From Beijerinckiaceae bacterium (GTDB taxonomy: Bacteria > Pseudomonadota > Alphaproteobacteria > Rhizobiales > Beijerinckiaceae), in contig CANJPM010000002.1 of assembly GCA_947476075.1 (NCBI GenBank), positions 1 through 64,000 of the forward strand: 64,000 nucleotides of DNA, in the 5' to 3' direction. Made by a program: the position numbers and the translations under genes. The notes beneath the pieces are model-generated. The model made no database searches. It was not told the origin of the DNA and saw only the letters and a list, made by a program, of their open reading frames with translations. Shown piece by piece: positions 1-64,000 of the stretch; the first letter of the stretch is position 1; each line of letters starts with the position of its first letter.

Positions 1-777
1 ATCATAAACCCGGAAAGCGTGCTGAAAATACCCAAGCGTTCCGTCCGTTAATCGATGGTCTCGCAGGGTCGAGCCGCCGGCGGCTATCGCTTCAGTGAGA
101 ACCTCGCGAATAGCATCATGCAGAACCCGGGCGCGCTCCGTGGGAGCCCCTGACTGTTTTGCAAGCGTGCTTGCGGACCGCGTCGGCGACAAGCTAGCGC
201 GATGAAGAGCTTCGCACACGTAGATGTTGCCTAGGCCGGCGACAACACGCTGATCCAGCAAAGCCGCTTTCAAATTCGTCCGCTTACCCGCGCAGGCCTG
301 CGCTAGTTTTTCGGGCCCGAAAGCATTCCCTAAGGGCTCGGCTCCAAGGCCTTTGAAGGAGGAATGCTGTTCAAGCTCGAGTCTGGAGGTCACGTCCATG
401 AACCCAAATCGCCGCGGGTCATTGTAGACAACCCTGACCCCATTTGAGAGATGAAACACGACATGATCATGGGTGCGGTCGTTTGATCGCGCGTAATGGA
501 AGCCTCCCGGAACTTCGACTGTCTCTGCCTCGACGCGAAATGAACCGCTCATGCCCAAATGCATGATCAGTACACATCCGTCGTCCAAATCCACTAGCAA
601 ATATTTTGCACGACGCCCAAGAGCTGCGATCGTACGGCCTTCAAGACGCTGCGTAAAATTCTCGGGAAACGGGAAGCGCAATCCATCCCTTCGGCACTCA
701 ACGCTCAAGATGCTAGCGCCACGCATGGAAGGCTCCAAGCCGCGACGGACCGTTTCAACTTCGGGAAGTTCGGGCAT
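1..777 (-). CDS. mutM: Formamidopyrimidine-DNA glycosylase (Fpg/MutM), 3' end cut by window edge
   Basis: Minus-strand translation starts [27 protein letters not shown] and contains [10 protein letters not shown] and [30 protein letters not shown]; open to position 1. Confidence 0.93.
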
Positions 778-862
778 GGGTTACCTGAGCGCTCGGGATT
801 TGAGGAGCTACATAGCCATCGACAGCGCTAGGCGCTATGGTTGTCGGCGTTCGGAGACGACC

Positions 863-1639
863 ATGGCACATATTTCTTCAACCCCGTCAGACCAACCACA
901 GATTGACTTCGGCTTCACCAAAGTGCCGCTGCAGGAAAAGCAAGGAAGAGTGAACGACGTGTTCCGGTCGGTGGCGGCCCGTTACGACGTCATGAACGAT
1001 GCAATGTCCGTGGGCATGCACAGGGTTTGGAAAGATGTCCTTGTTGGCATGGTCGCCCCACCCAAGTCTCGCCCTTTTCGTCACCTCGACGTTGCGGGAG
1101 GCACAGGAGACGTCGCTTTTCGCATTGCTGGCGCTGGTGGTTACGACACGGCCGTGACCGTAGCTGACATCAACGGATCGATGCTGGAAGTTGGCCGGGA
1201 GCGCGCAGCGAAATTGGGCCTCGACCAGACGGTCGATTTTGTAGAAGCCAATGCAGAAGCGCTGCCATTTTCGGATCAGACCTTCGACGCCTATACGATC
1301 GCGTTTGGAATTCGCAACGTGCCTCGGCGTGAGCTTGCGCTCCGCGAAGCCTGGCGCGTCCTCAAGAGAGGCGGCCGCTTTCTCTGTCTTGAATTCTCCG
1401 ATGTTGATGTGCCGTTCATTGACACGATTTATCGGTCCTATTCGTTCAACGCGATACCGGCCATTGGGAAGCTTGTAGCCGGAGACAGCGAATCCTACCG
1501 TTACCTCGTCGAATCGATAGCGCAGTTCCCGTCGACTGAAACGTTCAAGGAAAAGGTAGCCGCAGCTGGCTTCTCTCGTTCCATGTACACAAAGCTGACG
1601 GGCGGCGTCGTCGCTATTCATTCCGGCTGGAAGCTCTGA
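863..1639 (+). CDS. ubiE: Demethylmenaquinone/ubiquinone C-methyltransferase UbiE
   Basis: [60 protein letters not shown] motif [12 protein letters not shown]. Internal ATG of ORF 551..1639 chosen as start. Confidence 0.94.
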
Positions 1640-1642
1640 GGC

Positions 1643-3217
1643 TTGATTTTGTTAAACGCATTCGGCCATTTTATACGACTGACACACGCAGGCTGGGTCT
1701 TGGCGCGAGAGGGCGTTTTCGCCGACGTTGATCCTTCCAATTTGCCCCCGGCCGCGAGCTTGCCATTGCAGGCGGCTCGCCTTCTGGAGAGGAGGAATTC
1801 AAGCAAAACGTCCAACAGGCTTGCCAAAGCAGTGGCAAAGTTAGGACCATCTTACATCAAGCTGGGTCAGTTTCTGGCGACGCGCCCTGACTTGGTCGGC
1901 GCCAAGGCGGCGCTTGAATTGGAAGAGCTACAGGACCGGCTGGCGCCATTCTCGAAGGCGCTTGCTATCGAGTCCATAGAGTCCGCTCTGGGCCGCAGCA
2001 TTGGCGAAATTTTCGAGGAGTTCGGTGATCCCGTCGCGGCGGCCTCGATCGCTCAGGTTCACAAGGCTAAAATAAGAGATGGTCACAGCTTGCGCGATGT
2101 CGCTGTGAAGGTACTTCGTCCAGGCGTAGAGAGGCGCTTCAAGCGAGACCTGGGCGATATGTTCTTCGCAGCAAAAATTGCGGAACGTTATTCATCTGAA
2201 GCAAGACGCCTTCGACTTTACGACGTCGTCGACACATTGGCGCGCGGCGTAAAGATGGAGATGGATTTCCGTTTGGAGGCGGCTGCGGCGTCGGAGTTTG
2301 CTGAAAACACACTCGCTGATCCAGACTTTCAGGTGCCTGGCGTCAACTGGGAGCGGACGGCAAAGAACGTTCTCGTCATTGAATGGATAGATGGAACCAG
2401 CCTGTCGGACTTGGTCTCCCTCAAGAACCATGGGTACGATCTTCCCCAGCTTGGCAAAATCGTTATCCAATCATTCTTGCGACACGCCGTCCGGGATGGT
2501 TTTTTTCACGCGGACATGCATCAGGGAAACCTATTCATTGACCGCGAAGGTCGTCTCGCTCCAGTTGATTTCGGTATTATGGGCCGACTTGGCGCCAAGG
2601 AGCGGCGCTTTCTTGCCGAGATTCTTTTCGGTTTCATCACGCGAGATTATCGCCGCGTGGCAGAAGTCCATTTTGAGGCCGGTTATGTCCCGGCAACTTA
2701 TCGCGTCGAAGATTTCGCCCAAGCTATTCGAGCGATTGGAGAGCCTATTCACTCACGCACAGCAGACCAGATTTCAATGGCCAAATTACTGGGGCTGTTG
2801 TTCGAAATCACGGCGCTGTTCGATATGAAGACAAGAACGGAGCTCGTGCTTCTTCAAAAGACGATGGTCGTTGTCGAGGGGGTTGCGCGCTCGCTCGATC
2901 CCAAGCTCGATCTCTGGTCAACGTCGGAGCCTGTCGTGGCTGGCTGGATTCGAGAAAAACTCGGACCTGCAGGGATCATGCAAGATCTTGGGCAAAGCGT
3001 CTCGGTTCTGAGCCGTTTGGCGCAGAAACTGCCCGACCTGATCGAGCAGAGCGGAATTCTCGTGCAGAATATGAATCTTGACGAGCGTAGCTCCATGCGT
3101 TCCTCCCAAGACAGGCTGGAATTGATGTGCCAGACACAGGTGCGCCAGAGCCGGTCGATCGGCTTGGCGCTTTGGACGATCGCGGGAATCTTGGCGTTCG
3201 CGCTTTTTGCGCGCTAG
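1643..3217 (+). CDS. ubiB: Ubiquinone biosynthesis kinase-like protein UbiB (ABC1/ADCK family)
   Basis: LGPSYIKLGQFLATRPDLVG, AAASIAQVHKA, FHADMHQGNLF, PVDFGIMGRL motifs; adjacent to ubiE. Confidence 0.95.
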   Translation: MILLNAFGHFIRLTHAGWVLAREGVFADVDPSNLPPAASLPLQAARLLERRNSSKTSNRLAKAVAKLGPSYIKLGQFLATRPDLVGAKAALELEELQDRLAPFSKALAIESIESALGRSIGEIFEEFGDPVAAASIAQVHKAKIRDGHSLRDVAVKVLRPGVERRFKRDLGDMFFAAKIAERYSSEARRLRLYDVVDTLARGVKMEMDFRLEAAAASEFAENTLADPDFQVPGVNWERTAKNVLVIEWIDGTSLSDLVSLKNHGYDLPQLGKIVIQSFLRHAVRDGFFHADMHQGNLFIDREGRLAPVDFGIMGRLGAKERRFLAEILFGFITRDYRRVAEVHFEAGYVPATYRVEDFAQAIRAIGEPIHSRTADQISMAKLLGLLFEITALFDMKTRTELVLLQKTMVVVEGVARSLDPKLDLWSTSEPVVAGWIREKLGPAGIMQDLGQSVSVLSRLAQKLPDLIEQSGILVQNMNLDERSSMRSSQDRLELMCQTQVRQSRSIGLALWTIAGILAFALFAR

Positions 3218-3257
3218 CGTAAAAAGCATTTGCGACAGCAGGCTGAAGCAGGGTGTC

Positions 3258-4493
3258 ATGCTACAAGAACGTAAAATCTTGTTGATTATTGGTGGGGGAA
3301 TCGCCGCCTATAAGAGCTTGGAGCTGCTCAGACTGCTTCGCAGCGCCGGCGCCAAAGTTCGTGTGGTTTTGACGAGCGCTGGTTGTGAGTTCGTAACGCC
3401 TTTATCCGCTTCCAGCCTTTCTGGCGATAAAGTCTACACGGATCTTTTCTCGCTGACCGACGAAGCGGAGATTGGGCACATCCAGCTGTCGCGCGACGCC
3501 GATCTTGTCATTGTTGCTCCAACGACTGCGGATCTTCTCGCCAAGATCGCAACTGGACAGGCAGATGACCTTGCATCAACGCTGTTGCTAGCGACGAACA
3601 AGCCGATTTTGCTGGCGCCAGCCATGAATGTTCGCATGTGGCTTCATGCGGCGACGCGACGTAATGTAGAGCGCGCAAAGCTGGATGGGTGTTTTTTTAT
3701 AGGCCCGGGCGAAGGATCAATGGCCTGCGGTGATTTCGGCCCCGGCCGGATGACAGAACCTTTAGACATACTGAACGCGGCCGCCAACTTGATGGATCGC
3801 GATCTCGACAAAGGTTCGGCTGCAAAGAGTCTTCCCCTTGAAGGAAAAAAAGTCATCGTTACCTCTGGCCCAACGCACGAACCGATCGATCCCGTCCGGT
3901 TTATCGCCAACCGGTCATCGGGAAGACAGGGACATGCGATTGCGCGAGCAGCAGCGCAAGCTGGAGCAGACGTTGTTTTGGTGAGCGGGCCTGTTTCTAT
4001 CCCCCCCCCTGTCGGGGTGCAATTGATCTGCGTCGAGACGGCCAAGGAAATGCTTGCCGCCGTCCAACAGTCCCTTCCAGCTGATGTCTTTATCGCGGCT
4101 GCGGCGGTGGCGGACTGGCGGGTCGAGCGGATTGAAGCGAGTAAGATCAAGAAGGACAAGAATGGGCTACCTGTCCTCAAATTCATAGAAAACCCTGACA
4201 TCCTTGCAGAAGTTGCGGCCAGCGGCGAAGCGCGACCGCCAGTCGTCGTAGGCTTTGCAGCCGAGACGGACGGATTATTGGCTAACGCGCAAGCGAAATT
4301 GACCAAAAAAGCGTGTGACTTGATCGTCGCCAATGATGTTGGCGTTGGGTCTGACGTCATGGGAGGCTTGGATAATATCGTTCATATTATCTCTCGAGAC
4401 AAAGTGGAATCGTGGCCCAGACTAAGCAAGGATCTAGTGGCGGAAAAGCTTGTGCGGCATATCTCGCTTCTTCTTTCCAATGGTGACAAATGA
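3258..4493 (+). CDS. coaBC: Bifunctional phosphopantothenoylcysteine decarboxylase/phosphopantothenate-cysteine ligase
   Basis: [65 protein letters not shown]. Confidence 0.95.
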
Positions 4494-4960
4494 TCCACGT
4501 GCTCGTCACCCTTGTGAATCAAGGAAAGGGCCTTGAGATCCCACGACGTCACTCCGCTGGAGCGGCTGGAATGGATCTCCTAGCTGCGGTTGCTCCAGAC
4601 ACCACCCTGACAATCGCACCGCGAGAACGAATCCTCGTGCCAACTGGCTTGGCAATAAGTTTACCAGAAGGGTTCGAAGCCCAGATCCGACCTCGCTCTG
4701 GTTTGGCGCTAACGCACGGTGTAACTGTACTGAACGCGCCTGGGACCATTGACTGTGACTACAGGGGAGAGATCGGAGTCATTCTCGTGAATCATGGGTC
4801 CGCGCCCTTCGAGATCAGCAGGGGCGACCGGATAGCGCAACTGGTTATCGCACCCGTGGTCGCGGCCGAACTCGTTGAAGTTGAAAGCCTTGAAGTAAGC
4901 GCAAGAGGCTCGCGCGGGTTCGGGTCCACCGGCAAAATCTCGGGGAGCCACAGCCGATGA
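4490..4960 (+). CDS. dut: dUTP diphosphatase
   Basis: [72 protein letters not shown] overlap with coaBC. Confidence 0.96.
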
Positions 4961-5409
4961 TCCTGTTATCAAAAAGAGCTTTGTTGGGCGTGGCTGCGGT
5001 GGTGGATATTGCAATCCATGCGCGACCTGTCCCGGTTGCAGCCAAAGCACTCGCGGCTCGACACAATCTGCCACCACGTCATCTCGAAACGTTGCTTCAG
5101 GCTCTCGTTCGCGCAAGCATTCTAAAAGGCGTTAGAGGCCCGAGGGGCGGCTACGAATTAGCGCGAGAGCGTCGCCGAATAACGGTCGGCGAAGTTGTGC
5201 GGGTCGCCATAGCGTCGGATGAAGACGGAGCATATGAACTTCAAACGAGCTCCCGCCTTGTCTCAGAAATCGTCGCCCCAATCGTTTCAGAGGCCAGCAA
5301 GGAGCTAATCTCCGTTCTTGACCAGACAACAATCGAAGATTTGGTTCGTAGGGCGGAAGGGTTGGGTGTTTTTGACGCTGGATCTAGTCTAGTCGATTTT
5401 ACAATATAA
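4957..5409 (+). CDS. Rrf2 family transcriptional regulator (no cysteine residues)
   Basis: Rrf2-type winged helix: [14 protein letters not shown]...[52 protein letters not shown]. Confidence 0.88.
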
Positions 5410-5470
5410 GTTTGTTTTTTAAGAAATTACGCCTCTGTGATATGTGTTGTGAAACGAGAGGAGTTCTACG

Positions 5471-6430
5471 ATGACCGATGCAAAGGCAGGCCGCGGGAAA
5501 ATCTACGATTCCATTACACAAACAATCGGCAATACGCCGTTGGTGCGTTTGAACAGACTGGCTGAATCTCGAGGTATCAAGGCTAACTTATTGGCAAAGC
5601 TTGAGTTTTTCAACCCCCTTGCCAGCGTTAAAGATCGTATTGGCGTCAATATGATTGATAGCCTTGAGGCTGCAGGGCGCATTCATCCGGGAAGCACACT
5701 GCTGGTCGAACCGACGTCCGGCAACACGGGTATCGCACTCGCTTTCGTCGCGGCGGCGCGGGGATACCGTCTTATGCTGGTGATGCCTGAATCGATGTCT
5801 ATTGAGCGACGGAAAATGCTGGCGCTGTTGGGGGCGGAGCTCATTCTGACGCCCGCCGCCCAAGGTATGAAGGGCGCCATAGCAAAGGCGCAAGAAATCG
5901 TCGCCGCCGAACCTAACGCTGTCATACCTCAGCAATTTGAGAATGAGGCAAATCCTGAAATCCACCGACGTACGACAGCTGAGGAAATCTGGAACGACAC
6001 CGCTGGGGCCGTTGACGCGTTGATATCTGGAGTAGGGACCGGCGGTACTATCACTGGCGTTGGGCAGGTCCTGAAAGATCGGAACAGCAAAATACGGATT
6101 ATAGCGGTTGAGCCCGAAGACTCGCCTGTTTTATCGGGAGGTTCCCCCGGTCCACATAAGATCCAGGGAATTGGCGCCGGCTTCGTCCCCTCCATCCTAA
6201 ATAAATCCATCATCGACGAAGTGATGACAGTCGGCAACCAGACGTCTTTTGATACAGCAAGGCTCGTCGCCCGGCTGGAAGGAATTCCGGTTGGCGTCTC
6301 CTCGGGAGCGGCAATCGCAGCTGCGCTGGAAGTTGGCGCAAGAGACGAGATGGCCAGCAAAAACATTGTGATCATTATTCCGTCGTTTGCGGAACGCTAT
6401 CTTTCAACAGCGCTCTTCGAGGGTCTGTAA
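5471..6430 (+). CDS. cysK: Cysteine synthase A (O-acetylserine sulfhydrylase)
   Basis: [61 protein letters not shown]. Confidence 0.95.
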
Positions 6431-6550
6431 GACGGCGCCCGTTGACGAAACCGCATATCGGCGACTATAAGACAAAATACCTCGACCACGAGTGGGGTGA
6501 GGAATGTTTTTTAGCGCGCCGACTGTCCGGTACGCCTTTTGAGGTCCACT

Positions 6551-6817
6551 ATGGCGAATACTTCATCGGCCAAGAAGGCCGTACGCAAAATCGACCGCCG
6601 CACTGCGGTTAACCGCTCACGTCGCAGCCAGATGCGCACCTACATCCGTAAGGTTGAAGAAGCGCTTGAAAGTGGCGATGCTTCGGCTGCCAAGACCGCT
6701 CTCGCGACTGCTGAGCCCATCATGATGCGCGCTGCCCAAAAAGGTATTGTTCATAAGAATACTGCTTCGCGCCGCATTTCCCGGTTGACGAAGCGGGTCA
6801 AGTCGCTCGCTAGCTGA
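6551..6817 (+). CDS. rpsT: 30S ribosomal protein S20
   Basis: [39 protein letters not shown]...[24 protein letters not shown]. Confidence 0.96.
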
Positions 6818-6836
6818 TCGTTTGAAAAATGATGCC

Positions 6837-6867
6837 AAGGCCCGGAGTTTTCTCCGGGCCTTTTTTT
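6837..6867 (+). terminator. Rho-independent terminator of rpsT
   Basis: Perfect stem AAGGCCCGGAG-TTTT-CTCCGGGCCTT followed by a T tract, about 20 bp after the rpsT stop. Confidence 0.9.
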
Positions 6868-7328
6868 ATTCTTCGCGGACGTTTCGAAACAGGAAAGCGA
6901 ACAGATAAGTCGACTGTGATTCAGCAACTTGTCGACCAAGAGCAGATAGCGCCACCAAAAGGAGCATATCCTTTTTTGCCTCCGCAACTTGCATCGAAAC
7001 ACGAGCGCCTAACTCGACTTTCTTCAAAATAGACTTTTCAGAGATAGGCTACTCCGGAATCAGTCGCTTATGTGCGTCAACATATAAGTGCTTATTAATT
7101 GTGGCCAACCTGCGAAAACGACATCGACCAAGCGTGTTGCGCATGCATGTTGGGCATGTAATCTGATTTCGAGATTGTCTCGATCTTGCTGCGTAAGAAG
7201 GCGTGTCCGCAGGGGTATCTTTCGCTCCGGCAACAAAGCGCGCGATACGTTTTAGGGCCGTGGTGATTGGGGGCCAGCGTTTGGCGGTTGTCAGGCGCTA
7301 CTGGTTTTTCATTATGGGTTAAGCGGAG

Positions 7329-7347
7329 CCGCGAATAGTGTTCGCGG
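7329..7347. other. Inverted repeat in dnaA leader
   Basis: CCGCGAA-TAGTG-TTCGCGG, perfect 7-bp arms. Confidence 0.6.
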
Positions 7348-7503
7348 AAGGGGGTACTATGTTCTTTAATGCTAAGCTAAATAATGGCGATACAATAGGT
7401 CGTTCATTTTTTTCGTTCGCTGCTGTTTATCAGCGTCACCTTTCCATAGTCGCTCCATTTTTGCGCGGGAGCCCAATTCATCAGTTGTCCTAGATAGGAG
7501 CGG

Positions 7504-7522
7504 GCGCAGCGCTTAGCTGCGC
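7504..7522. other. Inverted repeat in dnaA leader
   Basis: GCGCAGC-GCTTA-GCTGCGC, perfect 7-bp arms, about 60 bp before the dnaA ORF. Confidence 0.6.
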
Positions 7523-7585
7523 AGATCTCTTGCTCCTGCTGTTAGCAGCGCTGTTGCGTCAAATAAAAATACTTGGAACCGAGAT

Positions 7586-9103
7586 ATGACCTTTGCGCGG
7601 GAAAAAAACGTTCCCAATAATAATGTCGATATGGACCATGACGAGGCGCGCAGAACTGCAGCTTGGTCGCGCATCTCTCAGAGACTCAATGCCGAATTCG
7701 GAGAAGATGTTTATACGTCTTGGTTCGCTCGTCTTGAGCTAGATGCTCTTCGAGCTGGTTTAGCTTATTGTTCGGTGCCAACAAAATTTCTGAAAAGCTG
7801 GATCCAGTCGCATTATCAGGAACGCATCCTTGTCATTATAGCTTCAGAGCTACCGGAGGCACATGGGCTGATCATTGAGGTCAGGAGCGGCACCCGTAAG
7901 CAAAACACCAATCTAGATACGGCAGCTCTGCCTGAAGTTGCAGCATTCGGCGACAATGCTTTGCAACGGCGGAGCAAGGAACAATTTCTTCCAAGCGCTC
8001 AACGTCTCGCACCGCACGTATTTGGCAGCGGCGATCAATCTGGTGGGGATGCAGCGATCATCGGGGCGCCCCTTGATCGTCGCTTCACGTTCGATAGCTT
8101 TTTGGTCGGAGAATCAAACAGGCTAGCTCATGCTGCGGCAATGCGGATAGCAAGCGCCGGCGCAAATGAGTCCGCTTTATATAATCCGCTGTATCTGCAT
8201 GCTGCCGTTGGGTTGGGGAAAACACATCTAATACAAGCAATTGCGAATGCAGCAGCGCTGAACGGTCAGCGGTCTCTCTATCTGACCGCTGAAAAATTCA
8301 TGTACGGCTTCGTGTCCGCTCTACGTGCCCATACCGCAGTCGCATACAAGGAACGCTTGCGCTCAATCGACAAGCTGATCATTGACGATGTGCAATTCCT
8401 AAGGGGGAAATCTATCCCTCAGGAGTTTTGTCACACGCTTAATGCGTTGATAGATGCCGGGAAGCAGGTCGTTATTGCCGCCGACAGGCCGCCATCTGAG
8501 CTTGATAGCCTTGACGACAGAGTCCGTTCGAGATTGTCAGGCGGACTTTGCGTTGAGATGAGACCATTTGACGAAGCGCTCCGAGTGAGCGTCATCGAGG
8601 CGAGAATTGAAGCTGCGAGAGCGACCCAGCCAGGTTTCGAAGTACCGGCAGCAGTTGTTCGCTACGTTGCAACCGTGATCCAGACAAACGGGCGCGATCT
8701 TGATGGAGCGGTCAACAGATTGCTAGCTCACGCGACTCTGGCCAGCACGCCATTGACTATCGAGCTGGCGGAAGTGGCGATCCGAGATCTTGTGAGGTTG
8801 CGGGAGCCCAAGCGCGTTAAGATCGAGGACATTCAGAAGCTGGTTGCAAACCATTACAGCGTTTCTCGCCCTGATATTCTTTCGTCAAGACGGACAGCTA
8901 CGGTGGTGAGGCCACGGCAGATCGCAATGTATCTCGCCAAAGTGCTTACCCTTCGTTCACTACCTGAGATTGGACGACGCTTCGGCGGCAGAGACCATAC
9001 AACGGTCCTTCATGCTGTGCGAAAGATCGAAACGCTTGCCAAAACTGATGGGGTTCTTTCGGAAGAGCTCGAGCTCCTCAAGAGAATGCTGACAGACCAA
9101 TAG
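7586..9103 (+). CDS. dnaA: Chromosomal replication initiator protein DnaA
   Basis: [69 protein letters not shown] (domain IV signature). Confidence 0.97.
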
Positions 9104-9123
9104 AATTCTGAGAGCGGCGGACA

Positions 9124-10206
9124 TTATCTGCCGCTCTTAACTCTCGTCCATTCTCTTGTCACAACCTTCTGCAGAGCCTGCTCTAGCGGCAGCGCGGTAA
9201 AAAAACGCTTCATCGTTTCAGCATCCGGATACACGGCTTTGTTAGCGACAATTTCTGGCGGCAGCGTTTGCTTTGACAAGGCAAGCCCGTTAGCGAAATT
9301 CGTCGTCTTCGTATTTTGCTCGGCGCTTTCGGGACGCAACAGGTGGTCTATCAACGCATAGGCTTCCGATATATTTTTTGCGCCCACTGGAACAGCCAAT
9401 GCGTCCAATGACATGATTGTCCCTTCTTTTGGCACTATGTAATTTATATCTATATTATTACTGGATTCGCGAGCCCGGCTTCGCGCCTGGAAACTATCTC
9501 CTGCCCAGCCAATCGCGACACAAATGTCACCTGCTGCGAGTGCACCTATATACTCAGACGAATGAAATTTCTTGATGAACGGCCTCAATTTTTGCAGCGC
9601 AGTAGAAACACGAAGATAATCAGCCGGGTTTTTGGAGCTCGTATTGAGGCCTAAATATCGAAGGCCTACAGAAAAAATATCCTCGGGGCTGTCGAGGAAA
9701 TACACGCCGCAGTCTGAGAGCTTGCGCAGATTGTCTGGGTTAAAAACCACGTCCCAAGAATCGATAGCACGTTCCCCAAACCGAGCCTTAATCTTCTCAA
9801 CATTGTAAGCGATCCCAGTCGAAAACCACATATACGCTATTGAGTGTCGAAGTCCTGGATCGTAGCTGGCGAGGAACGCGTCAACCTCCGGGGATATATT
9901 TGAAGCATTGGCAAGCTTGGTGCGATCAAGTGGCTGATAAAGTCCGGCCTTTATCTGGCGCTGGAGAAAAGAGCCCGATGGGACCACGATGTCATATCCA
10001 GAATGACCCGCCAGCAATTTCGCCTCAAGCGTCTCATTTGAATCATACGTATCATAGACAACTCGAATGCCTGTTTCGCGCGTAAAATCATCAAGCAATT
10101 TAGGCGCAATATAATCAGACCAATTATAAACATACACTTGTCGGTCAGCAGCTATGGCTGCGAACGAAAACATGAGAATGGACACGCACAACAAGAGACG
10201 CTTCAT
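9124..10206 (-). CDS. Extracellular polyamine-type solute-binding protein (PotF/PotD family)
   Basis: Signal peptide MKRLLLCVSILMFSFAAIAADRQVYVYNWSDYIAPKLLDDFTRETGIRVVYDTYDSNETLEAKLLAGHSGYDIVVPS. Confidence 0.88.
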   Translation of the reverse strand: MKRLLLCVSILMFSFAAIAADRQVYVYNWSDYIAPKLLDDFTRETGIRVVYDTYDSNETLEAKLLAGHSGYDIVVPSGSFLQRQIKAGLYQPLDRTKLANASNISPEVDAFLASYDPGLRHSIAYMWFSTGIAYNVEKIKARFGERAIDSWDVVFNPDNLRKLSDCGVYFLDSPEDIFSVGLRYLGLNTSSKNPADYLRVSTALQKLRPFIKKFHSSEYIGALAAGDICVAIGWAGDSFQARSRARESSNNIDINYIVPKEGTIMSLDALAVPVGAKNISEAYALIDHLLRPESAEQNTKTTNFANGLALSKQTLPPEIVANKAVYPDAETMKRFFTALPLEQALQKVVTREWTRVKSGR

Positions 10207-10208
10207 CT

Positions 10209-11366
10209 TTATATCCTCATTGTCCGAGCCGCAGTTCTCAACCGATCAAGCCCCGCGTCTAGCGTTTCACGCTTCTTTGCAAAACAGAATCGAACGGTAT
10301 CGCAATTAGGGCTATTTCCAGAATAAAACGCTGAAATCGGGATAGCGGCGACACCAAACTCCCGCACCAGCCGCTGGGTAAAGGCGGTATCAGAAATGTT
10401 GAAGTCAGATATATCGACGTTAACAAAGTAGGTGGCTTGACTGTGCCGTACATTAAAGCCGCAGTCGCGCAATCCATTTGAAAAATAATCTCGCCTTTCG
10501 GCAAAGCGCGCCCGCATCTCCACAAAGTAATTCAGGTCCTTATTCAATCCGAAAGCGACAGCTGATTGCAGGTTCGGTGCAGTGGTAAATGCAAGAAATT
10601 GATGAGCCTTGGCGACGATAGCGAGCAGTAGCGGCGACGCAACGACAAAGCCCACCTTCCAACCCGTCAGAGAAAAAATCTTACCGGCTGATCCTATCTT
10701 GATGGTACGATCTCGCATGCCTTCGATCGAGATCATCGTGGTATGTTCCACGCCGTCGAACACGATATGCTCCCAAACCTCATCGCATATTGCGACAGCA
10801 TCAAACCTCTTGCAAAATTCCGCCAGAAGGATGTGCTGAGAACGTGAGAATATCGTAGCGCACGGATTAAGTGGGCTATTGAACAACACCACTTTGGTAC
10901 GGTCGCTGAATGCGCGCTCGAGATCTTCGCGGTCAAACGTCCAGTTTGGCGGCTTCAGATTGACGAAGCGCGGAACGCCGCCTGCTCGAAGAACAAGCGG
11001 CAAGTAAGCGTCATATGTTGGCTGGAACAAGACAACTTCGTCGCCTGGATTTACGGTCGCCAATAAAGCAGCGGCCAGAGCTTCTGTTGCGCCTGACGTC
11101 ACCATCGTTTCAGTATTGGCGTCGATCAAAATATTTTGATGCTGAGCGTAATGTACAGCAATGGCCTCCCGTAGTTCAGGAAGCCCCATCATAGGCGGAT
11201 ACTGGTTCCACCCAGACATGATCTCGTCTGCGGCCTTTTTACGAACATCATCCGGACCGGGATCATCTGGGAACCCCTGTCCGAGGTTTACCGCGCCTAA
11301 CTCCCGCGACAAGTTTGACATGCTGTCGAATATTGTGGTCGACAGTCCAGAAAAAACGCTGTTCAT
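10209..11366 (-). CDS. PLP-dependent class I/II aminotransferase
   Basis: VNLGQGFPDDPGP, VTSGATEALAAALLA, NSPLNP, AICDEVWEHIVFDG, SAGKIFSLTGWKVGF. Confidence 0.9.
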   Translation of the reverse strand: MNSVFSGLSTTIFDSMSNLSRELGAVNLGQGFPDDPGPDDVRKKAADEIMSGWNQYPPMMGLPELREAIAVHYAQHQNILIDANTETMVTSGATEALAAALLATVNPGDEVVLFQPTYDAYLPLVLRAGGVPRFVNLKPPNWTFDREDLERAFSDRTKVVLFNSPLNPCATIFSRSQHILLAEFCKRFDAVAICDEVWEHIVFDGVEHTTMISIEGMRDRTIKIGSAGKIFSLTGWKVGFVVASPLLLAIVAKAHQFLAFTTAPNLQSAVAFGLNKDLNYFVEMRARFAERRDYFSNGLRDCGFNVRHSQATYFVNVDISDFNISDTAFTQRLVREFGVAAIPISAFYSGNSPNCDTVRFCFAKKRETLDAGLDRLRTAARTMRI

Positions 11367-11416
11367 TAAATGTGCTCACGCATTCGGGACCGAATTGGGA
11401 CCAAGTTTCTTTCAGG

Positions 11417-12229
11417 CTATTTCAAGATCACTTTCTCTTCAATCTGTCGCCGGATCTGGTCAATCAAGGTGGGGGTCGACGGTCCGGGGCAAATAAAAAA
11501 GACATCAGGTACTATCAGTCTTTTGCCCGCTGGATAGAGGCGCCTCATAGTCGGATGAAGAAATATTGCCTGTCCTTGATCTTCAGCGACCGTAAGAGCA
11601 TCAGAGACAACAAGATAGTCGGGTCTTGCGGCTATAAGTTTCTCGATCGGCACAAAAGCTCCACCAATTGTTAAAGCGAATTGGTCGGATGCATCGCGCA
11701 ATCCCACATGCTCCAGCACCTCGGCGGTAACGCCTTCTCTTTGAGCGTAACCTCTTCTTTGCAGAAGGAGGAAAGAGAGATCAGCCACCATACGCGCTAG
11801 CAAATTCCGCAAATTGGCCAGCGATCGATCAATGTCGGCGACGAGCTCGGAGCCACTGGTTCCATGCCCCATTGAGGCGGCCGCCTCAATCACTCCCATC
11901 TTGGTTTCTGCAAGAGTATTCCACTGCGGCAATACCTGTATTCTCATGCCGGCGTTGGATGGAATGGTGATGGTGTATCTCGCATCGTGCGCCCCCACCA
12001 AAACTAGGTCAGGCGCAAAACGAAGAATTGTTTCAGTGGCAGACCGCATGGCCGGGACTGAACCCTCCAGTTTTGAGTGATAGGAGAGCGCCGGGTTCCT
12101 AGACATTGAACTGAGACCAAGAACCTGACCGTTATTGCCAAACTCAAGCGCGCGCTGGTCTTTGGAAAGATTAAATGAAACTAGTCTGATAGGGTTGGCA
12201 ACAGCGACATTTTGATGGGAAGCGACCAA
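11417..12229 (-). CDS. BtuF/FhuD-like periplasmic substrate-binding protein; N-terminus lacks a signal peptide (probably damaged)
   Basis: IRLVSFNLSKDQRALEFGNNGQVLGLSSMSRNPALSYHSK...APDLVLVGAHDARYT; opens at TTG with an in-frame TGA seven codons upstream. Confidence 0.7.
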   Translation of the reverse strand: MVASHQNVAVANPIRLVSFNLSKDQRALEFGNNGQVLGLSSMSRNPALSYHSKLEGSVPAMRSATETILRFAPDLVLVGAHDARYTITIPSNAGMRIQVLPQWNTLAETKMGVIEAAASMGHGTSGSELVADIDRSLANLRNLLARMVADLSFLLLQRRGYAQREGVTAEVLEHVGLRDASDQFALTIGGAFVPIEKLIAARPDYLVVSDALTVAEDQGQAIFLHPTMRRLYPAGKRLIVPDVFFICPGPSTPTLIDQIRRQIEEKVILK

Positions 12230-12231
12230 GT

Positions 12232-13219
12232 ATGCGCATACGCTTGATCATTGTCCTTAGCATTATTCTAGCGACGCTTTGCGTCGTCCGGCTGTCAATT
12301 GGCGCTGCGTCATTGAGCGCCCAGGAAGTGCTCGTAGGTTTGTTTGATCCAGATTCGCAGTCCGCTTTGATCGTTCGTGACCTTTGGCTGCCTCGGCTCA
12401 TATAGGCTATGACGTGTGGCGCAAGGCTGGGCCTTTGCGGAACCGCTTCGCAAGCGCTCACAAAAACCTTCTTCCCGACCTTGGGCTTTTGGCGCTCCAC
12501 AGGCTGCAGCTTTTGAAGTTGTGCTTATGCTGTCAGGAAGCGTCCCTGATGTCCTATCGTTTTACCTACCTGTTGCGGCGATCAGTTTTTCCATTCTATC
12601 GATGGCGTTGATCATAATTTTTTGGCTAGTAATAAGAATATAGTTTCTATCTTGCTTGTCGGCATGGCGCATGGAAGTCTTTTTGGCGCGGGCACATCGC
12701 TCTTACTAGCATTTCGGCAAACCCGTTTACCGTAACTGAATTTTTTTGCTTCTTGGCTCCTTTGCTGATCGTTCGATTATACATGTGACACTCAGTGTTC
12801 TATTCATATTCTTGGGATGCTTGTTGCTCTTTCGCTGCTGGTCTGCTCATCGAGCTTTAGCGCTGGGAGAAAATACAGCGCGGTCCCTTGGATATAAGGT
12901 AGAGCTTACAACAACGACTACCATTTTGGGGATTGCGTTGACGATTGGAGCCGGCACGGCTGTGGTTGCCGCCACAGGATTCGTTGGGCTAATTGCGCCT
13001 CACCTTGTACGATCAAGTTGCGGCGGCGACCCTTCCTTGACGCGGTTGCCGTCCTGCCTCGCGGACGCATGCATTACAACGACGGCAGATATTGTGGTGC
13101 GTAGCCTTCCCTCAAGCGGTGAGGTACATATCGGAGTGGTAACAGCTCTTATTGGAGCCCCGTTCCTTCTATATATTGCGATGAAGAAGCAGAGTTCTTT
13201 TGGGGGAGCTCGCGCGTGA
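12232..13219 (+). pseudogene. FecCD/BtuC-family ABC transporter permease, disrupted
   Basis: Frame 1 MRIRLIIVLSIILATLCVVRLSIG...LIVRDLWLPRLI*AMTCGARLGLCGTASQALTK (TAG at 12403-12405), continued in other frames: KNLLPDLGLLAL; APQAAAFEVVLMLSGSVPDVLSFYLPVAAISFSI; ISANPFTVTEFF; LLGSFADRS...ALGENTARSLGYKV...GFVGLIAPHLVR...GVVTALIGAPFLLYI. Confidence 0.85.
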
Positions 13220-14016
13220 TGTCTTCAGATTCTTTGGAGCCTCGTGACGGAAGCGCCCTTATGAGTTGGCGCGACGTGTACGTTATCCATGACAACAAGT
13301 ATTTGTTGCAGAACGTTTGTTTTGATCTCTTCAAAAATGATCTGATAGCAATCGTTGGGCCCAATGGCGCCGGTAAATCGACGCTGTTGCGCACGGCTGC
13401 AGGTCTGATTCGTCCTGAGGGGTACGCTACAATCCTGCGAAGGCAAGCATGCGGACTTAACGGTCGTGAACGGTCAAAGTTGATTTCATATTTGCCGCAG
13501 CAGCGCGATTTGGCTTGGCCTATGTCGGCTAGAGACTTGGTCCGCTTGGGAATTGGTGCGTTTGCAAATCAGTCATCAGCAGACGCGGCCAAGATAGACA
13601 ATAGCCTTCGAGAGCTCGGCGTCCTTCATCTTGCCGACACGTCGGTGAACAATTTATCTGGAGGCGAGCGGGCTAGCATTTCTCTAGCGCGAGCTTTGGT
13701 CAGCTCATCGCCAATCCTGATTGCGGACGAGCCTCTGAATTCACTCGATCCGGCGGCGCAATTGCTTGCCATGGAAGTGTTGGCGCATCGAGCGGAATCA
13801 GGCAGACCGGTGATCGCAGCCTTTCACGAAATCAGCTTGGCTTTGCGCTACGCCACAAAAATTTTGGTTGTCCATAAGGGCCGCATGTTAGCCTGCGCCC
13901 CACCAGACATCATCATGGAATCCAGAGCGCTTAGTCATGCTTTTGGCGTTGAATTTAGGTTCTATTCAACGCCTCACGGATATGACGCGACGTTTGATCA
14001 CTCACCTGCGGACTAA
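13219..14016 (+). CDS. ABC transporter ATP-binding protein (BtuD/FecE-like)
   Basis: Walker A GPNGAGKSTLLRTAAGL, signature LSGGERASISLARAL, Walker B ILIADEPLNSLDP. Confidence 0.9.
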   Translation: MSSDSLEPRDGSALMSWRDVYVIHDNKYLLQNVCFDLFKNDLIAIVGPNGAGKSTLLRTAAGLIRPEGYATILRRQACGLNGRERSKLISYLPQQRDLAWPMSARDLVRLGIGAFANQSSADAAKIDNSLRELGVLHLADTSVNNLSGGERASISLARALVSSSPILIADEPLNSLDPAAQLLAMEVLAHRAESGRPVIAAFHEISLALRYATKILVVHKGRMLACAPPDIIMESRALSHAFGVEFRFYSTPHGYDATFDHSPAD

Positions 14017-14026
14017 CAACTCATCG

Positions 14027-14572
14027 TTATTTCGGCGCTCGCTTCGCCAGAATTCTTTGCAAAGTTCTCCGATGCATGTTGAGCCGCCTCGCTGTTTCAG
14101 AAACATTGCGTCCGCAAAGTTCATAAATTCGTTGAATGTGCTCCCAACGAACCCGATCGGCGGACATCGGATTTGAAGGAAGCTCGGCCTTGTTCCCTGA
14201 AGTAACCAGTGCCTGATAGATTTCGTCGGCGTCCGCTGGCTTAGCTATGTAGTCAAAAGCGCCGAGCTTCACCGCCGTCACGGCGGTCGCTATGTTTCCG
14301 TAGCCCGTCAATATAACGCCACGCGCTTCGGGGCGCGTCGCTTTCAGCTTCAGGATGACGTCGAGCCCGCTACCGTCGCCCAGCCTTAGATCAATGATTG
14401 CATAGGCTGGCGCGCTTCTTTCGATACTTTCCAGACCATCTGCGACGGTCCTGGCAGTCGCAACCTCAAACCCTCTTTGCTCCATTGCTCGCGAAAGCCG
14501 TTGAAGGAAAGGCTGATCGTCATCGACGATGAGAAGGGTCTTTTCGGTCTCCGCTATGGTGAGCTGGTCCAT
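14027..14572 (-). CDS. RegA/ActR/PrrA-type redox response regulator
   Basis: LLIVDDDQPFLQRLSRAMEQRGFEVATA...AIIDLRLGDGSGLDVI...GAFDYIAKPADADEI plus C-terminal Fis-type HTH NVSETARRLNMHRRTLQRILAKRAP. Confidence 0.9.
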   Translation of the reverse strand: MDQLTIAETEKTLLIVDDDQPFLQRLSRAMEQRGFEVATARTVADGLESIERSAPAYAIIDLRLGDGSGLDVILKLKATRPEARGVILTGYGNIATAVTAVKLGAFDYIAKPADADEIYQALVTSGNKAELPSNPMSADRVRWEHIQRIYELCGRNVSETARRLNMHRRTLQRILAKRAPK

Positions 14573-14615
14573 TTTCCGCTTCGCGAGTTCAGACAGCGCA
14601 AATCAGCGCAAAGCT

Positions 14616-15953
14616 TCAACTAGGCGAGTCGTGTCGATTTGCAACCGTCTGCGCGAAGGTTCCCTCAAAAAGATCCCGGCTCCAGAGGACCGTTACGCGC
14701 GCGCCGCCGCTTGAGGGTATATTTTCCATCCTCACCGTGGCTCCAGTTCGTTCAAGCAGCGTCTTGGCGATAAACAGGCCCAGTCCCAAGCCGCCCTCGT
14801 CCATTTTGGCGCTCCGTCGAGCGCTGCGACTGGTCACATATGGCTCACCGAGCCTCGCCAAGATTTCCAACGGGAACCCCGGTCCATTATCTTCAATGAT
14901 GATATGGACTTGCTCATGAGACCATCCGCCGCTCACGGTCACAAGAGACCTTGCGAAATCAACTGCATTCTCAATAATATTGCTGAGACCATACAAAATT
15001 GCGGGATTTCTGGTGAGAGATGGTTCGGACTGATCGCCTGACAGCTGCGTATCGAGCTGGACACCGAAGTTGCGTACGGGCGCGATGATCTCTTCGATCA
15101 TCTGACTAAGGCTCAACGCTCCCCAGATTCTATCTCCATCACTACCCAGAGATGTTAGTTTCCCCAATATTGCGCGACATCGCGTCACTTCCTGTTCGAG
15201 AAGCAAAACGTCATCGGTAAGCGCGCCCAATTCAGGACCTAGTTTCCGCATTTCCCTGACCACAAGCGTGATCGTAGCAAGCGGCGTCCCTAATTCGTGC
15301 GCGGCGGCCGCAGCTAGACCATCAAGTTGCGTTAAATGCTGCTCACGCGCCAGCACCAGCTCAGTTGCGCCCAGAGCGTCCGTCAACCTTCGAGCTTCGT
15401 CCGCGACCCTGAATGCGTAAGCTGCGATAAATGTAGATCCCAGTACGAGGGCGATCCATATTCCCCCGATATAGAGAAGCGGAAGGGTAAGCTCCGTATC
15501 GGCGCGCCACGGCAATCGATAGTGGTGAAACGCCAAAAAGCTAGCGGCTACTATCATCACAAGAACAAGGATAAGCGTCCGCTTTAGAGACAGCGACACC
15601 GCAGAGATCAGAATCGGCGCCAGAAAGAGGATCGCGAACGGGTTCTGAAGCCCGCCGGTAAAAAACAGTAAGCTTGCGAGTTGAACGATATCAAAGGCGA
15701 GCAGGACACTAGCCGGGTTCTCGCCAAGTCTATGGTTCACGCCGTAGCGAAGCCGGAGCCCTATATTCAGCCAGATCGAAACAGCCACCGATACGAGGCA
15801 GAGGACCAAGGGAAGATCGAAACCCAAGATAAAATAAGTGACCAACAAGGCAGAGATTTGACCCCCCACCGCAAGCCAGCGGAGCTTAACGAGGGTGTCC
15901 ACGCGCAGCGAACGGGCCCTGCTGCCAAAGTCTATGCATCGATCCAAGTTCAT
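14616..15953 (-). CDS. RegB/ActS/PrrB-type sensor histidine kinase
   Basis: LRVDTLVKLRWLAVGGQISALLVTYFILGFDLPL, H-box AAAHELGTPLATITLV, NIIENAVDFA, GLGLGLFIAKTLLERTGA; next to RegA-type regulator. Confidence 0.9.
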   Translation of the reverse strand: MNLDRCIDFGSRARSLRVDTLVKLRWLAVGGQISALLVTYFILGFDLPLVLCLVSVAVSIWLNIGLRLRYGVNHRLGENPASVLLAFDIVQLASLLFFTGGLQNPFAILFLAPILISAVSLSLKRTLILVLVMIVAASFLAFHHYRLPWRADTELTLPLLYIGGIWIALVLGSTFIAAYAFRVADEARRLTDALGATELVLAREQHLTQLDGLAAAAAHELGTPLATITLVVREMRKLGPELGALTDDVLLLEQEVTRCRAILGKLTSLGSDGDRIWGALSLSQMIEEIIAPVRNFGVQLDTQLSGDQSEPSLTRNPAILYGLSNIIENAVDFARSLVTVSGGWSHEQVHIIIEDNGPGFPLEILARLGEPYVTSRSARRSAKMDEGGLGLGLFIAKTLLERTGATVRMENIPSSGGARVTVLWSRDLFEGTFAQTVANRHDSPS

Positions 15954-16053
15954 AGCGGTAATTTATACTGGAAAATCAATAAACTCTAGCGGTACAATGC
16001 TCCATTAGTTCTTGATATCCAGCGTGCTGGCGATTGCAAGAGGCGGACACGCG

Positions 16054-17307
16054 ATGAACCGGTTTTCGTACCAGATCTATGAAATGGCTCACCTCGCCGT
16101 CGCCCCGGCGCGTGCGGTGTCGGACGCAACTCGGCTTCTGTTCAAGAGTCCGCTGAATCCTTGGGCACATACGCTCTTGGGGCGAAATCTTGCCGCTTCC
16201 GCCGAATTGTTCGAGCGGGTCACCCGGCGTTATGGAAAGCCCGTCTTTGACTACGGTTCCACCATTATAAGAGGTCGAAGCGTTGCCATAGACGAGACCC
16301 TAGTATGGGAGAGGCCTTTCTGTCGTCTTCTCAAATTTGCGCAACAATGTATCCGGCCAGCGCCTAGATCCAGGCTTTTGATCGTGGCTCCCATGTCCGG
16401 TCATTATGCGACGTTGTTGCGGGGCACGGTTGAGGCCTTCCTTCCGCACTATGACGTCTACATTACGGATTGGTCCGACGCTCGAATGGTCCCGCTTACA
16501 GCGGGGAGCTTCAATCTCGATGATTACGTCGATTATCTCATTTCTATTTTTGAGTTTCTCAATGAAGCCGAGGATGCGTCTCCTCTTCATACGCTTGGAG
16601 TGTGTCAGCCATCAGTTCCGCTTATCTCCGCCATCGCCTTAATGGAGGCTGATGGTAATGCAAAAGCGCCTGATTCTATGGTTCTTATGGGCGGGCCTAT
16701 CGACACGCGGAAGTGCCCCACTGCAGTTAACCTGTTGGCGCAGGAGCGAGGGACGGAATGGTTTCGACGAAACTGCATTGTATCAGTACCGTTTCCCTAC
16801 CCAGGCGTCAGTAGAGAGGTCTATCCTGGATTTCTTCAACTTTCAGGATTTATGGCGATGAACCTTGATCGGCACGTGAACGCTCACCTTGAAATGTTCA
16901 ACCATCTTATCGAGGGCGACGGCGATTCGGCAGAAAAGCATCGAGACTTTTATGATGAATATCTGGCCGTGATGGATCTGGACGCTGCATATTATCTCCA
17001 AACGATTGAGGAGGTGTTTGTGCGTCACTCGCTTCCTAAAGGGGAGATGATGCATCGCGGCAATAAGATTGACTTGCATGCGATTGAGCGTACCGCGCTA
17101 ATGACCGTTGAAGGAGAGAAGGACGACATATCAGGAGTCGGGCAAACTGCCGCCGCTCATGATCTTTGCATCAGGATTCCTGACAACAGGAAAGAGCATT
17201 ATTTGCAAGCTGGAGTAGGACATTACGGCGTTTTCAACGGATCGCGTTTCAACCGAGAAATAGCGCCGCGCATATGCGCGTTCTTTGAGCGCAGCGAGCA
17301 AAAGTAG
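16054..17307 (+). CDS. phaZ: Intracellular polyhydroxyalkanoate (PHB) depolymerase
   Basis: MNRFSYQIYEMAHLAVAPARAVSDATRLLFKSPLNPWAHTLLGRNLAAS...ITDWSDARMVPLTAGSFNLDDYVDYLI...GVCQPSVP. Confidence 0.9.
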   Translation: MNRFSYQIYEMAHLAVAPARAVSDATRLLFKSPLNPWAHTLLGRNLAASAELFERVTRRYGKPVFDYGSTIIRGRSVAIDETLVWERPFCRLLKFAQQCIRPAPRSRLLIVAPMSGHYATLLRGTVEAFLPHYDVYITDWSDARMVPLTAGSFNLDDYVDYLISIFEFLNEAEDASPLHTLGVCQPSVPLISAIALMEADGNAKAPDSMVLMGGPIDTRKCPTAVNLLAQERGTEWFRRNCIVSVPFPYPGVSREVYPGFLQLSGFMAMNLDRHVNAHLEMFNHLIEGDGDSAEKHRDFYDEYLAVMDLDAAYYLQTIEEVFVRHSLPKGEMMHRGNKIDLHAIERTALMTVEGEKDDISGVGQTAAAHDLCIRIPDNRKEHYLQAGVGHYGVFNGSRFNREIAPRICAFFERSEQK

Positions 17308-17364
17308 ACGCACTTCATCAAGGGCTGTTCCTGACATTGGAGCTCAGAGGCAGGGTAAGTCAGC

Positions 17365-18138
17365 ATGGCCATTGATGATTTGACGGTAGCGCACAACGGG
17401 CATACATACCAAATTGCTGTTCGCCGTCATGCAAAAGCAACTCGTTTCACACTTCGCATAAGAGCCGCCACGCGCGATGCGGTTTTGACGGCACCTATGA
17501 GAAGCCGTCTGTCGGAGGCTTGTAAGTTTGCGTCGGAACACGCTGAATGGATTCACTCAAAGCTTTTAAAGGTCCCCGACACAATTCCATTTCAGCACGG
17601 ATCGGTGATTCCTATTAGAGGCGTAGAGCATCAGATCGTACACGTTGCGACGGAGAGAGGTCTGGTGTCTCTTGGCCAAGCGGCGCGCGACGGCGCCAAC
17701 GTCAACCAGCCTCTCTTCCTTTATGTGTCAGGGCATGAAGAACATATAGAGCGTCGCACACGCGACTTTTTAAGGGGTCTGACGACGGGCGATATCCGTT
17801 CGGCTGTTAAAAAGCATAGCGATAAGCTGAACATCAAACCTCCGCAGGCGACGATCCGGGATACGGTCAGCAGATGGGGCTCATGTTCATCTTCAGGAGC
17901 TCTCAACTTTTCCTGGCGGCTCATCTTCGCGCCGGCTTTTGTCCTCGATTATTTAGCTGCGCACGAGGTGTCGCACATACTTGAGATGAACCATTCAAAA
18001 CGCTTTTGGGCGATTGTAGAAAACTTGTGCCCAGAAACTGCAATGGCGGAAAAGTGGTTGGATATCCATGGCGCAAGTCTCCACCGCTATGGTGCGAAAC
18101 GCACGGGAGTGCGAGCTCTAAAGCCTACAAAAAGTTAG
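17365..18138 (+). CDS. YgjP/SprT-like metallopeptidase (DUF45)
   Basis: RDTVSRWGSCSSSGALNFSWRLIFAPAFVLDYLAAHEVSHILEMNHSKRFWAIVE (HExxH-type motif HEVSH). Confidence 0.88.
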   Translation: MAIDDLTVAHNGHTYQIAVRRHAKATRFTLRIRAATRDAVLTAPMRSRLSEACKFASEHAEWIHSKLLKVPDTIPFQHGSVIPIRGVEHQIVHVATERGLVSLGQAARDGANVNQPLFLYVSGHEEHIERRTRDFLRGLTTGDIRSAVKKHSDKLNIKPPQATIRDTVSRWGSCSSSGALNFSWRLIFAPAFVLDYLAAHEVSHILEMNHSKRFWAIVENLCPETAMAEKWLDIHGASLHRYGAKRTGVRALKPTKS

Positions 18139-18810
18139 ATAAACCGGGTTCCGCCCCTCGCGGAACGCTTTGTCTTCAAATCGCGTTCCGGGCCAATTGC
18201 GCCATGGTTTCTCCCAATCGGATAGAGAGACTGGATTCCAGAGAAAATGCGGCGATTCCAGAATTCGCGAAAGTGTCCATCCGGCATAATCATCGATATC
18301 TGTTGCAAACCGTAACTCTGACCCTGGCTTCATGACGCGCGCCAAGTTGGCCAGAAACTCGGTAGAGATCAGACGTCTTTTTTTGTGACGCGTCTTAGGC
18401 CATGGATCCGGATACAGAATCGAGACTTGCTCTATTGAATCATCGGGCAAGTTTGCGATCAGGTCGGCGACCTCTTCATCATGAACTCGAATATTTGTAA
18501 TGCCTTGCTGCTCTATCAAGCCTAATAATTTTGCAACGCCGTTTACGAAGGGCTCACAGCCAATAAAGCATATTTCCGGATGCAGCTTGGCTTCGGACGC
18601 TAAATGCTCGCCGCCGCCAAATCCTATTTCCAACCATACGGGATTGGCTTTCTCGAAACCAAGAGAAGCCATCATCTCAGATCTGAGGGTCGACAGCTCT
18701 ACCCGGACATTCGGAAGCATCGACTGCTGCAACGATGCCTGCCGTGCGCGAAGGGACTTACCCTTTCGCCGACCATAGAATGAGGTTTTACGATAATCTG
18801 TTGTTGTCAT
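18118..18810 (-). CDS. trmB: tRNA (guanine-N7-)-methyltransferase
   Basis: FYGRRKGKSLRARQ, WLEIGFGGGEHL, GCEPFVNGVAKLL, LYPDPWPKTRHKKRRLI. Confidence 0.93.
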   Translation of the reverse strand: MTTTDYRKTSFYGRRKGKSLRARQASLQQSMLPNVRVELSTLRSEMMASLGFEKANPVWLEIGFGGGEHLASEAKLHPEICFIGCEPFVNGVAKLLGLIEQQGITNIRVHDEEVADLIANLPDDSIEQVSILYPDPWPKTRHKKRRLISTEFLANLARVMKPGSELRFATDIDDYAGWTLSRILESPHFLWNPVSLSDWEKPWRNWPGTRFEDKAFREGRNPVYLTFCRL

Positions 18811-18812
18811 TG

Positions 18813-18839
18813 AAAAAGGGCGACACACTGTGTCGCCCT
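18813..18839 (-). terminator. Rho-independent terminator of metK
   Basis: Minus strand AGGGCGACACAGTGTGTCGCCCTTTTTC, 11-nt perfect inverted arms and T tract right after the metK stop. Confidence 0.88.
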
Positions 18840-18846
18840 CTCCGAT

Positions 18847-20070
18847 TTAGCTAAAATAAGTTTTGAGTTTGTCGACAAGATCGGTCTTTTCCCAAGAAAA
18901 GCCGCCGTCGGCATCGGGCTGCCGGCCAAAGTGTCCATACGCGGACGTACGAGCATAAACTGGCTTATTGAGCTGCAAATGCTCGCGAATTCCACGCGGG
19001 GACAAGTTCATGGCGTCCATCAGAACGCTTTCGAGTTTGCCCTCATCGACAACGCCAGTACCATGCAGATCCGCATAGATAGACAGCGGCTTAGCAACGC
19101 CGATCGCGTAGGCCAATTGAAGCGTGCAACGATCAGCCAAGCCGGCCGCGACAACATTCTTTGCCAGATAGCGCGCTGCATATGCCGCCGAGCGATCAAC
19201 CTTGGTCGGATCCTTACCCGAGAACGCGCCACCACCGTGAGGCGCCGCTCCGCCGTAGGTATCGACGATAATCTTCCTTCCGGTAAGGCCACAATCGCCA
19301 TCCGGTCCACCGATATAGAACTTACCGGTCGGGTTAATGTGCCAAACCGTATTTTTATCGATCCAGCCCTCAGGGAGAGCCGAGCGCACGTAAGGCTCAA
19401 TCATTTCGCGGATCTGCGAAGACGTGAGGTCCTCGACTGTATGCTGATGAGAGACCACGATCTGCGTTACACCAACCGGCTTTCCATTCTCGTAACGAAT
19501 GGTGACCTGGCTCTTTGAATCAGGACCCAAGCCCTTCTCGATTCCGTTATGACGAGCTTCCGAGATGAGCCGCAGAACTTTATGGGCGTAATGGATAGGA
19601 GCCGGCATCAGCTCTGGCGTCTCGCGACAGGCATAGCCAAACATAATGCCTTGATCGCCGGCGCCTTCATCCTTGTTACCTGACGCATCAACGCCCTGCG
19701 CAATGTCAGCAGACTGGGCATGCAGCAGAACTTCAATCTTTGCATGCTCCCAGTGGAAGCCTTCCTGTTCGTAGCCGATGTCACGAATGGCTTGTCGCGC
19801 GACATGAATGATGGTGTCTTCGGAAAGCTTGGGTCCGCGGACCTCACCTGCGATGACAACACGATTGGTTGTAGCAAGCGTCTCGCATGCGACGCGAATC
19901 TGATACGGGTCAAGGCCAGCTTTAGCCCCTTCTCGAAAGAACAGATCAACAATTTCATCCGAGATCCTGTCGCAGACCTTGTCCGGATGACCTTCAGATA
20001 CGGATTCGCTTGTGAATAAATAATTTTGACGGGCCACGTACCTGTCTCCGGTGCTGGGCTGGGAAGCCAA
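18847..20070 (-). CDS. metK: S-adenosylmethionine synthase
   Basis: [61 protein letters not shown]. Confidence 0.97.
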
Positions 20071-20082
20071 GTTATTTCCACC

Positions 20083-20104
20083 CTAAAGCCGACAATGCGG
20101 CTTT
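20083..20104. other. Inverted repeat between xre regulator and metK
   Basis: AAAGCCG-ACAATG-CGGCTTT, 7-bp arms. Confidence 0.55.
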
Positions 20105-20197
20105 CGGCCGATTTAGCGATGATTTCATGGCAGCGCTCGTTCGTTTGGTCAAGCGATTGCGACGATAGCGTTCTATAAATCGAACGTTTAATGCGGC

Positions 20198-20599
20198 TCA
20201 GGTCTCAGGAGGCCCAGCCAGTGCGGTCACGAGCTCTACGATGCGTTTTCGGACCCGACGGTCTTTGATGCGAATGAATGACCGATGAAGCTGCAAGCCT
20301 TCAGCAGTGGCCACAAAGTCAAATTCAACCGGGCGAGGCTTTGTTTCCGAAAAACCTGCGCTGTCTTGTGTTTGGGGCAGTCCATCGAAAAAATATGAGG
20401 TCTCTGCTGTAAGCGTTTTGGCAATCGCCTGCAAACGGCTGGCGCCAATTCGATTTGTGCCTTTTTCATATTTCTGGATCTGCTGAAACGTGACGCCAAC
20501 GGCGTCTCCTAATCGTTCCTGGGTCAGCCCAAGCATCATTCTTCGCAGCCGCACGCGGCTGCCGATGTACTTGTCGATACTGCTTGGCGTCCGCTTCAC
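20198..20599 (-). CDS. XRE-family HTH transcriptional regulator
   Basis: GSRVRLRRMMLGLTQERLGDAVGVTFQQIQKYEKGTNRIGASRLQAIAKTL. Confidence 0.9.
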   Translation of the reverse strand: MKRTPSSIDKYIGSRVRLRRMMLGLTQERLGDAVGVTFQQIQKYEKGTNRIGASRLQAIAKTLTAETSYFFDGLPQTQDSAGFSETKPRPVEFDFVATAEGLQLHRSFIRIKDRRVRKRIVELVTALAGPPET

Positions 20600-20699
20600 G
20601 ACGAAAGCACCCTACAAGGAAACACCTCGGGCGCCGGCCGAGGTCACGCTTATGTAATACTCTCTAATATCGGACCTTGCAATCGCATGCTATCCGCTA

Positions 20700-22421
20700 T
20701 CAGCGGTCCCTTGGTAATCGCCAGAGGGCTGTCAAAAAAACCAACAGCCAGATCAAAAACGGCGACAGGAGAGGATAACGGGAAAAAACGGTGGCTGTTA
20801 TTTTAGTGGGGAGCGGTCCATCCAGGACGCCCTCCTCCCCGAGAGGAAGAGCTCCAACTGTTCTGCCATAGGGATCAATGATAGCGGAGATTCCAGAATT
20901 GGCCGCCCTGAGAAGGGGCAGTCCCTCCTCAATCGCACGTAGTCTAGCCTGTGCAAGATGTTGATAGGGCCCGGGCGTGACGCCGAACCAGCCGTCATTT
21001 GTGACGTTCAGCAATAAGCTGGGGCGATCGCCAGACGATGGCGTCACTTCACCGGGGAAGATAGCTTCATAGCAAATAAGAGGAGCCACCAGCGGCAAAC
21101 CGGGAACTCTCAGCGGAGCCCTCCGCTCGCCCGGCGTAAAGCCGCCGGGAACCTGCACAAATTGCCTTAAACGCAAATATTCCAACGCGGACTGAAGGGG
21201 TAAGTATTCTCCAAACGGCACAAGGTGGACTTTGTCATAGGAGGCGACCAAGGCTCCCTTGTGATTGATCACATGAACAGAGTTCATATAGAGCGGTCTG
21301 CGCATGGCTGCGGTCTTCATTGATCTGATCGCGCCGGTGACAAGGACAGCCCCTTCTGGGAGGAAGCCCGCTATTTTTTTCATCGATCCAGTATCATTGG
21401 TCAGGACAACGGGAAACGGCGATTCAGGCCAGATCAGGTGTGTGACGTCTGAAATTCCCGAATAGCGCGGCGACGTAGCTCTATCTGAGAGCGAGAGGTA
21501 TTTAGTAAGTATCTCGCCCATAGCCTCGGGCTGAAATTTTTTGTCTTGCGTCAGGTTCGGCTGCATAATCCGAATGCGGACGCCGGGCTCAATCGGCGTC
21601 GCCTGCTGACCTATTCGGAGAAGCCCACCTGCAACAAGGCAGGCAAACGCAGCGCATGCAAACAATGTCGGCCTGATCGATAGAGCCGGGCGTTCGCGGT
21701 CTATCAATGTTGCTGGAGCGGCAGCTATCAAAATAGCGATGACGGTTAGTCCATGAAGGCCGACGAACGCGGCTCCCTGAGCTGTGGACGGCACAGCGCC
21801 TAGAGACATTCCAACGATGTTCCACGGAAAGCCTGTAAATAGGACGGATCTCAACCATTCAGCTAACGCCAGACCAGCGGCGAGCGCACACACACGTTGC
21901 GCGCCGGTAGACCACATGAGACGAGCTGCAACAAAACCAAGTGCAAAGAATAGAGATAGAACAGCCGGTAGCCCAATGACGCCTAAGGGTATAGCCCATG
22001 CGAACCGGTCCGCCTCTACGAGGAATGCAGCCCCTAGCCACCAAAGCCCCGCAATAAAAAATCCGAGGCCGAGCCAATATCCGTCCTTGGCCGCCTCAAA
22101 TGCCGTCGACAATCGAGCCTTTATTCCAACAGCGTGACGTATAGATACGCTGCCGTCAATCAACCATACTGCGGCGGTCATCGTGATAATTAACGCGGGG
22201 AAAAACTCGAAGGGCGGCAGAGAAAGCGCCCCGATAGCTCCGGCTGTAAATGCAATTCCTCTACGCCTCCAACCAGACGAGAGCGTGAATGCATGGACAA
22301 GGGATTTAATTAAATTCTTTTTCAATTTGACCTTCAGAATAGACAATTTGACAAACGTGCAATGCTTAAATCGCGCCCGTCTCTGTCGAACCGTCTTTAC
22401 GTTTGACAATCTCAAGCACAC
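20700..22421 (-). CDS. lnt: Apolipoprotein N-acyltransferase (true start probably inside this ORF)
   Basis: Multi-TM N-terminus plus nitrilase domain: IMQPNLTQDKKF, YDKVHLVPFGEYLPL, LICYEAIFPGEV, LLNVTNDGWFG. Confidence 0.92.
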   Translation of the reverse strand: MCLRLSNVKTVRQRRARFKHCTFVKLSILKVKLKKNLIKSLVHAFTLSSGWRRRGIAFTAGAIGALSLPPFEFFPALIITMTAAVWLIDGSVSIRHAVGIKARLSTAFEAAKDGYWLGLGFFIAGLWWLGAAFLVEADRFAWAIPLGVIGLPAVLSLFFALGFVAARLMWSTGAQRVCALAAGLALAEWLRSVLFTGFPWNIVGMSLGAVPSTAQGAAFVGLHGLTVIAILIAAAPATLIDRERPALSIRPTLFACAAFACLVAGGLLRIGQQATPIEPGVRIRIMQPNLTQDKKFQPEAMGEILTKYLSLSDRATSPRYSGISDVTHLIWPESPFPVVLTNDTGSMKKIAGFLPEGAVLVTGAIRSMKTAAMRRPLYMNSVHVINHKGALVASYDKVHLVPFGEYLPLQSALEYLRLRQFVQVPGGFTPGERRAPLRVPGLPLVAPLICYEAIFPGEVTPSSGDRPSLLLNVTNDGWFGVTPGPYQHLAQARLRAIEEGLPLLRAANSGISAIIDPYGRTVGALPLGEEGVLDGPLPTKITATVFSRYPLLSPFLIWLLVFLTALWRLPRDR

Positions 22422-23322
22422 GGAGCGTCAATTTCTTAATTCGGCGGGGATCAGCATCCACAACCTCAAATTCAAACCTCTGGCTGAGAGTTACGCTCTC
22501 ACCTTTAGCCAGAACGCGTCCAGCTGCGATTGTGACGAGGCCACCTATTGTTTCAACCGACTCGGATCCAGGCAGGTCTCCAAATTGGAGATAAGCGACC
22601 TTTGTCAATTCGTCGAGTTGAGCGCGAGCGTCCACCAGATAAAGGCCTTCCTCGACGCAAGAGACCAAAGGACCCTCAGATCGATCATGTTCGTCTTCGA
22701 TGTCACCGACGATCAGTTCGACAATATCCTCAATCGAAGCCAGTCCATCAGTCCCACCGTACTCGTCGATCACAAGAGCCATATGCGTTCTGGCCGCCTG
22801 CATCTTTATGAGGAGGTCAAGCGCTGGCATTGAGGGCGGAACGAAAAGAACGGACCGCAGGATATTGGTCGCGGAAAGCGTAAGATTCAAATCGCAGACT
22901 TTGAACTGGGTCTGGTGTGGATGTTCTTCACTAGCAGCCTGTTCCCCAGCGATGAAATTCAGAAAATCCCGAATATGAATCATTCCACGCGGATCATCTA
23001 GCGTATCGGCATACACAGGCAATCTGGAATGACCCGCAGACTTGAAGATCGACAGAACGTGATTCAAGTGGTCATCAAGACTTACGCCAACAATATCGCC
23101 ACGTGGCACCATGACGTCACTGACATTAAGCTCATGGAGATTTAGTACATTCTTTAGCATCGCCCGTTCCTGAGGCGACACGTCGCCGGGCGCGGATTCA
23201 TCTTGAAGGGCCTCTTCAATCTCGTCGCGCAACGAAGGCCCGCTCATTCCAAACAAAGCACGAAGTCGTTCAAGCATCTTAGGCCGATGCTGGTCTTTGA
23301 GATTACCGGACGAGTCGCTCAT
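22366..23322 (-). CDS. CorC/TlyC-family CBS-domain protein
   Basis: [77 protein letters not shown]. Confidence 0.93.
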
Positions 23323-23325
23323 AAA

Positions 23326-23817
23326 TCAGGACCTTGAGCTATCAATGGACACCCAGGGATCTGCAATGCCCATCGTGTGCAAAACACGTGTCTCCACTGA
23401 TTCCATTCGATCTGCATCAATGTCATTCACATGATCGTAGCCAAAAAGGTGCAGGACGCCGTGGACGAGCATGTGAGCGGCATGTGAAGAAATTGTCTTG
23501 TCTTGCTCCAACGCCTCCTTCGATATTGTGTCGAAGGCTAGGATAACATCTCCAAGCAGAGTGACTGGTGTTTTGATTTTGTTAGGCGCTGCTGGAAAAG
23601 AAAGCACGTTTGTCGCATAATCTTTATCGTTCCAGATAGCGTTAAGGTCCCGGATCTTTTCATCGTCGCAAAACAGGAAGCTGATTTCCACTTCCCCAGT
23701 CCAGCTAGTCTCAATGTTAGATAGAACGGCCTTAACGGCTGCATTGGCGAGCGCGTACGAATCGCAGCAGCCCTCCCATCGCTGATCTTCAATAATCGTA
23801 TCAATAATAGGGTTCAT
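23326..23817 (-). CDS. ybeY: Endoribonuclease/rRNA maturation factor YbeY
   Basis: HMLVHGVLHLFGYDHVNDIDADRME zinc-binding motif. Confidence 0.95.
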   Translation of the reverse strand: MNPIIDTIIEDQRWEGCCDSYALANAAVKAVLSNIETSWTGEVEISFLFCDDEKIRDLNAIWNDKDYATNVLSFPAAPNKIKTPVTLLGDVILAFDTISKEALEQDKTISSHAAHMLVHGVLHLFGYDHVNDIDADRMESVETRVLHTMGIADPWVSIDSSRS

Positions 23818-24881
23818 GAGCTTGAGCCGGGCAATGATCGAGCATGAGCATTCTCGTAGGCTGTAACGATTCGACGAACCAGATCGTGCCTTACGACGTC
23901 AGCATCACGAAACACAATGTGACCGATACCATCAAGATGTTCTGTCAAACTAATCGCCTCGGACAAACCAGACTTCTGCCCCGGCGGGAGATCTATCTGC
24001 GTTGGGTCGCCATTAACAATCATCCGCGACCCCTCACCAAGACGGGTGAGAAACATCTTCATCTGCATTGACGTGGTGTTCTGCGCTTCATCAAGCAGGA
24101 CGCACGCGTTTGTAAGCGTTCTTCCACGCATGAATGCGAGAGGAGCAACTTCAATCATGCCTGTTTGCAGTCCGCGCTCGACATGACGACTGTCCATGAA
24201 GTCATTCAGAGCATCGAAGATTGGCCGCAAATATGGATCCACTTTTTCCCGCATGTCGCCTGGCAGAAACCCTAGGCGTTCTCCAGCTTCCACAGCGGGC
24301 CTAGAGAGGATAATTTTTTCCACCACGCCTTGCTCCAGAAGAGCCACTGCGTGCCCCACGGCAAGCCATGTTTTTCCGGTTCCAGCTGGCCCTTGAGCAA
24401 ACACCAATTCGTTTTTCTTCAGCGCTCTGATATATTGGTCTTGCGCGGAGTTTCGCGCTCTCACTGGACCTTTTTTGCGTGTTCCAATCTGTTCGAATTG
24501 TCCTCGCGCCCGTTCGACGATGGCGGGAAAAAGAGTTCCTTGTAGGGCGCCTTCTTCGATGGCGCCGTCAACGTCACCCATTGAAATATGCTGCCCGGCC
24601 TTGGCGCGAGCATACAAATTTTCCAAAACCCGCTTCGCGCTTTCGCAAGCGTCTTGCGGCCCCTTCAACGTAATCCGGTTTCCGTTTGTGTTAGCTGAGA
24701 TGTTCAACCGCCTCTCTATTCGGGCTATATTTTGATCGTAATGTCCCAGGACGATTGACCCGAATCGATTATCATCGAACGTCAAGGTCGTCTCGCCGAG
24801 TGCAGCTTCACTCATAAAAGAAGCCTCCAAAGAAACCGTCCGATCTATATCGGAGGATATTGGTCGATCAGACTCTCTCAT
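23814..24881 (-). CDS. phoH: PhoH-family ATPase
   Basis: [64 protein letters not shown]. Confidence 0.95.
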
Positions 24882-26308
24882 CTGTTCACCTCACGTGGTT
24901 GACGACTGCCGCCAACCAGGGCCAGGCGGCCGTGCAGCGAATTCGACCCACATTTGATAATTTCCACATCTGCGATTACGCCGATCAGACTCAGCGACGC
25001 TTCAACATGTACGCTGTGCATGAAAGGAGATCGGCCTGTAATTTGATCTTCGTGGCGACCAGGCTTTTCAAACAAAACTTCGAATGTTTCGCCTAAAGCT
25101 GCGTCATTGAACTTCGCTTTTTTTGCTTCCAGCAAAGATTGCAATCTGGACAGGCGCTCTTTTTTTACGCTTTCGGGAACTGCATCGGCCAAGGCGGCGG
25201 CAGGGGTTCCTGGGCGGGGCGAATATATAAAACAAAACGCGTCGGAGTACTCGACAGTCTCTACAAGACTGAGCGTCTCAGCAAAATCATCCTCAGTTTC
25301 GCCAGGAAAGCCCACGATGAAATCAGATGTGAACGTTATATTGGGAATGACCCGCCGAATTTTTTTGATGGTCTCGAGGTAATCTGCGCGAGTGTGATTT
25401 CTGTTCATCGCGGCAAGAATACGATCTGATCCGGATTGAGCGGGCAAATGCAGGTTGGGCATCAACTTTTGAATGTCCCGATGAGCCTCAATCAAATCAT
25501 CCTGCATGTCGCAAGGATGGCTGGTGGTATAGCGAATCCGTACTACCTCTTTTATGTTGGAAATAAGATTTATCAGTTCCGCCAAGCTTGCAAAACCGCC
25601 ATTAACTTTTGCGCCGCTATATGCGTTGACGTTCTGGCCAGTAAGAACGATTTCTTTGACCCCAAAGGCCACTAGCGCTTCAATTTCCTGCAATATGCCT
25701 TGAACCGGGCGTGAAGCTTCAGCGCCGCGGGTATAAGGCACCACGCAAAATGTACAGAACTTGTCACAGCCTTCTTGCACCGTAACGAAAGCGCTCACGC
25801 CGCGCAAAGCTGCGCGCTGAGGTCCAGGTATCGGCAAGTGTTCAAATTTATCTTCGACAGGAAAGTCGTTATCTACGAGGCCTGGAAACAATTCCGCCCT
25901 CGACAACAGGTCTGGGAGCCGATGATAATTCTGCGACCCAATCACCAGGTCGACGGCTGGTTGCCTCCGAAGGATTTCTTTTCCTTCCGCTTGAGCAACG
26001 CAACCTGCAACAACAATCCTAAACCCTTGGCCAGCCATTTCACGCTGTTCCTTGAGGTCTCGGAGTCTGCCTAGCTCCGAGAAAACCTTCTCGGAAGCTT
26101 TTTCCCTGATATGGCAGGTGTTTAAAATTACGAGGTCAGCATCGGCGAGATGATCTGTCGCAACGTATCCGCTCACCGCCAAGGTGTCTCCGATACGATC
26201 AGCATCGTAGACGTTCATCTGGCAGCCGTAGGATTTTATGAAAACGCGCCCCGCCTCGCCTTGCTGAGGATAGAGATTTGAACTTGAGCCGTCTTGCTTC
26301 TGTCGCAT
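24878..26308 (-). CDS. miaB: tRNA-2-methylthio-N6-dimethylallyladenosine synthase
   Basis: [60 protein letters not shown]. Confidence 0.96.
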
Positions 26309-26395
26309 CAGTTCCAGATCGAGAATGAGGGCACTCAGGCAGTTCTATTCGTTTTCGAGAGCCAAGAGAAGCGACCGAAGGGGCGATCCGAGTTT

Positions 26396-26938
26396 TCAGA
26401 TCAAATCCTTCGCCAAGACAAGTGCGTTCGAATTGGCACCGTCAATGGTGCGGTAATAGCCATCGCGAACCCCCACCGCGGTAAATCCGAATTTTGAATA
26501 TAGCCGTCTAGCTGGCAAATTAGCCTCGCTCACTTCTAAAAAGAGCCTGACAGCCCGCAAAGTCCTCAACCGCTGTAGATGATTATCAAGAAGCAAGGCG
26601 GCAATGCCATTACGGCGCGCGGATGCTAAAACAGCAACAGTCATCACCTCTGCTTCATCTGCAATGCAGCGCGTCAATATAAAGCCAAGCAGCTTTCGTG
26701 ATGGCATCTGGATGGCGCCGTCCGCCACGAATGCAGAAGATGCAATCATCGCCTCCAAATCCTGCGAGCTCCATGGGTGAGCGAAGCAATCTTTGTGGAT
26801 CTTGGCGCAGGGTTCGGCAAAGTCGCCGCCGATTGGCTCAATGACCGTCGCTGGCCGGGTAAAAAACGAGAGCAAGCTAAGCTCCGTGTTGGAATATGAC
26901 CGGCAAACTACCTGATTAGTAGCTATTTTTCGTAACAT
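26396..26938 (-). CDS. rimI: Ribosomal-protein-alanine N-acetyltransferase (RimI-like GNAT)
   Basis: GNAT fold with VMTVAVLASARRNGIAALLLDNHLQRL...LFLEVSEANLPARRLYSKFGFTAVGVRDGYYR; next to tsaB. Confidence 0.88.
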   Translation of the reverse strand: MLRKIATNQVVCRSYSNTELSLLSFFTRPATVIEPIGGDFAEPCAKIHKDCFAHPWSSQDLEAMIASSAFVADGAIQMPSRKLLGFILTRCIADEAEVMTVAVLASARRNGIAALLLDNHLQRLRTLRAVRLFLEVSEANLPARRLYSKFGFTAVGVRDGYYRTIDGANSNALVLAKDLI

Positions 26939-27584
26939 AGCTGGGCCTTGGTGGAAAAACCAGAGAGGATGAGACAGCACCTAACCGCGCCACGTCCAAA
27001 ACATCAGGAGCAAATGCTTGGCATATACAGGTAGCCGACACGTCCAGCTCCGCCGCCTCACGCTCCACTCGCAAAGCTGCGGTCCCAGCCAACCAGAAGG
27101 GCCCCGGCCCGATCTGTAAGAGCGCCTCCTGAACCGTCCCCAACGCGGGGCCAATCATTGTGGCACCGTTGGTAGTATAACCTTGAAAATAGATCTGGCC
27201 GTTTCTGGCTTCGATCACACTCGCAATAACGGGACTTTCCCTTCCGAAGAAGGGCGCAGCGAAGGCCGACAAGGTGGAGACGCCGACGACCTCGATCCCC
27301 GCCGCGAGCCCGATCGCGCGGGCAGCGGACAATCCGACCCGCACACCCGTGAATGAACCGGGACCAACAGAAACGGCAACCCTGCCAAGATCTCGAAACC
27401 TCAGACCTGCAAGCTTTATGACCTCGCTGATCAACGGAACGAGAGCTTCAGCATGCCCTCGCTCCAGTTCCAACACCCTGACCGCCATAGGCTCAAAATC
27501 GAGCGTGTTGAGGATACAAACGGAAACCGAGGCAAAGGCTGTGTCTATGCCAATGATAGGCTTCAGATCCTGATCAATGCTCAC
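26916..27584 (-). CDS. tsaB: tRNA threonylcarbamoyladenosine biosynthesis protein TsaB
   Basis: IIGIDTAFASVSVCIL, VAVSVGPGSFTGVRVGLSAARAIGLA. Confidence 0.92.
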   Translation of the reverse strand: MSIDQDLKPIIGIDTAFASVSVCILNTLDFEPMAVRVLELERGHAEALVPLISEVIKLAGLRFRDLGRVAVSVGPGSFTGVRVGLSAARAIGLAAGIEVVGVSTLSAFAAPFFGRESPVIASVIEARNGQIYFQGYTTNGATMIGPALGTVQEALLQIGPGPFWLAGTAALRVEREAAELDVSATCICQAFAPDVLDVARLGAVSSSLVFPPRPSYVTKNSY

Positions 27585-27608
27585 GTTAAATATCCACCAA
27601 CGCGAATG

Positions 27609-28172
27609 TTACATTTGCTCGACGGACTGGATTTCCGGAACGTAATGCCGCAGCAGGTTCTCGATTCCGTGCTTTAGCGTTGCTGTCGAAGATGGGCATC
27701 CAGCGCAGGCGCCCTTCATTGCCAAATAAACGATACCAGCCTTATAGCCACGAAAGGTGATATCCCCGCCGTCGGCGGCGACCGTGGGGCGGATACGCGT
27801 TTCCAATAGCTCCTTGACCGTCATGACCAAAGCAGCGTCAGCGGGATCATAAAACTCCGCCTCAGCATCAGAGGCGGACGCCATTGCGCCGCTCAAAATC
27901 AGGGGCGCCCCTGACATGAAGTGCTCCATCAATGCGCCCAAAACAGCCGGCTTGATATATTGCCATTCTCCATCAGCCTTCGTCACGGCGACAAAATCTG
28001 ATCCAAACATCACACCAGACACGCCATCAACTGCAAACAATGTCTGCGCCAGCGGCGATATCACCGTCTGATCCTTACTTTCGAAATTTACGCCGCCAAC
28101 CTCAGATACGCTGCGGCCGGGCAGAAACTTCAATGTAGCCGGATTTGGCGTGGCTTCCGTCTGAATGAACAT
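27609..28172 (-). CDS. NifU-family Fe-S scaffold/maturation protein
   Basis: MFIQTEATPNPATLKFLPG (Nfu N domain) and MKGACAGCPSSTATLKHGIENLLRHYVPEIQSVE (CxxC). Confidence 0.94.
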   Translation of the reverse strand: MFIQTEATPNPATLKFLPGRSVSEVGGVNFESKDQTVISPLAQTLFAVDGVSGVMFGSDFVAVTKADGEWQYIKPAVLGALMEHFMSGAPLILSGAMASASDAEAEFYDPADAALVMTVKELLETRIRPTVAADGGDITFRGYKAGIVYLAMKGACAGCPSSTATLKHGIENLLRHYVPEIQSVEQM

Positions 28173-28240
28173 GCTATCTCCAATTTGTGGTTATCGACTG
28201 TTAGATGCGGGTGCGAATTCACAAACCAATACCGCAGACA

Positions 28241-28735
28241 TCAAGTTATTGGATCAATTTCGTCATCGTCCATTTTCTCAGGAACTATGACGACTGGGAT
28301 CGGAAAATTAACCGAGCTTTTCGCCACGAGATTGAGGATGAGCGGTCCCGGACCTTCAGCGCTGCTTGATGCGGCCAAAACGAGGAAGGCGATATCACGG
28401 TCCTCTTCGATCAGATGCAAAATCTGCTCAGATCTGGCTCCTAACCGGACAGAGGCCTCAGCGTCTATGCCTGATACGTCATGGGCCCGCTTTGCAGCGC
28501 GCTTCAATAATTCCCAGCAGGCGTCTTCAGCATCCTTGGCTATCAGTTCTCCGACGCCCAGCCAGTCATGAGATCTACCTGGATCCGCAACCGCTAGCAA
28601 AACAAGGGCTGCGCCGGTACGGACTGCTCTGCGGGCGCCAAAATAGATTGCGCGATCGCATTCAGGCGTATCGTCCACCACGACGAGAAACTTAGGTGTG
28701 TGACCGCTCTCGTATGAGGTCCGAGGTGCGCCCAT
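28241..28735 (-). CDS. Universal stress protein (UspA) family
   Basis: KFLVVVDDTPECDRAIYFGARRAVRTGAALVLLAV...FPIPVVIVPEKM. Confidence 0.85.
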   Translation of the reverse strand: MGAPRTSYESGHTPKFLVVVDDTPECDRAIYFGARRAVRTGAALVLLAVADPGRSHDWLGVGELIAKDAEDACWELLKRAAKRAHDVSGIDAEASVRLGARSEQILHLIEEDRDIAFLVLAASSSAEGPGPLILNLVAKSSVNFPIPVVIVPEKMDDDEIDPIT

Positions 28736-28776
28736 TACAGCTGCTTTCCTGCTTCAAGAGAAACGTTTAGTCACCC

Positions 28777-29811
28777 TTAGCGTATGAACCCGATGATATC
28801 CTTGATCGCTGCCATGTTAGCTCCAGCGATAACACGAGCGCGGTCAGCGCCTTTCCTTAAAATATCGTCAATATAAGCAGGATTCGATTGGATTCGCTTC
28901 ATTTCAGCGCCAATTGGCCCGAGCTTAGCCTCCGCAACTTCAACCAATGCGTTCTTGAATTGGGAAAAATTTGCGCCTCCGAACTCATTCAAGACGTCTT
29001 GCTTTGAAAAACCACGCAAGGCGGCGTAAATGCTGACCAAGTTGTCAGCCTCCAAACGACTGCCCAAGCATTCCACTTCAGAGGGAAGCGGCTCGGGATC
29101 CGTTTTGGCTCTGCGTATCTTTTGAGCGATTATGTCAGCAGTATCGGTCAGATTGATACGAGAATTGTCCGACGGGTCGCTTTTAGACATTTTTTTTGAT
29201 CCGTCCCTCAGACTCATGACCCGCGTGGCTGGGCCTTGGATAAGGGGTTCCGGCATCGGGAAAAACGCCTCATTATGACCTAAAGACGCGATCGAGGCTG
29301 AAAAGTCCTTATTGAACTTTTGAGCAACGTCGCGAGCAAGCTCAAGGTGCTGCTTCTGATCCTCGCCGACGGGCACATGAGTGGCCCGGTAAATCAGGAT
29401 GTCGGCCGCCATAAGGGTCGGGTAGGCGTACAAGCCCACAGAGGCGTTTTCTTTGTCCTTGCCAGCTTTTTCTTTGAACTGCGTCATCCGGCTAAGCCAG
29501 CCAATTCTGGCTACACAGTTGAAGATCCAAGCCAACTCGGAATGCTCTGGTACTTGGCTCTGGTTGAAGACAATGTGCCGGACAGGATCTATGCCGCAGG
29601 CCAGAAACGCGGCCGTCACCTCGCGGATGTTGGCTTTCAGAACTGCAGGATCTTGGAAGACCGTTATTGCATGGAGATCGACTACGCAGAAAATGCAGTC
29701 ATGCGTATCCTGGAGAGACACGAACTTATGTATAGCACCCAGATAATTGCCAAGGTGAAGATTACCCGTTGGCTGAACGCCCGAAAACACCCGTTGCGGG
29801 AACTGAGCCAT
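28777..29811 (-). CDS. trpS: Tryptophanyl-tRNA synthetase
   Basis: [44 protein letters not shown] (KMSKS). Confidence 0.96.
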
Positions 29812-30003
29812 TTCGTAGCAACTCCGCCTGATTGATTGATCGCTTATCGCAGCCGCCGATGACGAGCGCAAGCGAACCTCCGCTCATCGGAGCGAAGCGT
29901 TACCGTTTACTATGAGCTGATACAGACAGAAACTCATCTTGAAGCTTCGGGTAGCCACGGGGGCGATCCCTTGCTAGATAACGCGCTCATTAGAGGGCCA
30001 AAA

Positions 30004-30597
30004 ATGCGCCGCACCACCGTACAAAGATCCACACGCGAAACTGAAATCTCCGTAAGCGTGAACTTGGACGGATCAGGGATTTCATCAATCTCGACCGGCA
30101 TTGGTTTCTTCGACCATATGCTCGATCAACTCGCGCGTCACAGCCTAATCGACACCGAGATAAAGGCCAAAGGAGATCTTCATATTGACGATCACCATAC
30201 TGTCGAGGACGTAGGCATCGCGCTCGGCCAGGCAATCCGCAAGGCGCTGGGGGATCTGCGGGGCGTCACCCGGTATGCGGACGTATGCCTGCCAATGGAC
30301 GAAGCGCTGACCCGAGTGGCCATCGACATATCAGGACGACCGTTTTTAATCTTCAAATCAGATCTCACGGCAGAAAAAATAGGCGGGTTTGATAGCCAAT
30401 TGATTCGCGAATTTTTTCAGGCTTTTGCAATGAATGCGGGAATAACGCTTCACATAGAAACCCTATATGGCGAAAATGCTCATCACATAGCCGAATCGTG
30501 CTTCAAAGCTACAGCTAGAGCATTGAGGGAGGCAATTACAGTGGATCCGCGCCAACGAGGAACAGTGCCTTCCACAAAAGGCACGCTCTCGGTTTAA
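30004..30597 (+). CDS. hisB: Imidazoleglycerol-phosphate dehydratase
   Basis: [34 protein letters not shown]. Confidence 0.96.
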
Positions 30598-30665
30598 CGG
30601 GCGCCAACGGCCGCAAAATGCGCTCTTTCACACGCGCGAACTGCCGACAATTAGGAGAAGCGAGA

Positions 30666-31313
30666 GTGCGGATCGTTATCGTCGACTACGGATCCGGTAA
30701 CCTTCACTCAGCGCACAAGGCGCTTGAACGCGCCGCGCGGCAGCTGGATCGAGCCGAGATTTTCGTCACGTCCGAGCCTGAGGTCATTCGCTCGGCGGAT
30801 CGGGTTGTTCTACCAGGGGTCGGGGCATTTGCTGATTGTAAGCTGGGCCTGAGTTCGGTTTCGGGCCTGACGTCAGCCTTGGAAGATGTCGTTATTCGAG
30901 CAGGACGACCGTTCCTGGGCATTTGCGTAGGCATGCAATTACTTGCGAGTGTTGGTTTGGAGCACAAAACGACGCTTGGTCTGGGCTGGATTGACGGCGC
31001 GGTCTTGCCAATTACCCCGAACGACCCGAGCTTGCGCATCCCGCACATGGGGTGGAATACGCTGAAGGTCCATCGGGAGCATGATTTGCTGCGCGGCATT
31101 CCTTTGGGGGATCACGGGCGGCATGCGTATTTCGTTCACTCTTTCCATTTCAAGCCTGATGCGGCTGAAGCCATCCTCGCCGGTACGGAATACGGGGGCG
31201 AGATAGCTGCGATAGTTGCGCAAGACAACATAGCTGGTAGTCAGTTCCACCCAGAAAAAAGCCAGCAACTGGGGTTGGCGTTTCTTGAAAACTTCCTGAG
31301 GTGGCGGCCTTGA
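30666..31313 (+). CDS. hisH: Imidazole glycerol phosphate synthase subunit HisH
   Basis: [50 protein letters not shown] start proposed. Confidence 0.95.
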
Positions 31314-32056
31314 TATTGTACCCGGCGATTGATCTCAAAGACGGCCAATGCGTTCGTCTCTTGCACGGGGATATGGCGCAAGCGACAGTCTTTAACCTTG
31401 ATCCGGCAGCTCAAGCAGCGGTCTTTGAGAAACAAGGGTTTAGCTATCTCCATGTCGTGGATCTTGACGGCGCCTTTGCCGGCAAGCCGATGAACGCACG
31501 CGCGGTTGAAGCGATACTTGGAGCGGTAAAAATGCCGATCCAGCTCGGCGGCGGCATCCGGGACATGCGGACAATCGAGAATTGGATCGCTAAAGGCGTC
31601 AGTCGCGTCATAATCGGGACGGCAGCCGTTCGAGACCCGGATCTCGTTCGTGAAGCGGCGCGGCTGATGCCGGGAAAAATCGCTGTCGGCATCGACGCTC
31701 GAGATGGTCAAGTGGCTGTCGAGGGGTGGGCCCGCACGTCCCAGGTGACAGCAGTGGAGCTGGGGCGACGGTTCGAAGACGCCGGTGTGAGCGCCTTGAT
31801 CTATACTGACATTCTTCGTGATGGCGCGCTCAAGGGGCTGAACATAACATCGACGCTCGCTCTCGCCGATGCGCTTTCCATTCCCGTCATAGCTTCAGGG
31901 GGTCTGGCGTCACTTGATGATGTCAAAAGACTTCTGGAGCCTGATTGTGTAAAAATCGCGGGCGCAATCACAGGTCGCGCCCTATATGACGGACGTCTTG
32001 ATCCGCAACTGGCCCTTGATCTGATACGGAGCAAGAAAGACAGCCCCTGTGCTTAA
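31301..32056 (+). CDS. hisA: HisA isomerase
   Basis: [63 protein letters not shown]. Confidence 0.96.
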
Positions 32057-32810
32057 AGCCCGAGTCATACCTTGTCTCGACGTCAAAGACGGCCGGGTCG
32101 TCAAAGGCGTCAATTTTGTGGATCTTCGCGATGCTGGAGACCCCGTCGATTGCGCAATGGTTTATGACAAGGCTGGGGCCGACGAGCTTTGTTTTCTGGA
32201 TATCACGGCAAGCCATGAAGACCGCGGCATCCTGTTCGATGTTGTCAAAAGAACCGCTGAAGCTTGCTTCATGCCGCTCACGGTCGGTGGCGGCGTTCGA
32301 TCGGTAGACGACATCCGAAAATTGCTATTAGCGGGCGCAGACAAAGTCTCAATCATGACAGCTGCTGTCGCAAATCGAGATTTTGTCAGGGAAGCCGCAG
32401 AAAAATTCGGCAGCCAATGTATCGTTGTCGCCATTGACGCAAAGCAGGTAAGCCCGGGCAAATGGGAAATCTTTACACATGGCGGGCGCAAAGAAACTGG
32501 CATTGACGCAGTCGCATATGCAAAGGAGGTGGCTGCATTGGGAGCCGGAGAGCTCCTGCTGACCTCGATGGATAGGGACGGGACGAAAACAGGCTTCGAC
32601 ATTTCGTTAGTGCGCGCCGTGGCTGACAGGGTGAAAATTCCGCTTATCGCCTCAGGTGGCGTTGGCTCATTAGACCATCTCGTTGAAGGGATACGAGACG
32701 GGCACGCAACCGCAGTCCTGGCGGCCTCGATTTTTCACTTTGGCGAATTTACTATCCGTGAAGCAAAAGAGTACATGGCTCGTGCTGGGCTCCCGATGCG
32801 GATGGACTAG
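32049..32810 (+). CDS. hisF: Imidazole glycerol phosphate synthase subunit HisF
   Basis: [57 protein letters not shown]. Confidence 0.97.
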
Positions 32811-32825
32811 GTTTGGAGGCAGATT

Positions 32826-33146
32826 TTGGCACGCTTTAGCTTGGAAGATCTCGAACAGATTATTGCTGATCGGGAAAAATCCACGTCTGAAACTTCATAT
32901 ACAAAGTCCCTCTTGCTGGCCGGAACAGAACGGATAGCCAAAAAATTTGGTGAAGAAGCGGTTGAGGCTGTTATTGCGGCAGTACAGGGCGACGTAGAAG
33001 GGCTAAGGCAGGAGGGTGCTGACGTTCTATTTCATTTTCTAGTTTTGGTGAAATCCCGGAACATATCATTAGAATCCATCCTGCTGGTCCTTGCCGCCAG
33101 GACGGCTCAATCTGGGATCGCAGAAAAGAAAAGTCGCAAAAAATAA
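32826..33146 (+). CDS. hisE: Phosphoribosyl-ATP diphosphatase
   Basis: SYTKSLLLAGTERIAKKFGEEAVEAVIAAVQGD; last gene of his cluster. Confidence 0.94.
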   Translation: MARFSLEDLEQIIADREKSTSETSYTKSLLLAGTERIAKKFGEEAVEAVIAAVQGDVEGLRQEGADVLFHFLVLVKSRNISLESILLVLAARTAQSGIAEKKSRKK

Positions 33147-33179
33147 CCTTCGTTTACAACTTCTAAGCCGAGGATTTCG

Positions 33180-34130
33180 ATGAACAGCTCAGAAAAAAAT
33201 CAGGACGGGCTGTCGCCGTATCATCGTTTTACCAGAGAGCAATGGGCGGCGCTGCGCGCTGACACGCCATTAACTCTGACAGCCGACGAACTCGTTCAGC
33301 TGCGCTCAACCAATGATCCTATTTCCGTGGAGGAAGTGGAAGCGATCTACCTTCCGCTATCACGTCTCCTGGCGCTCTACGTCGCTTCGACACAAGGTTT
33401 GTTCAGAGCGACGCAGCGGTTCCTTGGAGCTGATGGCGGAAAAGTCCCCTACATAATTGGCGTTGCGGGCTCGGTAGCTGTTGGTAAATCAACCTCCTCA
33501 AGGATTCTGACCACGCTTCTATCGAGATGGTCAAACACACCCAAAGTGCAATTGATTACGACTGATGGATTCCTTCTGCCTAACGCAGCTTTGGAAGCGC
33601 AAGGGCTGATGGATCGCAAGGGCTTTCCCGAGAGTTACGACGGTGCCTCGCTCTTGAGGTTTCTCTCCCTCGTCAAAGCCGGCGAGCACAGCGTTTGTGC
33701 GCCGATCTATTCGCATCTGGTTTATGATGTAGTTCCGCATCAACACTTGGTCGTCGACAGGCCCGACATTTTGATCGTCGAGGGGTTAAACGTACTTCAA
33801 CCCTCATCTCCCGGTCGGCATACGCCATTCGTATCTGATTTTTTCGACTTCTCAGTCTATCTCGACGCCGATCCTGCTTTGCTCGGAGACTGGTACGTTG
33901 ATCGTTTCATGCGTCTTCGTGATACCGCCTTTAGAGATCCGCGATCCTATTTTAACAAATATGTAGAACTCACCGACGACGAGGCTCGGAAAACGGCGCT
34001 CGACATTTGGTGCCGCATAAATCTCAGGAACCTTGAAGACAACATCATTCCGACCAAAGAACGTGCAAGTTTGATTTTGACCAAGGGCGCAAACCATCAG
34101 GTCGAAAAGGTAGCGTTACGGAAGCTGTAA
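33180..34130 (+). CDS. coaA: Pantothenate kinase type I
   Basis: [52 protein letters not shown]. Confidence 0.96.
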
Positions 34131-34154
34131 GAATGGGCTAAATAAGCCCATTCT
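34130..34154. terminator. Hairpin between convergent coaA and PfkB kinase gene (possible bidirectional terminator)
   Basis: AGAATGGGCT-AAATA-AGCCCATTCT, perfect 10-bp stem; no long T tract. Confidence 0.5.
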
Positions 34155-35136
34155 GCTTCGCAAGATCGATCAAGCTGTGTTGCGGGCGAGCCCCCACATG
34201 CTGAATAACTTCTGCGGCAGCCAGGGCCCCAAGTCGCGCGCAAATGGCGTGATCGGCTGACCGGGCTAATCCAGCCAAGAAACCGGCCGCAAACAAATCT
34301 CCCGCGCCTGTCGTGTCGACCAAACGGTCGATAGGATGCGCCGGAAAAGCCAGCGTCTGATGTCGATCCACGACCAGTGAACCTTGCTCGGAACACGTCA
34401 CGACGCCCAAGATATTTTCCTGACGAAGGGCCGCTAGAGCCGTATCCAAGTCTGCCGTTTCGTAAAGTGCTTTGAGTTCGTGTTGATTGGCAAACAAAAT
34501 ATCAACCGTTCCGTTCTGGATCAGATTGAGAAATTCAGCGCGATAGCGATCGACGCAGAACGAGTCTGAGAGGGTTAATACAACCTTGCGATCAGCCGCA
34601 TGAGCGATGTCTGCAGCCTTGATAAACGCTTCTTTGGCGCCTGGTGGGTCCCAGAGATAACCCTCCAGATAGATTATTTTCGAGGAGCGAACCACGTCGG
34701 CGTCCACGTCCGCCGCAGCCAACCCTTGGCATGCCCCAAGAAAAGTATTCATGGTTCGCTCGCCGTCGGGTGTCACCAACACCAGGCAGCGCGCAGTGGC
34801 CGGACCATCTGTGGCAGGCGCGGTGCCAAAATGAACGCCTATTGCGCGAATATCGTGAGCGAAGGCCTTACCAAGTTCATCAGACTTAACTTTGCCGATG
34901 AACGCCGTACGCGACCCCAGAGAGGCGGCGCCAACAATGGTGTTTGCAGCCGAACCACCGGAAATGGTCGTAACAAGTCCCATCGTTTCAAAAAGATAAT
35001 CAGCGCGCGGCTGATCAATGAGAGCCATGCTCCCCTTTGCAAGCTTCTCTCGCACGAGGAAGTCGTCATCCGCCTGGGCAATAACGTCGACGATGGCGTT
35101 GCCCAGTCCCAGAATATCATAGAGCGCTGACGACAT
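34138..35136 (-). CDS. PfkB-family carbohydrate/adenosine kinase
   Basis: YDILGLGNAIVDVIAQADDDFL, SGGSAANTIVGAASLG, DTTGAGDLFAAGFLAGLA. Confidence 0.93.
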   Translation of the reverse strand: MSSALYDILGLGNAIVDVIAQADDDFLVREKLAKGSMALIDQPRADYLFETMGLVTTISGGSAANTIVGAASLGSRTAFIGKVKSDELGKAFAHDIRAIGVHFGTAPATDGPATARCLVLVTPDGERTMNTFLGACQGLAAADVDADVVRSSKIIYLEGYLWDPPGAKEAFIKAADIAHAADRKVVLTLSDSFCVDRYRAEFLNLIQNGTVDILFANQHELKALYETADLDTALAALRQENILGVVTCSEQGSLVVDRHQTLAFPAHPIDRLVDTTGAGDLFAAGFLAGLARSADHAICARLGALAAAEVIQHVGARPQHSLIDLAKQNGLI

Positions 35137-35203
35137 AAGAATTCCTCCGTTCGTGGGAACGGTTTTGCATCCAGAGCTATTCGCGTCAAGTTCAACGGGG
35201 CGC

Positions 35204-35557
35204 TCAGCTCTTGGAGAGGAGCCGGATCAGGGAGACAGCGTCATCATCGCTCAATGTGGATATTACATGAGCAAAGCGGTTGGCAGCTTCTGTGACAACA
35301 GGACTCAATCCTCCCGCATCAATGGTGACCTTTGGCGATGACACTTTTGCCAAGCGCTCCAGCTCATCCGCCTCATCCCAGATGACATTGAAAAAAGAAA
35401 TCACGCGCTGCACCAAATACCAAGTCGGCGCACCTCTGCGCCCATGCTCCAGCGCAGACAAATAAGCCGGAGAGACACCAATCTCGTGAGCCATCGCCTT
35501 CAGGGCGATGCCTCTCGTCGCTCGCAATTCTCTGACTTTGTGACCAAAGGGCGTCAT
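35204..35557 (-). CDS. XRE-family HTH transcriptional regulator
   Basis: KVRELRATRGIALKAMAHEIGVSPAYLSALEHGRRGAPTWYLVQRVISFF. Confidence 0.88.
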   Translation of the reverse strand: MTPFGHKVRELRATRGIALKAMAHEIGVSPAYLSALEHGRRGAPTWYLVQRVISFFNVIWDEADELERLAKVSSPKVTIDAGGLSPVVTEAANRFAHVISTLSDDDAVSLIRLLSKS

Positions 35558-35566
35558 GACATGAGT

Positions 35567-36139
35567 CTAGCGTGCAATGGAGCGCCGTAAACTGACAAAC
35601 AATGCTCCCCCTCCGCCGTGTCTAGCCGACGCTTCCTCGAACCCAGACACCAAGGTGCTGAAAGAGCGTAACCATTCAGGCACCTGCCGGCGTAAAACGC
35701 CCCGACCCGTTTCGGGCAGATATGGATGAACGGGATCGCCGCGCCCTGTTATGATAAGTACCAATTGCACTTCATTTGCCTGGGCGCGGATTAAAAACGC
35801 CTTCAATCTCTCATAGGCTTCGCGTTGATTCATGCCATGGAGGTCGAGCGTCTGATCAAACTTCCGGGCGCCTCGCCGAAGTTGCCGCCGCATCTTCCGA
35901 TCTATTGCCGCCCCAAGATTTTTTGCGTTGGGCTGCTGCTTGGCGATCGGCTCAGGGATGGATAGCGGCGGCTCTGAAGATCGTCCGAGATTTTCATCGA
36001 AGAGGGATGGCTGATATGGATGAGTCATTGCGCTTTTTGACCGAACGACCTGCTGCGTCACTTCCGCCCAAAGCAAGTGTTCTTGGGATGTCAACTCACG
36101 ACGTGATTTTGCGCGTGTCTGTATCCGCCTGACCTTCAT
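35567..36139 (-). CDS. Smr/MutS2-domain protein
   Basis: TLDLHGMNQREAYERLKAFLIRAQ, VLIITGRGDP, LPETGRGVLRRQVPEWL. Confidence 0.92.
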   Translation of the reverse strand: MKVRRIQTRAKSRRELTSQEHLLWAEVTQQVVRSKSAMTHPYQPSLFDENLGRSSEPPLSIPEPIAKQQPNAKNLGAAIDRKMRRQLRRGARKFDQTLDLHGMNQREAYERLKAFLIRAQANEVQLVLIITGRGDPVHPYLPETGRGVLRRQVPEWLRSFSTLVSGFEEASARHGGGGALFVSLRRSIAR

Positions 36140-37260
36140 TCGGTCACCAATTGCGCTTTGGGCGCAAGGACAACAAACTCTATTTTATGTCTTACACGGC
36201 CCGCTATTGTGCCTGCTTGATCGCCACTGCCCACATACAAATCACCCCTGGCAGGGCCGATGATCGCCGACCCGGCGTCCTGAGCAATCAGTACCCGGCA
36301 AAATCCCTCCCATCCTGATGATGCGGCAGATAGGTCTCCGCTTAGCAACACGGGCGTGCCATAGGGCCAAATGTTGCGATCGACGGCGAGCGATACAAGT
36401 GGTTGTAGAGGAATTCCTTGGCCACCAATAGGTCCACTCGCGCCGGCTGGTTCAAGACGGAAAAATATGAAAGACGCGTTGCGCCACATGATGTCTCGGC
36501 CGAGCTGGCCGATATCTTGGCCAGCATCCCTGAACCAACGCTTTAAAACCTGCAGCGACATGTCTTTTTCATCAACGCACCCCTCATCGATCAGGATTCG
36601 TCCTATTGAGGTGTAGGGATGCCCATTGCGACCATCGTAGACCAGCTGCATCAGTCTACCATCTGCCATTCGCAGCCGAGCCGAGCCCTGAACTTGCACC
36701 ATAAAAGCCTCGATCGGGTCTCGAACCCAAACCAAAGGTTCAGCATAGTCGCTTAATTTCTCAATTTCCGACCTGGGAAGCAGGTGCGCGGTCCCACGTG
36801 GCCCTAAATAATCCGGAAAAGCCAATATAGGAGCTTTAAATTTGTCCGATGGCGCAACATCGGCGTCTATGACCGGCTCATAATAGCCCGTAAGGAAGCC
36901 CGCCCCACTCGCTTCGCTGCATATGCGAACGGGCGTGAAATTGTCTTGAAAGAATTTCTTCGCTTGCGATGAGTTAGTGGGCGTCACAAGCGATTTAGAG
37001 CACAGTTCGAGCAGATCGGTGGTGGTGGGCGCGCCAGCTCTCAACTCGGAGCCGTTGAGAATGTGTGAGGATGATCGCTGAAAGGCGGCGAACACATCCA
37101 GCCATTGCACAGCTTCAAGACCAGCAAAGGTCCCGAATGTCAGCTCTCCGAAAGAAGCGCCCGCCGCCAGCGCGCGTTTTAGAATGGGCTGTTGAAAGCG
37201 GCCGCCGTTAGACACCGCTTTCGATCCTACGAAATGTCTTCGGTTGAGATAAGCCGCCAA
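36136..37260 (-). CDS. mltA: Membrane-bound lytic murein transglycosylase A
   Basis: GFLTGYYEPVIDA, VQVQGSARLRMADG, GRILIDEGCV, IAQDAGSAIIGPARGDLYVGSGDQAGTIAGRVRH. Confidence 0.93.
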   Translation of the reverse strand: MAAYLNRRHFVGSKAVSNGGRFQQPILKRALAAGASFGELTFGTFAGLEAVQWLDVFAAFQRSSSHILNGSELRAGAPTTTDLLELCSKSLVTPTNSSQAKKFFQDNFTPVRICSEASGAGFLTGYYEPVIDADVAPSDKFKAPILAFPDYLGPRGTAHLLPRSEIEKLSDYAEPLVWVRDPIEAFMVQVQGSARLRMADGRLMQLVYDGRNGHPYTSIGRILIDEGCVDEKDMSLQVLKRWFRDAGQDIGQLGRDIMWRNASFIFFRLEPAGASGPIGGQGIPLQPLVSLAVDRNIWPYGTPVLLSGDLSAASSGWEGFCRVLIAQDAGSAIIGPARGDLYVGSGDQAGTIAGRVRHKIEFVVLAPKAQLVTE

Positions 37261-37925
37261 TTGGGATCATGCGAAGCGCCATCTCTGGAAAATGTCCAGA
37301 CATCAGTCATATCGACAACCTTCTCCGAGCTTCCGTCAACCACCGCGCCGGACGGATCGCGAACAGCTGTGATGAGCTTAGAGCTGAATCCAACGACAAT
37401 TTGAACGAAAGTGCCCTTTAAAATCAACTTCTTGATTTCAGCCCGGTCTATTGAAACCAGAACCGTCTCGGCGACGTGTCCTTTCGACTCGCGTTCGTTG
37501 ATTGCCGACAAGAAGTTTTCCAGCACTTCTCTCGATAGGAGGCTCTGTAGAATTGCGCGATCTCCACTCGAAAAAGCCGTGAGGATGAGCTCATAGGCAG
37601 ACTTGGCTCCCTCTAAAAAATCCCGAGGCGTGAAAGAGGGGTCAATCTTTGCTAGATGGTCCAGACTAGCCCAAACGTCAGATCCTGGAGCGGCGAATGG
37701 CGACCACCTCGTTTCCGATCCTAAATCAAACTGAGATACATTGTTGGAATCGTTAGCCGCGCTCTGCTGGGCCGACTTTAGCTTGAACTGGTTGTGATTA
37801 TTCCTACCTGCTTGTGGTGGTTGCTCATGACCGGTCCGCGCGCCAAGAATCGAGCGCACTTTCCAGATCACAAAAACCGCAAGTAACGCGAAGATGATCG
37901 TCGTTAGATCGAAAGGCTCCTGCAT
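37227..37925 (-). CDS. Tim44-domain protein
   Basis: Single N-terminal TM (TTIIFALLAVFVIWKVRSILGARTGHE) and DPSFTPRDFLEGAKSAYELILTAFSSGDRAILQSLLSREVLENF. Confidence 0.9.
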   Translation of the reverse strand: MQEPFDLTTIIFALLAVFVIWKVRSILGARTGHEQPPQAGRNNHNQFKLKSAQQSAANDSNNVSQFDLGSETRWSPFAAPGSDVWASLDHLAKIDPSFTPRDFLEGAKSAYELILTAFSSGDRAILQSLLSREVLENFLSAINERESKGHVAETVLVSIDRAEIKKLILKGTFVQIVVGFSSKLITAVRDPSGAVVDGSSEKVVDMTDVWTFSRDGASHDPNWRLISTEDIS

Positions 37926-38140
37926 GGTAGTCCTGCACCCGAAAATTTAATCCAAAAAGCTCGTTCAAGCATTATATGTGTCGGCAGGGATCGTCCATCC
38001 TGTTCTCCTGCCGCTCCATGCTCGTGTTTCATAGGGCCTCCATTCGGATTTTCCGCTTTTGTCTGCAAGCCCATCCATGATAATTCAGTATTGGAATTGA
38101 TTGGCTACCTACAACTGTAGCGACAAAAGGGGACAATTGA

Positions 38141-38611
38141 ATGACTGGCGAAAATAATGGTGTCGGCCCCTCTCCGCAGCTTAACGTTTTAGCTCAATAC
38201 ATTAAGGATCTTTCTTTCGAAAACCCTCATGCTCCCCAGTCTCTTGCGCCGCAGGAAAAATCGCCTAATATCAATATTCAAGTCAACGTAAGTGCGCGTC
38301 AGCTTAACGATAATGACTTTGAAGTCGGCCTGCAGATTGAGGGCAGCGCTGGAGAGGACGCAAACGTTTTATTCCAGTTTGAGCTGGACTACGCGGGCGT
38401 ATTCAAACTTCAAAATGTTCCCCAGCCTGACATTCACCCCATCGTGATGATTGAATGTCCGCGTTTGCTGTTTCCCTTCGCCCGCCAAATCATTGCGGAT
38501 GCGGTTCGCAACGGCGGCTTTCCACCTCTTTTGCTCGAACCCATTGACTTTGTTGCACTGTATCGGCAAAGGGCTGAAAGTGCTCAACAGGAGTCGCCTG
38601 TTTTATCCTGA
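38141..38611 (+). CDS. secB: Protein-export chaperone SecB
   Basis: [55 protein letters not shown]. Confidence 0.96.
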
Positions 38612-39327
38612 AGTTTGGTCAGCATGAATTCATGCCAAAAAGCTTTTTCACCGATGTCGCTTATCAGCGTTGCGTGAAAATCGATTTCATCTCGGTCCAC
38701 GACCAGATCAAGAACAAGTGGCCGTGATCCGACCTGGATTGCGGCCACTCTTGTTTCTATCTTCTGTTTCTTCGATTCTGTGAGCTCGAAGATCGTTTGG
38801 CGCCCACCCGTTAGTTCAACGTAAATATCCGCGAGAATTTCGGCGTCTAATAGGGCTCCGTGCTTGGTCCTCTTCGAATTGTCGACCTTGTAGCGCGTAC
38901 AAAGTGCATCAAGGCTGTTTGAGGCGCCAGGGTGCTTGCGACGCGCTATGGCCAGCGTATCGACTACGCGGTCCATCATCAGTGGATCACGTCCGCATTT
39001 CGACAATTCAGCATTTAGGAATTTGATGTCAAATTCAGCATTGTGAATAATCAGAGTGGCCTGACCGATAAATTCTTGAAAAGCTTCAGAAATATCAGCA
39101 AATTTCGGCTTTCCGACTAGGAACGCTCGAGATAGCCCATGCACCCGAAACGCTTCTTGCGGTACATCGCGTTCTGGGTCTAGATAAACGTGGAAATTTT
39201 CGCCGGTCGCAACGGAATTCAAGAGCTCGACGCAGCCGATTTCTACAATTCGGTCTCCTGTTTTTGGATCCAGCCCGGTTGTTTCGGTGTCCAGAACAAT
39301 CTCTCGAATGACCGTGGCGCTGCCCAT
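38584..39327 (-). CDS. dnaQ: DNA polymerase III subunit epsilon
   Basis: [64 protein letters not shown]. Confidence 0.95.
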
Positions 39328-39339
39328 CTAAATTGCCCT

Positions 39340-39921
39340 TTAATTCGCGAGCGTCCTGAGCAAGCCGCTAATTTCTGCTTGGACCCAGTCGAAACCATAT
39401 GATGTATCGATCACATAATGGGAGCGAACGCGCTTTTCCAAATCAGGGCGTTGCCTCTCCATCAAGAGGGCGAACTTTGATTCCGTCATCCCGCTTCGTG
39501 CGAGAACTCGTTCTCTTTGAAGCGATTTTGGAGCTGTTATCGTGATAACGACATCGACGTTCGCATCCATTTCGGTTTCGAACAACAATGGGACGTCTAG
39601 CGCGACGATTTTGGCGCCGGCGCGGCGGTGGGTTGCGATGAAGTTGATCCTGTCTTTTGCAACCAAAGGATGGATGATCTGCTCGATTCTCAGGAGCGCC
39701 ATTTTGTCGCTTTGTAGAATGTTTGCAAGCTGCTTGCGGTCTACACGACCTTCGCGAACTGCCGTCGGGAATAACTGCCCTATGGGGCCAACAGCGTCTC
39801 CTGCGTAGAGTTTATGCACAGCTTTATCAGAATCATGCACAGGCACGCCTACTGATCTAAATATTAATGCTGTTGCTGTTTTCCCCATTCCGATGGAGCC
39901 TGTGATCCCCAATAGCTTCAA
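39340..39921 (-). CDS. coaE: Dephospho-CoA kinase
   Basis: LKLLGITGSIGMGKTATALIFRSVGVPVHDSDKAVH, ALDVPLLFET; TTG start proposed within ORF 39340..39972. Confidence 0.93.
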   Translation of the reverse strand: MKLLGITGSIGMGKTATALIFRSVGVPVHDSDKAVHKLYAGDAVGPIGQLFPTAVREGRVDRKQLANILQSDKMALLRIEQIIHPLVAKDRINFIATHRRAGAKIVALDVPLLFETEMDANVDVVITITAPKSLQRERVLARSGMTESKFALLMERQRPDLEKRVRSHYVIDTSYGFDWVQAEISGLLRTLAN

Positions 39922-39958
39922 TTTTGCAGCTTCCTTGTTCCTATAACGGCGCGAGAGT

Positions 39959-40792
39959 TTAACTTTGAACATTGAATTGCAATCGGTGAGCCTTGAGCAA
40001 GTCGATAATGCCCGCTGCGGTCTCCTCGATCGACCGTCTTGTTACATCAATCATCGGCCACCCATTTTTTCGAAACAGAAGCCGGGACTCAGCTATTTCG
40101 TCAGCCACAGCGTGGCGATCTACATAATTTGTGTCTTGCTGGGCGTTCAGGCCCAACAACCTGTTCTGGCGAATCTGAACGATGCGTTCGGCTGAGGCTA
40201 TCAATCCAACGATAAGTGGTTTCTGCAGCGAGAAAATATATTGCGGCGGGTCTACGCCGGGGATCAGCGGTATGTTAGCGGTCTTTACCCCACGGTTTGC
40301 AAGATAGATGCTGGTAGGCGTCTTGGACGTCCGGCTGACGCCAAGGAGCACTACATCAGCATTATCCAGATTGTCTGACGTTTGACCGTCGTCATGCATC
40401 ATCGTGAAGTTCAAAGCGTCAATTCGCTTGAAGTATTCAGCATTTAACATGTGTTGAGCACCCGGACGCGATGTTGATGCTGTACCCAGATACGCTTGAA
40501 AAGAATCAAAGATGGGCTGAAGAACTGAAAGAAATGGGCTGCCTATCTCAACGCACGCTTGTTCCAAGGTCGTCGTCAGCTCCTTATCCACTAATGTGTA
40601 GAGCACTATTCCAGGAGACGCTGCTATTTCAACAATGGCCCGCTGTAATTGAGACTGGTTTCTCACGAGCGGAAAGACATGTTCGATCGCGGCGACCCCC
40701 TGGAACTGGGCCGTAACGGCACGACTAACTGCAATCAGGGTTTCTCCGGTAGCGTCTGAAACTAGATGGAGGTGAAAATAGCTTCTCTGCAT
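39959..40792 (-). CDS. ppsR: Bifunctional kinase/pyrophosphorylase regulating PEP synthase/PPDK (DUF299)
   Basis: FHLHLVSDATGETLIAVSRAV, LLGVSRTSKTPTSIYLANRGVKTANIPLIPG. Confidence 0.94.
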   Translation of the reverse strand: MQRSYFHLHLVSDATGETLIAVSRAVTAQFQGVAAIEHVFPLVRNQSQLQRAIVEIAASPGIVLYTLVDKELTTTLEQACVEIGSPFLSVLQPIFDSFQAYLGTASTSRPGAQHMLNAEYFKRIDALNFTMMHDDGQTSDNLDNADVVLLGVSRTSKTPTSIYLANRGVKTANIPLIPGVDPPQYIFSLQKPLIVGLIASAERIVQIRQNRLLGLNAQQDTNYVDRHAVADEIAESRLLFRKNGWPMIDVTRRSIEETAAGIIDLLKAHRLQFNVQS

Positions 40793-40929
40793 CTGGGTTA
40801 TTCCGAACCTGTGGGTAAACCAACGCGGAGAGCGCGCGATAGTGCAAAACTAAGGAAATTTCGAGGCGTCGTCTGCAGAATAACTCATAAACCCATCTAC
40901 GCATCAACATGCGTTGGCCGGATTGATAC

Positions 40930-41300
40930 GGTGAGTAGAGGGCAACGTCGACGTTTCCGCATGCTCATTCTTTTTTGCGATGCGTGTATGAACCATTAAG
41001 ATTTTGTTAATCCTACTATTATGGGTTTATCCCATAAAAAGTTTTAACTTTTTGTTGATGAATCGGTTGTGGATGAATTGGGGATAGCTAACCAGTTTCG
41101 TGAACCCCCAGAAATCTTCTTCAAACAGAAAAAACATTCAAAGAAAACTCTTCAATTTTAAAAGATGCCGACAGGTCTCCTGAGGAGAATTCAGAGCGTA
41201 AAACGCTTAGTATAACCAAATGAGAGTTATAACTAATTGAATATAAAGAGTAAAATTAGACGGATCTTTATTTAGTGTAATTCTGAATTCATCATCCAAT
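40930..41300. promoter_or_regulatory. Candidate chromosomal replication origin (oriC)
   Basis: AT-rich intergenic region between divergent ppsR and rho, with TTAA-N7-TTAA (40996-41010), a one-mismatch DnaA box (41068-41076), GANTC sites and an adjacent parS/parAB region. Confidence 0.6.
40996..41010. promoter_or_regulatory. CtrA-type binding motif
   Basis: TTAA-GATTTTG-TTAA matches TTAA-N7-TTAA exactly. Confidence 0.6.
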
Positions 41301-41499
41301 AGGAGCCTGGTTTTCTCAAAAGACAGCACCAGCTTGCGTCCTGACAAGAATCGATCTATCTCTCAAACCTCACCTGATGACAAGACCGCTCCATTCTCAG
41401 GCAGCGCTGGTTCTTGTGGCGGCTTTTAGGCGCCTTCTTCATTTATATCGCTCTTAGCTAGGCTGAGCTTCTTGGTCTCGGTTTTTTAAGGATGTTCCC

Positions 41500-42768
41500 A
41501 TGCGGGAAATCAAACTTCACGAATTGAAACTAAAGTCGCCGACTGAACTCTTGTCCTTTGCAGAGGAACATGAGGTCGAGAATGCTTCTATTATGCGCAA
41601 ACAAGAATTAATGTTCGCCATTCTAAAGCAACTTGCTAGTAAAGACATTGAAATCGTTGGTGTTGGTGTCGTTGAGGTGTTGCAGGACGGGTTTGGATTT
41701 CTGAGATCTGCCGATGCGAACTATCTCGCAGGGCCGGATGATATTTATATTTCGCCATCACAAATCCGCCGATTTGGTCTACGCACTGGCGATACTGTTG
41801 AAGGCCTTATCCGGAGCCCAAAAGAAGGGGAGCGTTATTTTGCTCTTCTGAAAGTTAATACAATCAATTTTGAGGATCCCGAAAAGGCTCGGCATAAGGT
41901 CCATTTCGATAATCTGACGCCGCTCTATCCTGATGAGCGTTTGAAGTTGGAAATCGAGGATCCGACACGGAAAGATTTTTCGTCCCGCGTAATTGATATC
42001 GTTGCGCCTATCGGCAAGGGGCAGAGAGCGCTTATCGTCGCGCCGCCTCGCACGGGCAAAACTGTTCTGCTTCAAAATATAGCGCAATCGATCACGACAA
42101 ATCATCCTGAGTGCTATCTTATCGTCCTACTAATTGATGAACGGCCTGAGGAAGTCACCGACATGCAAAGGTCCGTGAAGGGTGAAGTCGTCTCCTCCAC
42201 ATTCGATGAGCCAGCTGTCCGCCACGTGCAGGTTGCGGAAATGGTTATTGAGAAAGCTAAACGCTTAGTTGAGCATGGCCGTGATGTAGTGATTCTTCTT
42301 GATTCAATTACGCGCCTTGGTCGTGCTTACAACACAGTTGTTCCGTCGTCGGGAAAAGTCTTGACTGGCGGTGTTGATGCAAATGCGTTGCAGCGTCCAA
42401 AGCGCTTTTTTGGTGCTGCGCGTAACATCGAAGAGGGCGGGTCGTTAACAATCATCGCCACAGCGCTGATTGATACTGGCTCTCGTATGGATGAAGTGAT
42501 CTTCGAAGAATTTAAGGGGACCGGCAATAGCGAAATCATTCTTGATCGCAAGGTTGCTGATAAGCGCGTATTTCCCGCTATTGACATAACAAGATCTGGC
42601 ACGCGCAAGGAAGAACTTCTGGTTCCCGCTGACATTCTGAAAAAGATGTACGTCTTGCGCAGAATTCTAAATCCTATGGGAACTGTGGATGCGATCGAAT
42701 TTCTTCTGGGCAAACTGCGGGAAACCCCAAAGGGAAATATCACATTCTTCGACTCGATGAATACGTAG
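41500..42768 (+). CDS. rho: Transcription termination factor Rho
   Basis: [86 protein letters not shown]. Confidence 0.98.
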
Positions 42769-42817
42769 CAGCTCAAACAAAGAAAGCAGCTCGGCTTTTG
42801 ATTCGGGGCCAGCTCAT

Positions 42818-44131
42818 ATGAATGATACCATATTCGCACTCTCAACCGGGGATGTGAAGGCTGCCGTAGCTATTATTCGCGTCAGTGGTCCAGAAGCGCG
42901 CAATATTGCTGCGACTTTTTGTAACAAGACGCTCAGCCCACGTCGCGCTGAACTCGTTTCTATACTTCATCATGAGACGTCGGAAGTCCTCGATATCGGT
43001 TTGGTTGTGTGGTTCCCCGCCCCTCACAGCTATACTGGCGAGGATATTGTCGAGTTCCAGTCTCATGGCGGATCAGCGGTTGTTGACGCTATCCTATCGG
43101 CATTAGCTAGCGCTCCTGGTTTGAGGTTGGCAGACCAGGGTGAATTTACCCGACGAGCTTTTCATAATGGTAAGATGGATCTAGATTCTATCGAGGGTCT
43201 AGCCGATTTGTTGGACGCCGATACTCAGTTTCAGCGCCGAGAAGCATTGCACCGATTGCAAGGCAAGTTAGGAAGCGCTGCTGATATGTGGCGCCAAGAG
43301 CTGCTTGGTGTAAGGGCGTTGATCGAAGCCAGCCTTGATTTCAGCAGCGAAGCGGACGTCCCTTTAGATATTTACAATGAAGTCGTCCAACGGATCGAAA
43401 TTGTAACTGCCAAGGTTGCTGCCGCCATCGATCGGTCGCGCCGTCAAGAAGTCATTAGTGGCGGCTTTGTTGTCTTGATAGCTGGGCCTCCAAACGCTGG
43501 AAAATCCACGCTGCTTAATTGCCTTGTTCAGAAAGATGTAGCAATTACCTCAGAATTTGCAGGCACTACGCGTGATTTGATTGAAGTTGTGCTCCAATTG
43601 GGTGGGATGCGGATTGTGCTTGTTGATACTGCCGGGATCCGGGACACTGAAGATCCAGTTGAAAAAATGGGTTTGGAAAAATCTTTCCGCCGAGCTCGCG
43701 AAGCGAACTTGATTCTACTTCTCTCAAACGATGAGAATGTAATTGAGCCTGACTTCAGGATAGATTCGGAAGCGAAATTGGTGCGGGTTAGGGGTAAGAA
43801 GGATATTTATCCCACGCAGTATCCCGGTTTGGCTATTTCGGCCGTGACCGGAGAGGGAATCGATGAGCTCCTTGAGATCATTCGAACTGAGGCTGAGGTC
43901 TTCTTTAACCGCAATGAAAGCGCTCCCGTTATTCGTCAGCGCCAATCATACGTAGCTTCGGAGCTGCTTTCTCATCTTCAAAGCGCAAATTCGAATGCTA
44001 CATCAGGAGCTTTTGAGCTTTGTGCAGAGGATCTCGCGTTGGGAACGAGGTGTCTTAGCGCTTTGGTCGAGAATACGGGGACGGAAGATGTGCTCGACGA
44101 GGTCTTTTATCGCTTCTGTCTTGGTAAATAA
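42818..44131 (+). CDS. mnmE: tRNA modification GTPase MnmE (TrmE)
   Basis: DTIFALSTGDVKAAVAIIRVSG, SYTGEDIVEFQSHGG, GPPNAGKSTLLNCL, VDTAGIRDTEDPVEKMGL, C-terminal CLGK. Confidence 0.97.
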   Translation: MNDTIFALSTGDVKAAVAIIRVSGPEARNIAATFCNKTLSPRRAELVSILHHETSEVLDIGLVVWFPAPHSYTGEDIVEFQSHGGSAVVDAILSALASAPGLRLADQGEFTRRAFHNGKMDLDSIEGLADLLDADTQFQRREALHRLQGKLGSAADMWRQELLGVRALIEASLDFSSEADVPLDIYNEVVQRIEIVTAKVAAAIDRSRRQEVISGGFVVLIAGPPNAGKSTLLNCLVQKDVAITSEFAGTTRDLIEVVLQLGGMRIVLVDTAGIRDTEDPVEKMGLEKSFRRAREANLILLLSNDENVIEPDFRIDSEAKLVRVRGKKDIYPTQYPGLAISAVTGEGIDELLEIIRTEAEVFFNRNESAPVIRQRQSYVASELLSHLQSANSNATSGAFELCAEDLALGTRCLSALVENTGTEDVLDEVFYRFCLGK

Positions 44132-44132
44132 A

Positions 44133-44148
44133 TGTTTCACGTGAAACA
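44133..44148. promoter_or_regulatory. parS centromere-like site, perfect
   Basis: TGTTTCACGTGAAACA, exact 16-bp palindrome between mnmE and mnmG, 2.6 kb upstream of parA. Confidence 0.95.
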
Positions 44149-44164
44149 ATGAGTCGGATACGAA

Positions 44165-46060
44165 ATGCCTAATATTGCGCGTTATGACGTTATCGTGGTT
44201 GGCGGCGGACATGCTGGTTGCGAGGCTGCAGCGGCAGCCGCTCGTACTGGCGCTACGACTGCCTTGATCACCCATTCGGCGGACACCATCGGGGTTATGT
44301 CGTGCAATCCCGCAATAGGCGGTATCGGAAAAGGCCACTTGGTTCGTGAGATCGACGCATTGGATGGCTTGATGGGGCGCGTCGCCGACGCCTCCGGGAT
44401 ACAATTTCGAGTCCTCAATCGATCGAAAGGGCCGGCCGTCCGAGGGCCCCGCGCTCAAGCTGATCGCTCTCTTTATCGGCGAAACATGCGTGAATCCATA
44501 TCGCTAGTAGTCGGGCTCGACGTGATTGAGGGCGAGGTCCAAGATATAACTTGGAATGCCGGCGGTCTCTCAGGTTTAGTCTTAGCTGATGGACGATCGT
44601 TCGTTTGCGCCGCTGCGGTGATCACAACCGGGACCTTTTTGCGAGGTGTCATGCACCGTGGTAGGGAGCAAAAACCGGGCGGTCGAGTGGGGGACCAGCA
44701 AAGCAACGCCCTGTCACGATCGTTTGAATGTCTTGGGTTCAAGCTAGGGAGATTAAAAACAGGGACGCCCGCGCGTCTTGATTCCCGCTCGATCGATTGG
44801 GATCAGCTGGACGTTCAGCATGGCGATGAGACGCCTGAGCCTTTTTCCAGTTTAACGCAGTCTATCAAGGTGCCTCAGGTTCCTTGTCATATTGCTTGGA
44901 CGAATTCGAATACGCATAAGATCATTCGAGATAACTTGCATCAGTCTGCCATGTATTCTGGCTCTATATCAGGTCGGGGGCCTCGTTATTGCCCTTCAAT
45001 CGAAGACAAGATCAGTCGGTTTGCGGATAGGGACCGACATCAAGTCTTTTTGGAGCCAGAAGGGCTTGATAACCATAGTATTTACCCAAATGGCATCTCG
45101 ACATCGCTACCAACCGACGTGCAGTTGGAGTTTCTGCAGACGATTGTTGGGTTATCTAGAGTTTCGGTGCTCGTGTACGGATACGCAATCGAATACGATT
45201 ACATTGATCCGCGTGAATTATGGCCTACTCTTGAGACCAAGAGATTGGCTGGTCTTTTTCTCGCTGGGCAAATCAATGGAACGACAGGATATGAAGAGGC
45301 TGCTGCTCAGGGCCTCTTAGCTGGCGTCAACGCAGCCCTTCGCGCCGCGGGAACCCCTCAGCTTACGCTTTCCCGGAGCTCGTCTTATATAGGGGTGATG
45401 GTGGATGACCTCGTTACTAAGGGTATAACTGAGCCCTATCGGATGTTCACGTCTCGAGCAGAATACAGGCTGAGCTTGAGGGCGGACAATGCCGATTTTC
45501 GCCTGACCGAGATAGGCCTTAACGTCGGCTGCGTCGGTCCAGAGCGCGCCAGATCTTTCGGAGCCCTGAAGACCCAGTTCAGTGAAGCCGAATCGGTTAT
45601 GAAACGAACTTTCGTGACAGCTTCACAAGCGGATAAGCTAGGTCTTCATCTCAATAGAGATGGCCAGTCTCGGAGCTTGTATAATCTTCTTTCGCGCCCT
45701 GAGACGGATTTCAATTCGATTTTGGTTGCGTTCCCCGATCTTCAATCGATACCGGCACATGTTCGGGCCCGTCTAGAGAACGATGCCAAATATGATGTTT
45801 ATCTGGATCGTCAAAAGTCTGAGATAGCCAAGCTTCATGCACAAGAAGAAATGGAGCTGCCCATGAGTTTTCAGTTCAATGACGTTCCGGGTCTGTCAAA
45901 TGAAGTGCGAGCTCGTTTGTGCCAGGTCAGGCCAAGAAGTTTGGGTCAGGCGGCACGGATTGAGGGGGTGACGCCCGCAGCAATTTCTATTTTGGCCGCG
46001 TTTTTACGTAAAAATTCACAAGGCTTCGAAAAATCAATGATTATTGAAGCGCACACATGA
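44165..46060 (+). CDS. mnmG: tRNA uridine-5-carboxymethylaminomethyl modification enzyme MnmG (GidA)
   Basis: [78 protein letters not shown]. Confidence 0.98.
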
Positions 46061-46704
46061 TACCAGATCAAGCTTGGCTTCGATTTAGTGAAGCTACTCC
46101 GGTTTCACGTGAAACATTTGAACGACTTGAAATTTATCACAATCTCCTCCTGAAATGGTCCAAGATTAAGAATCTGGTGGCGCCAAATACGCTTCATCTC
46201 GTTTGGTCGCGTCATTTTGCCGATAGCCTTCAGCTACGGCCGCTGATGCAAGATTCGCAGAGCATCGTCGATCTTGGTTCAGGCGCTGGATTTCCCGGGC
46301 TGATTCTCGCGATAGAGATGCGAAGCCGACAAGGCGCAATTGTTCATCTGATAGAATCTGATAATCGCAAATGCGCTTTTCTTCGCGAGGTTATCCGTGA
46401 GACGGACGCCCCAGCCATTGTTCATTGCGGAAGAATTGAAGAGGTGGCGCCTAAGCTCCCAACACCGGATCTAGTAACGGCAAGGGCACTCGCGTCTCTG
46501 GACAAATTGATAAATCTGTCTGCGCGTCATATCTCTGCCGGAGCTACGGGCGTGTTTCTAAAGGGGCAGGATTTCCAGTCCGAATTGACCGTGGCCCAGT
46601 CGACCTGTACGTTCGAATTTGATGTCGTTCAGAGTCGAACGGATCCCGCTGCCGGGATCATATTGGTGCGATCTGCAGCATCCGCCAGTCACTCGAGGAC
46701 TTAA
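46057..46704 (+). CDS. rsmG: 16S rRNA (guanine-N7)-methyltransferase RsmG (GidB)
   Basis: [53 protein letters not shown]. Confidence 0.96.
46101..46116. promoter_or_regulatory. Second parS-like site, inside the rsmG coding region
   Basis: GGTTTCACGTGAAACA, one mismatch to TGTTTCACGTGAAACA; 14-bp palindrome core intact. Confidence 0.9.
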
Positions 46705-46725
46705 CCATTGCCTGAGCGAAATCCG

Positions 46726-47523
46726 ATGCGTGTAATCGTGCTAGCTAATCAAAAGGGTGGCGTTGGCAAAACGACCACGGCGATTAATTTGGGGACGGCC
46801 CTCGCGGCAATCGGCGAGAAGGTGCTTATTGTAGACCTTGATCCTCAAGGCAATGCGTCTACCGGCCTTGGAATTGACAGGCGAAACCGAACTATTTCAA
46901 CATATCATGTGCTGCGTCAGGAAGCTGGACTTTACGATGTGGCGCGCCCCACGGCGGTTCCTCGACTGTTCGTAGCACCGTCTACGCTGGATTTGCTTGG
47001 CGTAGAGTTGGAAATAGCCTCCGAAGGTGATCGCACTTTCAGGATGAAGAAGGCTATAGAAATTCTAGGCAAAGAGCCCCGACTCGAGTCGGATCCGTTT
47101 ACATATGTTTTATTCGATTGTCCGCCGTCCTTGAATCTCCTGACGATCAATGCCCTTGCAGCTTCGAATAGCGTCCTGGTGCCCCTTCAGTGTGAATTCT
47201 TCGCTCTGGAGGGGCTTTCCCAATTGCTTTCGACTATCGAGCACGTCAAGCGGACGCTTAATCCCGAACTGACAATCCATGGCGTCGTTCTTACGATGTA
47301 TGACCCTCGCAACAATCTGGCCACGCAAGTGGCTGCTGATGTGCGTCAGTTCATGGGGGATCAAGTCTACGATACAATTATTCCCAGGAACGTCCGTGTC
47401 TCTGAAGCGCCATCCCATGGCAAACCCGTTCTGCTATATGATCTCAAGTGCAGCGGTAGCCAAGCGTATCTGAAGCTTGCGTCTGAATTGATCCAGCGTG
47501 AAAGGCGGCTTAAGGCCGCATGA
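46726..47523 (+). CDS. parA: Chromosome-partitioning ATPase ParA
   Basis: MRVIVLANQKGGVGKTTTAINLGTALAA, DLDPQGNASTGLG, LFDCPPSLNLLTINAL. Confidence 0.97.
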   Translation: MRVIVLANQKGGVGKTTTAINLGTALAAIGEKVLIVDLDPQGNASTGLGIDRRNRTISTYHVLRQEAGLYDVARPTAVPRLFVAPSTLDLLGVELEIASEGDRTFRMKKAIEILGKEPRLESDPFTYVLFDCPPSLNLLTINALAASNSVLVPLQCEFFALEGLSQLLSTIEHVKRTLNPELTIHGVVLTMYDPRNNLATQVAADVRQFMGDQVYDTIIPRNVRVSEAPSHGKPVLLYDLKCSGSQAYLKLASELIQRERRLKAA

Positions 47524-47536
47524 AGGTGTCGATAGC

Positions 47537-48421
47537 ATGGCTGATGAGATAAGACCCAGGCTTGGTCGTGGCCTAGCCGCATTATTAGGCGAATTGCCGT
47601 CCGCTACCGCAACGGGTGATTCGGATCGGGGACTGAGGCAGGTTCCTACCGTGTTCTTGCGCCCGAACCCCCGTAATCCCCGCCGGACGTTTGTGGAAGC
47701 TGATCTTTCAGATCTTGTCGATTCAGTTCGCGAGAAGGGTATTATTCAACCAATTTTAGCCCGTAAGACGTCATCTGATGGAGAGTTTTACGAAATCATA
47801 GCAGGTGAGCGCAGGTGGCGTGCTGCCCAACGCGCTGGCCTGCATGAAGTGCCGGTCGTTACAATTGAGGCGACAGATAAAGAAACGCTCGAGCTGGCGA
47901 TAATTGAAAATGTCCAGAGAGCCGATCTTAATCCTATTGAAGAAGCTCTTGGATATCAGCAGCTTCTGAGCGAGTTCGCCTATACGCAGGCTGATCTTTC
48001 AAAGATTGTTGGTAAAAGTCGCAGCCACGTCACCAATATGCTGAGACTTCTGAAGCTCTCGGACGCAACTCGTGGTTTGCTGGAAACAGGATTAATAAGC
48101 GCTGGACATGCTCGTGCTCTTCTCACAACCAAAGATTCTGATGCCATGGCTCAGATGGTGGTTAATAAAGGATTGAGCGTTCGCGATATCGAGCGGCTAG
48201 CACGCGATGAGCACGCTGGTATCGACCCTGCTGTTACGAAACCCACGGTCACTAAACGTCAAAAAGATCCAAACATCGCGATGTTGGAGCGCGACCTTTG
48301 CGAAGCGACAGGTTTTTTAGTGTCGATCGAATATAAGAATGAACGCGGGCGCGTCATTGTCGGTTATGAGAGCATGGAGCAACTGGAGCATATCCTTGCC
48401 AATCTCAAGCATATCTCCTAG
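47537..48421 (+). CDS. parB: Chromosome-partitioning protein ParB
   Basis: RLGRGLAALLGE, RPNPRNPRRTF, GIIQPILARK, YEIIAGERRWRAAQRAGLHEVPV, ENVQRADLNPIEEALGYQQL, GKSRSHVTNMLRLLKL. Confidence 0.97.
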   Translation: MADEIRPRLGRGLAALLGELPSATATGDSDRGLRQVPTVFLRPNPRNPRRTFVEADLSDLVDSVREKGIIQPILARKTSSDGEFYEIIAGERRWRAAQRAGLHEVPVVTIEATDKETLELAIIENVQRADLNPIEEALGYQQLLSEFAYTQADLSKIVGKSRSHVTNMLRLLKLSDATRGLLETGLISAGHARALLTTKDSDAMAQMVVNKGLSVRDIERLARDEHAGIDPAVTKPTVTKRQKDPNIAMLERDLCEATGFLVSIEYKNERGRVIVGYESMEQLEHILANLKHIS

Positions 48422-49446
48422 CTGTTTTTTTGGCGTGGCGCGCTATGCGCTATACTCAGCAATGAACGGATAGCAATTTCATCTGATAATTTAGGCTCTC
48501 GTCTTGATAGACGCACAGCCTCAGAAAGTTTAGCAGACTGGTTCAATAGCGCGGTTGCGTCCCAAATTTTCAGTTGAAGCGCAATGACCGACTTTTTTTT
48601 CCCAAAAACCCTTGGGCTGCGGTGGATCGCGTCCTCGACGGATCTGCCACCCTCTATTTCAAGTCTTAAAGAATGAAGCAATATCGCGTGCGCCAAGGCA
48701 AGACTCAAGAGAGCGGCAGGGTCGAAATCAACAACGACTTTTTTGGTGAGGTCCAATACGCCGATGCGATCACCATCAAAAGCAGCGCCTATTGCCTGAT
48801 CAAAGCTTGTGCTGCTGGCGTCAGCGACGACGGCCAATATGTCACTTTCGCTGACCGCGCACTGACCATGAGCGTAGGATTTGATTTTATCGATCTCGCC
48901 GCGGGACAAGAGGTGGTCCCCGCCTAGTAGACTGGACAACAAATCACGCGCCTCCGCCGAAATAGATAAACCAGCGGAGGACATCTCTTCTTCTACCAGA
49001 TTTGCTATTTCTCGCGGTCCATCCGGCCAACACTCGAGAACCGCAACATTCTGAGACTTCAGGCAAACGCGCTTTAGCGCGGAATCATTTTTTAGCGTGC
49101 CAGCTTCAATAATCACCTTGCAGCCCATTGGTTGCAAAGAGAGGAGCGATTCCAAACTAGGTACGAAACTCTTGGATCCTGCAGAGATCCAAAGAATCCG
49201 ATCTCCACCAAAGAGGCCAATGGTGAGAGCTTCATCGGCGAGAAGCTTGCTATCCTGAGCCAGCGCGTCTCCATCTAGACGGACAACCCGAAACGGATCG
49301 TCATCGAGCCCTGCAAGCGCGCGGACGATATGTCTTGTGCGCTCAGCAACCAGACCTGAATCGCTGCCGCAAATGAGAAAAGCGAAGTAGGAACTTGGCA
49401 GGTTTCTTAAAAAACGTGCGACATCGCCGCTCTTGATTTCCGCCAC
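48418..49446 (-). CDS. holA: DNA polymerase III subunit delta
   Basis: LICGSDSGLVAERTRHIVRALAG, DPFRVVRLDGDAL, LGGDHLLSRGEIDKIKSYA. Confidence 0.92.
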   Translation of the reverse strand: MAEIKSGDVARFLRNLPSSYFAFLICGSDSGLVAERTRHIVRALAGLDDDPFRVVRLDGDALAQDSKLLADEALTIGLFGGDRILWISAGSKSFVPSLESLLSLQPMGCKVIIEAGTLKNDSALKRVCLKSQNVAVLECWPDGPREIANLVEEEMSSAGLSISAEARDLLSSLLGGDHLLSRGEIDKIKSYAHGQCAVSESDILAVVADASSTSFDQAIGAAFDGDRIGVLDLTKKVVVDFDPAALLSLALAHAILLHSLRLEIEGGRSVEDAIHRSPRVFGKKKSVIALQLKIWDATALLNQSAKLSEAVRLSRREPKLSDEIAIRSLLSIAHSAPRQKNS

Positions 49447-49449
49447 GGT

Positions 49450-49971
49450 TTAATGCCGACGGGTCATATCTACTGCAAGACGAACCCTGATCTGTTCCGC
49501 CAGCGCTCGTGCCGAACTGATCTCCGCATCTCTTGCAGCCCTAAGGTTTGCAAAACGCTGCGCAGTCCGATCATAACTCGCCATGGAAAACCCAGAGCCC
49601 GTAGCAATTTGCCGATTAGTTCCAGATTCTACCAATCGATATTCAGCATCTATAAGAACGTTAGCCGCAGAAGCGCGCCCACTTACGGTATCAATGATCG
49701 GCGTCTGGACTTTTTGGGAGAGTGTGATGAAGAGCTTGTACTTTTCTTGAACATCGGAACCAGACCCATTAAGAGCGAATGATAGTTCATTCCCTAAATA
49801 ATGTCCGATGCGGTCGTTGATGGGTTGTACCTTGATAGAACGAAGCTCCTCAACCAGAGCGCCCCCCGAAGGTCCGGCGAGCATGGGTTGAAAACAACCA
49901 GCCGTTACAAGGACGCTTGCCATTGCAAACGCAAGACGAATACGAAATATATTGTCTTTAAACGACGACAT
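49450..49971 (-). CDS. lptE: LPS-assembly lipoprotein LptE
   Basis: Lipoprotein-type signal [12 protein letters not shown] and position between leuS and hol[64 protein letters not shown]. Confidence 0.86.
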
Positions 49972-52585
49972 TCACAATCCTTTGCGGAACGATGATCACC
50001 TTTTTCGGGCTACGGTTTTCCAGTGCTTTTTCAACGGGCTCCAACTTCAGCGCCAGTCTCTCTAAAGACTCATTATCAATATCTCGGGGAACGGAAATTT
50101 CCGCGCGCTTTTTTCCGTTGATCTGAACAGGGATGACGATTGTATCTTCCTGAGCGAGAGTGTCGATGACCGCCGGCCACGCGGCGTCCGAAAGCAAATC
50201 CTTATGCCCCAAACGCGACCAGCATTCCTCCGCCAGATGCGGCATGACGGGGCTGAACATCACAACGAGGACATCAGCTGCTTCGCGCAGCGCAAGCGCC
50301 TCATCCGCACTTGGTGTGTTCTCCATTTCGCCAAGCGTGGCGTTCAATGCGTTCGTCAGCTTGCGGATTTCCGCGATAGCGGTGTTGAAACGAAGTTTTT
50401 CGTAGTGGTCCTGAACTCGTAAAAGAGCACGATGGACCAATCTTCTGATCACCAGAGCTGAAGATTGCTCTACGCTTCCGGGATCGGAGTCCAACGGCGC
50501 ACAAACGTTGACCAGATTTCCCACCAGTCTCCACAATTGCTGGCTGAATCGGCCGGCTCCCTGAACGCCTTCATGACTCCAAATGACGTCTCGGTCGGGC
50601 GGAGAATCCGACAACATAAAAAGACGCGCCGTGTCGGCGCCGTAATCTTGGATGATCTCGTCAGGATCAACGACGTTCTTTTTGGATTTCGACATTTTTT
50701 CAATGCCGCCAATTGTTACATGGGATCCGTCTGATTTGAGGGTCGCGCGCCTGCTGCTGCCGATGCCATCTAGGCAAACGTCTTGAGGCAGTACCCATGA
50801 TCCATCTGGACCCTTATACGTTTCATGAACAACCATGCCCTGCGTAAACAAACCGGCGAAGGGTTCAGAAACGCTGACGTGACCAGTCGCCTTCATGGCG
50901 CGTGTAAAAAACCGAGAGTAAAGCAGGTGGAGTACGGCGTGTTCAATTCCACCGATATATTGATCCACCGGCAACCATGAATCCACAACGGTCCGATTTG
51001 TGGGCGCATCGGCTATGGTTGGGTCAGTGAAGCGCGCAAAATACCATGAGGAATCGACGAACGTATCCATCGTGTCAGTTTCACGCCGGGCGTTCTTGCC
51101 GCATCTCGGGCACGCGACGAACTTCCAGGTGGGGTGTCTTTCAAGTGGGTTGCCCAAGCGATCAAAAGTGACGTCGGCAGGCAATTCGATTGGCAATTCA
51201 TCCGCGGGCGCGGGTACGCTGCCGCAGGCCTCGCAATGGATGATGGGAATAGGGCACCCCCAATACCTTTGCCGAGAAATACCCCAATCGCGCAGCCGGA
51301 AGTTTACCTGTCGCTTGCCTCGTGCGGCGCCATTCAAATCGCCTTGTTCAAGAGCGTCGATAGCACGCTTGGCGGCCTCGCTCGTTGAAAGGCCATTCAA
51401 AAAGCCGGAGTTGAATAAAACACCATCTTCTTCGTAAGCGGTCGTGGTGATAACGAAAGTTTCCGGATCTTGTGACGACGGGCGTACAACCGGTGTGTTT
51501 CCGAGGTCATATTTATTTGCGAAGTCCAAATCTCTTTGATCGTGCGCAGGACAGCCGAACACGGCTCCACTGCCATATTCCATAAGCACGAAATTGGCGA
51601 TATACACGGGTACGCTTTGCCCGGGGATAAAAGGATGAGCCACTGTAAGCTTGGTGTCCCACCCCTTCTTTTCAGCGGTCTCCATCGCAGCCATTGAAGT
51701 TCCGTTCATCCGGCTTTCGTCGAGGAATGCAGACAGCCCTAAATCGCTGGTCGCCAGTGTCAGGGCGATCGGATGATCCGGTGACAACGCGAGGAATTTG
51801 GCGCCAAAGAGTGTATCGGGACGCGTTGTGAAGACTTCGATTTCGGAAAAACCTGCAGGCGGGTTTTTGCTATTTATCTCGAAGCGGATTAGTACGCCTT
51901 CGGAGCGCCCGATCCAATTCCTCTGCATCAAGCGAACTTTTTCCGGCCAACGGGGGAGTGTATTCAGCGACTCAAGTAATTCTTCCGCAAAGCTTGTTAT
52001 ATTGAAGAACCATTGAGTTAGCTCTCGTTGCTCAACGACTGCCCCAGATCTCCAGCCCTTTCCGTCTATCACCTGCTCGTTTGCGAGCACCGTTTGATCG
52101 ACCGGGTCCCAATTAACCTTGGCCTTTTTTCTGATGACGAGGCCAGCGCTGTAGAAATCCAGAAACATCTTTTGCTGATGCTTGTAGTAGGACGGATCAC
52201 AGGTCGCGATTTCGCGTGACCAGTCCAGCGACAGGCCGATCGACTTCAACTGGGTCCGCATTGACGCTATGTTGTCATGCGTCCATGCGGCCGGATGGAC
52301 GTTGTTTTGAATCGCTGCGTTTTCTGCGGGCATCCCAAACGCGTCCCATCCCATAGGATGCAAGACATTCATCCCGCACGCTCTTTTGAAACGTGCGACC
52401 ACATCCCCCATGGCGTAGTTTCTCACATGCCCCATGTGAATGCGGCCCGAGGGGTAAGGAAACATCTCAAGGACATAGTATTTCGGACGCGGGTCATCGT
52501 TCTTGGTTTCAAAGATCTGGTTGTCATCCCAGATCTTTTGCCATTTAGACTCTACGTCACGAGGGTTGTACCTGTCCGAAAACAT
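49958..52585 (-). CDS. leuS: Leucyl-tRNA synthetase
   Basis: [59 protein letters not shown]. Confidence 0.98.
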
Positions 52586-52708
52586 GCGTGGATCCGTTAC
52601 ATCAGAAATGTTGAAAGTTGAGCCGCAATGAGCATTATTCACCAGATCGGTCAACGCTCACGAATGAGCGACGACGCCAGATAACCCCTCATAGAGGACA
52701 GCGCCATT

Positions 52709-53413
52709 TTGACTCTGCCATTTTCAAATCCTCAGGAGGAGTTAAGCATTGTGTCTGACGATACCGCAGCTTTACGCACGTTGCTCACTTCTATCAGCCA
52801 AGCAGAGCGCGAGTTTAGCCGTGCGCCCAACTCGGTGCGGCTCACTATAGCTTCAAAACAGCAGGACGCTACAAGGCTTGAGCCGTTGATCCTGGCCGGG
52901 CATCGCTTGTTTGGTGAAAACAGAGTGCAGGAAGCAGCGGCCAAATGGCCAGAACTGAAAAACAAGTATCCTGATCTTGAACTTCACCTGATTGGGCCCC
53001 TGCAAACGAACAAGACTGCGGCCGCGGTGGCGCTCTTTGACGTCATTGAAACTCTAGACCGGCCGTCACTAGCTGAGTCCTTAGCCAAGGAGCTGCCTCG
53101 GAGCGGTCGTCATCTGACCTTCTATGTTCAGGTCAATACCGGTGGCGAGTTGCAAAAGGCCGGCGTGTCCCCTGAAGAGGTAGACAGCTTCATCACGCTT
53201 TGCCGGGATGATTACCGTCTCGATGTGCGAGGGCTGATGTGTATTCCGCCCGTATCGGGTCATGTGTCCCCACATTTTGCATTGCTGGCCCAGATCGCCA
53301 AGAGAAATAATCTTAAGCAGCTGTCGATGGGGATGAGCTCGGATTACAAGCTCGCCATTCAGTTGGGAGCGACTACCGTGCGTGTTGGAAGCGCATTATT
53401 TGGGAATCGCTGA
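52709..53413 (+). CDS. YggS-family pyridoxal-phosphate homeostasis protein
   Basis: GHRLFGENRVQEAAAKWPEL, LHLIGPLQTNKTAAAVALFDVIETLDR, LSMGMSSDYKLAIQLGATTVRVGSALFGNR. Confidence 0.94.
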   Translation: MTLPFSNPQEELSIVSDDTAALRTLLTSISQAEREFSRAPNSVRLTIASKQQDATRLEPLILAGHRLFGENRVQEAAAKWPELKNKYPDLELHLIGPLQTNKTAAAVALFDVIETLDRPSLAESLAKELPRSGRHLTFYVQVNTGGELQKAGVSPEEVDSFITLCRDDYRLDVRGLMCIPPVSGHVSPHFALLAQIAKRNNLKQLSMGMSSDYKLAIQLGATTVRVGSALFGNR

Positions 53414-53416
53414 AGC

Positions 53417-53986
53417 CTAGATCTTCACTATCGCTGCTCTGGATATTTGACTTAGAACTCTTCTCATATCGTTGAGCTTGATAGCGATGCACCCGGCTGT
53501 CGGCTGGTAATCCTCCGTCAGGTGCAAAAAAATAGCGCTTCCCCGACCCAGTCGTCTCGGCCGCAGGTTGTAGTCAAGCATGAGTGTAATGTCGTAGACG
53601 GCGGCGACGCGCCAAAGGCGTTCGTGGCGATACCTTACTGGAGCTGTCCCTGGCTGGTTGTAACGAAAGCTCGACAGGTCATCGCACCAGATGTCCGTCT
53701 GCCGTATTGGCGCCAGTTTCTCAAGAGAGACAGGTTTTGAAAGACGATCCGCTCGGTAACGGCCAAAAAGAAGGAAAAATGCGCCCCGTGGCGTTGCATA
53801 ATCGCCTTCTTTTTTCCTCCAGACAGCGCCTGCGGGACCCAAGACACAGGCAATTGACGCTGATCCCAACTTTATAAATCCGCGCGACGGCGTTGATCCA
53901 GGCGTTGGGCGCACTACTCTCAGGCTGCGATACTTACGGCTCTTTTTGATCGACGCGGTCTTGGAGCTTGCGTACGTTAAAAACAT
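53417..53986 (-). CDS. L,D-transpeptidase (YkuD-like) family protein
   Basis: CVLGPAGAVWRKKEGDYATPRGAFFLLFGRYRADR, HLTEDYQPTAGCIAIKLNDMRRVL. Confidence 0.85.
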   Translation of the reverse strand: MFLTYASSKTASIKKSRKYRSLRVVRPTPGSTPSRGFIKLGSASIACVLGPAGAVWRKKEGDYATPRGAFFLLFGRYRADRLSKPVSLEKLAPIRQTDIWCDDLSSFRYNQPGTAPVRYRHERLWRVAAVYDITLMLDYNLRPRRLGRGSAIFLHLTEDYQPTAGCIAIKLNDMRRVLSQISRAAIVKI

Positions 53987-54098
53987 AGAATCTTCACGTT
54001 GTTTGATTGCATTGCCCTTTTCGCGCTATCTAGTGAGCTGCTTTGGATTTCAACTTTTCATACGCGCCGTAGTGAATGATGAAGTTCCGGGAAACAAC

Positions 54099-54785
54099 AT
54101 GCAAGTGCGTCGTAGAATATTAATTACCGATGACGACATTGATCTCAGAAGGTCCCTTGCGGATCAAGTAGCATTACACGCCGAGTTTGAAGTTTCACAA
54201 GCATCGACGGCGTCCGAAGCGCTGGTCTGGGTGAAGGATCATTTGCCGGACCTCGTCATCATGGATGTGGGTCTTCCAGACATGGATGGTCGAGACGCGG
54301 TTCAGGTCATGCGAAAAGATGGCTATCGTAGTCCGATTATTATCCTGACCGCACATTCCTCGGACGCCGACGCAGTCAGTTGCCTGGAATTGGGGGCAAA
54401 TGATTATGTATTGAAGCCATTTCGTTTTGCGGTTCTGCTGGCTCGCATTAGAGCTCATCTTCGTAATTATGACGTCAGTGAAGACGCCGCGCTGCGAATT
54501 GGCGAATACATATTCAAGCCCGGCTCGAAGCACTTGTTGCGTCCTGTTGGAGCAAAACAGCGCCTCACGGAGAAAGAGGCGGCGATATTGAAGTTCCTAT
54601 ATCGAGCCAACACCGCCGTTGTGACGCGTGAGGTGCTGCTTAGAGAATTATGGGGCTACAATTCCAGTGTCACAACGCACACTTTGGAAACGCACATTTA
54701 TCGGTTGCGACAGAAAATTGAACAAGATCCAGCTAACGCACAAATTTTGTTGACGGAGGCTGGGGGATATAAATTGCTCCCCTAG
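54099..54785 (+). CDS. OmpR/PhoB-type response regulator
   Basis: RILITDDDIDLRRSLADQVA...LVIMDVGLPDMDGRDAVQVM...LKPFRFAVLLARIRAHLR plus winged helix VVTREVLLRELWGYNSSVTTHTLETHIYRLRQKI. Confidence 0.93.
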   Translation: MQVRRRILITDDDIDLRRSLADQVALHAEFEVSQASTASEALVWVKDHLPDLVIMDVGLPDMDGRDAVQVMRKDGYRSPIIILTAHSSDADAVSCLELGANDYVLKPFRFAVLLARIRAHLRNYDVSEDAALRIGEYIFKPGSKHLLRPVGAKQRLTEKEAAILKFLYRANTAVVTREVLLRELWGYNSSVTTHTLETHIYRLRQKIEQDPANAQILLTEAGGYKLLP

Positions 54786-54792
54786 CGCAGTA

Positions 54793-55242
54793 ATGAGGAC
54801 CATAATGGCGTCTGATATTAAGCTCGATTTTTTTTATAGTATTGAATTTTTTGCTAAGCTCGAACTGGAAGCCCTCAAACTTTTATTTCTTGCTTCGGAA
54901 GAGCTGAGATTTGACGTTGGAGATATCGTCTTCCAACAAGGCGAGCGATCAGATGGTGGGTATGTGATCACGTCAGGTCAGATTACGCTCTATCAGGATG
55001 AGTCCTTTGCGGTGGTAGTTTTTGTTGCTGGTCACGGTGTTCTTCTGGGCGAGCTCTCCCTGATTTCGGACACCGAACGCGCTGTCACCGCAATTGCGAC
55101 TGAAGCTACCTCAGTCCTTCGAATTTCGAGAGGATCGTTCAAGCGCGTCCTGCAGGAATACCCTTCTTCCGCAGAGCGCTTGCGGCTTCAAGTCTCCGAC
55201 CGTTTGGCCGCATTCATCGGTGACTTGAAGCTCATGGCATAG
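54793..55242 (+). CDS. Cyclic-nucleotide-binding-domain protein (no HTH)
   Basis: GDIVFQQGERSDGGYVITSGQITLYQ...LLGELSLISDTERAVTAIATEATSVLRISRGSFKRVL. Confidence 0.88.
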   Translation: MRTIMASDIKLDFFYSIEFFAKLELEALKLLFLASEELRFDVGDIVFQQGERSDGGYVITSGQITLYQDESFAVVVFVAGHGVLLGELSLISDTERAVTAIATEATSVLRISRGSFKRVLQEYPSSAERLRLQVSDRLAAFIGDLKLMA

Positions 55243-55252
55243 TGGATCCCAC

Positions 55253-56065
55253 TCAATTTAGATCCACGATGACGGGCACATGATCAGACGGACGTTCCCA
55301 GCCGCGCGTTTCTTGAACGATGGTCACGTCCGCTAGCAAATGCGTTAGGGGTTCACTCAGCCAGATATGATCGAGCCGCCGTCCCTTATTAGCGAGTAGC
55401 CAATTTGGAGAGCGATAGCTCCACCACGTGTAGACCCGCTCTGGTTCTGGTTTGACGTGGCGAATAGCGTCGAGCCACGGACCGCATGCGAGCGCATGCG
55501 ATAAACTCTGCACTTCTACAGGGGTGTGACTGACAACGGAGAGGAGCGACTTGTGGCTCCAAACGTCATTCACCAATGGAGCAACATTCAGATCGCCTAC
55601 AAGAATAGCGTTGTTTCGCGCGACTCCGTCGCTCTCAAACCAAAGAGCCATTTCTCGAAGAAAATTGAGTTTGTGTCCAAACTTCGGGTTCAGCTCAACG
55701 TCGGGCACGTCGCCCCCGGCCGGGACATAAAAATTATGGATCCGGATTGGGAATTTATCGGCGCCCTCCACCTCAACGTCCGCGCTCACATGGCGAGCAT
55801 CCCCCATTTCACAGAAATTTTTCTTCAGAATGTTTGTCAGTGGCAGACGAGAAATGATCGCAACGCCATGATAGCCTTTTTGCGCATTGATCGCGAAGTG
55901 CTTGTATCCAAGATCAGCCAGCGCTGACGATGGAAATTCAGCTTCCCTGCATTTGATCTCCTGCAGGCACAGCACATCTGGGGAATACATTTTGATGAGG
56001 CGCTCAACTGAGCTGATGCGCAGCCTTACAGAGTTGATATTCCAAGTCACAAGACGAATCGCCAC
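55253..56065 (-). CDS. xthA: Exodeoxyribonuclease III
   Basis: VAIRLVTWNINSVRLRISSVERLI, LCLQEIKCREAEFP, VGDLNVAP, GRRLDHIWLSEPL, SDHVPVIVDLN. Confidence 0.93.
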   Translation of the reverse strand: MAIRLVTWNINSVRLRISSVERLIKMYSPDVLCLQEIKCREAEFPSSALADLGYKHFAINAQKGYHGVAIISRLPLTNILKKNFCEMGDARHVSADVEVEGADKFPIRIHNFYVPAGGDVPDVELNPKFGHKLNFLREMALWFESDGVARNNAILVGDLNVAPLVNDVWSHKSLLSVVSHTPVEVQSLSHALACGPWLDAIRHVKPEPERVYTWWSYRSPNWLLANKGRRLDHIWLSEPLTHLLADVTIVQETRGWERPSDHVPVIVDLN

Positions 56066-56125
56066 GGTCAGCCTCCAGCCATTCGAAGAGGCGTGCCACG
56101 CGCAATCCACTTAGGCAAGGTAGAG

Positions 56126-56827
56126 CTATGGATTATCAAAACGCTCGGTGCTGATCACGAAAAGCGATTTTTCCAGCCGCTGGCGAAGATCAAGATTCGA
56201 TAGCTGAACGCGCGTATCGTTACCTTGGGGATCCGTGACAACCCACCGCGCCAGCGAAAAGTCGCTGGTGTTGAAGATGAGCGTTATCCGCGAAGCCCCT
56301 CCAAGGGTCGTCTTGTCCTCGACCCGGATCGAAGTTTGCTCCTGATCTGCAGCAACCCCCAGCACGCGAACGTCTTTCGCTAAATCGAGATTACCTTTCA
56401 AGAGAAATTTCAGCGGAGTCTGACTGATAAAGTACACGTCTTGAGTATTGAGTTTGCGGTTTTTGATCGCCACGCTAGTGCCATCTGCGATGATTTCCAG
56501 CGGCGAGGGCTGCGCGTACTCAAACCGGAGCTTTCCTGGCCTCTGCACATAAAGTTTTCCGGCTACGCTGCGACCATCTGAGCCAGACTGCGTGAAGTCG
56601 GCGACCAACGTGTTCATGCCGTTGAAATAGGAATTTGCTCGCTTGATGATAATCGCTGGATCTGACTCAATTTGAGCCGCGGCTGGGGCGGACCTGGAAG
56701 TAGTGCTAGCAGGCGGTGGTTTTTGCCCAAGCTGCATCGGGGCGCCTTGAGCCAAGGCGCATATGCATAATGCCGCCGAGAGCACGGCCGTCTGTACCAG
56801 AAGCAGCGGCGCGGCCCACATGGTCAT
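56126..56827 (-). CDS. lolA: Outer-membrane lipoprotein carrier protein LolA family
   Basis: Signal peptide; RANSYFNGMNTLVADFTQSGSDGRSVAGKLYVQRPGKLRFEYAQPSPLEIIADGTSVAI. Confidence 0.92.
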   Translation of the reverse strand: MTMWAAPLLLVQTAVLSAALCICALAQGAPMQLGQKPPPASTTSRSAPAAAQIESDPAIIIKRANSYFNGMNTLVADFTQSGSDGRSVAGKLYVQRPGKLRFEYAQPSPLEIIADGTSVAIKNRKLNTQDVYFISQTPLKFLLKGNLDLAKDVRVLGVAADQEQTSIRVEDKTTLGGASRITLIFNTSDFSLARWVVTDPQGNDTRVQLSNLDLRQRLEKSLFVISTERFDNP

Positions 56828-56894
56828 GATGTGCTTTCCTGCGAATGTGACAATGCGTCATATAAACTCTATGTGGCGAGGGTTGGACGAAAAC

Positions 56895-59399
56895 CTAGTC
56901 CCCGGGAAGTCCAAAAGCTCCCCTGTCGATCCCGCCGCCAACCAGAATTTCGCGCTTACCGGCGTGGTTGGACGGTCCCACAACTCCCTCCTCCTCCATT
57001 CTCTCGACAAGCGAAGCAGCCTTGTTGTAGCCAACAGACAGACGACGCTGGATGTAGCTGGTCGAGCATTTTCCATCTCTGAGGACGATAGCGACGGCTT
57101 TGTCGTAAAGCTCTGCCGATTCGTCGCCAAAGGCTGCAACCGCAGGCGTCACCTCTTCAGAATCAACCTCGTCCTCAATCGTGATAGCGTCGAGGTAGTC
57201 TGGCTGACCCTGCGTCTTCAAGTGAGCAACGATTTTCTCTACTTCATCATCGGACACAAACGGACCGTGTACGCGAGCAATTCTCCCTCCCCCTGCCATG
57301 TAAAGCATATCACCTTGGCCAAGTAACTGCTCCGCTCCTTGCTCGCCCAAGATCGTGCGGCTATCGATTTTTGAGGTGACCTGAAATGAAACACGAGTCG
57401 GAAAATTAGCCTTGATTGTGCCGGTTATCACATCGACGGAAGGCCTCTGGGTCGCCATGATCAGGTGGATGCCCGCAGCTCTTGCCATTTGTGCAAGCCT
57501 TTGGATGGCACCCTCAATATCCTTACCTGCGACCATCATAAGATCGGCCATTTCGTCGACGATAACTACGATATAGGGCAGCGGCGACATATCCATATCT
57601 TCCCGCTCGTAAATCGCCTCGCCGGTCTGGCGATCAAAGCCTGTCTGGACAGTGCGAGAAATAGATTGCCCCTTGCTTCTAGCTTCAACAATACGGGCAT
57701 TGAAGCCGTCAATGTTACGAACGCCGAGCTTCGACATTTTTTTGTACCGGTCCTCCATCTCCCGGACGGCCCATTTCATGGCAACAACCGCCTTCTTTGA
57801 ATCTGTAACGACCGGGGTCAAAAGATGGGGAATGCCGTCGTAAACAGAGAGCTCGAGCATTTTCGGATCGACCATGATCAGCCTGCATTCTTCAGGCTTG
57901 AGGCGATACAAAAGTGAAAGAATGAATGTGTTGATAGCGACGGATTTACCTGATCCAGTTGTACCAGCAACTAACAAGTGCGGCATACGCGTCAAGTCGA
58001 CAATCACTGGCTCACCGCCTATTGTCTTTCCAAGAGCGATAGCAAGCTTGTATTTACTTGCCTCAAAGTCCTGCGATGCAATTAGTTCCCGCAAGAAGAC
58101 AGTCTCTCGAAGCTGATTGGGAAGCTCGATGCCAATTGCATTGCGACCCTGGACCACCGCCACGCGCGCCGAGATAGCAGACATTGAGCGAGCGATGTCG
58201 TCAGCGAGTCCGATAACACGGGATGATTTAATTCCGGGAGCCGGCTCCAACTCGTACAATGTGACAACCGGACCGGGGCGCACATTTACTATTTCCCCCT
58301 TCACTCCGAAATCATCAAGCACTCCTTCGAGTAAACGTGCGTTTTGTTCAAGAGATTCGGCCGAAAGCTTTCCGGCATTTGTTCGCTTTGGCTCCATAAG
58401 AAGGGCCAAGGGCGGCAGTTCAAAAGTATCCGCCTCAAGCAACGAAGGTTGCGCTTCCCTCGCGGCGCGAACTCCGAGCTTAATCTTTCCAGGAGTAGGG
58501 CCGATGACTATCTTGTCATTACGTAAATCCAATGGCGCTTCATTTACATGATCAGATGTAACCTGCACCGTCGCCCGCTGAGAGATTGAGACGCTACCCG
58601 GAAAGCTTGGTTCTTTGCGAGAGTAACTTATAGTGGAATCTGTCTTTCGCGCCTTTGAAAAAAATACGGGCTTAGAAATGTACCTGAAAAGTCTAGCCTT
58701 AAGGCTCAAAACCGCATGCGTTATTGCACCAAGAGATACCAGTGCAACTCCTGGCTCATTAACCTCATCGGCGCTCTCTGGCGTGACTTGATTTCGATGC
58801 TTGCTTGTTCGCGATTCAATTTCGTCTGGCGATATCTTCCTCGCAACGGGGCTCGCCGCAGCCGATAGTGCGATGATTGCTCCGACAGCAAAAACAAGCG
58901 CTGAGACAAGCGACCCAAAATGAGCGCCGTCTATCAGGATACGCGGCAGCGTAATCATGGCGTCGCCTACGACTCCTCCCAGGCCAGTCGGCATTGGCCA
59001 GTTTGCCGTGACTGGGAGTAAGGATGCTAGGGCAGCAGTGCATGCAGAACCACAAAAAAGAAACGTAATTCTTCCGACAAACCGATCCAGTCGGTGATGA
59101 GCCATCAAGTGCCATCCCCAAATGGCAACTGGGGTCAGCAGAGCCAAAGCGCTCATGCCCCAAATTTGCATGATGAGATCCCCCATAAGCGCGCCTGGCG
59201 CCCCAAGGAGATTTCTAACAGCGCCGTCGTGAGCGTAATTCAGGGTAGGATCTTGAGCCGACCATGTTACGAGCGACAATGCAGCCGCTAGAACGCCGAT
59301 CACGAGACCCGCCCCGATCACTTCCGTCAACCTATTGGTGACGTAGATTTTGGCGGTGTCGGGTATTCTATCAAAGGCGAAAAAACTAGTCGTGCGCAT
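56895..59399 (-). CDS. ftsK: DNA translocase FtsK
   Basis: Multi-TM N-terminus; GKTIGGEPVIVDLTRMPHLLVAGTTGSGKSVAIN, MATQRPSVDVITGTIKANFPTRVSFQVTSKIDSRTILGEQGAEQLLGQGDMLYM, gamma domain CSTSYIQRRLSVGYNKAASLVERMEEEGVV. Confidence 0.97.
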   Translation of the reverse strand: MRTTSFFAFDRIPDTAKIYVTNRLTEVIGAGLVIGVLAAALSLVTWSAQDPTLNYAHDGAVRNLLGAPGALMGDLIMQIWGMSALALLTPVAIWGWHLMAHHRLDRFVGRITFLFCGSACTAALASLLPVTANWPMPTGLGGVVGDAMITLPRILIDGAHFGSLVSALVFAVGAIIALSAAASPVARKISPDEIESRTSKHRNQVTPESADEVNEPGVALVSLGAITHAVLSLKARLFRYISKPVFFSKARKTDSTISYSRKEPSFPGSVSISQRATVQVTSDHVNEAPLDLRNDKIVIGPTPGKIKLGVRAAREAQPSLLEADTFELPPLALLMEPKRTNAGKLSAESLEQNARLLEGVLDDFGVKGEIVNVRPGPVVTLYELEPAPGIKSSRVIGLADDIARSMSAISARVAVVQGRNAIGIELPNQLRETVFLRELIASQDFEASKYKLAIALGKTIGGEPVIVDLTRMPHLLVAGTTGSGKSVAINTFILSLLYRLKPEECRLIMVDPKMLELSVYDGIPHLLTPVVTDSKKAVVAMKWAVREMEDRYKKMSKLGVRNIDGFNARIVEARSKGQSISRTVQTGFDRQTGEAIYEREDMDMSPLPYIVVIVDEMADLMMVAGKDIEGAIQRLAQMARAAGIHLIMATQRPSVDVITGTIKANFPTRVSFQVTSKIDSRTILGEQGAEQLLGQGDMLYMAGGGRIARVHGPFVSDDEVEKIVAHLKTQGQPDYLDAITIEDEVDSEEVTPAVAAFGDESAELYDKAVAIVLRDGKCSTSYIQRRLSVGYNKAASLVERMEEEGVVGPSNHAGKREILVGGGIDRGAFGLPGD

Positions 59400-59477
59400 T
59401 AGCGGACCAGCGCTGATTCCAACGCCCCATTGACGGAGCGGTGTGTTTCAAGGAAACCTAAGTTTAGGCTGCCCTAG

Positions 59478-59493
59478 TTAATAGCTCATTAAC
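59478..59493. promoter_or_regulatory. CtrA-type binding motif upstream of ftsK
   Basis: TTAA-TAGCTCA-TTAA-C, 79 bp upstream of the ftsK ORF start. Confidence 0.6.
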
Positions 59494-59510
59494 CTTCGAA
59501 GACGAGTGTC

Positions 59511-59543
59511 CAAAACGAAGGCGGCGTCCCATAGGACGCCGCC
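59511..59543 (-). terminator. Probable terminator of glnK-amtB
   Basis: GGCGGCGTCC-CATA-GGACGCCGCC, perfect 10-bp stem after the amtB stop; minus strand continues TTCGTTTTGG. Confidence 0.75.
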
Positions 59544-59570
59544 AGATAAGTTCTACCTGTTCCAAGACGA

Positions 59571-61058
59571 CTAGAGGTTGTAGGCGCGCTCACCATGCTG
59601 AGCGAGGTCAAGACCCTCACGTTCATGGTCAGGCGGAACCCGGAGGCCAACAACCAGATCAACAACCTTAAAGATCACGGCAGACCCCAAACCGGACCAC
59701 ACCAGCGTAAGAAGCACGGCTTTGATCTGAGAGGTTATGGCATTTCCAAAATCATACGCGGCAATAGCGAGTTCGCCAGGTTTGCTCTCATAATCTGCTA
59801 TACCCGTTCCTCCAAGGCTCTGACTGACTAAGATGCCAGTCGCGAGGGCGCCTATGATGCCGCCGACGCAATGTATGCCAAAGACGTCAAGCGTGTCGTC
59901 GTACCCAAGCTTGTTTTTTACTGTTGCTACAAAGAAGAAGCAGACGACGCCTGACACAAGGCCCAGCATCAACGCACCCATTGGACCCGCAAACCCAGAA
60001 GCTGGCGTGACTGCCACAAGGCCTGCAACAGCCCCAGACACCATGCCCAATAACGACGGTTTGCCCTTCGCGCCCCATTCCGCAAAGAGCCACGCGAGAG
60101 CAGCAGCAGCAGTGGCTACGAAGGTGTTCACAAAGGCCAGAGCCGCAGTGCCGTTGGCTTCCAGATTTGAACCAGCATTGAAGCCGAACCAGCCGACCCA
60201 AAGTAAGGATGCGCCGATCATAGTCATGGTCAGCGAGTGTGGGGCCATCATTTCCCGAGGATAACCGATCCGCTTCCCTATCATCAGGCAGCCCACTAAG
60301 CCGGCTATGCCTGCGTTGATATGGACTACGGTTCCGCCGGCGAAATCAAGAGCGCCCCACTGGAATATGAGACCAGCGTCAGCTTTGATTTCGTCGAGTT
60401 TCGCTTGAGCAACTTTCTTGGTCGCCTCGTCAGTAGCGGCCGCAACAGCCTTAGCAGCATCGCCAATGGCGTCCGGTCCACCCCAATACCAAACCATATG
60501 CGCGATGGGGAAGTAAACAAAAGTCACCCACAGCGCCACGAACAGGATCAGCGCCGAGAACTTGACCCGTTCCGCGAACGCCCCAACTATGAGCGCAGGC
60601 GTAATGCATGCAAACGTGGCTTGAAACGCCATATACGCGAGTTCTGGAACGACGACGCCGTTCGAGAACGTTGCGGCGTTCGATTCAGGCGTTACTCCCA
60701 TCAGGAAGGCCTTTGAGAAGCCGCCGACGAAGTCGTTAAGGCTGCCGCCGTTGGTGAATGCCAGCGAGTAGCCGTAAAGTACCCAGATCACCGCCACCAG
60801 CGACACGATCATGAATACCTGCGTGAGCACTGAGAGCATGTTCTTGGAGCGGACAAGGCCACCATAGAATAAAGCCAGTCCCGGTACCGACATCATCAGC
60901 ACGAGAAGGGTAGAAACCAAAAGCCAGGCTGTATCTCCTTTATTGGGGATAGGGGCTGCGGCTTCGGCCATTGCCTGACCTGAAGTCGCCAAAAGCGTTA
61001 TTGCGCCCAGCACATAGGCGCTGCTTGGCCGCATTTTCCAGTCCACAAGCGATCTCAT
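59571..61058 (-). CDS. amtB: Ammonium transporter AmtB
   Basis: DTAWLLVSTLLVLMMSVPGLALFYGGLVRSKNMLSVLTQ, GGTVVHINAGIAGLVG, SLLWVGWFGFNAGSNLEANGTAALAFVNTFVATAAA, DVFGIHCVGGIIGAL. Confidence 0.97.
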   Translation of the reverse strand: MRSLVDWKMRPSSAYVLGAITLLATSGQAMAEAAAPIPNKGDTAWLLVSTLLVLMMSVPGLALFYGGLVRSKNMLSVLTQVFMIVSLVAVIWVLYGYSLAFTNGGSLNDFVGGFSKAFLMGVTPESNAATFSNGVVVPELAYMAFQATFACITPALIVGAFAERVKFSALILFVALWVTFVYFPIAHMVWYWGGPDAIGDAAKAVAAATDEATKKVAQAKLDEIKADAGLIFQWGALDFAGGTVVHINAGIAGLVGCLMIGKRIGYPREMMAPHSLTMTMIGASLLWVGWFGFNAGSNLEANGTAALAFVNTFVATAAAALAWLFAEWGAKGKPSLLGMVSGAVAGLVAVTPASGFAGPMGALMLGLVSGVVCFFFVATVKNKLGYDDTLDVFGIHCVGGIIGALATGILVSQSLGGTGIADYESKPGELAIAAYDFGNAITSQIKAVLLTLVWSGLGSAVIFKVVDLVVGLRVPPDHEREGLDLAQHGERAYNL

Positions 61059-61086
61059 TGTTTAACTCCTAGAAGAGGAATAACGG

Positions 61087-61497
<411 letters not shown>

Positions 61498-61524
61498 CTA
61501 GCGGGCACGCGCTGATTATTAGCA

Positions 61525-61541
61525 ATCAAGGGCCGTGCCAG
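61525..61541 (-). promoter_or_regulatory. Sigma-54 (-24/-12) promoter-like element upstream of glnK-amtB
   Basis: Minus strand CTGGCACGGCCCTTGAT; matches YTGGCACGRNNNTTGCW except C to A in the -12 element. Confidence 0.7.
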
Positions 61542-61693
61542 TTTTTTTCAGGCGACTAACGCAGCTGAATGTGGGGAAAACGTCCCGCTTTGCATCCCTG
61601 CACCTGTCCTCATGTTAATTTGCCTTAAGTTTAGTCAGCCTGCCTCCCAAAGGGTGCCTAAATTATAAGCCGGAAGCGGACGCAGCCCAATTC

Positions 61694-61702
61694 TGTGGAT
61701 AA
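61694..61702 (-). promoter_or_regulatory. Consensus DnaA box upstream of ubiH
   Basis: TGTGGATAA, reverse complement of TTATCCACA, exact. Confidence 0.4.
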
Positions 61703-61773
61703 TAAGGCGGCGTCCATCGTCGAGCTGGTTTATGAAGAAGCATTAGGCAGAACATGGTCCGGAGGACGATCCA

Positions 61774-62994
61774 TTGCTCACGAAGTTCGATGTTGTTGTC
61801 TGCGGCGGTGGAGCCGCGGGGCTCACTCTGGCGAATCTGCTAGCCGATATGTCCGGCGGCACATTGAGAATCGCGCTGGTCGATACAAAACTGGAATCAC
61901 GGAAGCATAGCCCACGAACCTCAGCCATAGCTATAGGACCAAAGCAGATGCTCGCTAGCATGGGCGCTTGGTCTTTAGAAAGCGCTTTCGCCGCCCCTGT
62001 CCGGCGCATTGAGGTCTCTGATGCTCAGGAGAGCGTAGAAGCAATCGTCCCCGATCTCACATTTCAATGCGCTGAATACGATGAGGCCCTAGCCTGGATT
62101 ATCAGGCACTCAGAGCTTGAGACGCACTTGCGCGATATAGCTCGGAGCCGCGATATCAGGTTCATCGAAGGCGAAATCGTCGGATACAAACCAAATGGCG
62201 CATTTGCGCAGATCGAGCTTCGAGATGGCGGGGCGCTTGGCGCTCGGCTCGTCGTCGCGGCTGACGGCGCCCAGTCTCGCCTGCGCGAGCTGGCAAAGGT
62301 TCAGTGTGTAGAATGGGGTTACGATAGATCGGCAATTGTTGCTACATTGCGTCATGAGGAATCGCACGCTGACACAGCAGTCCAAATTTTTTATCCTGCA
62401 GGTCCGTTCGCGACTTTGCCGTTGACCGGCAACCGATCGTCGCTTGTGTGGACTGAAACCAGAGACCGCGCTGAGCGATTGCGCCGTAGCGATATCAATG
62501 AGCTCACAGCAGAGATACAGCGCTATTCTGCGGATCGTCTGGGCAGTTTGCGTTTGGAGGGCGACATCGCGTCTTTTGCGCTGGGCTATAGCCATGTGCG
62601 CAGCTTCCACGCAGAGCGGCTGGTTTTCATTGGAGACGCGGCTCGGCGCGTACACCCGCTTGCTGGCCAAGGGTTGAACTTGGGTTTGCGGGATGCGGCT
62701 GCATTATCCGAAATTATTATTGAGAGCGCTCGTCTAGGCTTGGATTTCGGATCAATAAGTCCGCTCGTCGAGTATGGCCGCCGCCGAAACCTTGATAGCG
62801 TGATCTCATCTTCTGCGTTTGACGTGTTGCACCGTATCTTTGCCTGGGACGCGAGCGCACTTCGCATGGCGAGGAAAACAGGGCTGTCGTTAGTTCAAAG
62901 CAGCGATCACATCAAGGCGCTTCTCATGAAGGAAGCCACTGGCTTTTCAGGGATGTATCCTGAAAGATTTGGACGCGAACACGCTATTCGGTGA
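61774..62994 (+). CDS. UbiH/UbiF/VisC-family FAD-dependent hydroxylase
   Basis: [70 protein letters not shown]. Confidence 0.93.
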
Positions 62995-63202
62995 GCGGGC
63001 GAGCTTCTTCAATAATCATGACCGGAATTCCATCGCGAACCGGATACGCAAGACGGGCGTTTGCGGAGTACAATTCTTTCGTGAGTTCGTTGTAGGTAAG
63101 CGACGCCTTCGATACTGGACAGACCAGCACTTCCAGAAGCCTTTGGTCCAGCTGCCCTTGTATGGGTTTTGGTTTGAATTCCGAGGATCCATTGCTCATT
63201 TT
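62984..63202 (-). CDS. Trm112-family small protein
   Basis: [53 protein letters not shown]. Confidence 0.92.
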
Positions 63203-63209
63203 TCTGGAC

Positions 63210-63872
63210 CTATTGAAGCGAGCGTGTCGCTCGTCCCGATCGCGCAAGTTCAATTTCCGTTATCGCGATGAGAACCTCTGTTCGCTCTTTTAGGCTCCCA
63301 GCCTCCAACAAAGCTTGCTTCTCACTTGCTCCAAACGGACTCATCATTGACAGAGCGTTGACCAGCGTTTCGTTGGGTGCTTTTTCTATTTCTTCCCAAT
63401 CAAGTTTCAAACGATTGGCCGTCGCAAAGGCTCGGAGCGTTCGAAGAAAGCTCAGTCTATCAACGCCATCGTTTTCTGGTGGCAAATTCAAATCATGTTT
63501 GAATTCATCATACGATACGACGCAAACGCGATACGCAGCTGTGCTCTGCATCTCATCAATGAGCCGGTATCTGGCCACTCCCGTGAGAGTGATCGAATAT
63601 CGGCCGTCTCCCACTTCATTGAAGTGCGTGATCCGGGTGACGCACCCCACTTTGTACAAAGCTGATGCTTCCAGGCCATTTTTGGATTCAGGTTGAATCA
63701 TCCCGATCAAACGATTGGAACGCAATGCGTCATCGACCATCGATAGGTAGCGCGGTTCAAATATGTTCAGCGGCAATTGACCGCGCGGAAAAACCAGCCC
63801 TCCTGTGAGAGGAAACACAGGAATCTGGCATGGTAGCTGTGAGATATCTGAATAAGGCTCGTTCATAGACAT
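63210..63872 (-). CDS. LON peptidase substrate-binding domain protein
   Basis: [49 protein letters not shown]. Confidence 0.92.
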
Positions 63873-64000
63873 CACTCGTCCGGGTTGATTTATGAGAAAA
63901 GAACCGTGGATAGCTTCCGACGAGAAGAAATTGTCATAGGGTCCAAGTGCCCCCACTGATCAAAAAAGCTGATCAATTACTTCCGGGCGCCGTCATCTCC

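Follow-up and report, generated by a model that had tools for sequence, protein, structure and literature searches.

Judged from sequence comparison, the 707 bp that separate ppsR from rho very probably form the chromosomal replication origin of this uncultured Beijerinckiaceae bacterium, and we read the gap with good confidence as a Cori-type oriC that lacks its usual neighbour hemE and in which a CtrA-type site would gate the initiation by DnaA. The window analysed here, bases 1-64000 of a 68.6-kb contig, comes from a draft genome of 357 contigs and 3.87 Mb, whose nearest named relatives by PpsR are Beijerinckiaceae and Hyphomicrobiales metagenome genomes. The initial annotation had proposed a candidate oriC with a CtrA-type site at this place, and the proposal holds up as the best reading, with most of its support coming from relatives; every motif it listed is found where it was placed, and the gene orientation flips at the gap as it described. 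The gap itself is non-coding, with no open reading frame of at least 100 aa; an Rfam scan of it returned no match, and promoter and terminator scans of it stayed at about chance level. Comparison between genomes establishes the position of the gap, the skew step in a congener, the footprint of the CtrA-type box and the regulon-like distribution of that box. The features are collected in Table 1.

Table 1. Coordinates of the proposed origin, its sequence elements and the neighbouring genes in the 64,000-nucleotide window.
Feature	Position	Strand	Remark
dnaA	7586..9103	+	33 kb from proposed origin
ppsR (COG1806/DUF299), left boundary	39959..40792	-	
Proposed oriC, whole ppsR-rho gap	40793..41499	.	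From ORFs, homology to the G022 ppsR-hemE gap at the skew step, and known Cori position
AT-rich stretch, candidate unwinding element	40967..41300	.	Holds the lowest-GC 300-mer; an AT-rich block also follows the box in relatives
Exact CtrA-type box TTAA-GATTTTG-TTAA (TTAAGATTTTGTTAA)	40996..41010	.	
Inverted repeat TTATGGG-TTTAT-CCCATAA	41019..41037	.	Probably incidental
Imperfect second CtrA-type box TTAA-CTTTTTG-TTGA, 1 mismatch	41044..41058	.	48 nt after the first; direct repeat D1; weak
15-bp tandem repeat TTGTTGATGAATCGG / TTGTGGATGAATTGG	41052..41081	+	One DnaA-box-like and one degenerate copy; direct repeat D2
DnaA-box-like 9-mer TCATCCACA	41068..41076	-	One mismatch to TTATCCACA
rho, right boundary	41500..42768	+	
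parS TGTTTCACGTGAAACA, exact	44133..44148	.	Between mnmE and mnmG
Second parS-like site, 1 mismatch	46101..46116	.	Exact counterpart in G022
parA and parB	46708..48421 (46708-47523, 47498-48421)	+	
Only other exact TTAA-N7-TTAA of the window	59478..59492	.	79 bp upstream of ftsK (56895-59399, -; FtsK NCBIfam match)

The location of the putative origin is well supported, mainly by one good congener, by synteny and by the known position of Cori, which in Caulobacter lies between COG1806 (ppsR) and hemE (PMC1914354). The present gap has the ppsR boundary of this arrangement and lacks hemE, which most relatives keep at the homologous gap. With the assembly split into so many contigs and no clear skew step along the one that holds the window, the whole-chromosome test was borrowed from relatives. 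In G022, a nearly closed congener of two contigs (the chromosomal one of 5.94 Mb), all 29 of the 29 tested window genes, ubiE and dnaA through ubiH, stand in the same order and direction around the ppsR-hemE gap. The GC skew of this genome is -0.019 left of dnaA and -0.0045 from dnaA to ppsR, and it rises to +0.052 on the right side of the ppsR-hemE gap; its best step is a flat optimum at 4.509-4.521 Mb, with the gap at 4,517,332-4,517,843 and a bootstrap interval (4,506,951-4,516,001) that ends 1.3 kb before the gap, and the cumulative skew, from samples along the contig and with the trend removed, is lowest at 4.515 Mb and highest nearly opposite, at 1.415 Mb. The initial annotation had named a skew minimum elsewhere, for example near dnaA, as the finding that would speak against an origin here; in G022 the skew switches sign at the homologous gap, as at a bacterial origin, and dnaA is 52 kb away.

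The other genomes vary in this respect. The skew of G024 is -0.0435 on the rho side, -0.0165 from the gap to dnaA and +0.012 beyond dnaA, so that the change is shared about equally between two steps, one at the gap and one at dnaA, and the best single change-point falls closer to dnaA than to the gap; the best step of G001 (87,001) lies within its gap and is weak, G007, with a weak step 12 kb from the gap, is uninformative, and 19 skew samples of G055, from another family, gave no readable pattern. Clusters of TGTGGA pairs, tried genome-wide as an oriC locator, were scattered in all genomes and of no use. If the gap were simply a long, ordinary intergenic region with divergent promoters and replication started elsewhere, for example at dnaA on the same contig, this could account for the single DnaA-like box of the gap and for the skew of the window's own contig, which is uninformative and has its single best change-point close to dnaA, at 9 kb, but running the opposite way. 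Yet the dnaA-ppsR stretch of G022 is nearly neutral in skew and the main step stands at the gap, the DNA between rpsT and dnaA contains a single DnaA box with 1 mismatch and lacks an AT-rich minimum, and both the known Cori position and the proximity of parS favour the ppsR-rho gap, so that we regard a start elsewhere as very improbable. Counted from the start of rho, the two parS sites are 2.6 and 4.6 kb away, and an exact parS is also found near the homologous gap in G022, G024, G001 and G007. On the other side of the gap, ppsR and coaE overlap at 39959-39972, where the two genes are about 600 bp apart in most relatives, leaving space for a gene such as maf; the PpsR of this genome sits on a long end branch (0.31 versus a median of 0.05), which suggests fast evolution of the lineage or of the gene.

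The exact TTAA-N7-TTAA box, first pointed out in the initial annotation, is present in the gap and conserved as a phylogenetic footprint, as expected of a Cori-type origin. At the genome rate (24 in 3.87 Mb) 0.004 exact boxes would be expected in 707 bp, and 4% of the dinucleotide-shuffled versions of the gap contain one. Among 32 genus-level gaps (a dereplicated set with PpsR identity of at least 71%, a few rows of which possibly lie outside the genus proper) 17 carry the exact box, and 28 of the 87 wider gaps do so, where dinucleotide shuffles give 0.25 and 0.45, respectively; any other spacer of 0-20 reaches at most 3 and 4 in the two sets, and 876 kb of the same loci outside the gaps hold no exact box. 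The box keeps its position in hemE-bearing and hemE-less gaps alike, at a median distance of 223 nt (sd 19) from the start of ppsR, and its 7-bp spacer varies, with a mean pairwise identity of 0.43. Therefore, by its fixed place, variable spacer and rarity outside the gaps, the box resembles a protein-binding site under selection. The exact box is missing from about half of the genus-level gaps, and its state changes at least 16 times on the PpsR tree of the 87 rows, so it has often been gained or lost. The imperfect second box of the window overlaps the first DnaA-like repeat.

Across the whole assembly the exact 15-mer occurs 24 times, versus 13 times for an N8 control. Inspection of 20 of the 22 exact boxes outside the window gave a mixed list: some lie upstream of rpoD, minC (TIGR01222), rcdA (NF051867) and flagellin, one upstream of cckA (best match NF046020, a fragment below the cut-off) and one by a PdhS-like kinase (weak match), and several are near xseA, mutL, transport and outer-membrane genes, or within reading frames. 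To our knowledge, none of xseA, mutL, the transport genes or the outer-membrane genes has a link to CtrA. The ftsK-upstream box of the window is conserved in G001, G007, G022 and G024 and likely marks a CtrA-controlled ftsK promoter. This regulon-like distribution supports CtrA as the probable binding protein of the 15-mer. A CtrA orthologue is encoded at G000:C31:12039-12707, its identity resting on the match to profile NF045991 (420.7 bits versus a cut-off of 350), and the genome also encodes GcrA and a protein with a RAMA domain, as in CcrM (CcrM-type).

The presence of the same box upstream of genes elsewhere in the genome, together with its conserved distance from the ppsR start, would also be expected if the gap were oriC and the box served ppsR (or formerly hemE) as a CtrA-regulated promoter element, with no role in replication. 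We consider this unlikely, since some 200 bp to the start codon is far compared with the box-to-start distances of 44-92 bp for ftsK, rpoD, minC and rcdA, and since the box stays in mid-gap with or without hemE, beside enriched TCCACA boxes and an AT-rich block.

Within the gap, the 300-mer 41001-41300 has the lowest GC (0.323) of the 68.6-kb contig, in agreement with the AT-richness of a Cori-type origin. In many congeners (for example the gaps L024 and L043) the CtrA box is succeeded by a block resembling AATAAGAAGAAAAAGAAGATC-AAAGATCTTT, possibly an unwinding element; the block is poorly kept in the window. The 9-mer TGTGGATGA, noted initially as one mismatch from the DnaA box, is present at 41068-41076, and a single 9-mer of this kind means little by itself. 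In place of several DnaA boxes the gap holds one TCATCCACA and its degenerate neighbour, and its one TCCACA 6-mer is fewer than in most congeners, the genus-level gaps having 0-4 per 480 bp. Across the 87 homologous gaps, TCCACA is 13-fold denser than outside, and TCATCCACA, found 15 times as the third commonest TCCACA 9-mer, is 18-fold denser. These 87 gaps contain just 4 copies of the E. coli consensus TTATCCACA; few consensus boxes are therefore usual for such origins, and not unusual as had been suggested, though the gap of the window is one of the poorer ones. The DnaA of the window retains an intact 11-letter box-recognition motif, which we take to be its means of reading the box.

Other motifs of the gap add little to this picture. 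The IHF consensus WATCAN5WTR, mildly enriched in genus-level gaps, has 0 matches in the ppsR-rho gap, which is weak evidence since IHF sites are degenerate. The GAATC sites do occur, at 41060 and also at 41348, beyond the span originally described, but they are not enriched: the 2 GANTC sites of the gap give 2.8/kb against a background of 2.9/kb, where the gaps of relatives reach 7.1/kb against 2.9/kb. The 7-bp palindrome likewise exists but has no counterpart in relatives, and it was rejected as a functional element, the fold of its surroundings being no better than that of shuffles (z = -1.0).

The absence of hemE from the ppsR-rho junction, already remarked in the initial annotation, is confirmed. 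In most relatives hemE stands between rho and the gap 5' of ppsR, and in a subset without hemE the gap leads to rho. If the origin had moved away with hemE, the ppsR-rho gap would be a decayed former origin, in keeping with its lack of hemE and hemJ (the latter now on contig C3) and its few DnaA boxes. The present hemE, however, is found on contig C86 within a crt/dxs-type cluster, where 58 bp separate it from the cytochrome gene ahead of it and neither ppsR nor an AT-rich gap accompanies it, and from this locus an origin travelling with hemE was rejected. The gap beside ppsR, by contrast, has retained the box, the AT-rich block and its neighbouring parS sites, and the hemE-less congeners G001 and G007 retain the box and TCCACA boxes, which makes a decayed origin exceedingly improbable. 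Some further observations concern hemE itself. Its place behind the cytochrome gene in a carotenoid/dxs-type cluster is locus L157 (G000:C86, 9768-11363), and related species, too, have lost hemE from the origin junction. The origin-side hemE of G024 (L260, L264; G024:C9:486336-487290) lies in two pieces, which may reflect a disrupted gene or a frameshift in sequencing, and G029 carries a hemE at the origin and a further copy at another place (L257 on G029:C2, L262 on G029:C13), possibly an intermediate of relocation.

Taking the gap as a Cori-type oriC, we propose that DnaA could load on the weak TCCACA-type boxes at about 41053-41076 and open the adjacent AT-rich stretch. CtrA~P bound at 40996-41010, perhaps together with the imperfect site at 41044-41058, would hold initiation back, and by analogy with Caulobacter it may compete with DnaA until CtrA is cleared at G1/S. 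The new origins could then be segregated by ParB acting at the two parS sites.

Whether direct silencing of the origin by CtrA extends beyond Caulobacter-like and Rickettsia-like bacteria is an unsettled question in the evolution of the alphaproteobacterial cell cycle, and among the results listed in our search of the open-access literature there was no paper on oriC and CtrA in Beijerinckiaceae. We lean slightly towards the view that direct CtrA gating at oriC is conserved in this Hyphomicrobiales genus, with scattered cases in Stappia and others, contrary to Sinorhizobium meliloti and Brucella, and that it has been repeatedly gained or lost. If so, the box would extend the Caulobacter-type arrangement into an order whose two studied members reportedly lack CtrA control of the origin. 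A genus with the box at a fixed place in about half of its species and missing in the rest also offers a natural comparison and shows which relatives to test. In practical terms, ppsR appears to be a safe marker of oriC in this family, and hemE does not.

Among known systems, the gap resembles the Cori of Caulobacter crescentus (hemE / COG1806/CC0001) in its COG1806 boundary, its AT-richness, its DnaA-box-like sequences, its TTAA-N7-TTAA box and the nearby parA/parB and parS, but differs from it in having no hemE at the junction, one exact and one imperfect CtrA box versus the five of Caulobacter, no match to the IHF consensus and fewer DnaA boxes. It is also like the origins of Rickettsia prowazekii and Wolbachia (hemE/COG1806 or COG1253/hemE), which have CtrA boxes in an AT-rich gap of the same neighbourhood and whose boundary genes can be rearranged (PMC1914354); these bacteria keep hemE, whereas here ppsR is kept, hemE is gone and rho adjoins. 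In Hyphomonas neptunium CtrA binds a site next to the origin, as determined by ChIP-seq (PMC7200025); that is another lineage, experimentally mapped, while the binding proposed here is predicted from the sequence. Sinorhizobium meliloti, like the present bacterium, has a Hyphomicrobiales chromosome with CtrA, and depletion of its CtrA leads to over-replication; its chromosomal oriC, however, is reported to have neither a CtrA motif nor CtrA binding (PMC4433202), and the CtrA of Brucella reportedly does not bind the origin (PMC2877005). Therefore, it is the conserved box at the origin of a Hyphomicrobiales genus that makes the present case of interest.
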